From a virus: DNA of 43,819 nt. The notes below the pieces were generated by a model. It was not told the DNA's origin, made no database searches, and saw only the letters and a program-made list of their open reading frames with translations. The translations under genes and the position numbers were made by a program. Within the stretch, counting starts at the first letter, position 1. The number at the start of each line of letters is the position of its first letter. Below are positions 1-43,819 of this stretch, piece by piece. Location of the stretch: IMG/VR virus record IMGVR_UViG_3300046820_000486, positions 1 to 43,819 of that record; one strand, 5' to 3'.

Positions 1-800
1 GGATTCTTACTATGATAACTGTGTGTACACATCCGATCCGCTTGAACTTGTGTATTAGCAAATAGTATGCACTTATCAGATATAGAATTAAACAGATTCT
101 TAGCGTATTGCTCTTTACTAGGATATGACATCATTGCTTTCATACGCATAACACGTAGCATGTGTTCTCCTACACCAGGATTACAATTCAATAATCTTTC
201 AGACCAATAGTTATAATCAGATAACTCACTGGACATGAATGTCTTACCAGTCTTTGTCTTCTTAGACATATTACGTCTAGGATCTAAAGGCAGCAGATGT
301 ACTACTATACTATAGTCATTTAGTATACCATCTTCGACAGCATTGTCGGTGATATACTCATATACTACAGGACAGAATTTACTAATCATCTTACCTTTCT
401 CAGAGTTCTTAATCTTTGGTGGTGTACCAGTTAATCCTATGATCTTACCGGTATACTTATCTAACCAATCTTGATGAGAGTATAGTAAGTTATGACACTC
501 ATCTGCATACACAGTATGATAGTTTAAACTTTGTTTGTTTAAAGATAGATACGTAGTAAAGTGAATGTGTGGTAATAGATGCTCGAGATTAAACTTCTTT
601 GCTTCGTCTTCCCAAGACTTTAATATCGCTAATTTAGGTGCCACAACAAGAAACATACGTCCAGGACGATAAGATCTCTCTATATGTTTTAACCCAATGA
701 GTGTCTTACCAACACCCATACTCACAGCAACAGTTGCTCTATTATAATCTTGTAGTATCTCAAGTGCTTCTTCTTGCACTTCTTCTTTCTTCTTACTCAT
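1..800 (-). CDS. SF2 DEAD/DEAH-type helicase, C-terminus beyond window edge
   Basis: Open leftward frame starting at the ATG at 800 (MSKKKEEVQEEALEILQ) and running off the left edge, so about 266 residues are visible. It has Walker A GVGKT near residue 27, the VVAPKLAILKSWEDE segment (motif Ia region), a DECH Walker B box, LTGTP (motif III), and the start of the second RecA lobe at KCILFANTQVQADRM. These are the ordered motifs of superfamily 2 helicases, most like the DEAD/SNF2-type helicases of phage replication modules. It should use ATP to move on or unwind DNA. The start overlaps the stop of the upstream gene by 8 bases, so it is translated in the same operon. The family is solid; the exact role (replication, recombination or branch migration) is not determined. 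Confidence 0.9.
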   Translation of the reverse strand, partial: MSKKKEEVQEEALEILQDYNRATVAVSMGVGKTLIGLKHIERSYRPGRMFLVVAPKLAILKSWEDEAKKFNLEHLLPHIHFTTYLSLNKQSLNYHTVYADECHNLLYSHQDWLDKYTGKIIGLTGTPPKIKNSEKGKMISKFCPVVYEYITDNAVEDGILNDYSIVVHLLPLDPRRNMSKKTKTGKTFMSSELSDYNYWSERLLNCNPGVGEHMLRVMRMKAMMSYPSKEQYAKNLFNSISDKCILFANTQVQADRMCTHSYHSKN

Positions 801-1101
801 AACTCCATACTTGTTTACATTGTTCTTTATTCATCTTAATAGTCTTGGAGAATTGCTGATACTCTTTGTTATCACCGTACATACGGTAGATATACAGTTC
901 AGCATACTCAGGTTCTTTAGCAGGAACACCTTCCGGATGATCACTACCAGCAAGATTAATAAGACGTTTAAGTTGATTATGAGAAACAGCACCACTAATA
1001 AATGCTGTGTGATACATGCAGTCTTTTACATTATTAAAGTAAACACGTACATCAACACCATAACCCCAAGGTTTCATCATTATTTCTTTAAACTTACTCA
1101 T
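793..1101 (-). CDS. Hypothetical protein in the helicase operon (102 aa)
   Basis: Unrecognised soluble protein of 102 residues. The N-terminal part (YGVDVRVYFNNVKDCMYHTAFISG) looks like alternating beta strands, followed by a helical HNQLKRLINLAG segment and a Tyr-rich ELYIYRMYGDNKEY strand. There is no signal peptide, membrane segment or Cys cluster. It overlaps the helicase start by 8 bases and the HNH gene stop by 4 bases (ATGA type), so translational coupling within the leftward replication operon is likely. That position suggests an accessory role in DNA metabolism, but no motif shows it. The rightward frame at 811-1167 is its antisense shadow. Confidence 0.75.
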   Translation of the reverse strand: MSKFKEIMMKPWGYGVDVRVYFNNVKDCMYHTAFISGAVSHNQLKRLINLAGSDHPEGVPAKEPEYAELYIYRMYGDNKEYQQFSKTIKMNKEQCKQVWSYE

Positions 1102-1511
1102 TCTTCTCTAGATTTAGATAGTTTTAGTTCTTTAGCTTCTACAGGATGTGTCTCAATCCAACCGTGACATAGTCTACATACAGCAAGGAACTCAGTATCA
1201 TCTAACATTAGATCTCCTGTTCTACCTTTCTTATGATGTATGTCAGTTGCATTGATTTGACATCCGGGAAGATGTGCTTGACAATAAGGATGGTTCTGTA
1301 AGTACTTAGTACGTAGTATAGAATACAACGCTTCAAGTTTTACTTGTTTAGAAGATCGAGGGGAAAGAGGTTTTTTACTAGTTGGTTTAGCGCTTTTCTT
1401 ACTTTTGTTATGGCAACTCCAGCAATTCTTGCAATATCTCTCTAACCCCTCTTTCTTCCAAATGTATTCTAATTGATTACAACCACTACACAGCTTCTTC
1501 TTCGCTTGCAT
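1098..1511 (-). CDS. HNH-type endonuclease with N-terminal Cys cluster
   Basis: 137 residues. An N-terminal zinc-binding-like cluster (C8, C11, C27, C30, C33) is followed by a basic Ser/Lys linker. The nuclease-like core has Cys pairs C77/C84 and C112/C115 around an ATDIHHKKGR element (H92, H93) and a closing CHGWIETHP element (H116, H122). This arrangement is the treble-clef HNH fold common in phage replication neighbourhoods, where such proteins are annotated as HNH or recombination endonucleases. It should bind metal and nick or cleave DNA. It overlaps the preceding 71-aa gene by 26 bases and the next gene by 4, so it belongs to the helicase operon. It lies as an ordinary operon member rather than as an insertion, which argues against a free-standing homing nuclease. 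Confidence 0.8.
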   Translation of the reverse strand: MQAKKKLCSGCNQLEYIWKKEGLERYCKNCWSCHNKSKKSAKPTSKKPLSPRSSKQVKLEALYSILRTKYLQNHPYCQAHLPGCQINATDIHHKKGRTGDLMLDDTEFLAVCRLCHGWIETHPVEAKELKLSKSREE

Positions 1512-1701
1512 GTACTTTTGCTTGACTAGTTATCAAAAGAGAACCATGACCGTATGTTCTACCATACTGACTATCTTCTGAAAGATCTGTAATCATACGA
1601 TCTGGTTGTTTAGCTAATGCTGCAAGTAATACCTTTTCGGTTTCTGTTTCTGGGGTAAGTACAAGTTGTGTCTTACCATTTACTATAAACGTAGTTTTCA
1701 T
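1486..1701 (-). CDS. Small conserved-looking protein (71 aa)
   Basis: Begins MKTTFIVNGKTQLVLTPETETEK, a two-strand beta-hairpin start followed by a helix (KVLLAALAKQ) and a GRTYGHGSLLIT strand. I recall similar short proteins in Bacteroidota phages but know no function. The ATG at 1701 overlaps the stop of the upstream gene (ATGA junction, 1698-1701), and its 3' end overlaps the HNH gene by 26 bases. It is therefore a coupled internal member of the leftward operon. No membrane, zinc or catalytic motif is visible. Confidence 0.75.
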   Translation of the reverse strand: MKTTFIVNGKTQLVLTPETETEKVLLAALAKQPDRMITDLSEDSQYGRTYGHGSLLITSQAKVHASEEEAV

Positions 1702-2009
1702 TCTTCTAAGTCTTTAAAGATTTCACTTATTTTTTCATACACTTCTGGAAGATTCTCTTGAATCATATCGACAATTGGTTCGAGTTTCTCTTGAATCTGT
1801 AAGCATACTTTATAATGAGGGGACTCTAGCATATCTGCTAGGTCCTCCTCATTCATATTTCTGAATACGGAAATGTAACCCACTTCTGGTATTTCAAGTT
1901 CATTGTATATTCCACGCTTTTCAAGGATTAAAGAATATGTTTCTATTCTTTTCTTGTTGCTCATGTATACAAAAAGAATCTCTTCATTTGTCAGACCGTG
2001 TAGTTCCAT
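1698..2009 (-). CDS. Hypothetical acidic helical protein (103 aa)
   Basis: Unrecognised, acidic and predicted mostly helical. The N-terminal MELHGLTNEEILFVYMSNKKRIETY resembles a short helical hairpin, and the C-terminal half (QIQEKLEPIVDMIQENLPEVYEKISEIFKDLEE) is amphipathic, with spacing suggesting a coiled coil or dimer helix. It starts inside a TAATGG junction with the 155-aa gene upstream and ends in an ATGA junction, so translation is coupled on both sides. Its placement in the helicase/HNH operon suggests a replication accessory factor or a small partner protein. This is positional inference only. Confidence 0.75.
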   Translation of the reverse strand: MELHGLTNEEILFVYMSNKKRIETYSLILEKRGIYNELEIPEVGYISVFRNMNEEDLADMLESPHYKVCLQIQEKLEPIVDMIQENLPEVYEKISEIFKDLEE

Positions 2010-2476
2010 TATTCACCAGTTAGTTGATAAAAATTAGTCGGTAGAATCTTTTCTTGGATAAGTTTCTGCACAATTTGTGTTTTACTTATACCCAATGACT
2101 TAAAATCTACTTTGCTAATGTACTGATCATCTGTTTCACCACCAAATTTTTCGTTTAGTTCTTTGACCAAACTACTATGATGAAATACAGTAGATAAAAC
2201 AGCACCCAACCACTGATCCGTCATCTCTTGTTTCCAGAGATTTAATACTTTTTGTGCTCGCTCATGCACCTTCTCAATCCTCCGTTTCTTATCCCAATGC
2301 ATCTTCTCAAGCTCCTCTTTCTGATACACAGAAAGTCCAAATAACGCGCGCTTGTACAAGAAGTTTTGATAAGAATTGAATGGATCCTTTTCAAACTGAA
2401 TCTTCTTAAAAGAAGTACCATACTTCTGATAATGACTCAATTTCCCGTCGTAAACAACCTTTTGATACTTGTTCAT
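2009..2476 (-). CDS. Hypothetical protein, first gene of the replication operon (155 aa)
   Basis: Starts MNKYQKVVYDGKLSHYQKYG. A long basic helical middle (EELEKMHWDKKRRIEKVHERAQKVLNLWKQEM) is followed by a C-terminal DFKSLGISKTQIVQKLIQEKILP segment that reads like a helix-turn-helix-sized three-helix unit. The richness in Lys and Trp fits a nucleic-acid or protein-binding role, but I do not recognise the family. It is the promoter-proximal gene of the overlapping set running to the left edge. A strong terminator at 2504-2539 separates it from the next gene upstream, so its promoter should lie between about 2480 and 2505. The leader before the ATG contains AAAACCAAAATCAATT. Confidence 0.75.
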   Translation of the reverse strand: MNKYQKVVYDGKLSHYQKYGTSFKKIQFEKDPFNSYQNFLYKRALFGLSVYQKEELEKMHWDKKRRIEKVHERAQKVLNLWKQEMTDQWLGAVLSTVFHHSSLVKELNEKFGGETDDQYISKVDFKSLGISKTQIVQKLIQEKILPTNFYQLTGE

Positions 2477-2503
2477 AATTGATTTTGGTTTTAAAATTTA
2501 CAT

Positions 2504-2539
2504 AAAAAGATAAGGGGGAACATACGCTCCCCCTATCTC
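2504..2539 (-). terminator. Intrinsic terminator after the 2557-3024 gene
   Basis: On the minus strand AGATAGGGGGA pairs with TCCCCCTTATCT around an 8-base loop (one bulge), followed directly by TTTTT. This is a classical rho-independent hairpin with a U tract. It separates the 155-aa gene upstream from the helicase operon. Confidence 0.85.
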
Positions 2540-2556
2540 AACAACTAAAACATGAT

Positions 2557-3024
2557 TTACAGAGCAAACGACTCAGTAGCATCTTCCTGCTCTTTCTCAG
2601 TCAAATGAGATACAGCATTGCGGATAGCATCGAAGTTATTGTGTGCTACAAGCTCATCATTGTCACTACCATCCATATTGTAGAATGCTCTACGATAGAT
2701 AGGTTGACCATCTTGACAACATACTACGTTTGTAGTACCAGCAAACTTATAATCCTTCTCAGGATTTGTAGGATTGAATGCTTCCAATGATTCTTTAACT
2801 ACAATTTTACCTTGTAGTTCTTGACCATCAAAGAATCCCATAGATTTAAGAGTCTCAAACTCTCCCAACAACAAAGCGCTGACTGTTCCTCTCTTTAAGA
2901 AACCTTTCTTATTACAGAAAAAGCGATCTTGTTCTACACGAACATAACCTAAGTTACCATTTGCATTTGCGTTTACGACACTCCCGTCTTTTAACGCAGT
3001 TACTCTTACTTTAGAGTCTTTCAT
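2557..3024 (-). CDS. Possible ssDNA-binding-type phage protein (155 aa)
   Basis: 155 residues, mostly beta by appearance: VRVEQDRFFCNKKGFLKRGTVSALL, then GQELQGKIVVKESLEAFNP, and a GQPIYRRAFYNMDG strand, ending in a short helix and an acidic tail. Single-gene unit: the ATG at 3024 follows an AT-rich leader (AATTAAATAACAATT) nearly identical to that before the gene at 4039, and a strong terminator follows. The pattern (GKIVVKES plus a GxPIYR strand plus an acidic tail) recalls abundant replication-module proteins of Bacteroidota phages, possibly OB-fold ssDNA binders. Weak echoes occur in the proteins at 7982 and 8768. Function is a guess; the gene itself is secure. Confidence 0.75.
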   Translation of the reverse strand: MKDSKVRVTALKDGSVVNANANGNLGYVRVEQDRFFCNKKGFLKRGTVSALLLGEFETLKSMGFFDGQELQGKIVVKESLEAFNPTNPEKDYKFAGTTNVVCCQDGQPIYRRAFYNMDGSDNDELVAHNNFDAIRNAVSHLTEKEQEDATESFAL

Positions 3025-3053
3025 AATTGTTATTTAATTGAATTGGTTACAAA

Positions 3054-3077
3054 TAAAAAAGACTGATAATCAGTCTT
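3054..3077 (-). terminator. Terminator hairpin overlapping a stop codon
   Basis: Minus strand AAGACTGA pairs with TCAGTCTT (8 bp, 3-base loop) and runs into a T tract (3054-3060). The TGA stop of the upstream small gene (3070-3072) lies inside the stem, so termination begins within the coding end. Confidence 0.8.
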
Positions 3078-3342
3078 CAAAGTCTAGATGAATACCATCA
3101 TCTAATAGATCGGGAAACTCATCGGGAAAGAACTCCTCATAGTATGTTTCCACTCCTTCTTCATCTGTTTCTTCAAGATCCTCCGGTTTCTCGGATTGCT
3201 CTACTGATGAATACTTAAAAGGATTATGTACATGCTCACCAGCGTTAATTGCTATCAGAAATTGCAAGTCTTCTCTGGATAGATTGATAACATCTTCTAC
3301 CTCTAACCAAACTACTTTTCCTGTGGGAAGCTGATACAGCAT
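3070..3342 (-). CDS. Small acidic protein (90 aa)
   Basis: MLYQLPTGKVVWLEVEDVINLSREDLQFLIAINAGEHVHNPF followed by a very acidic tail rich in Glu and Asp (PEDLEETDEEGVETYYEEFFPDE region) ending LDFED. The frame could extend to a GTG at 3378, but the ATG at 3342 opens onto a well-formed domain and is preferred. The unusually acidic C-terminus suggests DNA mimicry or binding to a basic partner, but this is only an observation. Its own stop codon is embedded in a terminator hairpin. The family resembles small unannotated proteins of Bacteroidota phages. Confidence 0.7.
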   Translation of the reverse strand: MLYQLPTGKVVWLEVEDVINLSREDLQFLIAINAGEHVHNPFKYSSVEQSEKPEDLEETDEEGVETYYEEFFPDEFPDLLDDGIHLDFED

Positions 3343-3398
3343 AATCAAAGTTAGTGAAATACCAAACACTTGGTACACAGTAACTTAAATAATTTACA

Positions 3399-3593
3399 TT
3401 ATATAGCTAATGCTACAATACTTACTACTAAAGCAGTAACAGATATAAGGTATAAAGCAAGAATATGATTCTTACTAAACTCCCATATTTTAACGGTATT
3501 ATCAATTAATTCTACCATATTTTTAGCATTACTCTTCTTGTACGCTTCGAATGTGCCCATATACACGGCACGTTTGTCTTGACTTTCATTCAT
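3399..3593 (-). CDS. Tail-anchored small membrane protein (64 aa)
   Basis: The first about 40 residues are hydrophilic (MNESQDKRAVYMGTFEAYKK). The last about 22 (HILALYLISVTALVVSIVALAI) form one clear transmembrane helix at the extreme C-terminus, so the protein is tail-anchored with the N-terminus probably in the cytoplasm. The start overlaps the stop of the preceding gene (ATGA at 3590-3593), so the two are co-translated. Small early membrane proteins of this type in phages can act in superinfection exclusion or membrane remodelling. Nothing in the sequence decides this. Confidence 0.7.
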   Translation of the reverse strand: MNESQDKRAVYMGTFEAYKKSNAKNMVELIDNTVKIWEFSKNHILALYLISVTALVVSIVALAI

Positions 3594-4039
3594 ATTAATT
3601 CATCTAAATTAGGACGCACTAGTCCTATGGTTTTTACAACGTGGTCCATCTCTATGTTCCAACTAGCTATTATGTTTTCACCACTACTATTAACAGCAGG
3701 ATACTCAACTCTCATAGTTTGTGTATACTTATCTGTAGATTTGACGGTACATCTTACATGACTATTCTCATCTATGATACCTTGTTCTGTCATAGCATTC
3801 TCATCATATCTATATGAATAGAGATTATCTGTATGAACAATAATAGCATCACCTGGTGCATAAAGAGATTCATTAAAGACATATCCGTCTAATGATTTGA
3901 ATACTACATCTGTAATAGTACTATTACCAGACATCAATACTTCAGCTATCTGTTTGATACATATAGGGTTAAGATCCTTTAAGTGACTGGATAACTTAAT
4001 GGTAAGATAGTCTTCATCAACCTTTACGTTAAATGCCAT
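3590..4039 (-). CDS. Hypothetical protein (149 aa)
   Basis: MAFNVKVDEDYLTIKLSSHLKDLNP start; a helical ICIKQIAEVLMSGN segment is followed by a long beta-rich region (DVVFKSLDGYVFNESLYAPGDAIIVHTDNLYSY) and EYPAVNSSGENIIASWNIEMDHV. The APGDAIIV stretch resembles a small barrel turn. It is unrecognised, soluble, and the first gene of a two-gene leftward unit with the tail-anchored protein. The start lies 38 bp from the divergent metallophosphoesterase start, so the two share a short bidirectional promoter interval. Its leader (AATTAAATAACAAAATT) closely matches that of the gene at 3024. Confidence 0.75.
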   Translation of the reverse strand: MAFNVKVDEDYLTIKLSSHLKDLNPICIKQIAEVLMSGNSTITDVVFKSLDGYVFNESLYAPGDAIIVHTDNLYSYRYDENAMTEQGIIDENSHVRCTVKSTDKYTQTMRVEYPAVNSSGENIIASWNIEMDHVVKTIGLVRPNLDELI

Positions 4040-4077
4040 AATTTTGTTATTTAATTAAATTTTATTACCTTTACTAT
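4039..4077 (+). promoter_or_regulatory. Divergent promoter interval with TAnnTTTG box
   Basis: TAATTTTG at 4039-4046 fits the Bacteroidota -7 consensus TAnnTTTG for rightward transcription into the metallophosphoesterase 32 bp downstream. No good TTTG -33 box is seen. The leftward gene starts at 4039, so the interval serves both directions. Confidence 0.4.
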
Positions 4078-5085
4078 ATGGCTAGTAAACCTTCAAGGAA
4101 AGGAGATATTGTAAAATCTTACCTTTCTAAGCACAAAACAACTCCTGTTCTTACCCTTGCTAAACTAATTTACTCTGAAAAATCTGATCACTTTGCATCT
4201 ATAGAAGATGTTAGAAGTGTTATCAGATATCATACAGGATTAAAAGGTAAAGCGGATAAAAAAAAGATACAAGATTCAGAATTTGTTCGTGAGAAAACTT
4301 ACAATTATAATCCTTTTGAGGACATACCTAAATCTTATAAAGAAGAAAGTAAAGTACTCAAACTATCTCTTGCTTCACGTAGGATAGCTGTATTGTCAGA
4401 CATACACTTTCCATATCATGATGAGGAAGCACTGAAGATTACAATAGATTACTTGATTGAATACAAGCCGGATACAATAATTCTTAACGGAGATATCCTA
4501 GACTTCTATGGTCTATCAGCATTTGATAAAGACCCTAGTAAACCTAAGATGCGTGAAGAATTAGAACAGGGGAGATGGTTTATCTCTGCCATGAGAGAAA
4601 CCTTTCCTAACGCACTGATATACTATAAGATAGGTAACCATGAAATGCGTCTTGAACGCTGGTTAAAACTTAAAGCACCAGAATGGTTAGGAAATGAGGA
4701 GTTCGAGATACCAATCCTACTCAAGTTTGGAGAGAACCGTGTCCACCTAGTGGAGAAGTTCACTACAATCAAAGCAGGTAATCTCAATATCATACACGGT
4801 CATGAATACAAAGGTGGTGGAACAGTAAATCCAGCACGTAATATGTATCTCAAGACCAAATCGTCCGTTATATGCGGACACTTTCACAGGAAATCAGAAT
4901 TCCTCACAACAGACATAGACGGTATAGTACATGGATCATGGTCAACCGGTTGCTTATGTGAACTTAATGCAGAGTATATGAATACTCATACAGATTGGGT
5001 TCATGGATTTGCAACAGTTGATGTGAACCAAGACGGTACCTTCTCTGTTAGTAACAAACTAATTAGTAACGGTAAAGTACTATAA
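4078..5085 (+). CDS. Calcineurin-like metallophosphoesterase with N-terminal helical domain
   Basis: 335 residues. Residues 1-95 form a helical domain (a helix-turn-helix-like region around DIVKSYLSKHKTTPVLTLAKLIY). The catalytic domain then shows all binuclear metal motifs in order: DIH (D108, H110), GDILD (138-142), GNHE (186-189), HGH (240-242) and GHFH (267-270). The enzyme should hydrolyse phosphoester bonds with two metal ions; the substrate could be nucleic acid, a cyclic or signalling nucleotide, or protein phosphate. Similar genes are common in Bacteroidota phages. It is rightward inside a leftward block and paired with the 76-aa gene 2 bp downstream, so it is a separate transcription unit. 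A cytoplasmic location is expected. Confidence 0.9.
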   Translation: MASKPSRKGDIVKSYLSKHKTTPVLTLAKLIYSEKSDHFASIEDVRSVIRYHTGLKGKADKKKIQDSEFVREKTYNYNPFEDIPKSYKEESKVLKLSLASRRIAVLSDIHFPYHDEEALKITIDYLIEYKPDTIILNGDILDFYGLSAFDKDPSKPKMREELEQGRWFISAMRETFPNALIYYKIGNHEMRLERWLKLKAPEWLGNEEFEIPILLKFGENRVHLVEKFTTIKAGNLNIIHGHEYKGGGTVNPARNMYLKTKSSVICGHFHRKSEFLTTDIDGIVHGSWSTGCLCELNAEYMNTHTDWVHGFATVDVNQDGTFSVSNKLISNGKVL

Positions 5086-5087
5086 CA

Positions 5088-5318
5088 ATGGCAACTTACA
5101 TTAAAGCCGGATTATTCAATCCACCTGGTTTACACGAGGATGAAGAATATATCCAACCAATGGTTTACATAGATGAAGAGAAAATACAAGTACTCAACGA
5201 AGATGATAATCTTGTAGTTCAATTCACATATGAAGAACTCAGAGGTTTAATGGCGATAATGGCAGCTGAACAAGAGAAACAACACTTGTTTATCAAAGCG
5301 TCAGCAAAGAATAATTAA
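5088..5318 (+). CDS. Small acidic protein downstream of the metallophosphoesterase (76 aa)
   Basis: MATYIKAGLFNPPGLHEDEEYIQPMVYIDEEKIQVLNED, then an amphipathic helix (FTYEELRGLMAIMAAEQEKQH). Unrecognised, acidic and soluble. The start is 2 bp after the metallophosphoesterase stop, so the two form one operon and the small protein may be a partner of the enzyme. Its 3' end overlaps the end of the convergent leftward gene at 5293 by 26 bp, leaving no room for a dedicated terminator. Confidence 0.7.
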   Translation: MATYIKAGLFNPPGLHEDEEYIQPMVYIDEEKIQVLNEDDNLVVQFTYEELRGLMAIMAAEQEKQHLFIKASAKNN

Positions 5319-6057
5319 AGGATATCTCCTCTCCAAGTTTGTCGTTATAACTTCTAAGTTCATCTTTAGATAGATTAAAATCAACCTTTAAATCTAATGC
5401 TAAACATCTATTAGATAGCTCAGTATAAAAAAATGCGTGTCTATTTAAGGTACCTGTAATATAACCATTTACTATGGGTTCTACAGATTTAGCAATAGAG
5501 AATAACGGTATGAAATTAGAAAGAAAGTCACCGTTTTTGTTTAACCTTATTAAGAAAGCATGTAACATTTCTGGTGTCATATCACTATTCTTTAACCAAG
5601 GTTTACTCTTAATGAATGCTTTACATAGTTCAGTAGGATCTGTAATCTTCTTACTGAATATCTTACCGAACATAGTAGCAGTCATCAAAGACTTAATAGG
5701 ATAAAAGATAGGTTCTAACCATTCATCACCCGTGTAGTTTATTACTTTACCCCACGTATAGTCACTAAATGAGTTCGGTACACTCTTATACCAGAACTTA
5801 AACTTCTTGGTAGTCTTATCATAGGTAAAACCTTCTGTCTGTTTATCTGTTTGGGACCACGCTTTACCATTATTAAACCTAATATTCCTACCTTCATTAC
5901 CTAAACACAGTTTGGTATCATCTTCATAGATGAAAGAATAACGTGAACAGTATGAACCACGATTAGTATAATACTCTAATCTCTGACGTTTAGGACTGAA
6001 TGTAAAGAACTCACTGTGTTTATCTACAGTCTCTTGACCAATAATAACTTCTCTCAT
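5293..6057 (-). CDS. Hypothetical protein (254 aa)
   Basis: Unrecognised. The N-terminal half (residues 1-125) is rich in aromatic residues and beta strands (EFFTFSPKRQRLEYYTNRGSY, KKFKFWYKSVPNSFSDYTWG). The C-terminal half is helical (LMTATMFGKIFSKKITDPTELCKAFIKSKPWL; FLIRLNKNGDFLSNFIPLFSIAK). There is no signal peptide or clear membrane helix. It follows the 122-aa gene by 1 bp, so the two are a coupled pair. The Trp/Tyr-rich N-terminus and helical C-terminus slightly recall PcfJ-like accessory proteins seen in crAss-like phages, but I cannot support that name. Confidence 0.75.
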   Translation of the reverse strand: MREVIIGQETVDKHSEFFTFSPKRQRLEYYTNRGSYCSRYSFIYEDDTKLCLGNEGRNIRFNNGKAWSQTDKQTEGFTYDKTTKKFKFWYKSVPNSFSDYTWGKVINYTGDEWLEPIFYPIKSLMTATMFGKIFSKKITDPTELCKAFIKSKPWLKNSDMTPEMLHAFLIRLNKNGDFLSNFIPLFSIAKSVEPIVNGYITGTLNRHAFFYTELSNRCLALDLKVDFNLSKDELRSYNDKLGEEISFNYSLLTL

Positions 6058-6058
6058 A

Positions 6059-6427
6059 TTAAAAATCTACATCTGGGTTAAACTTTGTAATCTCTGGGTC
6101 TATCACTTCAACAGCAGACGCGGGTAACTCTACCTTCTCTCTACTGGTATATTGCTCGTTATATGATTTAATAACAATACAATCTAACAGAGTAGTTCCA
6201 TAGTCACCTACGGTGCCTGACGGTAACACAACAATCACCATCAAATAAACAGGAGTTGGGTCACCTGTGGGAAACCATTTTACAGTAGCATAATGATATT
6301 TATCTTGCATATCATAATACCATTGCTCTTGTGTTTCAATCCACGCAATGTACTCTGCTTCACCTTGTGCTTCTAAAAACGCTTGCTCTTGCAAGTACGC
6401 AGCATAATTTTCTTCTGAATTAAACAT
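6059..6427 (-). CDS. Hypothetical protein (122 aa)
   Basis: The N-terminus MFNSEENYAAYLQEQAFLEAQGEAEYIAWIETQ is a strongly helical, acidic, Tyr-rich segment, probably a coiled coil. The second half is beta-like (HYATVKWFPTGDPTPVYLMVIVVLPSGTVGDYG). Family unknown. It is the first gene of a two-gene leftward unit with the 254-aa gene. A hairpin at 6464-6491 separates it from the gene upstream. The leader before the ATG contains TTAACCAATTAAAACAACTAACT. Confidence 0.75.
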   Translation of the reverse strand: MFNSEENYAAYLQEQAFLEAQGEAEYIAWIETQEQWYYDMQDKYHYATVKWFPTGDPTPVYLMVIVVLPSGTVGDYGTTLLDCIVIKSYNEQYTSREKVELPASAVEVIDPEITKFNPDVDF

Positions 6428-6463
6428 AGTTAGTTGTTTTAATTGGTTAATAAGAATAGTATA

Positions 6464-6491
6464 TTAGGACCCGATGTTACTCGAGTCCTAA
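6464..6491 (-). terminator. Stem-loop after the 6495-6962 gene
   Basis: TTAGGAC at 6464-6470 pairs with GTCCTAA at 6485-6491, with an inner CGA/TCG pair. It sits 3 bp past the TAA stop. It lacks a real U tract, so it could also be a processing or stability element. Confidence 0.5.
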
Positions 6492-6494
6492 ATA

Positions 6495-6962
6495 TTACGC
6501 AAGTTTAGATAGACTATATACTCTCTTTACTACAAGACCCATATCAGTGTCAAGATTGAAAGTATCTTTCTTCTCAATAAGATAACCTGGAAAATGCTCA
6601 CTCAATCTACCAGAGATTTCATCTTCATTATCAAACTCATTGTCACCCCATCTCAATGCCATAGAGCATCCGAGTTCTTCTGACGTATGATTAACACCAT
6701 CAGTTGAGGGGAAATAATACGTTTCAGACATATAGAATGACGTAGATGCTATGATATGGAATCTACTTTCATTCAGAATTGAATCGTTGAAACTTGTATA
6801 ATCATCATCGTGATCTTCTTCTTGATCATCTTCTGGATGATAACTCGGGTCTTCAAGATCTTCATAATATGAGATCATTTCTAATCTTACATGTGATGTT
6901 AGTTGATTAACATCTGTCTCTAATACCATAGGGTACTTCTCTAAAAATTCTTTTGTTGTCAT
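6495..6962 (-). CDS. Hypothetical acidic protein (155 aa)
   Basis: Begins MTTKEFLEKYPMVLETDVNQLTSHVRLEM. The frame extends upstream to 7034, but the ATG at 6962 follows an AACCAACACA leader like those of other genes here and gives a natural N-terminus. A very acidic loop (YEDLEDPSYHPEDDQEEDHDDD) lies at about residues 36-57. It is followed by a beta-rich domain (FHIIASTSFYMSETYYFPSTDG) and ends RVYSLSKLA. Function unknown. It is the last coding sequence before the long non-coding structured stretch, which may supply its 5' leader. Confidence 0.7.
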   Translation of the reverse strand: MTTKEFLEKYPMVLETDVNQLTSHVRLEMISYYEDLEDPSYHPEDDQEEDHDDDYTSFNDSILNESRFHIIASTSFYMSETYYFPSTDGVNHTSEELGCSMALRWGDNEFDNEDEISGRLSEHFPGYLIEKKDTFNLDTDMGLVVKRVYSLSKLA

Positions 6963-7034
6963 TGTGTTGGTTATTAATTGATTTCTGTTTGTTTGCCCCT
7001 CTGCACTCAGTTGTAATAGATAGTTAGACCTCAT

Positions 7035-7981
7035 TTTGAACTATCAATTGGAATCCTGCAGTCTCCGTATGCCTACGGTGCTTTACTACAACTGCTCACC
7101 CTTGGGAAGTGAGTTATGGTGCATTAACAATGAGAAGACTGATTACCTTCTCTGTACCGTTTAGCAGGTTGAAGCTCTATTCTCCACACCTAGTCTGTGA
7201 CTATACAGTGGCTGGTTGTTAACAATGCCGCATCTGTGAATAGATTTTCGAATGAGCATTAACAAAGGTAGTTTCACTTCGCATTATATCTACCTTAAAC
7301 CCCGCTTCTAGAGTTAAGCAGTTTGTCTTCATGCTTAGGAATACGACGAATATCACGTCCTTTCTATTGGTACTCTCACAAGGTTGCAACCCTTAACATC
7401 TTTACCATATTCGTCACTGTCTAAAAGACTAACGCGGAAAGAACTATACTACCTGCAATTGGATGAGAGTAAAAAAACTACTAATACTCGTTACAAGTAT
7501 ATAGCAATAGGATGAATTCCCGTAGAATTTGATACAAACCATACCTATGTTAATATTAGGTTAATTAGCTCACCGTTGTGAGGGTTTACGGGAATTCAAA
7601 AAGAGAAGTCCCAACAGAGTATAGAAACCGAAACTATACACTATGTTTAATTAAAAACACTCTGCTGGGACTAATATGTTGATAATCAATCAGTTGAGTC
7701 GTGGATGATTACAGAAACGCGGGGAATCATATCTACTTCTACCTTCTGCTCTATATAAGCATTAAGAAGAGTAACACAATGAGTCTCTAATAGGACAGTA
7801 CGCTTAACTGTATGTATGAGATAGTAGGTAATCATAATAATGAGAGTAGTATTATTGGTTAACTATATGCTATACTCTAAACGTTGTTACTTGTGTGTGT
7901 TTTCAGTGGGTTGTCACAATGTAGAGAGTACCCATAGGGGAGGGCACTCTCACACACTGTAACATTCTCACTGTCAATCAC
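7035..7981 (-). ncRNA. Candidate large structured non-coding RNA (~0.95 kb), strand unproven
   Basis: No convincing gene in 947 bp, but inverted repeats follow one another across the whole interval. Stems: 7065-7069/7074-7078; 7095-7099/7109-7113; 7132-7137/7147-7152; 7191-7195/7199-7203 inside 7184-7187/7208-7211; 7265-7271/7290-7296; 7345-7353/7407-7415 enclosing 7380-7383/7391-7394; 7484-7488/7496-7500; 7513-7524/7587-7598 (12 bp) enclosing 7543-7547/7557-7561 and 7569-7573/7578-7582; 7607-7620/7659-7672; 7705-7710/7725-7730; 7795-7799/7807-7811; 7836-7841/7851-7856; and 7885-7890 plus 7893-7899 with 7951-7957 plus 7959-7964. In the 7607/7672 stem the only mismatch (7614 against 7665) becomes a G-U pair on the minus strand, and the 7345/7415 stem gains two G-U pairs there. 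Three other stems favour plus, so orientation rests on minus-strand neighbours. The size recalls ornate phage RNAs such as GOLLD or ROOL; I do not claim identity. Confidence 0.5.
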
Positions 7982-8470
7982 TTACAAATCGTCAACGTTG
8001 TCAGCGTTTGTAGTTTCTTCTACCTTTTCAGGTGTAGAATCACCTTCGGTCACAACAGTTTTACCTATTGCACCACCAACAGTTGCACTGTTTCTACGTG
8101 TAAACAAGTCACCAATGCTTTCATTAGCGATCTTTGCAGCGATAGCATTCTTCAAAGTGTCATCTTGTACACTCTTCATAATACTCTCTGCTTTCAACAT
8201 TGCTAATTGGTCGATTACCAACTTGTTATTTGGGGTGATATTGTATGTAACAACGTCACCAACCCAATTGTTTTCAAACAATAATGGGCACGTAATCTCT
8301 TTACCGTTGTACATAACGGGTTCGGAAGTCTCGCGATAGTTATCACCTTTAATCGCCTTTAATGCGTCAAGCTCTGTACTTGTAGCATCTACAACATAGT
8401 ACTTCCATACGATGTTTCCGGTTCCTTTCTTACGGTAGAACTCCTGACCTTTGATTTGAACTGCTTTCAT
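7982..8470 (-). CDS. Possible ssDNA-binding-type protein with acidic tail (162 aa)
   Basis: MKAVQIKGQEFYRKKGTGNIVWKYYVVDATSTELDALK gives strand, Tyr-rich strand, helix. An SEPVMYNGKEITCPLLF strand pair, a helical NKLVIDQLAMLKAESIMKSVQ segment and an extended Thr/Glu-rich tail ending NADNVDDL follow. The layout (beta core, helix, disordered acidic tail with a hydrophobic tip) resembles SSB-like phage replication proteins and matches the 8768-9244 protein, which ends SVDDL. Binding of ssDNA and recruitment of partners through the tail is a plausible inference, not shown. It lacks the fixed-distance 12-bp cassette element of its right-hand neighbours; the nearest degenerate copy is about 70 bp upstream. 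Confidence 0.7.
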   Translation of the reverse strand: MKAVQIKGQEFYRKKGTGNIVWKYYVVDATSTELDALKAIKGDNYRETSEPVMYNGKEITCPLLFENNWVGDVVTYNITPNNKLVIDQLAMLKAESIMKSVQDDTLKNAIAAKIANESIGDLFTRRNSATVGGAIGKTVVTEGDSTPEKVEETTNADNVDDL

Positions 8471-8767
8471 TTCGTTCAGTTTTTAGTTATTAAATTGTTT
8501 TACTTGTTACACTTGCAGTTAGTACCCTGCAAGCAGTCCATTAGGGAAAACCTATTTCCACACAAAAAACGAGTACCACGACAACCAAACACGCAACTCT
8601 AACTATCTAATTAGAAAGAGTAGTACTATTACACTGTTGCAACCTTTACACCGTATTAAGGTTTCAAGGTCGTCACCACGTGCACAAACAATTAGGGTTT
8701 ACCTATTTACAAACAAAAAACATAGAATCAAAATAAAAGTGTGCACCCCCTAAGGGGTGCTACACTA
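8471..8767. repeat. Non-coding interval with two copies of a 33-bp imperfect repeat
   Basis: No gene is seen. Two direct repeats of about 33 bp lie near 8539-8571 and 8690-8722. On the minus strand both read GTTTTTTGT, then AAATAGGT, then CCCTAAT with small differences. The CCCTAAT part is the core of the 12-bp cassette element found further right, so these may be regulatory sites or degenerate cassettes. A terminator at 8731-8765 closes the gene to the right. Confidence 0.6.
8731..8765 (-). terminator. Intrinsic terminator after the 8768-9244 gene
   Basis: Minus strand GCACCCC pairs with GGGGTGC, extended by GTGT/ACAC across a one-base bulge, then TTTTATTTT. It begins 2 bp after the TAA stop. 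Confidence 0.85.
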
Positions 8768-9244
8768 TTACAAATCATCCACACTCTTCTCCGTTTCTAC
8801 CGCAGGTTCGTTCAGCGCTTCTGCACTGTCTCCGCGACGCTCCTTCTCAATCATATCAAGCATGAGTTGCTTTGATTGTTCAAGGAATCCTTGATACGCA
8901 AATTGCGCAAATCCTGTTGCACCGATAGCGCTGTTCTCGCTTAACAACGATGTCAAGATTTCGAGATTGCATTTGGTGTACCAAGAGTGACGATTGGTAG
9001 TTGGGTTAGGTTTCATACTGCGCTTGATAATCGCAATGTCTCCTAATCTCTTTTCAGAGCGATAGATTGGTGTACCTTCGTCAATGACCGCCCAATCTTT
9101 TCCGTCTTCGTCAGTACCCAAATCGAGACGATATTGTTCGACTTGTTCTGCTGACATTCCGCTAATCTTGTAGTAGTAGCGATAACTTGTAGTGCCTTGT
9201 GCATCCCGCACAATGCGCTCATTCTTGAATTTTAATTTAAACAT
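8768..9244 (-). CDS. Possible ssDNA-binding-type protein, SVDDL tail (158 aa)
   Basis: The open frame continues to 9343 through a terminator and leader, so the ATG at 9244 (MFKLKFKNERIVRDAQG) is the true start; the 12-bp element ends 9 bp upstream. TTSYRYYYKISGMSAEQVEQYR is followed by DEGTPIYRSEKRLGDIAIIKRS, then helices (NLEILTSLLSE; FAQFAYQGFLEQSKQLMLDMIEKERR) and an acidic tail ending SVDDL. The order of elements parallels the 7982-8470 protein (Tyr-rich strand, Ser/Thr-led helix, GxPxY strand, acidic DDL tail), suggesting divergent paralogues. An ssDNA-binding role is a guess. Base composition is visibly more GC-rich than in the structural genes. Confidence 0.7.
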   Translation of the reverse strand: MFKLKFKNERIVRDAQGTTSYRYYYKISGMSAEQVEQYRLDLGTDEDGKDWAVIDEGTPIYRSEKRLGDIAIIKRSMKPNPTTNRHSWYTKCNLEILTSLLSENSAIGATGFAQFAYQGFLEQSKQLMLDMIEKERRGDSAEALNEPAVETEKSVDDL

Positions 9245-9306
9245 AGCACACTTATTAGGGTTTTTAATTATGAGTAGTAGCATAGAGACGGAGTTATCAC
9301 ACCCCC

Positions 9307-9337
9307 GAAAAAAGGGTAAACACCCCCGAAGGGGTGT
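9307..9337 (-). terminator. Hairpin terminator after the AT-hook gene
   Basis: Minus strand ACACCCC pairs with GGGGTGT around a TTC-type loop (9320-9337). TTACCC and a TTTTTT run follow. It begins 5 bp after the stop codon. Confidence 0.7.
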
Positions 9338-9342
9338 ATACA

Positions 9343-9618
9343 CTATTTGCGTGGTCTTCCGCGTTTAACCTGTTTTACCGCACGTTTCGGTTTCGCAGGT
9401 TGTAACTCGTTCAACGCACGTTGATATTCCGCAAGGATACCACGCATTGTAGATAGACCTTTTGCGTGTGACTCTAATGAGTAAGAGTCCGTTGATTCAC
9501 CTAATGCTTTACGAATGAAGTCTTGTTCTGATTGAGCAATCTTATTCGTATAATAGGTGATTTGTGCTGTGAGCGTCGCTACTCCCGTAGCAATCATCTC
9601 GTTAATGATGTTTTTCAT
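9343..9618 (-). CDS. Small DNA-binding protein with C-terminal AT-hook-like motif (91 aa)
   Basis: Residues 1-72 are helical (MKNIINEMIATGVATLTAQITYY; LSTMRGILAEYQRALNELQ), probably a dimerising coiled coil. The last about 17 residues are strongly basic and end KRGRPRK, the core of the AT-hook (RGRP) that inserts in the minor groove of AT-rich DNA. This suggests a small nucleoid-type or regulatory protein acting on the AT-rich phage or host genome. It is one of the single-gene cassettes (12-bp element 18 nt upstream, hairpin after the stop). The motif is short, so DNA binding is likely but unproven. Confidence 0.75.
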   Translation of the reverse strand: MKNIINEMIATGVATLTAQITYYTNKIAQSEQDFIRKALGESTDSYSLESHAKGLSTMRGILAEYQRALNELQPAKPKRAVKQVKRGRPRK

Positions 9619-9692
9619 TAGTGTATAATTTGAGTAATTAGGGTTTTTCCTTATTTTACTGGTGTTTCACCGATGGACAAATCGCACTTGAT

Positions 9693-9737
9693 AAAAAAAA
9701 CAAGACACCCAATTAAGGGTATCTTGCTTGTTTTTTT
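9693..9737 (-). terminator. Strong intrinsic terminator, possibly bidirectional
   Basis: 9701-9710 pairs with 9717-9726. The single C/A mismatch on plus is a G-U pair on minus. T tracts flank both sides: 9693-9700 read on minus and 9731-9737 read on plus. It ends the 9752-10057 gene. Confidence 0.85.
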
Positions 9738-9751
9738 AGACCTGATCCGCA

Positions 9752-10057
9752 TTACATGCTCCACGAATCATCACAAGGTCCGTTGCTCACAACGGTCTCC
9801 CCGGAGTTTCTTGCAATCGTTTGCGCTTCACGCAATTGCAGATACAGGAATTGATTAATAATGATCGCTTTGAAATCTTTCAAAGGATCGGTTGATTGAC
9901 CATTAGCGATAGGCACCAACTCGTCTAATAATTGAGACGCGCATTGCTGAACACCAATGGTTTTGAAATTAGAGTTGATTAACAACTCATTTAATAAAGC
10001 TACATCTATCGATACAGCTTCTCTACCCGCGCAGGATAAGATCGGTTTTGTTTGCAT
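9752..10057 (-). CDS. Hypothetical early cassette protein (101 aa)
   Basis: MQTKPILSCAGREAVSIDVALLNELLINSNFKTIG, then helical QQCASQLLDELVPIANG and DFKAIIINQFLYLQLREAQTIARNSGE. Unrecognised, soluble, no metal motif. The 12-bp element ends 17 nt before the ATG and TATACACT directly precedes it, which fixes this start. A strong terminator follows. Likely an early host-takeover or regulatory protein by position; no functional evidence. Confidence 0.75.
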   Translation of the reverse strand: MQTKPILSCAGREAVSIDVALLNELLINSNFKTIGVQQCASQLLDELVPIANGQSTDPLKDFKAIIINQFLYLQLREAQTIARNSGETVVSNGPCDDSWSM

Positions 10058-10100
10058 AGTGTATAATTAAATTCATTAGGGTTTTTAATAGTAGTAAAAG

Positions 10101-10117
10101 AGAGTGCATTAGCACTC
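10101..10117 (-). terminator. Hairpin overlapping a stop codon
   Basis: GAGTGC (10102-10107) pairs with GCACTC (10112-10117). The TAA stop at 10109-10111 lies in the loop. Minus-strand continuation is CTCTTTTAC, a weak U tract. Confidence 0.6.
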
Positions 10118-10303
10118 CCTATTACGTTTCATCAACAGTAATGTCAATGCCAGCGAGATTCCAAACAACGCGGAGTCTGTCGCGTCATGTAACACATCGT
10201 CGTACATTTCAGGTGATATCGGTATACCGAATAACATTTCCTGTTTCATGTTAATGTTCTTTAACAGTTCAGCACGCTCTGATGGTGATAAGATTGTTTC
10301 CAT
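10109..10303 (-). CDS. Small membrane-anchored cassette protein (64 aa)
   Basis: Starts at METILSPSERAELLKNINMKQEML. The frame could extend to 10384, but that would read through the 12-bp element, which ends 16 nt before this ATG. The C-terminal ALFGISLALTLLLMKRNREC is a short hydrophobic helix closed by basic residues, consistent with a tail anchor or a membrane-associated helix. The stop lies inside a hairpin. Function unknown; a small early membrane protein could act in exclusion of other phages (inference). Confidence 0.7.
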   Translation of the reverse strand: METILSPSERAELLKNINMKQEMLFGIPISPEMYDDVLHDATDSALFGISLALTLLLMKRNREC

Positions 10304-10336
10304 ATATGTAGTTATAGTGATTAGGGTTTTTCTAAT

Positions 10337-10364
10337 TAAAACAAAAAGCACCCCGAAGGGTGCC
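10337..10364 (-). terminator. Intrinsic terminator after the 10385-10600 gene
   Basis: Minus strand GCACCC pairs with GGGTGC around a TTCG-containing loop, followed by TTTTTGTTTT. A canonical, strong terminator. Confidence 0.85.
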
Positions 10365-10384
10365 TCTCGCACACATATGAACAA

Positions 10385-10600
10385 CTAATGTTTTGGATAA
10401 CGATAGCGTTCGTCAAATTCTGCGGTTATTACCGCTGCGATAAGCAGCGATATAAACAGACTAAAGAAGCAATACGCATAAGAATGCGTCATCTGATGGA
10501 TTGTGAATGGTGTTATGATACTGAGTACCAAGACACCGATTAGGTGTGTTCCCACGACACTCGCGAGGAATACACCAATGTTTTCTAATGTTCTTTTCAT
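10385..10600 (-). CDS. Two-helix small membrane protein (71 aa)
   Basis: MKRTLENIGVFLASVVGTHLIGVLVLSIITPF gives one membrane helix and SYAYCFFSLFISLLIAAVITAEF a second, with a short polar loop and a basic tail (DERYRYPKH). A hairpin-like inner-membrane protein of 71 residues. The 12-bp element ends 17 nt before the ATG, and a strong terminator lies 20 bp after the stop. The frame at 10461-10643 is a shadow. The size is holin-like, but its place among early-type leftward cassettes argues instead for an early membrane function such as superinfection exclusion. Unproven. Confidence 0.75.
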   Translation of the reverse strand: MKRTLENIGVFLASVVGTHLIGVLVLSIITPFTIHQMTHSYAYCFFSLFISLLIAAVITAEFDERYRYPKH

Positions 10601-10641
10601 GTTGTGTATTTGAATTAATTAGGGTTTTTCTTCTTAATAAC

Positions 10642-10670
10642 AATGAACCCCCTTAAAAAGGGAGTTCATC
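10642..10670 (-). terminator. Hairpin encoding the DELPF tail and spanning the stop
   Basis: TGAAC (10644-10648) pairs with GTTCA (10664-10668), extended by CCC/GGG. The final codons (D-E-L-P-F) and the TAA stop of the 10653 gene are inside the hairpin. Only a weak U-rich tail follows. Confidence 0.6.
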
Positions 10671-10844
10671 AATGGTATCGACGTCCGGATCATACGGTGA
10701 GTGCACCGTAGAACCGCAATCAGCGCAGACTTCAACGTCTGCGTATTCGACGTCAATAGTCTCAGGAGAATATCCTGTTAAGAAACCAACAACAACTGTT
10801 GTTGTTTCTGTGCACCCGCAGGTGCAAGAATGCATTTTATTCAT
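10653..10844 (-). CDS. Zinc-binding small protein with DELPF tail (63 aa)
   Basis: MNKMHSCTCGCTETTTVVV contains C-x-C-x-C and a second pair CADCGSTVHSP, together a likely zinc-ribbon. The C-terminus is acidic and ends DVDTIDELPF, close to the bacterial SSB tip (acidic then D-x-[IL]-P-F) that recruits replication and repair partners. However, these codons lie in a hairpin that also spans the stop, so RNA structure could equally have shaped the sequence. Cassette layout: 12-bp element 18 nt upstream. It could be a zinc adaptor binding host SSB partners. This is inference. Confidence 0.75.
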   Translation of the reverse strand: MNKMHSCTCGCTETTTVVVGFLTGYSPETIDVEYADVEVCADCGSTVHSPYDPDVDTIDELPF

Positions 10845-10894
10845 ATGTGTAGAATTTAAACTATTAGGGTTTTTATCTCTTAACCCCGAAGGGT

Positions 10895-10922
10895 GATGAT
10901 CCCCCTAGAAAGGGAGATCATC
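10895..10922 (-). terminator. Hairpin encoding the DDLPF tail and spanning the stop
   Basis: GATGATC (10895-10901) pairs with GATCATC (10916-10922). The codons for D-D-L-P-F and the TAG stop are within the stem-loop. A second short CCC/GGG hairpin follows before the next cassette element. Confidence 0.6.
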
Positions 10923-11135
10923 TTCTTCTGTGCGTTCAGATGGTGTATACACCACAGGGTTCACAGGGTTGCCGTAAAACTCTTTACATTCTGGATTTAA
11001 ACAGAATGTTTCGGTCTCGGTCTCGACGTCGAATGAATCCACTGATCCTCCGTCATCGTAGCATGGTACCATACGTGTGCTTTCGAACACATCTAAAAAG
11101 TTACCACAGCACTCGCATTTTTGTTCTTGTTGCAT
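10905..11135 (-). CDS. Zinc-ribbon protein with DDLPF tail (76 aa)
   Basis: The open frame reaches 11237, but MQQEQKCECCGNFLDVFEST at 11135 is the correct start because the 12-bp element ends 16 nt before it. C-x-C-C and a later CLNPECKEF give a four-Cys zinc-ribbon. An acidic tail ends RTEEDDLPF, essentially the bacterial SSB C-terminal tip. With the 10653-10844 protein it forms a pair of zinc-ribbon plus SSB-tip proteins. It is the first gene of the leftward cassette array, bordering the divergent control region. Function unknown; binding to SSB-interacting host proteins is a testable idea. Confidence 0.75.
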   Translation of the reverse strand: MQQEQKCECCGNFLDVFESTRMVPCYDDGGSVDSFDVETETETFCLNPECKEFYGNPVNPVVYTPSERTEEDDLPF

Positions 11136-11163
11136 ATGTGTTATTAAGATCATTAGGGTTTTT

Positions 11164-11458
11164 CGAGGGGGGTACCCCCGAGTCGCGCAAGTGGTGGGGA
11201 TCGTTTCATATACCACCCCACACATTCTCTCCTCCATTACGTAATAACCCCCGGGGTACGCGTGCTACCAGATGTACCCGGGGTAACTTGTCATATAAGT
11301 ACCAAAATACCATTATAATGGGTGGTATAATACCAGTTGGTATAAATTGATGTACCCGTTGAGGTATGATTGTGTATGTTATAGTAGACATTATACCCCG
11401 AAAGGTATGTTAATGCATAGTATATCATACAGTATATTGATTATCCAAATTATGCTTT
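11164..11458. promoter_or_regulatory. Divergent control region rich in dyads
   Basis: No credible gene. Palindromes: ATTACGTAAT (11236-11245), ACCCCCGGGGT (11247-11257), TACCCGGGGTA (11275-11285), CCATTATAATGG (11310-11321), GGTATAATACC (11324-11334), and hairpin ATACC/GGTAT (11393-11397/11404-11408). GGTAT/ATACC half-sites recur across about 90 bp. The region separates leftward early-type cassettes from the rightward structural genes. It may hold operators, an origin or a switch; the sequence does not say which. Confidence 0.6.
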
Positions 11459-11499
11459 TATATTTGTAGATGTCTTCGTACTTTTGTATATTATAGTAT
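11459..11499 (+). promoter_or_regulatory. Rightward promoter with TAnnTTTG boxes
   Basis: TATATTTG (11459-11466) and TACTTTTG (11479-11486) both match the Bacteroidota -7 box. The stretch TTTTGTATATTATAGTAT (11482-11499) recurs exactly at 21826-21843, each time ending at a start codon. Confidence 0.6.
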
Positions 11500-11952
11500 A
11501 TGTCGAACAATCCTTTTTTAATAGCGTCAGGTAGAGTTCAACCAGCACCGGCACCAACACCACCGAACCCTAGTGTTCCGAAAGTTGTGATATTGGATCC
11601 GTTTGCTGAAGGTGTTACAAGTTATGCTCTTTCATGGGATCAGTTAACTGCTTTAGAAACTGTGTTTATTGTTTCTAATGTTACAACAATAGGTGTGGGT
11701 GGAGTAACTATATACCTACCAGCGGTTTCATCAAATCAGTCTGGTACCAAGATTACAATACAGTCAATGAGTGTGGATAATGTAGAAGTTGAACCTGGAG
11801 CAGGTTCTCAAGTAAATGGTAGCCCTACATATTCACAAACAATCAAACCTGCAAATGGAGCACCTACTGGTGTTATAACAAGTGTTACATATATTGCGGA
11901 TGGTCAATTGACTCCACAATGGTATACGATATATAACTTTTTTAAAATTTAG
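11500..11952 (+). CDS. Tail-associated structural protein (150 aa)
   Basis: Pro-rich N-terminus (PAPAPTPPNPSVP) followed by an all-beta domain (VFIVSNVTTIGVGGVTIYLPAVSSNQ; GTKITIQSMSVDNVEVEPGAGSQV). The block reading beta-xLPx-G-beta-V-P resembles one in the C-terminal half of the 467-aa fibre protein at 14792, about residues 300-350. Both would be small beta-sandwich modules of tail or appendage proteins. First gene of the rightward structural run, directly at a strong promoter-like element. Not assigned to a named family. Confidence 0.7.
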   Translation: MSNNPFLIASGRVQPAPAPTPPNPSVPKVVILDPFAEGVTSYALSWDQLTALETVFIVSNVTTIGVGGVTIYLPAVSSNQSGTKITIQSMSVDNVEVEPGAGSQVNGSPTYSQTIKPANGAPTGVITSVTYIADGQLTPQWYTIYNFFKI

Positions 11953-11979
11953 ACAACCCTTAAAAAATAAAAATAGAAA

Positions 11980-14766
11980 ATGGCTTATTCAACAATGAGA
12001 TCCGCGATACCTCTAGGGAGTGTTAGCGGAGGTACGTTTACCGCAAAATTACAAAATGCTTGTACAAGTACACAGTATCCAGAAGGTACTGTATTTGACT
12101 GTAGCGGTTTTACATCAGTTAGTGTTCCTTCACAATTCATTACAGGAACAATCACAATCACTCGTCCTGGGATTACTTTGTTATTCAGCGAAGGTGATTT
12201 TATATGGAACCCAACTGGGGGTACAGCTCTAGATGCAAACATGTTTGAGATTATTGCACCCAATGTAACAATTATCGGTGTAAGTCGTTCTGCAAAAGAT
12301 AGCGTCTCTACAAACGGAGCTACTCGTTTTGTGATGAATTCACCTAGCACAGGATACCATGTTTACACAAGACCTGATCTAACAACATTTGCATCGGCAG
12401 ATTCTCTTACAATCATGAATTGTGATTTTGTAGGTGTTAAGTCCATATATACTTCTTCAGGTGGTAATGTTAACTATAGCACAACTGGTGCTGGTGGTAT
12501 CCTCCTTACTGAAGGAAACGTAAATCAACCAAACTCTAACTTGAACAATGTTATGATCAGTGAGGTTTTGGTAAGTGGTGCTAAACAACATGGTGTTATG
12601 ATCTATGGTGGTATGGCATCTAAACTTCAAAACGTTCGTGTAAGAAACGCAGCTGGTCATGGATTCTATATTGCTGGTAGCACTACTAGTACTACTTTGG
12701 ATGCTTGTTATGCATCTGGTAACTACCTAGCAGGTTTCTGTATTAATAATACTACATATTCTACACTTACAAGTTGTGCATCTGATTCTAATGGTCTAGG
12801 TTACTGGATGAGAAATGCAAATTCTGTTACTTTAAACAGTTGTGGTGCAGAAGCTTGTGAAGTAAGATCTAGTATCCCTAATAACTTGGGTATCGCTGTA
12901 AAAAATTCAGTAGGAACTGTTCTTATTAATGATATTGGTTCTGATAATGTAAACTTTATCAAAGGTACAAGTTTCTTGTTTACCGGTGGTGACAATATTA
13001 CTGGTACATCTTGTTATTCTAAAGATCCTGGTAATCGTGCTGGTTTATCAACTTTTCTTAGTAAGTATACAGCTCATATTCATGGAGTAGACGGTACTAC
13101 AAAAGTTAACATGGATAACTTCAAAGCGGCTGGTACCTCAACTACTAAGTACTTATATCGTTTAGAAGATGTAAATAATTTCCATATTGATGATTTAGTA
13201 ACTCAGTATGATCCTACAAATCCAACAGAATCACCTGATGGATCAATGACTTTCGTAAATCAAATTTTAGATCAAGGTGCTAATAATATCTTTGGAGATT
13301 TTGCTACTAGTACTAGTTGGTTAGGTCGTAGAGTAGATATTGCAAATTCCGAAGATAATCTTAGAGTTAATCAATTGTATGTTCCTGGTAGATTGAGTAT
13401 TCCAGTTGAACCAGCACATCCTGCAAATCCAGAAGCTGGTAGTATCTACTTTAATAATACATTGAACAAGTTGTTTATGTTTAGTGGATCTGCTTGGTTT
13501 GATACATGTTGTGCTACTGCTCCTACTCCTGCTCCTGAGTGTGTATTCCCTAATGGTGGTGCTACTATACTAACAGAAATGGATTTTAGAGCTTCTTATT
13601 TTTATGCTATAGGTACAAAAACTTATTTTGTAAGTAATGCACTAGGTTATAACTTAACAAGTAATCCAGAAGCTCCTGTACTTATGGTATTTGACTCTAG
13701 TACTGAAGTTTTAACACCGCTTCTAACAAGAACTGATGTGTTTGGAATTCAAAGTCTTGTTCAATTTATACCTTCAACCATAGGTTATAGTTCCGTAACA
13801 AATTCGCTTTATATAGGTTTCAGTTGGGGTAATAGTAATATTGGTGATACTTTTAGTTTAGCTGATACTTATAGTAAATTAATAAAGTATAACTTAAATA
13901 CAGCTACTATAGATGCTACTGTGACTGAGTATATTGGTTTTGATGTTAACGACGCTACTCCGGAAAAGATTTTTGGAACAGGTCAGCTAAGATATGTTGT
14001 TCAAGGTAGTGCCCTAAAACAAATTAATTTTGGTTATTATGGTGAAAACGTAAGTACTGAAAAACCACTTGTTATAATTAATAGAGATTTGAACACATTA
14101 GATATTACTTCACAGGTAACAGGTGATGATGTTCGGGGTGGTTATCAAGGTCAAAGTGGTCCGTTTATTAATAATAATATGATCAATAATCAAATATTAA
14201 TAACAGATGATAGAATATTAACTAATACGTCTCTTCTAGAGGGGGATACAGATTTAACGTTTGGTGTTTTAGACCTTAGTGATGGTTTGATGAGTTATGT
14301 TACATATGATACATTAGCATCTCCATTTCCCGATAATGTTAATTATGTAAGACAAACCTATTCTAAATCTCAAACCGATCCTTCTATTTTTTTATTATCA
14401 GATAGTATATCAGGAAAGATTTATGAAATCGATCTTAATACTCTTACTGTAAATGATGAATGGTCAATAGGACTACCTGCCTATGGTGTATATGATTATA
14501 TAGTAAATTCAGTACGTTTTTTGGTATTTACAGCACCTGTTTATAATACTCAAACTGGGTTATATGAATGGAAACTTACCACATTTAATACATCAAATAG
14601 TGAGTTAACATTCTCTCCGTATATAATAGCATATACATCGAATATAAACGCATGGTATTACTCAGCAACTTTGCAAAATGGAATGGTGTTCGATATAGAA
14701 AATAATAATATGTATACTGCATCTTCAATGAGAATTCAAAAATTCTGTGCTCCATACGCTGTATAA
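11980..14766 (+). CDS. Tail fibre/tailspike-like protein, beta-helix plus C-terminal domain (928 aa)
   Basis: Residues about 15-450 consist of short beta-strand turns with Asn/Ser/Thr ladders (NNVMISEVLVSGAKQHGVMIYGG, VRVRNAAGHGFYIAG, LDACYASGNYLAGFC), typical of a right-handed parallel beta-helix as in pectate lyases and tailspikes. A linker with EAGSIYFNNTLNKLFMFSGSAW (a frequent Bacteroidota phage fibre motif) and a CC element follow. The last about 390 residues form a beta-rich domain, perhaps a propeller, probably for receptor recognition. It may bind or degrade surface polysaccharide. No catalytic residues can be assigned. 27 bp after the previous gene, same transcript. Confidence 0.8.
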   Translation: MAYSTMRSAIPLGSVSGGTFTAKLQNACTSTQYPEGTVFDCSGFTSVSVPSQFITGTITITRPGITLLFSEGDFIWNPTGGTALDANMFEIIAPNVTIIGVSRSAKDSVSTNGATRFVMNSPSTGYHVYTRPDLTTFASADSLTIMNCDFVGVKSIYTSSGGNVNYSTTGAGGILLTEGNVNQPNSNLNNVMISEVLVSGAKQHGVMIYGGMASKLQNVRVRNAAGHGFYIAGSTTSTTLDACYASGNYLAGFCINNTTYSTLTSCASDSNGLGYWMRNANSVTLNSCGAEACEVRSSIPNNLGIAVKNSVGTVLINDIGSDNVNFIKGTSFLFTGGDNITGTSCYSKDPGNRAGLSTFLSKYTAHIHGVDGTTKVNMDNFKAAGTSTTKYLYRLEDVNNFHIDDLVTQYDPTNPTESPDGSMTFVNQILDQGANNIFGDFATSTSWLGRRVDIANSEDNLRVNQLYVPGRLSIPVEPAHPANPEAGSIYFNNTLNKLFMFSGSAWFDTCCATAPTPAPECVFPNGGATILTEMDFRASYFYAIGTKTYFVSNALGYNLTSNPEAPVLMVFDSSTEVLTPLLTRTDVFGIQSLVQFIPSTIGYSSVTNSLYIGFSWGNSNIGDTFSLADTYSKLIKYNLNTATIDATVTEYIGFDVNDATPEKIFGTGQLRYVVQGSALKQINFGYYGENVSTEKPLVIINRDLNTLDITSQVTGDDVRGGYQGQSGPFINNNMINNQILITDDRILTNTSLLEGDTDLTFGVLDLSDGLMSYVTYDTLASPFPDNVNYVRQTYSKSQTDPSIFLLSDSISGKIYEIDLNTLTVNDEWSIGLPAYGVYDYIVNSVRFLVFTAPVYNTQTGLYEWKLTTFNTSNSELTFSPYIIAYTSNINAWYYSATLQNGMVFDIENNNMYTASSMRIQKFCAPYAV

Positions 14767-14791
14767 AAAGTAAAAATAAAAATCAAGCTAT

Positions 14792-16195
14792 ATGCAAATT
14801 AACAACTGGTCTGGTCTATTAAACTCTAAAAGACTGTCAAAGATACCAAGAGATATAAATAATGACCTAGTTATTATCGGTACAAATACCGCAGGTGGAT
14901 TTAAAAAACAAGATACCTGGCAACCATATACCATGACACTCGCTGACCTCGCTACCGCTATCGGTGGCGGGGGAGGTGGTGGTGGTGTAAGTTTCCAATT
15001 AGAAGCTGGTGACTATACTATAATTCAACAAAATGGTAATCCTGTAACAGGACCATTCACACCAGCTGAAGATAGTGTTATTACTATTGGTGCCGTAAGT
15101 GTTCCTAATGGATTGAATTGGAGAGGATTGTATAATATTGCTACATCTAACTATGTATATAATGATGTAGTATATGCTATTGATCCTGATGATGATAATC
15201 TTTATTATACATATTGGATGTATAATGATGGTGCAAATCCTCCAGCGGGATCTACATTACCTTTTCAAGAAGTACCGCCAGTTACAAGTAATACATACTG
15301 GGCACAGTTAGGTGTACAAGGACCAAAAGGTACAAATGGACAACGTTCTATTAATATTGAACTGTTTCAATGGGCTTCATCTGTACCAACAGCATTTCCT
15401 TCCGGAGATTCTACATATACTTGGGCAACTGGTGCTTTTACAGATCCAACACTAAACGGTTGGTCCCAAACTATTGGAACACCTACTGCTGGTCAAACAT
15501 TGTATAAAGTATCTCAGTTTTACTCAGATATATTAACAGATGATGATAGTACAATCACTTGGACAGCTACAACAGCAGAGTCTATAGGTTATGCTGGAGC
15601 AAACGGTCAGAATGGTCAGAATGGTGCAACATCAGTAGCTGGTTTTATTCCTATTACTACAACATCATATACACTATCTAGTGCTGATGTTGGAAAAGTA
15701 CTTCTTGTATCAAGTAGTGGTAATACACAAATAGTTTTACCTAATATATCGGATGCTAATTATCCTGTAGGAGGTCAAACAATGATTGTAAAACTTAATG
15801 CATTTAATGTAGATGTTGTTACTCCAGCAGTTGCTACAATAACAGGATCTATTGCAGCAACTACTCTATCTGTCACTGTAGTTTCTTCGGGTATATTATA
15901 TCCAGGAGCTACTCTAACAGGTACAGGTGTTACTGCAGGTACGGTAATTGTAGCTCAATTAACAGGTAGTACTACTGGAGGAGTAGGTACCTATAGTGTA
16001 AGTATTGGACAAACAGTAGCTTCTACAACAATCACGGCAACTACAAATCTAGTATTAACTAGTGCGGATAGTATGAATAGATTAAGAAGTAACGGAAGTG
16101 GTGTAACATTAGTAAAAAGGAATTCTTACACTCTTGCTCCTCTTACTAATGCAAATTGGTATATGTTTGGTGATTTAATTAGTTCATATTTATAA
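14792..16195 (+). CDS. Gly-rich tail fibre-type protein with short collagen-like segments (467 aa)
   Basis: N-terminal [32 protein letters not shown], a head probably anchoring to the virion, is followed by an eight-Gly hinge. Short collagen-like Gly-x-y runs ([21 protein letters not shown]) lie before and after a beta-rich middle with [12 protein letters not shown]. The C-terminal part has a small beta module ([18 protein letters not shown]) like that in the 150-aa protein at 11500. A Thr/Gly-rich repeat region ([25 protein letters not shown]) follows. This is a fibre or fibre-tip design, part of the tail adhesin operon. Confidence 0.75.
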
Positions 16196-16199
16196 TATA

Positions 16200-18419
16200 A
16201 TGATAGCTGCAGCAGCAACACAATCTGGTATTTGGGGACAAACTGTTGTGCCTTACAGTACATATTTATTACCAACTGGTAGTAATATAGGTAATTTATT
16301 TTCTGGTGGTAACGGTACTGCAAACCAAGGACCTATTTATGTAGGTGCGTGGTCTTCACCAATAACAGCACCTAATGGTTTAATATATTGTTTTGGTGCT
16401 AATAATAGTTTTAAAGGTTTAGTTGCTGTATGTAAACCAGGGCGCACAAGTGAAAAGTCTAAATGGTTTTTTGTTTATGATGATTATGCAACTGGAGTAA
16501 GACCTTCTTTACCAATTCGTCAAGGTTCTCCCCAATCAGGTATGGCGTTTAATCGTAAACCAACACTAGCTCCAAATGGTTTAATGTATTTGTTTCAAGA
16601 AGCAAATACTCCTTCTTCTATGGTAACATTTAATCCAGGTTCTGGTACAGGTTTATCAACAGCTTCTGCACAAGCTACAATATCAGGAGATCTGTTAACC
16701 ATAACAACTATGAACGTTGGAACATTTGGTGTAGGACAAACTATATCTTATACAGATCCCATCACTAGTGCAACAGTTACAAGAACTATTGTTTTTTATC
16801 AATTGGACTACTTAACGCTGAGTACTACAGGAAGAGGTGGTATAGGAACTTATAAATTAGATTCAGTAGTACCTAACAACGTAGTAACACCACTTACAGT
16901 ATCAGGATCTGAATTTCCAACATGCACTTGGGAAACTGAAACTTTTGCAAACATAGCTAGTACAAAATTCTCAACAGTATTAAATCCTACACAACAAACA
17001 TATGTGGCAAATGTATATCTTAGAGGTCTTATTTTAGCAAAGGACGGTTACATGTATGCTGTACCTAATGGTCCGATGTTAGTAAGAATGGCTCCAAAAA
17101 ATACTTCAATAAATCTTACAGGTCAAGACAGATGGGAAGTACATGGTTTTTATAATGGTATTAATACAACAACTAATGCATTTAGAGCAGGTACTACAAC
17201 AAGTGTAACAAGATACTTTACACCTAGAGATCAAGTTGGAAATCCTGTTTCTAAAACAGCTCCTTATCCCACTACTAATACAACTGACTTTGCTGGTGCA
17301 ACTTTATTTAGAGTAGGTGGTTTAGACTCAGGTATACTTCATCCTAATGGAAAAATATATTTAACAGGTAATTCAAAATGGATTTTTATATTAGATCCTG
17401 CTGTATGGAATAGTAATCCCGCAGACCAAAATGTTATATATACTTCAAACAATTTAGCTCTTAGAACTAACTTAGTATCTAATGATTTAGGAGTTCTTAG
17501 AGAAATAATGTTAGAAAAACCATTAAGTACATATATTGCAAAAGTAGTGCAAGATACTACAAATGTTAGTGGTGCAACAGTAACAATAAGTGTTGCGGAT
17601 GCAAATTATATATATACTGGAATGACTGTAACAGCTTATTCAGGATCTGGGTCATTTAATGGTTCTGTTATTGTAGATAGTGTTGACAAAAGTAATAATA
17701 CTTTTGTAGCAAAAAATACTACAGGTGCTGATGTTATTCAAACTAACTTTGTGGTTAATGACACTATTCAAATTGCACCTACTCAAGCAATGATAGAGAA
17801 TGTCAAAATGTTTGTGTCTCATAATTATTCAAGCGGTCAAAATCTTGCAGCTGATCCTCTTAGAAGAATATATAGTATTGATCCTACTACTAATGCCATA
17901 TATGCAATAGGTGATAATTTACCAAGTGGTCTAAACGGATCTAATCCAAAATATTCAGTTCTACCTGCTATTTTTCCAAATGGTCTTATCTCAAAGAGTG
18001 CAACTGCTGCAAGTAACATACAAAATTTTATATTTACAGGTAGTGATTATCCTATTACAGGCTCACAGAATCCTTCTAAAATGCTTCAAGTAGTAAGACA
18101 AACAGCTTTGACAAAAAATAATAGTATTATCTCAGGTTATTTTGGAGGAGCTTCTCCTTTTTATCAATCAGGAGCAGCAAACTCTTTAGCAGGAGGTACA
18201 ACATTTAGTATAGGAAGTAGTGTTGGAAAAGTAATATATCCAAGTTCTGCTGATTTTGGTGCAGGATCTGGAGAATTCATTAGCTTAAAAGGTTATTCAG
18301 CATTTACTAGATACTTTAATTATGCACCTAGTGATAAGGATGTATATGAACCACCTGCAGATCTTTATAATGATTTAGCAACTAGTCTCTATAATTCATA
18401 TGTAAATAAGCTTCACTAA
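16200..18419 (+). CDS. Large adhesin-like protein with PNG-type beta-propeller repeats (739 aa)
   Basis: At least five blades share the motif PNG-x-[IM]-Y or a close form: APNGLIYCFG, APNGLMYLFQ, KDGYMYAVPNGP, HPNGKIYLTGNS and FPNGLISKS. Spacing is uneven, with inserted beta domains at about residues 155-245 and 440-520 (SGATVTISVADANYIYTGMTVTAYSG). This suggests a beta-propeller host-binding domain on a tail appendage, without visible catalytic residues. The start follows 4 bp after the previous stop. Its stop overlaps the ATG of a 22-residue mini-gene (TAATG). Naming as receptor-binding is by context. Confidence 0.75.
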   Translation: MIAAAATQSGIWGQTVVPYSTYLLPTGSNIGNLFSGGNGTANQGPIYVGAWSSPITAPNGLIYCFGANNSFKGLVAVCKPGRTSEKSKWFFVYDDYATGVRPSLPIRQGSPQSGMAFNRKPTLAPNGLMYLFQEANTPSSMVTFNPGSGTGLSTASAQATISGDLLTITTMNVGTFGVGQTISYTDPITSATVTRTIVFYQLDYLTLSTTGRGGIGTYKLDSVVPNNVVTPLTVSGSEFPTCTWETETFANIASTKFSTVLNPTQQTYVANVYLRGLILAKDGYMYAVPNGPMLVRMAPKNTSINLTGQDRWEVHGFYNGINTTTNAFRAGTTTSVTRYFTPRDQVGNPVSKTAPYPTTNTTDFAGATLFRVGGLDSGILHPNGKIYLTGNSKWIFILDPAVWNSNPADQNVIYTSNNLALRTNLVSNDLGVLREIMLEKPLSTYIAKVVQDTTNVSGATVTISVADANYIYTGMTVTAYSGSGSFNGSVIVDSVDKSNNTFVAKNTTGADVIQTNFVVNDTIQIAPTQAMIENVKMFVSHNYSSGQNLAADPLRRIYSIDPTTNAIYAIGDNLPSGLNGSNPKYSVLPAIFPNGLISKSATAASNIQNFIFTGSDYPITGSQNPSKMLQVVRQTALTKNNSIISGYFGGASPFYQSGAANSLAGGTTFSIGSSVGKVIYPSSADFGAGSGEFISLKGYSAFTRYFNYAPSDKDVYEPPADLYNDLATSLYNSYVNKLH

Positions 18420-18487
18420 TGATTAAAAACTTTCAAAATAAAGTATTAAATTTGCTAGATAAGATCATAGTAGCATTAACACCATGA
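18419..18487 (+). CDS. 22-residue mini-protein coupled between fibre genes
   Basis: ATG at 18419 shares its first base with the last base of the upstream stop codon. Its own TGA overlaps the ATG of the next gene (ATGA at 18484-18487). The product begins MIKNFQNKVLNLLDKII and is one amphipathic helix. A second mini-gene of the same length and helix pattern sits at 21842-21910, also before a fibre gene. The tight overlaps on both sides make this likely to be translated, perhaps as a coupling peptide or fibre chaperone. Short length limits certainty. Confidence 0.5.
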   Translation: MIKNFQNKVLNLLDKIIVALTP

Positions 18488-19557
18488 ATGGTTTATCAGG
18501 TAATGAAATTCAAGAGTCTGGTTTTCAAATAAAAGTACTGAGAAGACTTCAGACTATTTATGATTTGATCATTAGTTCGCCCCCAGGTTCTACAATCTGG
18601 GGTTCTATTAATGGTACTCTATCAGATCAAGATGATTTACAAGATGCGTTAGATGCTAAGCAAGATACTCTTGTATCCGCTACAAACATTAAAACTATTA
18701 ATGGTAATAGTATATTAGGATCGGGTGATTTAACTATATCTGGAGGTGGAGGAATATTACATGGAACAACTTCAGGAACAGATACCTATATCACAACTAT
18801 TACAGGAGTTACTGGATACAATGATGCGGATGCCTATTTAATTAGATTTGCAATAGGAAATACAGGATCAGCTACATTAAACATTAATTCATTGGGTGCA
18901 ATTCCTTTGTATCGAAATAATGATGGAGCGTTAATAGGTGGGGATATAATTGATGGAGCTGAAATGTTGTGTGTATATAACTCATCTACTAGTAGATTCC
19001 AAGTTATTGGAACTGCACCAAACACATTACTCGCTTATGTGACTAATGCTGAATCTACAACTATAACCAAAGGACAACCTATTTACGCATTTGGTGGACA
19101 AGGTGACCGCTTAAAAGTAAAATTAGCATATAATACAGGCGATTCAACATCGGCACAAACGGTTGGTTTAGTTGTATCTACTTCTATAGGAGTAAACCAA
19201 AAAGGTTTAATAATGGTTAATGGTCAGCTTGATGGATTAGATTTATTTCATCCATCAAACGGTTGGTTAGATGGAGATGCAGTATATCTTGGAGCGACTG
19301 CAGGTACAGTAACAAGAGTAAAACCTCACGCCCCTAATCATTTGGTTTACCTCGGATTTGTTACAACAGCTAATAATGGTAACGCTGGACGTATGTATGT
19401 AAGGGTGCAGAATGGATATGAGATGGATGAGTTACATGATGTAGCAGCTCAGAATCCTAATAACGGAGATACTTTACAATATAATTCAAGTAATGACTTA
19501 TGGGAAAATAAACCAATTCCAGCAGCAATGAATTGGATGGGTTCATTTCCTGGATAA
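18484..19557 (+). CDS. Tail fibre protein (357 aa)
   Basis: The N-terminal FQIKVLRRLQTIYDLI helix resembles the mini-protein pattern. The widespread fibre motif QDDLQDALDAKQDTLVSATN then INGNSILGSGDLTI follows at about residues 47-90. A beta domain (GSATLNINSLGAIPLYRNNDG; EMLCVYNSSTSRFQVIG) and a knob region (LVVSTSIGVNQKGLIMVNGQLDGLD, WLDGDAVYLGATAG) come next. The C-terminus (ELHDVAAQNPNNGDTLQYNSSNDLWENK) is also typical of fibre tips. This is a virion appendage protein with good family-level support. Confidence 0.8.
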   Translation: MNGLSGNEIQESGFQIKVLRRLQTIYDLIISSPPGSTIWGSINGTLSDQDDLQDALDAKQDTLVSATNIKTINGNSILGSGDLTISGGGGILHGTTSGTDTYITTITGVTGYNDADAYLIRFAIGNTGSATLNINSLGAIPLYRNNDGALIGGDIIDGAEMLCVYNSSTSRFQVIGTAPNTLLAYVTNAESTTITKGQPIYAFGGQGDRLKVKLAYNTGDSTSAQTVGLVVSTSIGVNQKGLIMVNGQLDGLDLFHPSNGWLDGDAVYLGATAGTVTRVKPHAPNHLVYLGFVTTANNGNAGRMYVRVQNGYEMDELHDVAAQNPNNGDTLQYNSSNDLWENKPIPAAMNWMGSFPG

Positions 19558-19569
19558 AAATATAAAACT

Positions 19570-19998
19570 ATGGCAAAGAATACAGTAGGTTACTTTTTAG
19601 CGGACCAGACTTATACGCAATCATCCCTAACTAATGGAACATTAACTACCATTGCAACAGGTGGAACTAATGACTCATGGGTATATGATATAGTTATTAC
19701 GACTACAAGTACAACTAATGTTTTAGGTACACTATATATAAATGTAGGTGGTACTGACTTTCCTATTAAAAAAGTCTTAGCAGCATCTCCTATATTAGCT
19801 GGTCAAGGGACAACAACTGCTAATCCTTATAGATTACTTCAATCATCAGATGGTTCTCAAGTTATTTATAGGTTCTTAGATAGAGATCAAAACTTTTATA
19901 TACCTTTGAAGGCTACTAATACATTAAAGTTTCAAATAGATAGTGGTTTATCAGCAGGTACAGCGGTCAATATTTTAGTATTTCAAAGAGATTTCTAA
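19570..19998 (+). CDS. Virion structural protein, beta-rich (142 aa)
   Basis: All-beta appearance: VGYFLADQTYTQSSLTNGTLTTIATGG, SWVYDIVITTTSTTNVLGTLYINVGG, ATNTLKFQIDSG, AVNILVFQRDF. Probably a small fibre-tip or adaptor domain. The stop overlaps the next ATG (TAATG), so it is coupled to the 530-aa duplicated-domain protein. Family not recognised. Confidence 0.7.
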   Translation: MAKNTVGYFLADQTYTQSSLTNGTLTTIATGGTNDSWVYDIVITTTSTTNVLGTLYINVGGTDFPIKKVLAASPILAGQGTTTANPYRLLQSSDGSQVIYRFLDRDQNFYIPLKATNTLKFQIDSGLSAGTAVNILVFQRDF

Positions 19999-21590
19999 TG
20001 TTTCATTCAAGTCCGGATAGAAGACTTCCAACTATAACAACCTCGCAAAGAGGATTGTCTGGTAATGCTACAGGTGCTGTATCATCTTTTATTACTTTAG
20101 CAAATATTACAGATCCTGCTATAGTATCAGCATTAAATGATTTTGTAACAGGGTTAATAAATGACGGACTTTGGGATAAGATAGATGTGATGTATCCCTT
20201 TATTGGAGGTAACGTTACAGCACATTCTATTAATTTAAAAGATCCTGGAACTTATACCATAACAACTTTTACAGGATCAGTAGTGCACTCTAATAATGGT
20301 ATTACAGGTACTGATTCAGCTAATGCTTCTTTTACTGTACCTTTTAGTCATGCATCACAAGATGCTAATAATTTTTCTTTTGGAACTTTAGGAAGATTTC
20401 CTGCAAGTACATCATCTACATCTGCATCTTATTCTTTATTTTCAGCAGGTGTAACAAATATTGCTATAGATGTAAGAAGTTCTGCTTTAGGAAGTTTTGT
20501 AAGATTACTTGGAGGCACTACTATTGCAAATAGTACTGCTGGATATTCAGCTAGTGGATCAGCTCGTTTTATTGGAATAAGTAATAATAGTTCTACTACA
20601 GCATATAGTTTTATTAATCAATATAGTCAAGTTTCAACTATCCCAAAAGGTTCTACAGCATCAGGTACAACTATATCAGTGTCATTATCAAGCACATCAT
20701 TTCCAGCTGCTGTATTTACTTATTCATTTTGGTATACAGGTAAACAACTTACAGAAATTGAAATGAATGATTTAAATGAAAGAGTTCAGGTTTTAAATCA
20801 AACATTAGATACTATACAAGGAAGTACAAGAGCTAATAACTACTATATTAATCCTTCTTATAATAAGGTTACTAATGCATTTATATCTAGTATAGGTGTA
20901 GCAAACTTAACAACTGCTGAACAAAATGCAGTAGATTATTTAGTAACAGGTTTACAAGGAGGTACTAATTTGTGGTCAATACTAGGAAGTATACATCCTT
21001 TTGTAGGTAGCACAATAGGAGCACAAGCTAGAGAATTAAAAACAGTTACTTCAACTTTTTCTCAATCTGCAGGTACAATATCTGCTGTAAATGCAACACC
21101 GTTAGGTGTTGATCCAACTGCAATAAATTCTACTTTGATTCCTGTTAATAATTTTACAATGTCAGGAACCTTTGGTACTTATATTACTGAAGAAAGTCAA
21201 TCTCCGAATAATGATATTGTATGGACATTAGGAAGATTAAATTTTCGAGCAAGAACAGCGAGTGATACAGCATATTTACAACTAAATTCTGGAATTATTC
21301 AACCAGTAAATGCTACAGCAAAAGGTCATTATACAATAACTAATACAACTAATGTTACATCAGCAAGTCCTTTTACTTTATATAAAAATGCAACTACCTT
21401 AGCTAGTGGAACTACATCGATTACAGGAGGTTCTGGAGCTATGTATTTATTTTCTTATCCAGGAGGAGGTTCATCATCTTTAAGATCTCAAGGAATATTT
21501 TATTCATCAAATACTGTATTAACTCAGGCACAAATAACTGAACTTAATAGTATAGTTCAACAATATATATCCATATTAAGTAGAACATAA
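19998..21590 (+). CDS. Tail appendage protein with internal domain duplication (530 aa)
   Basis: Two halves repeat the same plan. The first has ITDPAIVSALNDFVTGLINDGLWDKIDVMYPFIGG (about residues 37-71); the second has LTTAEQNAVDYLVTGLQGGTNLWSILGSIHPFVGS (about 299-333). Each is followed by a lectin-like beta sandwich and a closing helix (LTEIEMNDLNERVQVLN; LTQAQITELNSIVQQYI). The helix-WxxxxxxxPFxG opening followed by a concanavalin-like sandwich is familiar in Bacteroidota phage tail proteins. A carbohydrate-binding role is plausible. The start overlaps the preceding stop by one base, and the stop overlaps the next ATG. Confidence 0.75.
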   Translation: MFHSSPDRRLPTITTSQRGLSGNATGAVSSFITLANITDPAIVSALNDFVTGLINDGLWDKIDVMYPFIGGNVTAHSINLKDPGTYTITTFTGSVVHSNNGITGTDSANASFTVPFSHASQDANNFSFGTLGRFPASTSSTSASYSLFSAGVTNIAIDVRSSALGSFVRLLGGTTIANSTAGYSASGSARFIGISNNSSTTAYSFINQYSQVSTIPKGSTASGTTISVSLSSTSFPAAVFTYSFWYTGKQLTEIEMNDLNERVQVLNQTLDTIQGSTRANNYYINPSYNKVTNAFISSIGVANLTTAEQNAVDYLVTGLQGGTNLWSILGSIHPFVGSTIGAQARELKTVTSTFSQSAGTISAVNATPLGVDPTAINSTLIPVNNFTMSGTFGTYITEESQSPNNDIVWTLGRLNFRARTASDTAYLQLNSGIIQPVNATAKGHYTITNTTNVTSASPFTLYKNATTLASGTTSITGGSGAMYLFSYPGGGSSSLRSQGIFYSSNTVLTQAQITELNSIVQQYISILSRT

Positions 21591-21814
21591 TGAAAATAGC
21601 ATACTTAACAACGGAACAGTACGACCAAGTTTACAATCAGTATAATACTGAGTATACTATGTTTTGCATTATGCAGGATGATGAGACATCACAGAATTAT
21701 CTAATTCAGCAAGATATAGATAGCACTAATGTATTTCAGTTTCTTTGGGTTAAAGATTTAGAACAAGTTCCTCTCCCTGAGTACGAGTATTATAAGTTCA
21801 AAATTTCATCGTAG
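21590..21814 (+). CDS. Hypothetical small protein, end of the fibre operon (74 aa)
   Basis: MKIAYLTTEQYDQVYNQYNTEYTMFCIMQDDETSQ, then IDSTNVFQFLWVKDLEQVPLPEYEYYKF. Small mixed alpha/beta protein, Tyr-rich, acidic. Its ATG overlaps the upstream stop (TAATG). It is the last gene before a promoter-like element at 21826. It may be a fibre chaperone or minor structural part; not recognised. Confidence 0.65.
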   Translation: MKIAYLTTEQYDQVYNQYNTEYTMFCIMQDDETSQNYLIQQDIDSTNVFQFLWVKDLEQVPLPEYEYYKFKISS

Positions 21815-21825
21815 TCACAGACTTT

Positions 21826-21843
21826 TTTTGTATATTATAGTAT
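21826..21843 (+). promoter_or_regulatory. Promoter/leader element identical to that at 11482
   Basis: TTTTGTATATTATAGTAT is identical over 18 bp to 11482-11499. A T-run replaces the TA of the -7 box here. It ends at the ATG of the 22-residue mini-gene. Confidence 0.55.
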
Positions 21844-21910
21844 GAGCGAAGCATTTAAAGTTAAGATGATAGAACTCCTAATAGGGATCTATAATAAAGT
21901 AAAACAATGA
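21842..21910 (+). CDS. Second 22-residue mini-protein
   Basis: ATG at 21842 lies at the end of the 18-bp promoter-like element, so the transcript would be almost leaderless. The product begins MSEAFKVKMIELLIGIYN and forms one amphipathic helix. Its TGA overlaps the next ATG (21907-21910). The next protein opens with a similar helix (ALLKGIYDNI), so the mini-gene echoes its neighbour's N-terminus. Same length as the mini-gene at 18419. Translation is plausible but not certain. Confidence 0.5.
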   Translation: MSEAFKVKMIELLIGIYNKVKQ

Positions 21911-22335
21911 GTTTAGCAGATCCAGCATTTGAGTCTAACGTAATTGCCTTATTAAAAGGCATTTACGATAATATAGGTGGTGGTGGCGGATTACCATATA
22001 CATCTGTATCCGGTACTTTTTATCAGCGTGCTAGTGATGATTCAGTGGTTATTAATGAATTATATAATAACTCACCATATGAACTCTCTATAAATGGTAA
22101 TGTAGGAGGTCAAATAATATTTAGCACAGATCTTAACTCAGAGTTAAGTAAAACACTTATTTTTTTAGGTCCCCCTTCACATTATGGTTGTACATTTCAG
22201 ATTCAGAATGATAATGATGACCCTATTGTAATAGTTGTAAGTTCAGTAAATGCTATAAATGATTCATTAGATCCAAGAGGTTTTGGATCTAATGGTAATG
22301 ACCCTATTAGTTTTGAAATAAGATTTTATCCCTAA
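21907..22335 (+). CDS. Small tail/fibre structural protein with Gly hinge (142 aa)
   Basis: Helical anchor (FESNVIALLKGIYDNI), then a GGGGG hinge at about residue 24, then a beta domain (LPYTSVSGTFYQRASDDSVVINELYN; GNVGGQIIFSTDL; KTLIFLGPPSHYGCTFQIQN). This anchor-hinge-head layout is the short form of the fibre design seen at 14792 and 18484. It probably sits on the tail or baseplate and is coupled to the upstream mini-gene. Confidence 0.65.
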   Translation: MSLADPAFESNVIALLKGIYDNIGGGGGLPYTSVSGTFYQRASDDSVVINELYNNSPYELSINGNVGGQIIFSTDLNSELSKTLIFLGPPSHYGCTFQIQNDNDDPIVIVVSSVNAINDSLDPRGFGSNGNDPISFEIRFYP

Positions 22336-22340
22336 GTCTA

Positions 22341-22655
22341 ATGGAAGCAGAGAGTTTGATGTTTACAGCTAAGGACGTTATAGGTATTATTATGTTAGCT
22401 GTATCTGTATTAGCAGCATATTTTGCATTAAAGAAAGATATAGAAAAAGCTACCGGTAAAATCAAAGATATTGATAACCAGTTATTACATAAAGAAACAA
22501 TAATTTATAAGCGTATGTCAGAGATTAAAGACGAGCAAAAGGCTGATCATGAAAAGTTATCAGTCAAGATTGATACTTTGAATCAGCATATGAACACAAT
22601 CAGCACCAGTCTTGCTGAACTTACAGGTTACATCAAAGCAAAAAAGGAAGATTAA
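22341..22655 (+). CDS. Membrane protein with coiled coil, holin-like (104 aa)
   Basis: One transmembrane helix near the N-terminus (about residues 12-31, VIGIIMLAVSVLAAYFALKK) is followed by a long charged coiled coil (KATGKIKDIDNQLLHKETIIYKRMSEIKDEQKADHEKLSVKIDTLNQHMN). This layout is common to some class-III-like holins and to phage membrane proteins with cytoplasmic stalks. Position after tail genes fits a lysis role, but no endolysin is seen in the window, so the call is tentative. A 7-bp AT-rich hairpin at 22654-22674 follows the stop. Confidence 0.6.
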   Translation: MEAESLMFTAKDVIGIIMLAVSVLAAYFALKKDIEKATGKIKDIDNQLLHKETIIYKRMSEIKDEQKADHEKLSVKIDTLNQHMNTISTSLAELTGYIKAKKED

Positions 22656-22682
22656 ACTTATACTAAGTAAGTTTATTAATGT

Positions 22683-22713
22683 TTTGGAGTTTAAAGTTTT
22701 ATACATATATTTG
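22683..22713 (+). promoter_or_regulatory. Textbook Bacteroidota promoter
   Basis: TTTG at 22683-22686, 19 bp, then TATATTTG at 22706-22713 (consensus TTTG-N19-TAnnTTTG). The leader then carries AAAACCAAC before the ATG at 22738. TTTGGAGTTTAAA resembles the box at 38681. Confidence 0.8.
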
Positions 22714-22737
22714 TATTAAACTTTAAAACCAACTTAT

Positions 22738-22953
22738 ATGAGTCAATCTGAAATTACTCCAGAAGAGTACGAATCAAGAAAAGCTGAGATGATGCTCCAT
22801 TTTCAAAAAGAAATGGAATTTCTAAAGGTTCAAAAAGAATACGAAACTCTTATCTCTGATATTGATGAACAACGTTTACGCAGAGCGTTAATTCAACAAA
22901 AGCTTGCTTCTGTTTACGCACCTGCTCCAGAAGAAGAATCCACTAAAGATTAA
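22738..22953 (+). CDS. Small coiled-coil protein (71 aa)
   Basis: MSQSEITPEEYESRKAEMMLHFQKEMEFLKVQKEYETLISDIDEQRLRRALIQQKL is one long charged helix with heptad-like spacing. A short Pro/Glu tail follows. First gene after a clear host-type promoter, so probably well expressed and leading the nuclease/packaging transcript. Small coiled coils in this position may act as packaging or scaffold partners; function unknown. Confidence 0.7.
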   Translation: MSQSEITPEEYESRKAEMMLHFQKEMEFLKVQKEYETLISDIDEQRLRRALIQQKLASVYAPAPEEESTKD

Positions 22954-22957
22954 TACA

Positions 22958-23329
22958 ATGGCTAGAGTAAATCAAGTACGTAAAACCGTGCGGATGGATC
23001 TTTGGAACATTGTTCGTTTTCAAATTGCTACGCACTGTACATTAAAAGAACTAAATGTATCAGATCTAGATTTGAACTGCTTGACTTTTTTAGCTTTAGG
23101 TGGTGAACAACCCTTGACAGAATTTTGTGATGCTGCTACCAAGAACAAGATTTTTGGTAGCAGTCAATCTGTTAGAAGTGCTATTACTAAAGCAGAAAAG
23201 AAAGACTTGGTTATAAAGAACGGAGGTTATAATAAACTAATCAAGTTAAATCCTGATTTAAAAATTCAAATTTCTGGTAATATATTGTTGGACTACAAAT
23301 TCGTAAGAGTTGAAAGCGAAAACGGTTAA
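22958..23329 (+). CDS. Possible winged-helix DNA-binding protein (123 aa)
   Basis: The ATG at 22958 (MARVNQVRKTVRMDLWNIVRFQ) is preferred over the longer frame because it starts 4 bp after the previous stop. LKELNVSDLDLNCLTFLAL is a helix pair. SSQSVRSAITKAEKKDLVIKNGGYNKLIKLNPDLKIQ has the length and order of a winged helix (recognition helix then a beta wing). It may regulate late genes or bind DNA near packaging genes. The motif is weak and I do not recognise the family. Confidence 0.65.
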   Translation: MARVNQVRKTVRMDLWNIVRFQIATHCTLKELNVSDLDLNCLTFLALGGEQPLTEFCDAATKNKIFGSSQSVRSAITKAEKKDLVIKNGGYNKLIKLNPDLKIQISGNILLDYKFVRVESENG

Positions 23330-23699
23330 TCAGTTAATTAAAGAACATTGCTCTGAGATAGAGAATAGTGAAGATATAGAAGAGATTCTATCGTTCTATT
23401 GGTCATATACAAGAAAGTTGATGGTGAATAAAGAACATCCTCTTCTTTTTTTAGTGGGTCTTGGAGAGTTTGCTATTAATAGAAAGAAGTTAGCGGGTAA
23501 AATAGCAAAGACGTATCAAGCAATAGCAAACTTAGATAAGAAAGATTATACGGGTATTGCAAAGTACACAGATCTAGAAAAGAGATTAGCTGCATATAAA
23601 GAACTACAGACTAAAAGTCATGAGTTGGTACATAAAAGAAATAGATTTAAACAATCATTATTAAATGATACAGAAGATCAAAACAATCTGGCAGAATAA
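23310..23699 (+). CDS. Hypothetical helical protein, TTG start (129 aa)
   Basis: Starts at TTG 23310 (read as Met), overlapping the previous gene by 20 bp; no upstream ATG is available. Helical throughout: NQLIKEHCSEIENSEDIEEILSFYWSY, then GEFAINRKKLAGKIAKTYQAIANL and a basic coiled-coil end (RLAAYKELQTKSHELVHKRNRF). It overlaps the next gene by 35 bp. Unrecognised; position suggests packaging or virion assembly. Confidence 0.65.
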   Translation: MKAKTVNQLIKEHCSEIENSEDIEEILSFYWSYTRKLMVNKEHPLLFLVGLGEFAINRKKLAGKIAKTYQAIANLDKKDYTGIAKYTDLEKRLAAYKELQTKSHELVHKRNRFKQSLLNDTEDQNNLAE

Positions 23700-23985
23700 G
23701 TGGTTGATTCTTGAAGGAGTAATAGGTTATTATTTCACCAAGAAGAAACATAAGAAGATTGCAGACTATAGAAAGAAAATCTGCAAAAGATGTCCTATAT
23801 ATGATATAGTGGGAACTAAATGTTTGGTACCGGGTACACAACCGTGTTGCGGTAGTTGCGGATGTTCTCTAGATTATAAAATACATAGTATGTCATCACA
23901 TTGTCCAGAAGGTCATTGGGAAGCTGTAATGTCTGAAGAAGACGAAGATAAACTAAACGCATACATAGATGGCACTGATATTTAA
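23665..23985 (+). CDS. Cys-rich zinc-binding protein (106 aa)
   Basis: Basic N-terminus with helix (WLILEGVIGYYFTKKKHKKIADYRKK), then a Cys cluster C-x-x-C (CKRC), KC, CCGSCGC, and a His/Cys pair (SSHCPEGHW). Together these suggest one or two zinc sites. The acidic end (SEEDEDKL) is short. Similar proteins occur upstream of terminase genes in Bacteroidota phages as I remember, with no known role. The 3' end overlaps the nuclease start by 17 bp. Confidence 0.7.
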   Translation: MIQKIKTIWQNKWLILEGVIGYYFTKKKHKKIADYRKKICKRCPIYDIVGTKCLVPGTQPCCGSCGCSLDYKIHSMSSHCPEGHWEAVMSEEDEDKLNAYIDGTDI

Positions 23986-24790
23986 ACCAGAAACACATAG
24001 TTATGTAAGCATTGATCCTAATGAGAATATCACATGGACTAGTGTAACTAGTGTTATATCCAAGTTTAAAAAACCTTTTGATGCAGAGACTATTGCTATA
24101 AAATCTTCTAAGAACAAGAAGGGTAAATGGTATGGTATGACACCAGAAGATATTAAAGAAGCTTGGAAAAACGAATCACAAAAAGCAATGAATCTTGGTA
24201 CATGGTATCATAACCAACGTGAAAAAGATTTGCTTTCTTGTGATACTATAAGTCGAGAAGATATAATTGTTCCTATAATAAAACCTATCGAAGAAGATGG
24301 ATTTAAAAAAGCTCCTGAACAAAAGCTTGGAGATGGTGTGTATCCTGAGCATTTGGTTTATCTTAAGTCTGCTGGTATATGTGGTCAGGCTGACCGCGTT
24401 GAAGTAATCAATGGAATAGTCAACGTATACGATTACAAAACCAACAAAGAAATCAAACTAGAGTCTTACATTAACTGGGAAGGCATCTCAGATAAGATGT
24501 TAGATCCTCTTAGTCATTTAGATGATTGCAATATAAATCATTACAATATTCAATTGAGTTTGTATATGTATATGATTCTAAAGCACAATCCTAAATTAAA
24601 ACCAGGAAAACTCGTAATAGAACATATACAGTTTAAAGAGGCAGGTAAAGATGCATATGACAATAGAGTTGTATACTATGATGAGTTTGGAGAACCTGTT
24701 GTGGATAAAGTTGTAACTTATGAACTACCTTATTTAAAATCCGAAGTTATAAGTATAATTAATTATTTAAGAGACAATGCCAATTCTTAA
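23969..24790 (+). CDS. PD-(D/E)XK nuclease, RecB/Cas4-like (273 aa)
   Basis: The family pattern is complete: GTWYH (G77, H81) then E127 in PEHLVYL, then GQADRVEVING (D142) and IVNVYDYKTNKE (D155, K157), then an amphipathic helix with Q195 and Y199 (NIQLSLYMYMIL). These are the RecB-family exonuclease motifs, including the QxxxY element. It probably trims DNA ends during recombination or packaging. It is immediately upstream of PhoH and TerL, a placement seen in other Bacteroidota phages. Good family confidence; substrate unknown. Confidence 0.85.
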   Translation: MALIFKPETHSYVSIDPNENITWTSVTSVISKFKKPFDAETIAIKSSKNKKGKWYGMTPEDIKEAWKNESQKAMNLGTWYHNQREKDLLSCDTISREDIIVPIIKPIEEDGFKKAPEQKLGDGVYPEHLVYLKSAGICGQADRVEVINGIVNVYDYKTNKEIKLESYINWEGISDKMLDPLSHLDDCNINHYNIQLSLYMYMILKHNPKLKPGKLVIEHIQFKEAGKDAYDNRVVYYDEFGEPVVDKVVTYELPYLKSEVISIINYLRDNANS

Positions 24791-25409
24791 TGAGAATATA
24801 GATCTTTTTAAGTGTTATGTAAGAGCATCTCACTTTACAAAGAAAGAAGAAGATAATGATACTTATCACAGAGCTTATGCATTTGCAGTACAATCATTAG
24901 CAGGAAAGATACTTACTTTTCATGTAATGACAGATTATGGTATGCTTAGATCAAGAGTTCCTATCTCTGAAATATTTATGGAGATACCAACAAGCGACAT
25001 ACCTTTTCATTTTAAGCAGTTGTGGGATTGCTTCTCTGAGAATGTTACTGTTACTACTTATGACTATCTATATGAAAAAAGATGTCAAGTAGTTTTAAAA
25101 GATGGTACTAAGATATGGGCGACCTATCTTATGACTGTAGATTGGTATAGGAATGCATATTCTGATGAACCTTCCGATTATAAGTGTGGACATATTCTAA
25201 TAGCAGATGATGGTTATCTACTATGTCAACCTAATAATAGAATATTCTGGAGAGATTCTAACTGGATTACTAAACCTTTTCCTGTAGAACCGTCTACATT
25301 TAAAGTAGATGAGCATATAGAATCTGTTGAAGCTCAGTCGGATAAATGGGTATCAGAAGATTCTAGTAGTTACTACTACGAAATAAAAGAAACAAAAAAT
25401 GACGATTAA
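24777..25409 (+). CDS. Hypothetical protein (210 aa)
   Basis: Unrecognised. Aromatic-rich and mixed: FKCYVRASHFTKKEEDNDTYHRAYAFAVQSLAGKILTFHVMT, then MLRSRVPISEIFMEIP, a TTYDYLYEKRCQVVLKDGTKIWATYLMTVDWY beta stretch and an acidic end. It overlaps both neighbours (14 bp with the nuclease, 11 bp with the next gene), so it is a fixed member of the packaging operon. The beta part around KDGTKIWATYLMTVDWY is the best conserved-looking segment. No function can be given. Confidence 0.7.
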   Translation: MPILNENIDLFKCYVRASHFTKKEEDNDTYHRAYAFAVQSLAGKILTFHVMTDYGMLRSRVPISEIFMEIPTSDIPFHFKQLWDCFSENVTVTTYDYLYEKRCQVVLKDGTKIWATYLMTVDWYRNAYSDEPSDYKCGHILIADDGYLLCQPNNRIFWRDSNWITKPFPVEPSTFKVDEHIESVEAQSDKWVSEDSSSYYYEIKETKNDD

Positions 25410-25917
25410 ATTATTTGATATACAGAATGGTGTAGTTGTTCCAACAGAACACTGCTACACACTAGATACACTAAAGAACTTAATGGATTCCTATCCTGAT
25501 AGTTACTTAAAAGTGTATCAATATTTATTCTACATGACATGTCCTAATCCGGATCTTAATCCTTTTTTCTATATGATGGAAGAAGATAAGGAAGAGATTA
25601 TTCTAGCAGAAATACAAGCAGAGTTTTCACCAGAAGATAATGGTATTCCTGCAGCTTTACATTTCTGTAGAAAGTTATACGAGACACCTACATCGCGAGC
25701 TTATAATGGTATTAAGAAGATGCTAGATAAACTTGCTGACTATATGGATAAAACACCTATTACTCACGGACGAGATGGGAACATTACCGCTTTGGTCTCT
25801 GCTGCTTCAAAATTCCAGCAAATCAGAGAGAGTTATAAAGGAGCGTACAAAGACTTACAAGATGAACAAACAAGCCACGTTAGAGGTGGACAAGGACTCG
25901 CATATGACCAAATGTAA
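25399..25917 (+). CDS. Terminase small subunit candidate by position (172 aa)
   Basis: MTIKLFDIQNGVVVPTEHCYTLDTLKNLMDSYPDSYLKVYQYLFYMTCPNPDLNPFF, then an acidic helix and a C-terminal helical half (AYNGIKKMLDKLADYMDKTPITHGRDGNITALVSAASKFQQIRESYKGAYKDLQDE) ending with HVRGGQGLAYDQM. The last part (helix, RDG loop, helix, then a Gly-rich tail) is compatible with an oligomerising small terminase, but no helix-turn-helix is obvious. The name rests on position upstream of TerL and is tentative. Confidence 0.6.
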   Translation: MTIKLFDIQNGVVVPTEHCYTLDTLKNLMDSYPDSYLKVYQYLFYMTCPNPDLNPFFYMMEEDKEEIILAEIQAEFSPEDNGIPAALHFCRKLYETPTSRAYNGIKKMLDKLADYMDKTPITHGRDGNITALVSAASKFQQIRESYKGAYKDLQDEQTSHVRGGQGLAYDQM

Positions 25918-26080
25918 TTTAACAGACTTCTTTTTATACTATAATGAGTTTAGAAAAGAATGGTTAGCAATACCTAGAGACAAGGTTGCTGAATTTATGA
26001 ATGATGCTTCTTTACCAAGTTCTCATAAAGATGTTGTATCTTTGATTAAAAGGATAGAAGATGGCAAAGCAAAACATTGA
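25904..26080 (+). CDS. Small hypothetical protein before PhoH (58 aa)
   Basis: The frame is open from 25733, but MTKCNLTDFFLYYNEFRKEWLAIP at 25904 has an AAGGA site 7 bp upstream and only a 14-bp overlap. The alternative ATG at 25862 would add 14 residues. The product is helical and ends RIEDGKAKH, overlapping the PhoH start by 20 bp. Unrecognised. Confidence 0.6.
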   Translation: MTKCNLTDFFLYYNEFRKEWLAIPRDKVAEFMNDASLPSSHKDVVSLIKRIEDGKAKH

Positions 26081-26723
26081 GAAGACTCCACCTAAAGGAG
26101 AAATTAATTTTTCACTAACTCTTTCAGAAGAGCAAAAGCGTGCTAAAGAGTTAATTTTACAAAGACCATTTAACTTTCTAATAGGTCAAGCAGGATCTGG
26201 TAAAACATTATTAGCTGTACAGATAGCATTAGATATGCTATTTAAGCGTAAGGTTAATAAGATTGTTATTACAAGACCTACTGTGTCCACAGAAGATAAT
26301 GGTTTTTTACCAGGATCTGAGAAAGAGAAAATGGAACCTTGGTTAGTTCCTATTAAGTCTAATATTCGTAAGGTCTATAATAAACCAGAGATACTTACAA
26401 AACTTGAAGAGAACGAATCTTTAGAGTTGGTATCACTTACACACTTTAGAGGTAGAACTTTTGAAGACTGTGTATGTATTGTAGATGAGTTTCAGAATTT
26501 GACTAAAGCACAATTACAAATGTGTGTGGGACGTCTAGGTAAGAATGCTACTATGATATTTACCGGTGATGCCCATCAGATAGATTTAAAATTTAAAAAT
26601 GATTCTGCTATCCATGATGTGTCAAAATTAGATAAGTCAGACTGGGTAAATAAGATTATCTTACATGATAATCATAGACATGAATCATTGAATGAGATCC
26701 TAAGATTATTGAATGAATACTAG
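26061..26723 (+). CDS. phoH: PhoH-family ATPase (220 aa)
   Basis: GQAGSGKT Walker A (residues 42-49), a TRPTVSTEDNGFLPG block (residues 71-85), RGRTFEDC (130-137), DEFQN Walker B (142-146), TGDAHQID (168-175 region) and a closing RHESLNEILRLL are all typical of the PhoH family. The protein is a P-loop ATPase, probably acting on RNA or DNA. PhoH genes occur widely in phages and their role is not settled. The gene overlaps TerL by 11 bp, so it belongs to the packaging operon. Very good family support. Confidence 0.85.
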   Translation: MAKQNIEKTPPKGEINFSLTLSEEQKRAKELILQRPFNFLIGQAGSGKTLLAVQIALDMLFKRKVNKIVITRPTVSTEDNGFLPGSEKEKMEPWLVPIKSNIRKVYNKPEILTKLEENESLELVSLTHFRGRTFEDCVCIVDEFQNLTKAQLQMCVGRLGKNATMIFTGDAHQIDLKFKNDSAIHDVSKLDKSDWVNKIILHDNHRHESLNEILRLLNEY

Positions 26724-28923
26724 TTTTATAGACATACCTACCTGGGATAGCGGTACCTGGACTACAACATCTTTTAATACAAGAGAAGAGTATACTGATT
26801 TTGTATTATCTGTATTTAAGGAACCGGGTCAGTATAACTTTGATGACACTAGCTTTCTATTTAATGAACAAGCTAGATTATTTAATAAGAACAGTATTTA
26901 CTGCACATCACCTCAAGGAAGTAAAGACTATAGAATATATTGGGATCACGAGAAGAATAAGTGTCGATATGGTGCAATCTATAAAAATGCTGGTAATACT
27001 TGGTACTTACCAAGAGACTACTACATGTGGTTGAACTTCTTACCCATCTTCAATAAAGAGATTCAAAGGTTTGGTTTCGCGGACGTGCGCGACGCACAGT
27101 ATCATATGGCATTGTACGAACTACTAGCAGAGTTACATTATAAGCATAGTTCTATACTTAAGAAACGTCAGATAGCTTCATCATACTACCATATGGGTAA
27201 GATGATTAATCAAATCTGGTTTGAAGAAGGTATCACTCTAAAAGTTGGTGCTAGTCTTAAAGACTATATCAATGATAAAGGTTCCTGGAAATTCTTGAAT
27301 GAATATGAAGCATTCTTAAATAAACATACCGCATGGTATCGTCCAATGAATCCTGGTAAAGTTTTGTTATGGCAACAAAAGATCGAAATAGTACAAGGTC
27401 CACAAAAGCGTAAAACAGAAGTTGGTCTTAAAGGTGTACTACAAGGAATGTCATTTGAGAAGGATCCGACAAACGGAGTCGGTGGACCATGCAAGTACTT
27501 CTTCCACGAGGAAGCTGGTATTGCTCCTAAGATGGATACAACATTTGAGTATATCCGTCCTGCTATGAGATCAGGTTTTGTAACAACCGGTATGTTTATT
27601 GCAGCAGGATCTGTGGGTGACTTGGATCAGTGTGAACCTCTAAAAGAGATGACACTCAGACCAGAACCAAATGATATCTATGCAGTAGAAACTAACTTAA
27701 TAGATTCAAAAGGTACTGTAGGTAAGTCAGGATTGTTTATTCCTGAGCAATGGTCAATGCCTCCATTTATTGATGAGTACGGTAATTCTAAAGTAGAAGA
27801 AGCACTTAAAGCATTAGATGAACAGTTTGAGAAGTGGAAGAAAGACCTTAGTCCTGAACAATATCAGTTGCGTATCTCTCAGCATCCTAGAAACATTGAA
27901 GAAGCGTTTGCTTATAGAAAGGTATCAATCTTTCCTTTGAATCTTATTGGTGCACAGATGCGTAGGATAGAAGAGAAAACTTATCCTACAGAGTTCTTAG
28001 ATATTTATAGAGATGAGAAGGGAGATGTAGATGTTAAACCAACGTCTAAGTTACCTATCATGGAATTTCCTGTTGATAAAAAACGTGAGGATAAAACTGG
28101 GGTATTTGTATGCTACGAAAGACCTGTAAAGAATCCGGAGTTTGGAATGTACTACGCATCTGTTGACCCCGTTGGTGAAGGTAAAACTACAACTTCAGAA
28201 TCATTGTGCTCTATATACGTATATAAAACAGCGGTAGAGGTAACCAGAAATGATGGTGAAAAGGTAGAGACTTTCATAGAAAGAGATAAGATAGTAGCTG
28301 CTTGGTGTGGTCGTTTTGATGATATTAATAAAACACACGAGCGTCTTGAATTAATTATAGAGTGGTATAACGCATGGACAATAGTAGAAAATAATATTTC
28401 TCAGTTCATTAACCACATGCTATATAGGAAGAAACAAAAGTATTTAGTTCAGAGATCACAAATATTATTTCTTAAAGACCTTGGTGCAAATGCTAATGTA
28501 TTCCAAGAGTATGGTTGGAAGAATACGGGTACCCTATTTAAAAGTCACATGCTTAGTTATGCAATTGACTTTCTTAAAGAAGAATTAGATGTAGAAACTA
28601 AGTCTGATGGCGATATCGTAAAAACAATTTATGGTGTAGAACGTATACCAGACCCTATGTTACTTACTGAAATGGCAGCTTATCAGGAAGGATTGAACGT
28701 CGATAGACTAGTATCGTTTGCTGCATTAATTGCATTTGCTAAAGTCCAACAAGCGAATCGTGGTTATAAAAAGAGATATGAGGAGACAGATAAGGCGAAA
28801 AAGTTGGATAAACGCGATAATTTCAGTAAATTGAATATGAGCCCGTTCCGTCATATTGGTGGATCCGGTTCTGCATTTAATGGAATGAAGATACCAAAAC
28901 AACCTTTTAGAAACTTAAGATAA
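26713..28923 (+). CDS. terL: Terminase large subunit (TerL)
   Basis: 736 residues. An ATPase domain carries an atypical Walker A (KKRQIASS at 150-157, no standard GxGKT) and Walker B KYFFHEEAG (261-269). The nuclease domain has candidate metal ligands D485 (YASVDPVGEGKTTTSESL), E559 (WTIVENN) and D664 (LNVDRLVSFAA). The order and the FFHEEAG and SVDPVGEGKTT strings match crAss-like and related Bacteroidota phage terminases as I recall them. It drives DNA into the prohead and cuts the concatemer. Start overlaps PhoH by 11 bp; stop is 1 bp before the portal. The basic C-terminus (KKRYEETDKAKKLDKRDN) may contact DNA or portal. Confidence 0.92.
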   Translation: MNTSFIDIPTWDSGTWTTTSFNTREEYTDFVLSVFKEPGQYNFDDTSFLFNEQARLFNKNSIYCTSPQGSKDYRIYWDHEKNKCRYGAIYKNAGNTWYLPRDYYMWLNFLPIFNKEIQRFGFADVRDAQYHMALYELLAELHYKHSSILKKRQIASSYYHMGKMINQIWFEEGITLKVGASLKDYINDKGSWKFLNEYEAFLNKHTAWYRPMNPGKVLLWQQKIEIVQGPQKRKTEVGLKGVLQGMSFEKDPTNGVGGPCKYFFHEEAGIAPKMDTTFEYIRPAMRSGFVTTGMFIAAGSVGDLDQCEPLKEMTLRPEPNDIYAVETNLIDSKGTVGKSGLFIPEQWSMPPFIDEYGNSKVEEALKALDEQFEKWKKDLSPEQYQLRISQHPRNIEEAFAYRKVSIFPLNLIGAQMRRIEEKTYPTEFLDIYRDEKGDVDVKPTSKLPIMEFPVDKKREDKTGVFVCYERPVKNPEFGMYYASVDPVGEGKTTTSESLCSIYVYKTAVEVTRNDGEKVETFIERDKIVAAWCGRFDDINKTHERLELIIEWYNAWTIVENNISQFINHMLYRKKQKYLVQRSQILFLKDLGANANVFQEYGWKNTGTLFKSHMLSYAIDFLKEELDVETKSDGDIVKTIYGVERIPDPMLLTEMAAYQEGLNVDRLVSFAALIAFAKVQQANRGYKKRYEETDKAKKLDKRDNFSKLNMSPFRHIGGSGSAFNGMKIPKQPFRNLR

Positions 28924-28924
28924 T

Positions 28925-31675
28925 ATGCAAGTATATAACGCCCTACAATTAAAGAATGGTGCGAAAGCGGATTACAATAGAATGGGAACACTTAATCAAC
29001 CCATTCAGTTTATACCTCGTTCTAAGAAAGATAACGATTGGACAGCATGGAATCTAGACTGGTTGGAGTGGGAAGGATTGAAACAAATTCGTCGTAACGC
29101 TCGTCGTTTGATGAAAAACTATAAACTTGCTAAAGGTATCATTGATCGTGGTGATTATATCGTTGAACAAGATAATGAATATGCAGATCTTATTGAGACA
29201 TTAACGCAAGAAGACGCATCAGCATTAGAGTTAAAGTTCTATCCTATTGTTCCTAATGTAATTAATACACTAGTTTCTGAGTTTGCTAAAAGAAACACAC
29301 GTGTATCTTATAGTGGTGTAGATGACATTTCTTATACTGAAATGTTGGAACAGAAACGTGCACAGGTTGAAGAAGTTCTTTTATTTAATGCGCAACAAGA
29401 CATGATGATGAAACTGTCAGAGATGGGATACCCAGAAGATTCTGAAGAGTTTCAACAAGCGATGGCACCGGATAAAATGAAAACTTTACCAGAAATTCAA
29501 GACTTCTTCTCTAAGAGTTATAAGAGTATGGTTGAGCAGTGGGCAGAACATCAACATAAAGTAGACGTAGATAGATTTAAACTAGAAGAACTTGAAGAAC
29601 GTGCTTTCCGTGATATGCTTATTACAGACAGAGAGTTCTGGCATTTTAAAATGATGGAGGATGATTATGATGTAGAATTATGGAATCCAGTTCTTACATT
29701 CTATCACAAGTCACCCGACAATCGCTATATATCTCAAGGTCAATGGGTTGGTAAGTTTGACATGATGACTGTTGCTGACGTAATTGATAAATACGGATGG
29801 TTGATGACTGAAGAACAACTTGCTTCTTTAGAACTTATCTATCCGGTACGATCAGCTGGGTATCCTATTCAAGGTTATCAGAATGATGGTAGTTACTATG
29901 ATGCTACTAAATCTCACGAGTGGAATACTAATTTACCGTCTTTAGGTTACAGACAATTTACTTCTATGTGGGATAACACCCAGCACGGTGGTGATGTTGT
30001 AAACTGGATCATGTCACAAGATGAAGATTATTTTGACATGGGTATGTCTAATATGCTACGTGTAACAACAACATATTGGAAGTCACAACGTAAAGTAGGT
30101 CACCTTACCAAGATCAATGATAACGGAGATGTGTTCCAAGATATCATAGATGAGTCATACAAAGTCACAGATAAACCTCAATACAATACTTCTTTGATCA
30201 AGAATAAGACTAAAGACAATTTGATCTTTGGTGAGCATATTGATTGGATATGGATTAATGAAGTATGGGGTGGTGTAAAGATCGGTCCTAATAGACCAAC
30301 ATTCTGGGGATCAAATAACCCCGGTGGTATTAATCCTATTTACTTAGGTATTAATCAGAATAACATCAAACCTTTGAAGTTTCAGTTTAAAGGAGACTCT
30401 AGTTTATACGGATGTAAGCTACCTGTAGAAGGTGCTGTATTTACAGATAGGAATACGAGATCTACATCACTTGTAGATTTAATGAAACCTTTCCAGATTG
30501 GATACAATATTGTAAATAATCAGATTGCTGATATCCTTGTAGATGAGTTGGGTACAGTAATTATGTTAGATCAGAATGCTTTACCTAAACATTCTTTGGG
30601 TGAAGACTGGGGTAAGAACAACTTAGCGAAAGCTTACGTTGCTATGAAGAACTTCCAGATGTTACCTTTAGATACATCTATTACTAATACTGAGAACGCA
30701 CTATCTTTCCAACACTATCAGAAATTAGATCTAGATCAGACTAACCGCTTGATGTCACGTATACAGTTAGCTAATTACTTTAAGATGCAAGCATTTGAAG
30801 TCATTGGTATTACACCGCAGCGTTTAGGTCAACAGATTGGTCAACAAACAGCAACGGGTATTGAGCAATCAATCAACGCTTCATACGCGCAGACGGAGAC
30901 TTACTTTATCCAACACTGTGATTATTTGATGCCACGTGTGCACCAAATGCGCACTGATCTTGCACAGTTCTACCATTCTACAAAACCATCAAATCGTTTA
31001 CAGTATATGATTACTGAAGACGAGCGTACTAACTTTGAGATAAATGGTACAGATCTATTACTTAGAGATCTAAATATATTTGTAGCTACTAAAGCAAATC
31101 AACGTGCTATTCTTGAACAGCTTAAACAAATGGCAATTCAGAATAACACAACAGGTGCGTCTATATTTGATTTAGGTAATGTACTTAAATCTGAGTCTGT
31201 TGCTGAGGTATCTAATGTTCTTAAGAAAGCTGAAGTTAAACAACAAGAACAGAAACAAGCTGAGATGCAACAACAACAGCAAATGCAAGAACAAGCGCTT
31301 CAAGCTAAAGCTGAAGAACAACGTCAGAAGATGGAGTTTGAAGCATCTGAAAATCAGAAAGATAGAGAAGCTCGTATTCTTGAATCACAAATTAGATCAG
31401 CTGGTTACGGTGCTATGCAAGATCAAAACCAGAATCAACAGTCTGACTACTTGGACGCTCTTAAACAAATTCAAAGTTCTGAAGAGTATATGCAGACTAT
31501 GGGATTTGAGAAACAAAAAGAATTGAATAAGCAATCAGAGCATCGTGATAAGATGAACGTTGAGCAACAAAAATTAGCAACGCAACAGCAGATTGCGCAA
31601 ACTCAATTGCAGATCGCAAGAGAAAATAAGAACAAATACGACAAAAAAGACAGTGACAAAACCAAGAAAAAATAA
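28925..31675 (+). CDS. Portal protein (916 aa)
   Basis: Directly follows TerL. 916 residues. An N-terminal region (WTAWNLDWLEWEGLKQIRRNARRLMKNYKLAKGIID) is followed by a long core with PIVPNVINTLVSEFAKR and a MLQNAEPMDLG-free clip region. The crown is a very long Gln-rich helical tail (about residues 760-916, QQEQKQAEMQQQQQMQEQ), consistent with a barrel extension. PQRLGQQIGQQTATGIEQSINASYAQTE is a recurring portal segment of these phages. It forms the 12-fold DNA gate. Larger than many portals, in keeping with the crAss-like type. Confidence 0.85.
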   Translation: MQVYNALQLKNGAKADYNRMGTLNQPIQFIPRSKKDNDWTAWNLDWLEWEGLKQIRRNARRLMKNYKLAKGIIDRGDYIVEQDNEYADLIETLTQEDASALELKFYPIVPNVINTLVSEFAKRNTRVSYSGVDDISYTEMLEQKRAQVEEVLLFNAQQDMMMKLSEMGYPEDSEEFQQAMAPDKMKTLPEIQDFFSKSYKSMVEQWAEHQHKVDVDRFKLEELEERAFRDMLITDREFWHFKMMEDDYDVELWNPVLTFYHKSPDNRYISQGQWVGKFDMMTVADVIDKYGWLMTEEQLASLELIYPVRSAGYPIQGYQNDGSYYDATKSHEWNTNLPSLGYRQFTSMWDNTQHGGDVVNWIMSQDEDYFDMGMSNMLRVTTTYWKSQRKVGHLTKINDNGDVFQDIIDESYKVTDKPQYNTSLIKNKTKDNLIFGEHIDWIWINEVWGGVKIGPNRPTFWGSNNPGGINPIYLGINQNNIKPLKFQFKGDSSLYGCKLPVEGAVFTDRNTRSTSLVDLMKPFQIGYNIVNNQIADILVDELGTVIMLDQNALPKHSLGEDWGKNNLAKAYVAMKNFQMLPLDTSITNTENALSFQHYQKLDLDQTNRLMSRIQLANYFKMQAFEVIGITPQRLGQQIGQQTATGIEQSINASYAQTETYFIQHCDYLMPRVHQMRTDLAQFYHSTKPSNRLQYMITEDERTNFEINGTDLLLRDLNIFVATKANQRAILEQLKQMAIQNNTTGASIFDLGNVLKSESVAEVSNVLKKAEVKQQEQKQAEMQQQQQMQEQALQAKAEEQRQKMEFEASENQKDREARILESQIRSAGYGAMQDQNQNQQSDYLDALKQIQSSEEYMQTMGFEKQKELNKQSEHRDKMNVEQQKLATQQQIAQTQLQIARENKNKYDKKDSDKTKKK

Positions 31676-31692
31676 CTTTTAGCTATAATATC

Positions 31693-31721
31693 TAGATTAA
31701 TTTTTTTAGAAGATTAATCTA
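31693..31721 (+). other. AT-rich perfect inverted repeat
   Basis: TAGATTAAT (31693-31701) pairs with ATTAATCTA (31713-31721), 11-base loop starting with six T. Lies just before the promoter box of the scaffold gene. It might be a weak terminator or an operator. Confidence 0.45.
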
Positions 31722-31777
31722 TGAAGTTTAAAGTTATAATTTTGTGTATATTATTAATGTAAAGCTAAACCAACTTT
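31722..31777 (+). promoter_or_regulatory. Promoter and leader of the scaffold/capsid unit
   Basis: TAATTTTG (31737-31744) fits TAnnTTTG; a clear TTTG -33 box is missing. The leader has TGTATATTATTAAT and then AAACCAAC just before the ATG at 31778. The AAGTTTAAAG stretch upstream is shared with the boxes at 22683 and 38681. Confidence 0.6.
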
Positions 31778-33022
31778 ATGAGTACGACAAACCAAAACAA
31801 TGATTCTACCTCTGTAGAAGAAGTAGAAATCAACCTAGATGAAATTCTAGGAACCCCGGGAGCAGAAAACGTGATGCTTCCTGACAATGATGGTAAGAAG
31901 ACTGAAGCTAAACCAAGCATCTTTAGTCCAACTTCACCAGACATGTCATTTATTGACAACGAATTAGATGAGGATGACTCAGATAATTCAAAGGAAAAAA
32001 AGGTAGATGTAGATTCTATTATCAAAGAAGCAGATCCTGAAGATGACTTCTCTGGTCCAAAAGATAATGAACCGAGTGAGAAACCAGTAGGTAGACCAAA
32101 GGTTGAAAAAAGTGGACTTGCAGAAGTTTTCGGTAAAATGATCGAAGCTGGTAAAATTGTACCATTTGATGATGACAAACCTTTAGAAGAGTATTCTGTA
32201 AAAGACTTTGAAGAGCTGATTGAAGCAAACTTCAGTGAAGTTGAAAACAGAGTTCGTCAAGAAACTCCTCAAGAGTTTTATGACTCTCTTCCTGATGAAC
32301 TATTGTATGCTGCAAAGTATGTAGCAGATGGTGGTGCTGATTTAAAAGGTTTGTTTAAGATCTTGTCAGAAGTTGAAGAGCACAGAGAGTTGAATCCTAA
32401 GAACGAGCGTGATCAAGAAGTAATTCTACGCGAATACTTAAGAGCAACAAACTTTGGAACCGACGATGATATTGACGAAGAAATTATAGGATGGAAAGAC
32501 AGAGGTGAACTTGAAGCAAAAGCTATGAAGTTCAAACCAAAGTTGGACAAGATGCAGGAGCAAGTGGTAGCTCGCAAAGTTGTTGAACAAGAGAAAATCA
32601 GAAAGCAACAAGAAGCAGCAGCACAACACTATATGCAGAATGTTTACACTACACTACAACCCGGTGAGTTAAACGGTGTAAAGCTAGATAAGAAAACACA
32701 ATCTATGCTTTATTCAGGTTTAGTTCAACCTCAGTATCCTTCTATGTCAGGTAGACCAACAAACTTGTTGGGACACTTGCTAGAGAAGTATCAGTATGTT
32801 GAACCTCGCCACGATTTGATTGCTGAAGCATTGTGGTTGCTAGCAGATCCTGACGGATATAAAACTAAACTTAGAGGTCAGGGTCAACAACAAACAGTTG
32901 AAAAGACTGTGCGTCAGTTAAAAACCGAACAAGCTAAGATGCAATCTAGTACTCCTGTAGTTGAACGTGAAGAAACACGCCAACGCAGGATACCAAGAAA
33001 CGACAACTTTTTTAAACGATAA
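31778..33022 (+). CDS. Scaffold-like acidic protein (414 aa)
   Basis: The N-terminal about 110 residues are disordered and very acidic (DNELDEDDSDNSKEKK; ADPEDDFSGPKDNEPSEK). A helical core follows (GLAEVFGKMIEAGKIVPFDDDKPLEEYSVKDFEELIEANFSEV), and a coiled-coil stretch (KLDKMQEQVVARKVVEQEKIRKQQEAAAQHY). A basic end (RQRRIPRNDNFFKR) could bind capsid protein. Acidic disorder, coiled coil, basic tip and position between portal and the capsid gene are all typical of internal scaffolds. The KEEDE-type content and the CDS are secure; the role is inferred. Its own promoter stands upstream. Confidence 0.75.
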   Translation: MSTTNQNNDSTSVEEVEINLDEILGTPGAENVMLPDNDGKKTEAKPSIFSPTSPDMSFIDNELDEDDSDNSKEKKVDVDSIIKEADPEDDFSGPKDNEPSEKPVGRPKVEKSGLAEVFGKMIEAGKIVPFDDDKPLEEYSVKDFEELIEANFSEVENRVRQETPQEFYDSLPDELLYAAKYVADGGADLKGLFKILSEVEEHRELNPKNERDQEVILREYLRATNFGTDDDIDEEIIGWKDRGELEAKAMKFKPKLDKMQEQVVARKVVEQEKIRKQQEAAAQHYMQNVYTTLQPGELNGVKLDKKTQSMLYSGLVQPQYPSMSGRPTNLLGHLLEKYQYVEPRHDLIAEALWLLADPDGYKTKLRGQGQQQTVEKTVRQLKTEQAKMQSSTPVVEREETRQRRIPRNDNFFKR

Positions 33023-33046
33023 CCCTTTTAATTAAATAAATAAAAA

Positions 33047-34681
33047 ATGGCAACTCCAGTTTTAAACAATGGTATATTTCTACGAGATACCAACTACCAA
33101 GCTAGTTCACACGTAGATTCTTACCACTTGGTTAACATGTTGAGAAATGCAGAACCTATGGATCTAGGACCAGTTGACTTGTGGGCAATGGTTCAGAAAG
33201 TAGAAATGCCTCTTTATCAAATGTCTAGCTTTGGTGGAAAGAACGTAATCACAGTTGATAACGCTCGCGGAGAGTACAAATGGCAGACTCCTGTCGTTCA
33301 AGATCTTCCTTACGTTGTTGATAACATGCTTACTGACACACCTGGCGGACAACCTACTAATCTAGGTACTGACGGAACCACTTTCCAAATCAAGATTTCA
33401 CGTCGTGAATTTGGACATGGTGATATCATTACTTATGACAAGTACAACGGATCTGAAATGTACATCACTGCAGATGATATCATCCCTACTGGTGATGGAT
33501 TTATCTACACCGTACAATTGGTAAACAATGACAATGGTCAAGGTATCAATTGTGAGTTGTACTTGCAACCTGGTGACAAGTTGTTCCGTAAAGGTTCTGC
33601 TCGTGGTGAGTACGGAGAGCGTTTCTCTGACATCCAAATTCAATCAGGTTTCCGTGAATACTACAACTACGTAGGTGGTGCTGAAGCTCACGTTCACTAC
33701 TCTGTTTCATCTCGTGCTGACTTGATGATCAAAGGTGGTATGAATGCTGACGGTACTGTTCCAGTTGTAGAGATCTGGAGAAACTTTGACAAGACTACTG
33801 ATCCTTCTATCACTTCTATGGATACTATGGTATCTAAGATGGGTAAGGATTATGTAAAGCGTGCAATGGGTAATGGTTCATTGTCTCGTACTTTCTTGAC
33901 TGCTATGGAAGCAGCTCACTTGACCAAAGTTGCGTCTGACATCGAGACCTACATGATGTGGGGACAAGGTGGTCGTGTTCGTCAAGACGGTCCAGATGAC
34001 TTGCGTTTGTCTGTGGGTCTTTGGAGACAGTTGGATAACTCTTTCAAGCGTGTATACAACAAATCTGGTTTCACTTTGGACTTGTTCCGTTCTGAAATCT
34101 ATAACTTCTATGCTGGTAAAGTTGACTTCCAAGGACCAGATCCTAAGCGTCAATTGATCGTACAAACCGGTATGGGTGGTATGCGCATGGTTAACGAAGC
34201 TATTAAGAAAGAGGCAATCAACTCTGGTTTGTTGATCCAAGCTGCTGATATTGGTGCAATCACTGGTAAAGGTATGGATTTGAACTTTGGTTTCGCTTAC
34301 ACTTCTTACGTTATTCCATTCTTGGCAAACGTTAAGTTTGTATTGAACCCAGCGTTCGACAACTTGCATACTAACGACATTGAAAACCCAATCATCGACG
34401 GTTTCCCATTGTCTTCTTACAACTTCATTATCTTTGATATCACTGACAATACTAACGATAACATCTACATGTTGAAGTTGGGTTGGGATAATCAATTGAA
34501 GTGGTGGTACCAAAACGGAACCATGGATTACATGGGACGTACTCAAGGATTCCAGTCTTCTGGTCAATTCAATGGATACCGCGTATACATGACACAAATG
34601 ATGCCTGCTATCTGGGTAAAAGACCCAACCAAGGTATTGAAGATTGTTATGCGTAACCCAATTACCGGAGGTTCTTTCTAA
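33047..34681 (+). CDS. Major capsid protein candidate (544 aa)
   Basis: 544 residues, beginning MATPVLNNGIFLRDTNYQASSHVDSYHLVN. Alpha/beta throughout, with TNLGTDGTTFQIKISRREFGHGDI near residue 104. FKRVYNKSGFTLDLFRSEIYNFYAG and RQLIVQTGMGGMRMVNEAIK follow in the second half. Size, position (scaffold before, terminator after) and codon bias by eye (many AAC, TAC, GAC, GGT, CGT) fit the most abundant virion protein; HK97 fold is expected but cannot be proven by reading. The 239-aa leftward frame opposite (33878-34597) is its antisense shadow, a by-product of the codon bias. Confidence 0.8.
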   Translation: MATPVLNNGIFLRDTNYQASSHVDSYHLVNMLRNAEPMDLGPVDLWAMVQKVEMPLYQMSSFGGKNVITVDNARGEYKWQTPVVQDLPYVVDNMLTDTPGGQPTNLGTDGTTFQIKISRREFGHGDIITYDKYNGSEMYITADDIIPTGDGFIYTVQLVNNDNGQGINCELYLQPGDKLFRKGSARGEYGERFSDIQIQSGFREYYNYVGGAEAHVHYSVSSRADLMIKGGMNADGTVPVVEIWRNFDKTTDPSITSMDTMVSKMGKDYVKRAMGNGSLSRTFLTAMEAAHLTKVASDIETYMMWGQGGRVRQDGPDDLRLSVGLWRQLDNSFKRVYNKSGFTLDLFRSEIYNFYAGKVDFQGPDPKRQLIVQTGMGGMRMVNEAIKKEAINSGLLIQAADIGAITGKGMDLNFGFAYTSYVIPFLANVKFVLNPAFDNLHTNDIENPIIDGFPLSSYNFIIFDITDNTNDNIYMLKLGWDNQLKWWYQNGTMDYMGRTQGFQSSGQFNGYRVYMTQMMPAIWVKDPTKVLKIVMRNPITGGSF

Positions 34682-34700
34682 TCTTAAAAAATGTAAAACG

Positions 34701-34728
34701 GGGGAGGGTGAAAACTCTCCCCTTTTTT
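34701..34728 (+). terminator. Intrinsic terminator after the capsid gene
   Basis: GGGGAG (34701-34706) pairs with CTCCCC (34717-34722), followed by TTTTTT (34723-34728). A strong canonical terminator. Confidence 0.9.
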
Positions 34729-34729
34729 A

Positions 34730-34762
34730 CTACATTTGTCAAACATAAAAACCAACAAAATT
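34730..34762 (+). promoter_or_regulatory. Promoter box and AAACCAAC leader
   Basis: TACATTTG at 34732-34739 matches TAnnTTTG, just after the capsid terminator. The leader holds AAAAACCAAC before the ATG at 34763. No clear -33 TTTG box; the terminator stem occupies that space. Confidence 0.55.
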
Positions 34763-35776
34763 ATGAGCTTTACAATGGTACAGGAACCTATGTCTAAGAA
34801 GGGTCCTATTGCAGTTAAACCTTATGTCAATCAGTCCATTGACAATATGGGTCTTCAAAATTACGGACTAGCACTTTTCGAAGGTGTATATCACGAAGAA
34901 CAATTAGCTTGTATTGAACATAACGGAATCAAGCGTTATGTTACAGGTCTTAATGAATTTGCTCCTGAGATCAAATTGATTAAGGATCCTGAAGTAAAAG
35001 AAGCTAGAATTAGAGAAATCAGAAACGTTGTATGTGAGTTAGAAAAACAACTTGCAGCAAATGTTATTAATCCTGATGATCCTGAGTTCTGGAACAAAGT
35101 AAAATTACTTCGTCCAGATAATGATGAATTCTGGTCAAAGATTACAATGCGTTGTGGAAACACACCGGTTAATTTAGATCCCTCAAAAGATCCTTATGAT
35201 CTTATTAAAGTATATGCAATTGAATCAGGTGGTTTTAGTATCATTGCTAAATCTTATGAAGATGCTAAATCAAGAACAAAAACACCTAAATTCTTTTTAG
35301 ATAAATACGAAGACACAGCTTCTACAAGAACTGAACTTAAGAAACTTCGTAACAAAGCGCTTGCTGAACTACAAAAACTTATAGATAAGAACACAAATAA
35401 ATTGTTCTATGTAGGTAAACTAGTAGATACGGCTGGTGCGACTTATCGTAAATCAACACCTATTGACGTTATCTATGATATGATGGATAAACATATTATG
35501 GGTGAAGGTACAGAACGCAATGCTAAACGCGCTGCTGAAGAGTTTCTCGATACTGCAAATCTTGACATGGAATCTTTGAAACTCAAAGCAATTGTTAAAG
35601 ATGCTATTTACTATAAAGCATTTACTGCTAAAGCTGATGGAATGATCTATCATAAAACTACAGGATCTTTGTTAGGTAGAAATATTGCAGAGGTTGTTGA
35701 GTATTTGAAGAACCCATTAAATGAAAGTATTTTAGCAGATACTACCAAAACTGTAGAAAAGTATTGGAATAATTAG
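34763..35776 (+). CDS. Capsid-associated or virion protein of unknown function (337 aa)
   Basis: The ATG at 34763 (MSFTMVQEPMSKKGPIAVKPYVNQSIDN) is preferred to an in-frame TTG at 34736 that lies in the leader. Mixed alpha/beta, with long charged helices (LIKDPEVKEARIREIRNVVCELEKQLAANVINPDDPEFWNKVK) and a Lys-rich helical part (ELKKLRNKALAELQKLIDKNTNKLFYVGKLVD). Located between the capsid gene and the Lys-rich cluster, so probably a head or internal virion protein. Family not recognised with a function. Confidence 0.7.
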   Translation: MSFTMVQEPMSKKGPIAVKPYVNQSIDNMGLQNYGLALFEGVYHEEQLACIEHNGIKRYVTGLNEFAPEIKLIKDPEVKEARIREIRNVVCELEKQLAANVINPDDPEFWNKVKLLRPDNDEFWSKITMRCGNTPVNLDPSKDPYDLIKVYAIESGGFSIIAKSYEDAKSRTKTPKFFLDKYEDTASTRTELKKLRNKALAELQKLIDKNTNKLFYVGKLVDTAGATYRKSTPIDVIYDMMDKHIMGEGTERNAKRAAEEFLDTANLDMESLKLKAIVKDAIYYKAFTAKADGMIYHKTTGSLLGRNIAEVVEYLKNPLNESILADTTKTVEKYWNN

Positions 35777-35788
35777 TATATTATTAGT

Positions 35789-35974
35789 ATGGCAGTTAAG
35801 AAGACTAAATCCAAAGTAAACGAAGCTGGTAACTATACTAAACCGGGTATGCGAAAATCTTTATTTAATAAGATTAAAGCTGGTGGTAAAGGTGGTGATC
35901 CAGGTGAATGGTCCGCGAGAAAAGCACAAATGCTTGCTCGTGAATACAAATCTAAAGGTGGAGGTTACAAATAA
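35789..35974 (+). CDS. Lys-rich small virion-type protein 1 (61 aa)
   Basis: NEAGNYTKPGMRKSLFNKIKAGGKGGDPGEWSARKAQMLAREYKSKGGGYK is the motif KAG-x-KGG-x-PG-x-WSARKAQMLA-x-x-Y-K, which I remember in many phages and some large DNA viruses as a short uncharacterised domain. Very basic, so it may bind packaged DNA. A GTATATTATTAGT sequence just before the ATG resembles the repeated late leader. The stop overlaps the next ATG (TAATG). First of eight tiny basic genes. Confidence 0.75.
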   Translation: MAVKKTKSKVNEAGNYTKPGMRKSLFNKIKAGGKGGDPGEWSARKAQMLAREYKSKGGGYK

Positions 35975-36243
35975 TGGGTTTAGCTAAATCTCAACAGAGT
36001 TTAAAGAACTGGGGTGATCAGAAATGGATGACTTCCGGAACTCATGCAAACAAAAAGAAAGGTTCTTCTAAAGAGGTTCCTTCTAAAGGTAAGAAGAGAT
36101 ATCTACCTGAAGCTGCATGGAATGCTTTAACACCTGGTGAGAAAGCTGCTACTAATAAAGCAAAAGCTGAAGGTAATAAGAAAGGAAAACAATTCGTTTC
36201 TCAACCTAAGTCAGCAAAACAGAAATCTAAAAACTATAGATAA
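35974..36243 (+). CDS. Lys-rich small virion-type protein 2 (89 aa)
   Basis: MGLAKSQQSLKNWGDQKWMTSGTHANKKKG; then KKRYLPEAAWNALTPGEKAATNKAKAEGNKKGKQFVSQPKSAKQK. The RYLP-x-x-AW-x-x-L-x-x-x-EKAAT-x-x-KAEG-x-KKGKQFV pattern is one I recall from other phages and giant viruses, unnamed. About a quarter Lys. Cationic, disordered edges, compact middle; a DNA-binding head protein is plausible. Coupled to the preceding gene by TAATG. Confidence 0.75.
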   Translation: MGLAKSQQSLKNWGDQKWMTSGTHANKKKGSSKEVPSKGKKRYLPEAAWNALTPGEKAATNKAKAEGNKKGKQFVSQPKSAKQKSKNYR

Positions 36244-36244
36244 T

Positions 36245-36439
36245 ATGGCAAAAATCAACATGTCTTCAGAAGACAAAAAGATGCAAGCTAGATGGGATCT
36301 AGATACATTGCGTCAAGCAGAAGAGATTAAAAAGAATTCTGCTAGAATGAAAGCTGCACAAGGTTATGCTCAAGAGCAAATCAAAGCTTTAGGTGGTATT
36401 GTTAAAACATCAAATCCTACTCGTAAACTTAAGAAGTAA
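36245..36439 (+). CDS. Lys-rich helical small protein 3 (64 aa)
   Basis: The frame is open upstream, but MAKINMSSEDKKMQARWDLDTLRQAEEIKK at 36245 starts one base after the previous stop and is the natural start. One long amphipathic helix, ending basic (NPTRKLKK). Its stop overlaps the next ATG (TAATG at 36437-36441). Function unknown, probably virion. Confidence 0.7.
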   Translation: MAKINMSSEDKKMQARWDLDTLRQAEEIKKNSARMKAAQGYAQEQIKALGGIVKTSNPTRKLKK

Positions 36440-36762
36440 TGGCAAAAATGAAAAAAGCACAATTTGGTAGAGAGGTAACAAAAACAGAAGGTAGAAAAAG
36501 AAATTCTGATGGAAGTTACAATAAAGTAAAAACCAAAATGGTTTTTAATAAAGAAGGTGATGTAATTAAGACTAAACAAAAAAGTACTAGTTACGAACCT
36601 ACTGGACAAATGGTAGGTAATCTATCTGTCTATGAACCTGGTAAAACAACTGTTACAAAACAAAAATATGCACCAGGATCACAATCTCCTACCTCTAAAA
36701 AAACAAGAACAGGAATTACTCCCGTTAAAAAACAAGGTGGTTCTGTAAAAAAGAAGAAGTAA
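36439..36762 (+). CDS. Lys/Thr-rich small protein 4 (107 aa)
   Basis: MAKMKKAQFGREVTKTEGRKRNSDGSYNKVKTKMVFNKEGDVIKTKQKST looks like two short beta-hairpins in a basic context (VKTKMVFNKEGDVIKTKQ). A disordered Lys/Thr/Pro tail ends KKKK. Basic virion-type protein coupled on both sides (TAATG). Not recognised beyond the cluster. Confidence 0.7.
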   Translation: MAKMKKAQFGREVTKTEGRKRNSDGSYNKVKTKMVFNKEGDVIKTKQKSTSYEPTGQMVGNLSVYEPGKTTVTKQKYAPGSQSPTSKKTRTGITPVKKQGGSVKKKK

Positions 36763-36944
36763 TGGCGAAGACTAGAGCACAACAAGCAGCTATAGCGATC
36801 TCAATGAAGAAAGCTGGTACTAAACCTAAATCTTTATCAAAGAGTAAACTAGGTGGTGCTAAGAATTGTTGGCCTGGTTACACTAAAAAAGGTACGAAAG
36901 TACTTAATGGTAAAGTCGTTAATAACTGTGTAAAAGGAATGTAA
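36762..36944 (+). CDS. Lys-rich small protein 5 with NCWPGY motif (60 aa)
   Basis: AQQAAIAISMKKAGTKPKS, then KNCWPGYTKKGTKVLNGKVVNNCVKGM. NCWPGY-x-x-x-GTK and VNNCV bring two Cys close; the pattern is familiar from other environmental phages in such clusters. Short, basic, possibly a disulphide- or metal-stabilised knob. Overlaps the preceding stop; 1 bp before the next gene. Confidence 0.75.
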   Translation: MAKTRAQQAAIAISMKKAGTKPKSLSKSKLGGAKNCWPGYTKKGTKVLNGKVVNNCVKGM

Positions 36945-36945
36945 T

Positions 36946-37197
36946 ATGGCGAAATCTGCTGCGTGGACACGAAAAGCTGGTAAGTCACCTTCTGGTGGTC
37001 TTAATGAAAAAGGACGTAAGTCTTATGAAAGACAGAATCCTGGTTCAGATTTAAAAGCACCACAACCTGAAGGTGGTCCTAGAAAGAGATCATTCTGTGC
37101 TAGAATGGAAGGTATGAAGAAGAAGAACACATCTAGTAAAACAGCAAACGATCCTAATAGTAGAATCAATAAGTCACTCCGTAAATGGAAGTGCTAA
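36946..37197 (+). CDS. Lys/Arg-rich small protein 6 (SFCARMEGM motif, 83 aa)
   Basis: AWTRKAGKSPSGGLNEKGRKSYERQNPGSDLKAPQPEGGPRKRSFCARMEGM and SRINKSLRKWKC. This AWTRK-(x)n-GGLN-x-KGR ... RRxSFCARMxGM ... LRxWxC layout is a domain I remember in cyanophages and other marine phages (I believe DUF6321). Conserved Cys at the middle and end. No function known; basic; virion role suspected. Good match by eye. Confidence 0.8.
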   Translation: MAKSAAWTRKAGKSPSGGLNEKGRKSYERQNPGSDLKAPQPEGGPRKRSFCARMEGMKKKNTSSKTANDPNSRINKSLRKWKC

Positions 37198-37203
37198 AAC
37201 ACT

Positions 37204-37347
37204 ATGGCGAAGAAAGATAAAAAATGGATTCAAAAAGCAATCAACCCAGAACACAAGGGTTATTGTACTCCAATGACTAAACCTACGTGTACTCCTAAGA
37301 GGAAAGCACTTGCTAAAACTTTAAAACGAATCGCAAAAAATAAATAA
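37204..37347 (+). CDS. Lys-rich small protein 7 (47 aa)
   Basis: ATG at 37204, TAA at 37345-37347. MAKKDKKWIQKAINPEHKGYCTP, then KPTCTPKRKALAKTLKRIAKNK. KKWIQKAI is a start I remember in small phage proteins. Two Cys, very basic C-terminal helix. Lies 6 bp after protein 6 and 2 bp before protein 8; clearly part of the cluster. Confidence 0.7.
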   Translation: MAKKDKKWIQKAINPEHKGYCTPMTKPTCTPKRKALAKTLKRIAKNK

Positions 37348-37349
37348 TT

Positions 37350-37538
37350 ATGAAAAAGAAATGTATGCAATGTGGTGGATCCATGAAGAAAATGAAATCT
37401 GGTGGGTCTACATCTTTCGGAATGCTTTCAGTAAAAGCAGGTGTGGATAATAATCCTAAACCTACAGCAGCTGATAGAATTGCGGGTGCTAAAAAATCCA
37501 CCATGAAGAAAGGTGGTATGGTTAAAAAACGTAAATAA
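37350..37538 (+). CDS. Lys-rich small protein 8 (62 aa)
   Basis: MKKKCMQCGGSMKKMKSGGSTSFGMLSVKAGVDNNPKPTAADRIAGAKKS. A CxxC near the N-terminus and the core FGMLSVKAG-x-DNNP-x-PTAADRIAGAKK, a motif I recognise from other phages, function unknown. Basic tail KKGGMVKKRK. Last of the basic cluster, 4 bp before the connector gene. Confidence 0.75.
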   Translation: MKKKCMQCGGSMKKMKSGGSTSFGMLSVKAGVDNNPKPTAADRIAGAKKSTMKKGGMVKKRK

Positions 37539-37542
37539 TATT

Positions 37543-38250
37543 ATGAACAATCTTACTCTACAATTAAAGATTAAACAGCGTCTAAACAAGTTAGATAGTT
37601 TAGACTATGATAACTTGCAATGCTGGCAGATCGTTGAAGCTTTTAATAAAGCTCAAGTAGAGTGGGTGCGTCGTCAAGTACAAGGTGTGAATGTTACCAA
37701 AACTGGTGATGAACAAACCAAAATGCGTATCGATGACTTGCAAAGATTGTTGATCGAAGTTCCCATGAATCTTACAAACAAAGGTTTGTATATGGAGACA
37801 CAGGAACTACCTACAAATTATTTATACTTTAAACGTATTAATGGTCATGGTCAAAAAGATTGTTGTGAAAATCCTATGGCGATGACAATTACTTATTTAG
37901 CGGAAGAAGAGAATGTTCCTTTGCTTTTATCAGATGAGCTAAAGAAACCCAGTTTTGAATGGGGTGAAACCTTCTGTACCTTAGTAGGTAATAAAATACG
38001 AATCTATACAAACGGAGAGTTTGATGTTCATAATGTAAAACTTATGTATTATAGACTTCCTGTATTTGTTCAACTTATAGGTTGTGTAGATCCTTATACA
38101 ACTGTGCAGTCTGCGGACGACGTACTCTGCGAATTTAAAGATGATATCACAGAGATACTTGTAGATGCTGCTGTAAACATTCTATCGGGAGATATTGAAT
38201 ATATGACACAGTATCAAGTATCTCAGCAATCGGTACAAGAAAATACTTAA
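37543..38250 (+). CDS. Head-tail connector / ring protein candidate (235 aa)
   Basis: The ATG at 37543 (MNNLTLQLKIKQRLNKLDSLDYDNLQCWQIVEAFNKAQVEWVRRQ) fits better than the longer frame that overlaps the cluster. N-terminal helical domain, a beta part (NKIRIYTNGEFDVHNVKLMYYRLPVFVQL), and a helical end (ADDVLCEFKDDITEILVDAAVNILSGDIEYMTQYQ). This order is common to adaptor proteins below the portal in related phages, as I remember. Short VNxRL opening and C-terminal FKDDxTEILVDxAxxILSxDIE are good family-type features. Role by family and position. Confidence 0.7.
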   Translation: MNNLTLQLKIKQRLNKLDSLDYDNLQCWQIVEAFNKAQVEWVRRQVQGVNVTKTGDEQTKMRIDDLQRLLIEVPMNLTNKGLYMETQELPTNYLYFKRINGHGQKDCCENPMAMTITYLAEEENVPLLLSDELKKPSFEWGETFCTLVGNKIRIYTNGEFDVHNVKLMYYRLPVFVQLIGCVDPYTTVQSADDVLCEFKDDITEILVDAAVNILSGDIEYMTQYQVSQQSVQENT

Positions 38251-38252
38251 TT

Positions 38253-38678
38253 ATGAGACAGTTAAAACTAGAAGGTGGTGGAGCTACCGGAAATGCAATG
38301 AAACAAATGACTGGTGCTATCACAGCGCTTACCTTTGAACTTTTAAATGGTGTAACTAAAATACACATCGCACATCTTAAAACAACTAGTTATTCCGCAC
38401 ATGTTGCAATGGGTGAGTTTTATGATGAGGTTGGTGACTTTGCGGATAGTCTTGCTGAACAATGGCAAGGTATCACAGAGAAACTCTTAGATTTCCCTAC
38501 ATCTGTAGAACTTAAGTCGATGAGTACAACTGAAGAATGTGTAAAGTATCTTCGTGGATTGTATGATATGTGTGAAAAGGTTCAAGATAGTTGCGAGCAT
38601 TCTGAGATCATAAACACAATTGATGAAATTAAGTCATTGATTAACAGTACTAAGTACAAGTTAATTTTCTTGAAATAA
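38253..38678 (+). CDS. Ferritin-like/Dps-like helical bundle protein candidate (141 aa)
   Basis: MRQLKLEGGGATGNAMKQMTGAITALTFELLNGVTKIHIAHLKTTSYSAHVAMGEFYDEVGDFADSLAEQWQGI is a run of long helices with H, E and D at ferritin-like spacing (HIAHLKTTSYSAHVAMGEFYDEV). The FYDEVGDFADSLAEQWQG segment strongly recalls Dps-like DUF5856-type phage proteins, which are four-helix bundles. It could bind metal or DNA, or act as a virion protein. The call is by pattern and moderately confident. Ends at the promoter region 38681. Confidence 0.6.
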   Translation: MRQLKLEGGGATGNAMKQMTGAITALTFELLNGVTKIHIAHLKTTSYSAHVAMGEFYDEVGDFADSLAEQWQGITEKLLDFPTSVELKSMSTTEECVKYLRGLYDMCEKVQDSCEHSEIINTIDEIKSLINSTKYKLIFLK

Positions 38679-38680
38679 AA

Positions 38681-38738
38681 TTTGGAAGTTTAAATAAGAC
38701 TTCTTATATTACTTATATATTTATAAAAACAAAAAACT
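38681..38738 (+). promoter_or_regulatory. Promoter of the 460-aa virion protein
   Basis: TTTG at 38681-38684 then 20 bp then TATATTAC (38705-38712), an imperfect TTTG-N19/20-TAnnTTTG. TTTGGAAGTTTAAA matches the start of the promoter at 22683 with one base inserted. Confidence 0.6.
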
Positions 38739-40121
38739 ATGAGTTATTTTAATCATGCTTTTAACAAAGCCTTTGTGGGAACAACTGGTTTTGTTAACGA
38801 CGGTGCTACATCTACAATTGATTTAGCAACCGGAGAATTTGGATTCTACGATCCTAAAACTTGGACAAACCAATCTATTGCACCTGCTAACGGATGTCCT
38901 TTGGTTTTGGTTGCAGGTTCTGTTCATCCTGCAACAAATGACAAAATCGGTCCTTTTGCAGGTGGTTACAGTGAGTCTGTAAAATCAAAAACTATTAATC
39001 CTAAGTACGTTAGTAAGTTTTACAAGGTATTACCTTGTGATCCACAACAAATGCAAATTACGGTTGGTTCAACTTATGCTAACACTACTCTAGAGAATCT
39101 GTCTTGTAATCTAAATTCAGGATCAGTTATAAACCGTGAGTTCGTTTGTAATAGTACTTATAACTTGCGTGTTGATATTAAAGGTTCTCCTGTATTGCGT
39201 TTCTTGACTCGTAATGATTATTACACAGCAGCTGCTTACACAGGATGTTGCCCAGAAGGTGTTGATGGTATTGGCGCAAACGTTAATCCTTTATTGGTAT
39301 ACGTACAATGGGCATACCAGTTGTTGAACTCTCCTTTGATCTCTCCGTTTATTAAAGTTGAAGTTACTTATACTTTAGATTATAATGCAGGTACTCCAGA
39401 ATGGTTGCAACTTGCAGGAACAGATGGTACTAGTTCTGCATCTAATTTGGCAGCATTGTTGACTTATATTAATGATCCTAGCACTCTTCCTCCTGTTGTA
39501 AACTATGACACTGTTTCAGGTGGTACTGTTATTCCTGGAGATGGTCGTGCGGGATTAATTATTACTGGTGCTTATGTAGACACTCGTTTTAATGATTGTA
39601 CTTTCTACCCAAATGATTCTATCATTGCTTTCTTGGAACCAGTTAAAGTTTATGCTTCTGAAGTTGACTTGAATGGTGATCCTTGTGCTTTTGGTGGAGT
39701 ATGTGTAGCTAACGCATGTCCTGGTTATCAAGGTACTGGATTTGGAGAAACTGTAATTCGTGATGTAATTATGACAGAAGCTTATATGCAACAACCTTTC
39801 TATACTGGTCAGGATTTGCGTATTCGTGAAATCACTAACGGTACAGATGTATATGATGTAATTAATCGCACATCTTCTTATACTCGTTATTACATTCAAC
39901 ATAACGTACCTCGTTTCAATAATCCATCAAGTACTTTTGATAATGATCAATACTTGTTAGAGATTATTGCTCCTGCAGATACAACTACTGGTGCTACAAG
40001 TTGGGAAGACTTTGAAGCATTTATGTTAGGTTGGTTAGCAGCTGCTGGTAGCGCATGTGTAACAATGGATGAATATGAATGTCCTAATACTTGTACAGAT
40101 ATTAATCCTAACTGGGACTAA
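38739..40121 (+). CDS. Second abundant virion protein candidate (460 aa)
   Basis: MSYFNHAFNKAFVGTTGFVNDGATSTIDLATGEFGFYDPKTW. Mostly beta with a repeating Cys pattern (LPCDPQQMQITVGS; CNLNSGSVINREFVC; CCPEGVDG). Two stretches, FIKVEVTYTLDYNAG and VIRDVIMTEAYMQQPFYTGQDLRIREI, look like tail-tube or sheath-type strands. Own promoter, own strong terminator and codon bias like that of the capsid gene suggest high expression: a major tail, sheath or decoration protein. I cannot choose between these. Confidence 0.7.
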   Translation: MSYFNHAFNKAFVGTTGFVNDGATSTIDLATGEFGFYDPKTWTNQSIAPANGCPLVLVAGSVHPATNDKIGPFAGGYSESVKSKTINPKYVSKFYKVLPCDPQQMQITVGSTYANTTLENLSCNLNSGSVINREFVCNSTYNLRVDIKGSPVLRFLTRNDYYTAAAYTGCCPEGVDGIGANVNPLLVYVQWAYQLLNSPLISPFIKVEVTYTLDYNAGTPEWLQLAGTDGTSSASNLAALLTYINDPSTLPPVVNYDTVSGGTVIPGDGRAGLIITGAYVDTRFNDCTFYPNDSIIAFLEPVKVYASEVDLNGDPCAFGGVCVANACPGYQGTGFGETVIRDVIMTEAYMQQPFYTGQDLRIREITNGTDVYDVINRTSSYTRYYIQHNVPRFNNPSSTFDNDQYLLEIIAPADTTTGATSWEDFEAFMLGWLAAAGSACVTMDEYECPNTCTDINPNWD

Positions 40122-40138
40122 TACTGAAAACTTATAAT

Positions 40139-40172
40139 AAAAAAGGGTGGGAATCAAATCTCACCCTTTTTT
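40139..40172 (+). terminator. Intrinsic terminator after the 460-aa gene
   Basis: GGGTG (40145-40149) pairs with CACCC (40162-40166), extended by flanking A/T pairs, then TTTTTT (40167-40172). A tract on the left makes it potentially bidirectional. Confidence 0.85.
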
Positions 40173-40211
40173 ATTTCATTTATTATGATTATTTTCGTAA
40201 TTTAATAGTAT

Positions 40212-40769
40212 ATGGCAAAACATCTCTTATCTTTAGATATGCCTAACACTTTGAATACTTGTATTCTCAGAGTGGTAGACACTAGTACATATGATCCTAG
40301 TATGACACCTGGATCATTGACTCTTGAAATTCTTGCACCTGGATACACTAATGCAACAGCATATTATCCAACTAATACTGAGTTTAATCTTAGTCTTACA
40401 GCTTGTGATTTGGGATTACAAACAACTAACTGCACTACGGTTCGTAATAATATTCCTGATGGTGTCTATGCTATAAAGTATAGTATTGCACCAAATGAGT
40501 ATGTATATGTGGAATATAATCACTTACGTATTACAGCAGCGCTTGCTAAGATTCAAACTATTCTTTGTTGTTTAGATGTTCCTAATTGTGAACCGGTTCA
40601 ACCTTTGAAAGATAAACTAAAAGAACTAAATTTGCTAACTACTATGTTAGAAGCAGCTAAAGCGAAAGTTGAATATTGTCATAATCCTAAACAAGGAATG
40701 GATATCTATAATTACGTGATGTCTAGATTGACAAAACTTAGTTGTAACTGCGGATGTGAAACATGCTAA
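40212..40769 (+). CDS. Structural protein with Cys-rich C-terminus (185 aa)
   Basis: Beta-rich N-terminal domain, about residues 1-115 (LDMPNTLNTCILRVVDTSTYDPSMTPGSLTLEILAPGYTNATAYYP; DGVYAIKYSIAPNEYVYVEYNHLRI). A helical part (LKDKLKELNLLTTMLEAAKAKVEYCHNPKQGMDIYNYVMSRLTKL) ends CNCGCETC. This layout is one I remember in Bacteroidota phage virion gene sets, without a function. AATAGTATATGG at its start resembles the repeated late leader. Probably a tail protein. Confidence 0.7.
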   Translation: MAKHLLSLDMPNTLNTCILRVVDTSTYDPSMTPGSLTLEILAPGYTNATAYYPTNTEFNLSLTACDLGLQTTNCTTVRNNIPDGVYAIKYSIAPNEYVYVEYNHLRITAALAKIQTILCCLDVPNCEPVQPLKDKLKELNLLTTMLEAAKAKVEYCHNPKQGMDIYNYVMSRLTKLSCNCGCETC

Positions 40770-40788
40770 TTTTTTAAAAACCAACAAT

Positions 40789-40929
40789 ATGAGCAAATGT
40801 CCAAACTGTGGAGCAGCCATGAGCTGCGGATGTCAAAAAAGAGTAACCCCTGATGGAAAAGTAGGTTGCAGTAAATGTGTTAATCAATTAAAGACACCTG
40901 TACAAAAACAGGTACAAAAGAAACCATAA
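40789..40929 (+). CDS. Tiny zinc-ribbon protein (46 aa)
   Basis: ATG at 40789, TAA at 40927-40929. CPNCGAAMSCGCQKR and GCSKC give a compact zinc-ribbon with three Cys pairs. The C-terminal part is Lys/Gln-rich. Preceded by the AAAACCAAC leader like other unit-leading genes; 3 bp before the next ATG. Adjacent to a Cys-rich giant protein, perhaps an assembly partner; inference only. Confidence 0.65.
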   Translation: MSKCPNCGAAMSCGCQKRVTPDGKVGCSKCVNQLKTPVQKQVQKKP

Positions 40930-40932
40930 GAT

Positions 40933-43806
40933 ATGTCACTAGTAAAAGCTTACTATACTACCAGAGCATCGAGTGAAGCAGGGTACACAAATAACGGAGA
41001 TGACTTTGAACCCATACCTTCGATTCCTCCAATATTTGGAGGAGATGGAAGCTGCGTAGGAATTGATCCTAATAATGGTAATAAAGTAATTTTTGCTGGT
41101 GCACCAAATTCATTGGTAGGTACTCTTATAAGAACTTCTGATGATAATGGAGATACTTTACAAACACCTGCTGGAGACTGGACAAGTTTTAATATAAACG
41201 TAGATCCTGGTCAAGGATCTAGAATAATTGTAATTGACTCTAATATTAGTTACATATATGGAACAGAGGGTTTATACAAATCAATAGATGGTGGAAATAC
41301 ATATAATATTGTAAATAGTGATTTTGCGAGTTTATATGCCAGCACTATAAGTTTTGTAAAGCTGTATATGACAGACGATCAAAATGGTCTTATTGGTTTT
41401 AGTAATCCGGGAGCAAATCCTAATCCCCAAGTAAAATTATTAATAACTGCAGATGGTGGTATTACATGGACAGACGTTGTAGGATTTGATACACTCTTAT
41501 CAATAGATCAAATTTGTGGTGTGCATCTTTCAACGGATGGTACAAAGATGGTTGTTGTAGGAAAATCAAAAATTTATATTTCTACAGACTCTGGGGTAAC
41601 TTGGAGTGTAGCACAAGTCTTTTCTCCAGTATCAACCACAATATACGGAACAGCATTTGATGCTATAAATGATCTTGTGATGTTTGCTATGGGAGGTAAT
41701 GATACTATTTACAGGACTGTAAATGGTGGTTTAAACTGGACTCTTCAGTCTAGTTCTCCTGGAAGCAATTCGCACTTGTTTAGTTTTTATTCTGAAACCG
41801 AAGGATACACATGTAGACGTAATGATAGTTTAGGTGTAAATGAGATACTAAGAACATTTGATGCAGGTGTTACATGGCAGCTAGCAGATAGTATAGGTGG
41901 AACAGCATTAGATTTACAAGCTGTTTTTTACAATTGCGGGGAGTGTCCTCCAGGATATATAAAGAATAATAATGTCGATCAGTGTGATGGTAAATCTTTA
42001 GGTCCAAACTTATGTCCTCCAGGATTCGTCTATGATGTTCCATCAGGAACATGTATTGGTACACAAGATTGTCCTTTAAGTGAAATTGTTTTTGTACTTG
42101 ATGTAGGGGGTTCTGTTCTAGATAGTGAGCAGTTACAAATGCAGCAATTCCTACAAACTATTGTAGCAGCTCCTAATGTTCAAGCAGGTTTAAATGCTGG
42201 AACATTAAGACTAGGATTTTGTGTATTTGCTGGATTTGCACCTGCCGGACAATTTTTTAGATTGAATTTGACAAATATACTTTATGAAATAGATACTTGG
42301 TTAAGTAATTTTACTCCTGTCAATGTAAATCCCGGAGGAGGTACTAATACAGCAGCAGGTCTTTCAGTTGGTGTTACTGATATTCTTTTTGGACCAACTA
42401 GTAATCCAGCAGCAAACAAAAAAATAATTCTTGTAACTGATGGATTTCCAGCATCTTTACCACTAGGTCTTACAACAGATACATTTGTTCTAAGCAATAA
42501 TAATGGTATTACAAATACTTGGACTATAACAAATGATTCAACACCACCTTGTGACAGATCTCAAGGAGGACTAACAGATTGTACAAGATGTGAGATCTAT
42601 GATGTAACAATGGAGATGTCTGACTATATAAAGAATACTTTAGGTGTTGCATTTACAGTAGCTATATTAACAGGTGAAACTGCAGTAAACTTAAATTCTG
42701 TGTTATCACCAGCTGAAAATCCGAGTGGTGCTCCAACTGTTGAGGCGTATCTAACATATAGAGCTTTGATTATAGGATATTTGGATCAGATGACTCACAT
42801 GTTTCCACCATCTCAAAATCCATTAAGTCCTTGGTATATTGGTAACGATGGTTATAAACCACCACTGCCTATTGCAGGAGGTCATTTATCACAAGTAGGA
42901 TTATCTAATCAAGATACAGGAATTCCATTTGGTAGACTTATATACGGTCCTCAAATAAATGATAATTCTGATATTACTTTTCCTACACGGATGTCTGACT
43001 ATAGTTCTAACAGTTCACAACTATGGCCAGCATTACCTGCAATATATGGTACTGAAGCAGCTCCTGCAATATCTGTAGTTTCTGGTGTATTTAATCCATA
43101 TGGATTATGGGATTGTAATCTTTCAGGAGATCCTCCCAATATATATGCACCTATGTGCGGACTTAAGTCAGATGGTACAAATGATGTTTATATATCTTTA
43201 TTTGCGACAGCAGCAGATCAATTAGCACCTCAAATTGCTGAAGGTATTTGTTCTAATACAATTGAAGTAAGTTGTGGTGAAGGATGTAACGTGGTTGTTG
43301 TAGGAAATAATGCTCAATGCGAATGTCCTAAAACAGTATATATAACACCATGTGTATATAACATATATGATTGTCAAGATCTTACTACACCTGTTTATTG
43401 TTCAAAGAATGATCTAAGTGCTTATATTGGAGCAGACATTGTTGTAAAAATTGAAATAGACAGTGTTGCTGTTGATGGTTGTTTTATAGTAGCTCTCAAT
43501 GACATTGACTATTGTGATCCATTAGACGTAAGTGATGTTAATGTTAGTGAGCAATTTACAACTTGTGAAGAATGTGCACCTCTAGCTGTTAGATTAACTT
43601 CTTGTTACAATGAAGAAATTTATATTCAAGTAGAATCAGAAGTACTCTATAATAACATTGGAAAGTCTGTTGAGTTATTTGAATATCCAGGATTTTGCTG
43701 GAGAATTGATATTGAACCCGAGTTTCCTACAGAATTAGTACCAGTTACCATAAAGAAAATTTATGATGACTGTGACTGCTGCAAACAATACTCATGTAAA
43801 TCCTAA
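40933..43806 (+). CDS. Multidomain virion protein: Asp-box repeats, VWA domain, Cys-rich repeats (957 aa)
   Basis: Residues 1-330: five Asp-box/BNR repeats: SIDGGNTY (117-124), TADGGITW (172-179), STDSGVTW (217-224), TVNGGLNW (262-269) and TFDAGVTW (308-315), a sialidase-like propeller. Residues 335-380: Cys-rich CxxCPPGY/CPPGF linker. Residues 383-650: von Willebrand A domain, with D390-x-G-x-S394, T471/T473 and D503 as MIDAS candidates; the first Ser of DxSxS is Gly here. Residues 770-957: Cys-rich C-terminus with two related units (VYCSKNDLSAYIGADIVVKIEI...GCFIV; VLYNNIGKSVELFEYPGFCWRI). Probably a cell-surface binding tail protein. No signal peptide. Three bases after the zinc-ribbon mini-gene. 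Confidence 0.75.
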   Translation: MSLVKAYYTTRASSEAGYTNNGDDFEPIPSIPPIFGGDGSCVGIDPNNGNKVIFAGAPNSLVGTLIRTSDDNGDTLQTPAGDWTSFNINVDPGQGSRIIVIDSNISYIYGTEGLYKSIDGGNTYNIVNSDFASLYASTISFVKLYMTDDQNGLIGFSNPGANPNPQVKLLITADGGITWTDVVGFDTLLSIDQICGVHLSTDGTKMVVVGKSKIYISTDSGVTWSVAQVFSPVSTTIYGTAFDAINDLVMFAMGGNDTIYRTVNGGLNWTLQSSSPGSNSHLFSFYSETEGYTCRRNDSLGVNEILRTFDAGVTWQLADSIGGTALDLQAVFYNCGECPPGYIKNNNVDQCDGKSLGPNLCPPGFVYDVPSGTCIGTQDCPLSEIVFVLDVGGSVLDSEQLQMQQFLQTIVAAPNVQAGLNAGTLRLGFCVFAGFAPAGQFFRLNLTNILYEIDTWLSNFTPVNVNPGGGTNTAAGLSVGVTDILFGPTSNPAANKKIILVTDGFPASLPLGLTTDTFVLSNNNGITNTWTITNDSTPPCDRSQGGLTDCTRCEIYDVTMEMSDYIKNTLGVAFTVAILTGETAVNLNSVLSPAENPSGAPTVEAYLTYRALIIGYLDQMTHMFPPSQNPLSPWYIGNDGYKPPLPIAGGHLSQVGLSNQDTGIPFGRLIYGPQINDNSDITFPTRMSDYSSNSSQLWPALPAIYGTEAAPAISVVSGVFNPYGLWDCNLSGDPPNIYAPMCGLKSDGTNDVYISLFATAADQLAPQIAEGICSNTIEVSCGEGCNVVVVGNNAQCECPKTVYITPCVYNIYDCQDLTTPVYCSKNDLSAYIGADIVVKIEIDSVAVDGCFIVALNDIDYCDPLDVSDVNVSEQFTTCEECAPLAVRLTSCYNEEIYIQVESEVLYNNIGKSVELFEYPGFCWRIDIEPEFPTELVPVTIKKIYDDCDCCKQYSCKS

Positions 43807-43819
43807 TATAAATGAATTG

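Follow-up and report, generated by a model that had tools for sequence, protein, structure and literature searches.

Which molecule reads a short sequence that a crAss-like phage repeats unchanged in front of one small gene after another, and what is such an arrangement for? The locus lies in a 43.8-kb fragment (IMG/VR record IMGVR_UViG_3300046820_000486, positions 1 to 43,819), the whole of which is called the window below. The crAss-like membership of the window is established by its capsid protein (Pfam PF23898 Crass_capsid, E 3e-31), portal (PHROGs phrog_6547, E 1e-89) and TerL (phrog_6681, E 4e-59). The nearest isolate by portal, Leptolyngbya phage Lbo-JY46, is just 33% identical, which places the phage on a distant branch with few cultured members. 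The array region as DNA gave no match among phage records, its proteins gave nothing significant in Pfam or PHROGs, and an Rfam search yielded nothing above threshold. The relatives used for comparison were recruited via the phosphatase gene beside the array and later via the conserved array gene at 9752-10057.

The first-pass annotation had claimed seven exact copies of a 12-bp sequence, each before a small leftward gene, with a gap to the ATG of 16–18 nt for six genes and 9 nt for the seventh. This held entirely. When both strands of the window were searched, AAAAACCCTAAT was found seven times, always on the minus strand, between 9254 and 11163, each copy standing 5' of one small gene; there are no further exact copies outside the array on either strand. 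By ascending coordinate, the gaps to the ATG are 9, 18, 17, 16, 17, 18 and 16 nt. The extent of the array needs to be amended, as two degenerate copies follow the exact ones. The elements, with their predicted transcription starts, are:

11152..11163, minus strand: putative promoter element, copy 1 (AAAAACCCTAAT); predicted start A at 11145
10863..10874, minus strand: putative promoter element, copy 2 (AAAAACCCTAAT); predicted start A at 10856
10618..10629, minus strand: putative promoter element, copy 3 (AAAAACCCTAAT); predicted start A at 10611
10320..10331, minus strand: putative promoter element, copy 4 (AAAAACCCTAAT); predicted start A at 10313
10075..10086, minus strand: putative promoter element, copy 5 (AAAAACCCTAAT); predicted start A at 10068
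9637..9648, minus strand: putative promoter element, copy 6 (AAAAACCCTAAT); predicted start A at 9630
9254..9265, minus strand: putative promoter element, copy 7 (AAAAACCCTAAT); short-gap copy, 9 nt to the ATG, without A at +7
8691..8702, minus strand: degenerate copy GTAAACCCTAAT (within AAATAGGTAAACCCTAAT), 5' of about 130 nt of non-coding DNA
8540..8551, minus strand: degenerate copy GTTTTCCCTAAT (within AAATAGGTTTTCCCTAAT), 5' of the gene at 7982-8470; L169 has a similar copy

All seven exact copies lie wholly in non-coding DNA, which makes up 7.8% of the window; the probability of this by chance is about 2e-8. In 40 order-1 Markov resamplings the commonest 12-mer occurred 2–3 times, against the seven occurrences observed. 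A control with the reversed sequence carried no information, since reversal preserves repeats. The A at +7 is missing in the short-gap copy 7 and in both degenerate copies, and the short-gap exception recurs at the orthologous gene of a close relative, G025, with a gap of 8 nt.

The genes behind the elements are small, and folding predicts that almost every one of them has a hairpin at its stop or behind it, so that the claim of a hairpin or terminator ending each gene held very nearly as made:

10905..11135, minus strand: array gene 1, encoding 76 aa with Cys pairs and EEDDLPF at the C-terminus; hairpin loop holding the stop codon
10653..10844, minus strand: array gene 2, encoding 63 aa with Cys pairs and IDELPF at the C-terminus; hairpin loop holding the stop codon
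10385..10600, minus strand: array gene 3, encoding 71 aa, by inspection probably a membrane protein; terminator 10341-10370
10109..10303, minus strand: array gene 4, encoding 64 aa; hairpin loop holding the stop codon
9752..10057, minus strand: array gene 5, encoding 101 aa of the conserved family PILSCAGREAVSID; terminator 9698-9729
9343..9618, minus strand: array gene 6, encoding 91 aa, with a homologue in G014; hairpin 3' of the stop
8768..9244, minus strand: array gene 7, encoding 158 aa, with homologues in G006, G012 and G014; terminator 8743-8760
7982..8470, minus strand: gene following the array, encoding 162 aa and kept in several lineages; second degenerate element upstream, long leader
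11164..11499, no strand: divergent intergenic region separating the leftward, putatively early array from the rightward structural genes, whose start the array adjoins

Eight terminator-like hairpins were found in the array where 1.7 were expected, and in six lineages taken together folding puts the stop codon within a hairpin loop for 26 of 55 array genes. A promoter, a short leader, a small gene and a terminator would thus make up a unit of roughly 200–500 bp; the transcriptional part of this description is inferred.

Several observations on the same region stand apart from the question of the element. Seven of the 55 array proteins end in DDLPF or DELPF; they are found at the heads of arrays (window 10653-10844 and 10905-11135; G025, G026, G012 and G014), and the codons of these ends double as terminator stem. 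Such ends resemble the acidic tip at the C-terminus of bacterial single-strand-binding protein, and it is possible that these proteins mimic the host SSB. The approximately 130 nt after the degenerate copy at 8691-8702 contain hairpins and a T-run, and L169 is similar; the stretch between the two degenerate elements (window 8555-8690, L169 7360-7530) is conserved, non-coding and ends in a T-run (GGTACTCGTTTTTT), and it probably represents a small RNA. A conserved sequence of about 30 bp, ACTGGTGTTTCACCGATGGACAAATCGCACTT, lies at 9657-9689 of the window with two small hairpins and no Rfam match. It recurs in L169 (about 6350-6395), G009 (59321), G012 (14439), G020 (87455) and G024 (95228); each genome has a single copy, inside or close to the early region and in either orientation. 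The sequence might be an origin or a structured RNA. Finally, about 700 bp of the window (7000-7680) contain no convincing gene and are partly kept at about 93% in L001.

Comparison with the relatives shows that conservation extends beyond the 12 bp. In six lineages 57 of 61 copies are followed by exactly 6 nt, variable in sequence, and then by AA at +7/+8; the window obeys this rule in 6 of 7 copies and G005/G011 in 8 of 10. When the same sequences were aligned on the ATG, the best AA column reached at most 23 of 56, and the distance from element to ATG ranges from 8 to 36 nt across lineages, most copies lying 15–20 nt away. The claim of a fixed geometry is thus only partly upheld, since the distance that is exact across lineages is the one to the AA and not to the ATG. 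Several copies (G006 8740, G012 13217, G014 25032 and G026 90254) are not followed by a start codon at all. Three of the lineages contain an ORF-less copy (G006 8641-8740, G012 13217-13310, G014 25032-25128) after which a stem of about 80 nt extends up to the next element, beginning exactly at +7 in G012 and G014 and at +6 in G006; these stems are more stable than their shuffled versions (fold z -3.8, -2.9 and -2.8 for the set of G012, G014 and G006). A stem that begins at the predicted first base argues independently for a start at +7, and we infer that these copies, one per lineage, give rise to hairpin transcripts.

The relatives carry 12-bp elements of their own at the same place. These are TAACACCTTAAT in G026, AAAGTCCTTAAT in G006, AAACTCCTTACT in G014 and AAACTCTTTACT in G012, together with ATACAACATATC; in G005/G011 the element reads ATACAAC(A/T)TATC and is identical between the pair at 11 of 12 positions. 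Only G025 shares the element of the window, in nine exact copies and two variants. Exact copies of each element are confined to the array wherever this was counted (7/7 in the window, 13/13 in G006, within 4.7 kb of 113.8 kb, and 9/9 in G014). The gene content of the array varies among close relatives, and orthologous array genes sit behind different elements in different lineages; the set is therefore homogenised inside each genome and differs from one genome to the next. A scan of IMG/VR for the element followed by N6, AA and an ATG returned 101 stretches, among which only G025 has an array, the others being isolated matches such as chance predicts. More distantly, G021 has the element TATAACCTATTA, while G004, G008, G009, G024 and G020 have TTACTATCA(C/T)C-like elements, and in this TTACTATC group the N6-AA rule is not clearly obeyed. 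The same detector found no comparable array in the isolates phi14:2, crAss001 (first 100 kb) and Lbo-JY46, nor in the part of phi17:2 that was searched.

Some candidate repeats of the distant relatives were discarded. The AAACTAAATAACTATG repeats of G008 and the GAAACTTACGGAGGT repeats of G024 look like the starts of paralogous genes. The G001 element TAATACGACT resembles the T7 promoter, but it has few copies and fits the clade pattern CTAAT-N6-TAA. Two copies of CTAACTAATACGACTT at G001 58293-58397 contain TAATACGACT, the first ten bases of the T7 promoter, a likeness that is probably coincidental.

Which polymerase could use such sites? The expression of crAss-like early genes has been attributed to a virion RNA polymerase, as in phi14:2, and a homologue of the phi14:2 enzyme is reported in the crAss001 virion (PMC8375218). 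The search for a phage RNA polymerase suggested by the first-pass annotation was negative in the 43.8-kb window itself and positive in its relatives: twelve records of the clade (G001, G002, G005, G006, G009, G011, G014, G020, G021, G024, G025 and G026) contain a giant ORF of 2863–4821 codons with the crAss RNAP motif DFDID, which is also present in the phi14:2 enzyme. The fragment of this protein from G025 had as its sole match PDB 6VR4, the phi14:2 RNAP gp66, with E 9e-24. No Sigma70 domain was found in the eight records searched; PF00940, the profile of T7-like single-subunit RNAPs, gave no match in eight records, but none in the control genomes either.

The most probable explanation, in our opinion, is that the AAAAACCCTAAT copies are early promoters and that they are most likely read by the injected virion polymerase; promoter activity, start point, timing and the identity of the polymerase are all inferred. 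According to this model, the 12-bp copy would be the recognition core of a promoter of the form AAAAACCCTAAT-N6-AA, with the start at the A 7 nt past the core, and the reader would be the phage's own single-chain RNA polymerase, packaged in the virion and injected with the DNA. The predicted leaders are about 10–12 nt long in the window, or about 3 nt in the case of the short-gap gene. Every promoter would serve a single small gene, and RNA synthesis would end at the hairpin that often overlaps the stop codon. With one gene per promoter and a hairpin stop, the region would therefore constitute a row of self-contained promoter-gene-terminator cassettes, which may be transcribed in parallel at the onset of infection.

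This geometry is the same as in the early vRNAP promoters of phage AR9, which consist of a 13-bp core in the arrangement AAATATATATTAT-(6N)-G(+1); in phiKZ and phiR1-37 the start also lies 6 nt past the element (PMC5312081). In common with AR9 and phiKZ, the array has a highly conserved core of 12–13 bp, 6 nt to the start (here predicted) and many copies before early genes. The core is nearly invariant and its exact copies are found only in the array, as befits promoters that precede many early genes and are missing from late ones, the earliness of the genes being inferred; the agreement on the start rests on the AA at +7/+8 and exists at the sequence level only, as no start has been mapped. 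For AR9, too, over-representation of the motif came first and confirmation by dRNA-seq later (PMC5312081). The base composition, however, is different. AAAAACCCTAAT contains CCC and the other core lineages have 3–4 G/C, whereas AR9 has none, and because the core is not purely A+T we regard the system as working like the phiKZ type and not as a member of it. Further differences are the predicted start at A(A), the candidate polymerase, which is of the single-chain crAss type, and the tight clustering of one-gene cassettes. The 6VR4 homologue with DFDID in the relatives and the position of the array beside divergent late genes are in line with the phi14:2 vRNAP system; phi14:2 and crAss001 themselves show no comparable array with the detector used here. 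In P23-45 a conserved motif upstream of the pre-early genes has been assigned to a two-barrel virion RNAP fused to the tail tape, and relatives without that RNAP also lack the motif (PMC10770324), but both the phage group and the RNAP are different there. N4-type vRNAP promoters are short inverted-repeat hairpins with a 3-nt loop, and the 12-mer does not conform to this type, as no inverted repeat is seen in it by inspection and the N6 varies.

The strongest rival is that the host RNA polymerase uses these sites with an alternative sigma factor of the host or with a phage activator bound to the 12-bp element. The same layout would be expected in this case, since a DNA-binding activator could equally produce a conserved core and a fixed spacing to the start. 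We nevertheless consider it unlikely. Sigma-70-type sites are no more frequent in the array than expected (6 found, 7.9 expected), no Sigma70 domain was found in the eight records searched, and the elements differ between phages whose capsid proteins are 95% identical, while a virion RNAP homologue is available. The Bacteroidota sigma signal TAnnTTTG (near -7) is also missing, being absent between 7270 and 11459, so that the earlier claim of its absence held for the array; across the window, however, the motif is at chance frequency (60 against 55.7 expected) and its absence from the array therefore says little.

A role of the element in the mRNA, recruiting ribosomes or a phage translation regulator, was the other possibility raised by the first-pass annotation, and the Start-Associated Sequences (SAS) of cluster K mycobacteriophages, for which such a function was proposed, are a parallel. 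The SAS is a 13-bp repeat without symmetry that precedes many non-structural genes, almost always in the same orientation; it contains AGGAG, lies 3–7 bp away from the start codon and has no second fixed feature (PMC3203893). In favour of this reading, most copies are 15–20 nt from an ATG and the phage has scarcely any Shine-Dalgarno sequences (an AGGA-like site precedes just 3 of 58 window genes). It is a poor fit because some copies have no start codon, standing before hairpins instead, and because the distance to the ATG varies, the exact spacing being to the AA; moreover, the element does not occur before other genes of the genome, there is no AGGAG in it, the gaps of 9 and 16–18 nt do not match those of the SAS, and its sequence shifts between lineages. 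We therefore hold this reading to be very unlikely. Equally improbable are operators for a phage regulator acting on distant promoters, comparable to the stoperators of cluster A mycobacteriophages named in PMC3203893. Cluster A stoperators are asymmetric 13-bp sites, but regulation at a distance does not account for the fixed N6-AA, the placement before every gene or the stems that begin at +7, and an immunity repressor is not expected in crAss-like phages, which are said to be unable to form lysogens (PMC8375218). Finally, the copies might serve mainly as recombination targets for the exchange of small gene cassettes, with no direct role in expression. The differences in array gene content among close relatives speak for this, but the AA at +7 and the change of element at orthologous genes would remain unexplained, and we regard it as extremely unlikely.

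Promoters of a phage or virion RNA polymerase are thus the best supported of the alternatives proposed earlier, though no starts have been mapped and transcription is inferred. The promoter reading, which we consider probable, rests on the vRNAP-type geometry, the lineage-specific cores, the non-coding hairpin copies, the lack of Shine-Dalgarno sequences, the lack of a sigma signal, the lack of a phage sigma factor in the records searched and the RNAP homologue in the relatives. Against the assignment to the virion polymerase it must be said that there are no transcript data, that the RNAP gene lies outside the window, that the element is not purely A+T, and that the detector used here shows no such array in phi14:2 and crAss001, in which the crAss vRNAP was studied.

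If the virion polymerase reads the element, do the two change together? The window, G025 and G026 are 94–98% identical in portal, TerL and MCP (94–96% for G025 against G026), and the window and G025 share their element while that of G026 differs; RNAP identity between G025 and G026 is 43%. The RNAPs of G005 and G011, by comparison, are 93% identical and the elements nearly the same, and G009 and G024 share a core with RNAPs 64% identical. A Mantel-type test of RNAP against element in 11 genomes gave rho 0.39 (p 0.009), which is confounded with the overall phylogeny. The divergence between G025 and G026 is uneven: most head and packaging genes are about 90–97% identical, but identity falls to about 36–63% in the RNAP, the remaining giant ejected proteins and several proteins of the tail. 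Since all genes partly track the phylogeny and the whole ejected and tail set of this pair has diverged, the correlation is consistent with co-evolution and does not prove it. A G027 contig, whose RNAP is 98% identical to that of G026, does not include the array region. A bolder reading is that the vRNAP and its set of early promoters rapidly switch specificity together as a private code between competing phages, the core-N6-A geometry having arisen separately in the single-chain crAss RNAP and in the multisubunit vRNAPs of the phiKZ-like phages; we put this forward tentatively, as the evidence falls a little short of favouring it.

No promoter motif for a crAss vRNAP was found in the literature searched, but an earlier description in the phi14:2 enzyme paper (PMC12127119) is not excluded. 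What is probably new here is the occurrence in crAss-like phages of vRNAP-type early promoters, their organisation in single-gene cassettes and their lineage-specific cores, transcription being inferred throughout. The array offers a concrete consensus and a predicted start for the crAss vRNAP, an enzyme of solved structure, and the diverged polymerase-promoter pairs of close phages make both the recognition and its change of specificity directly testable. It also represents a compact design for early genes, in which a putative promoter, a small gene and a terminator overlapping the stop codon would follow one another in a single short unit.
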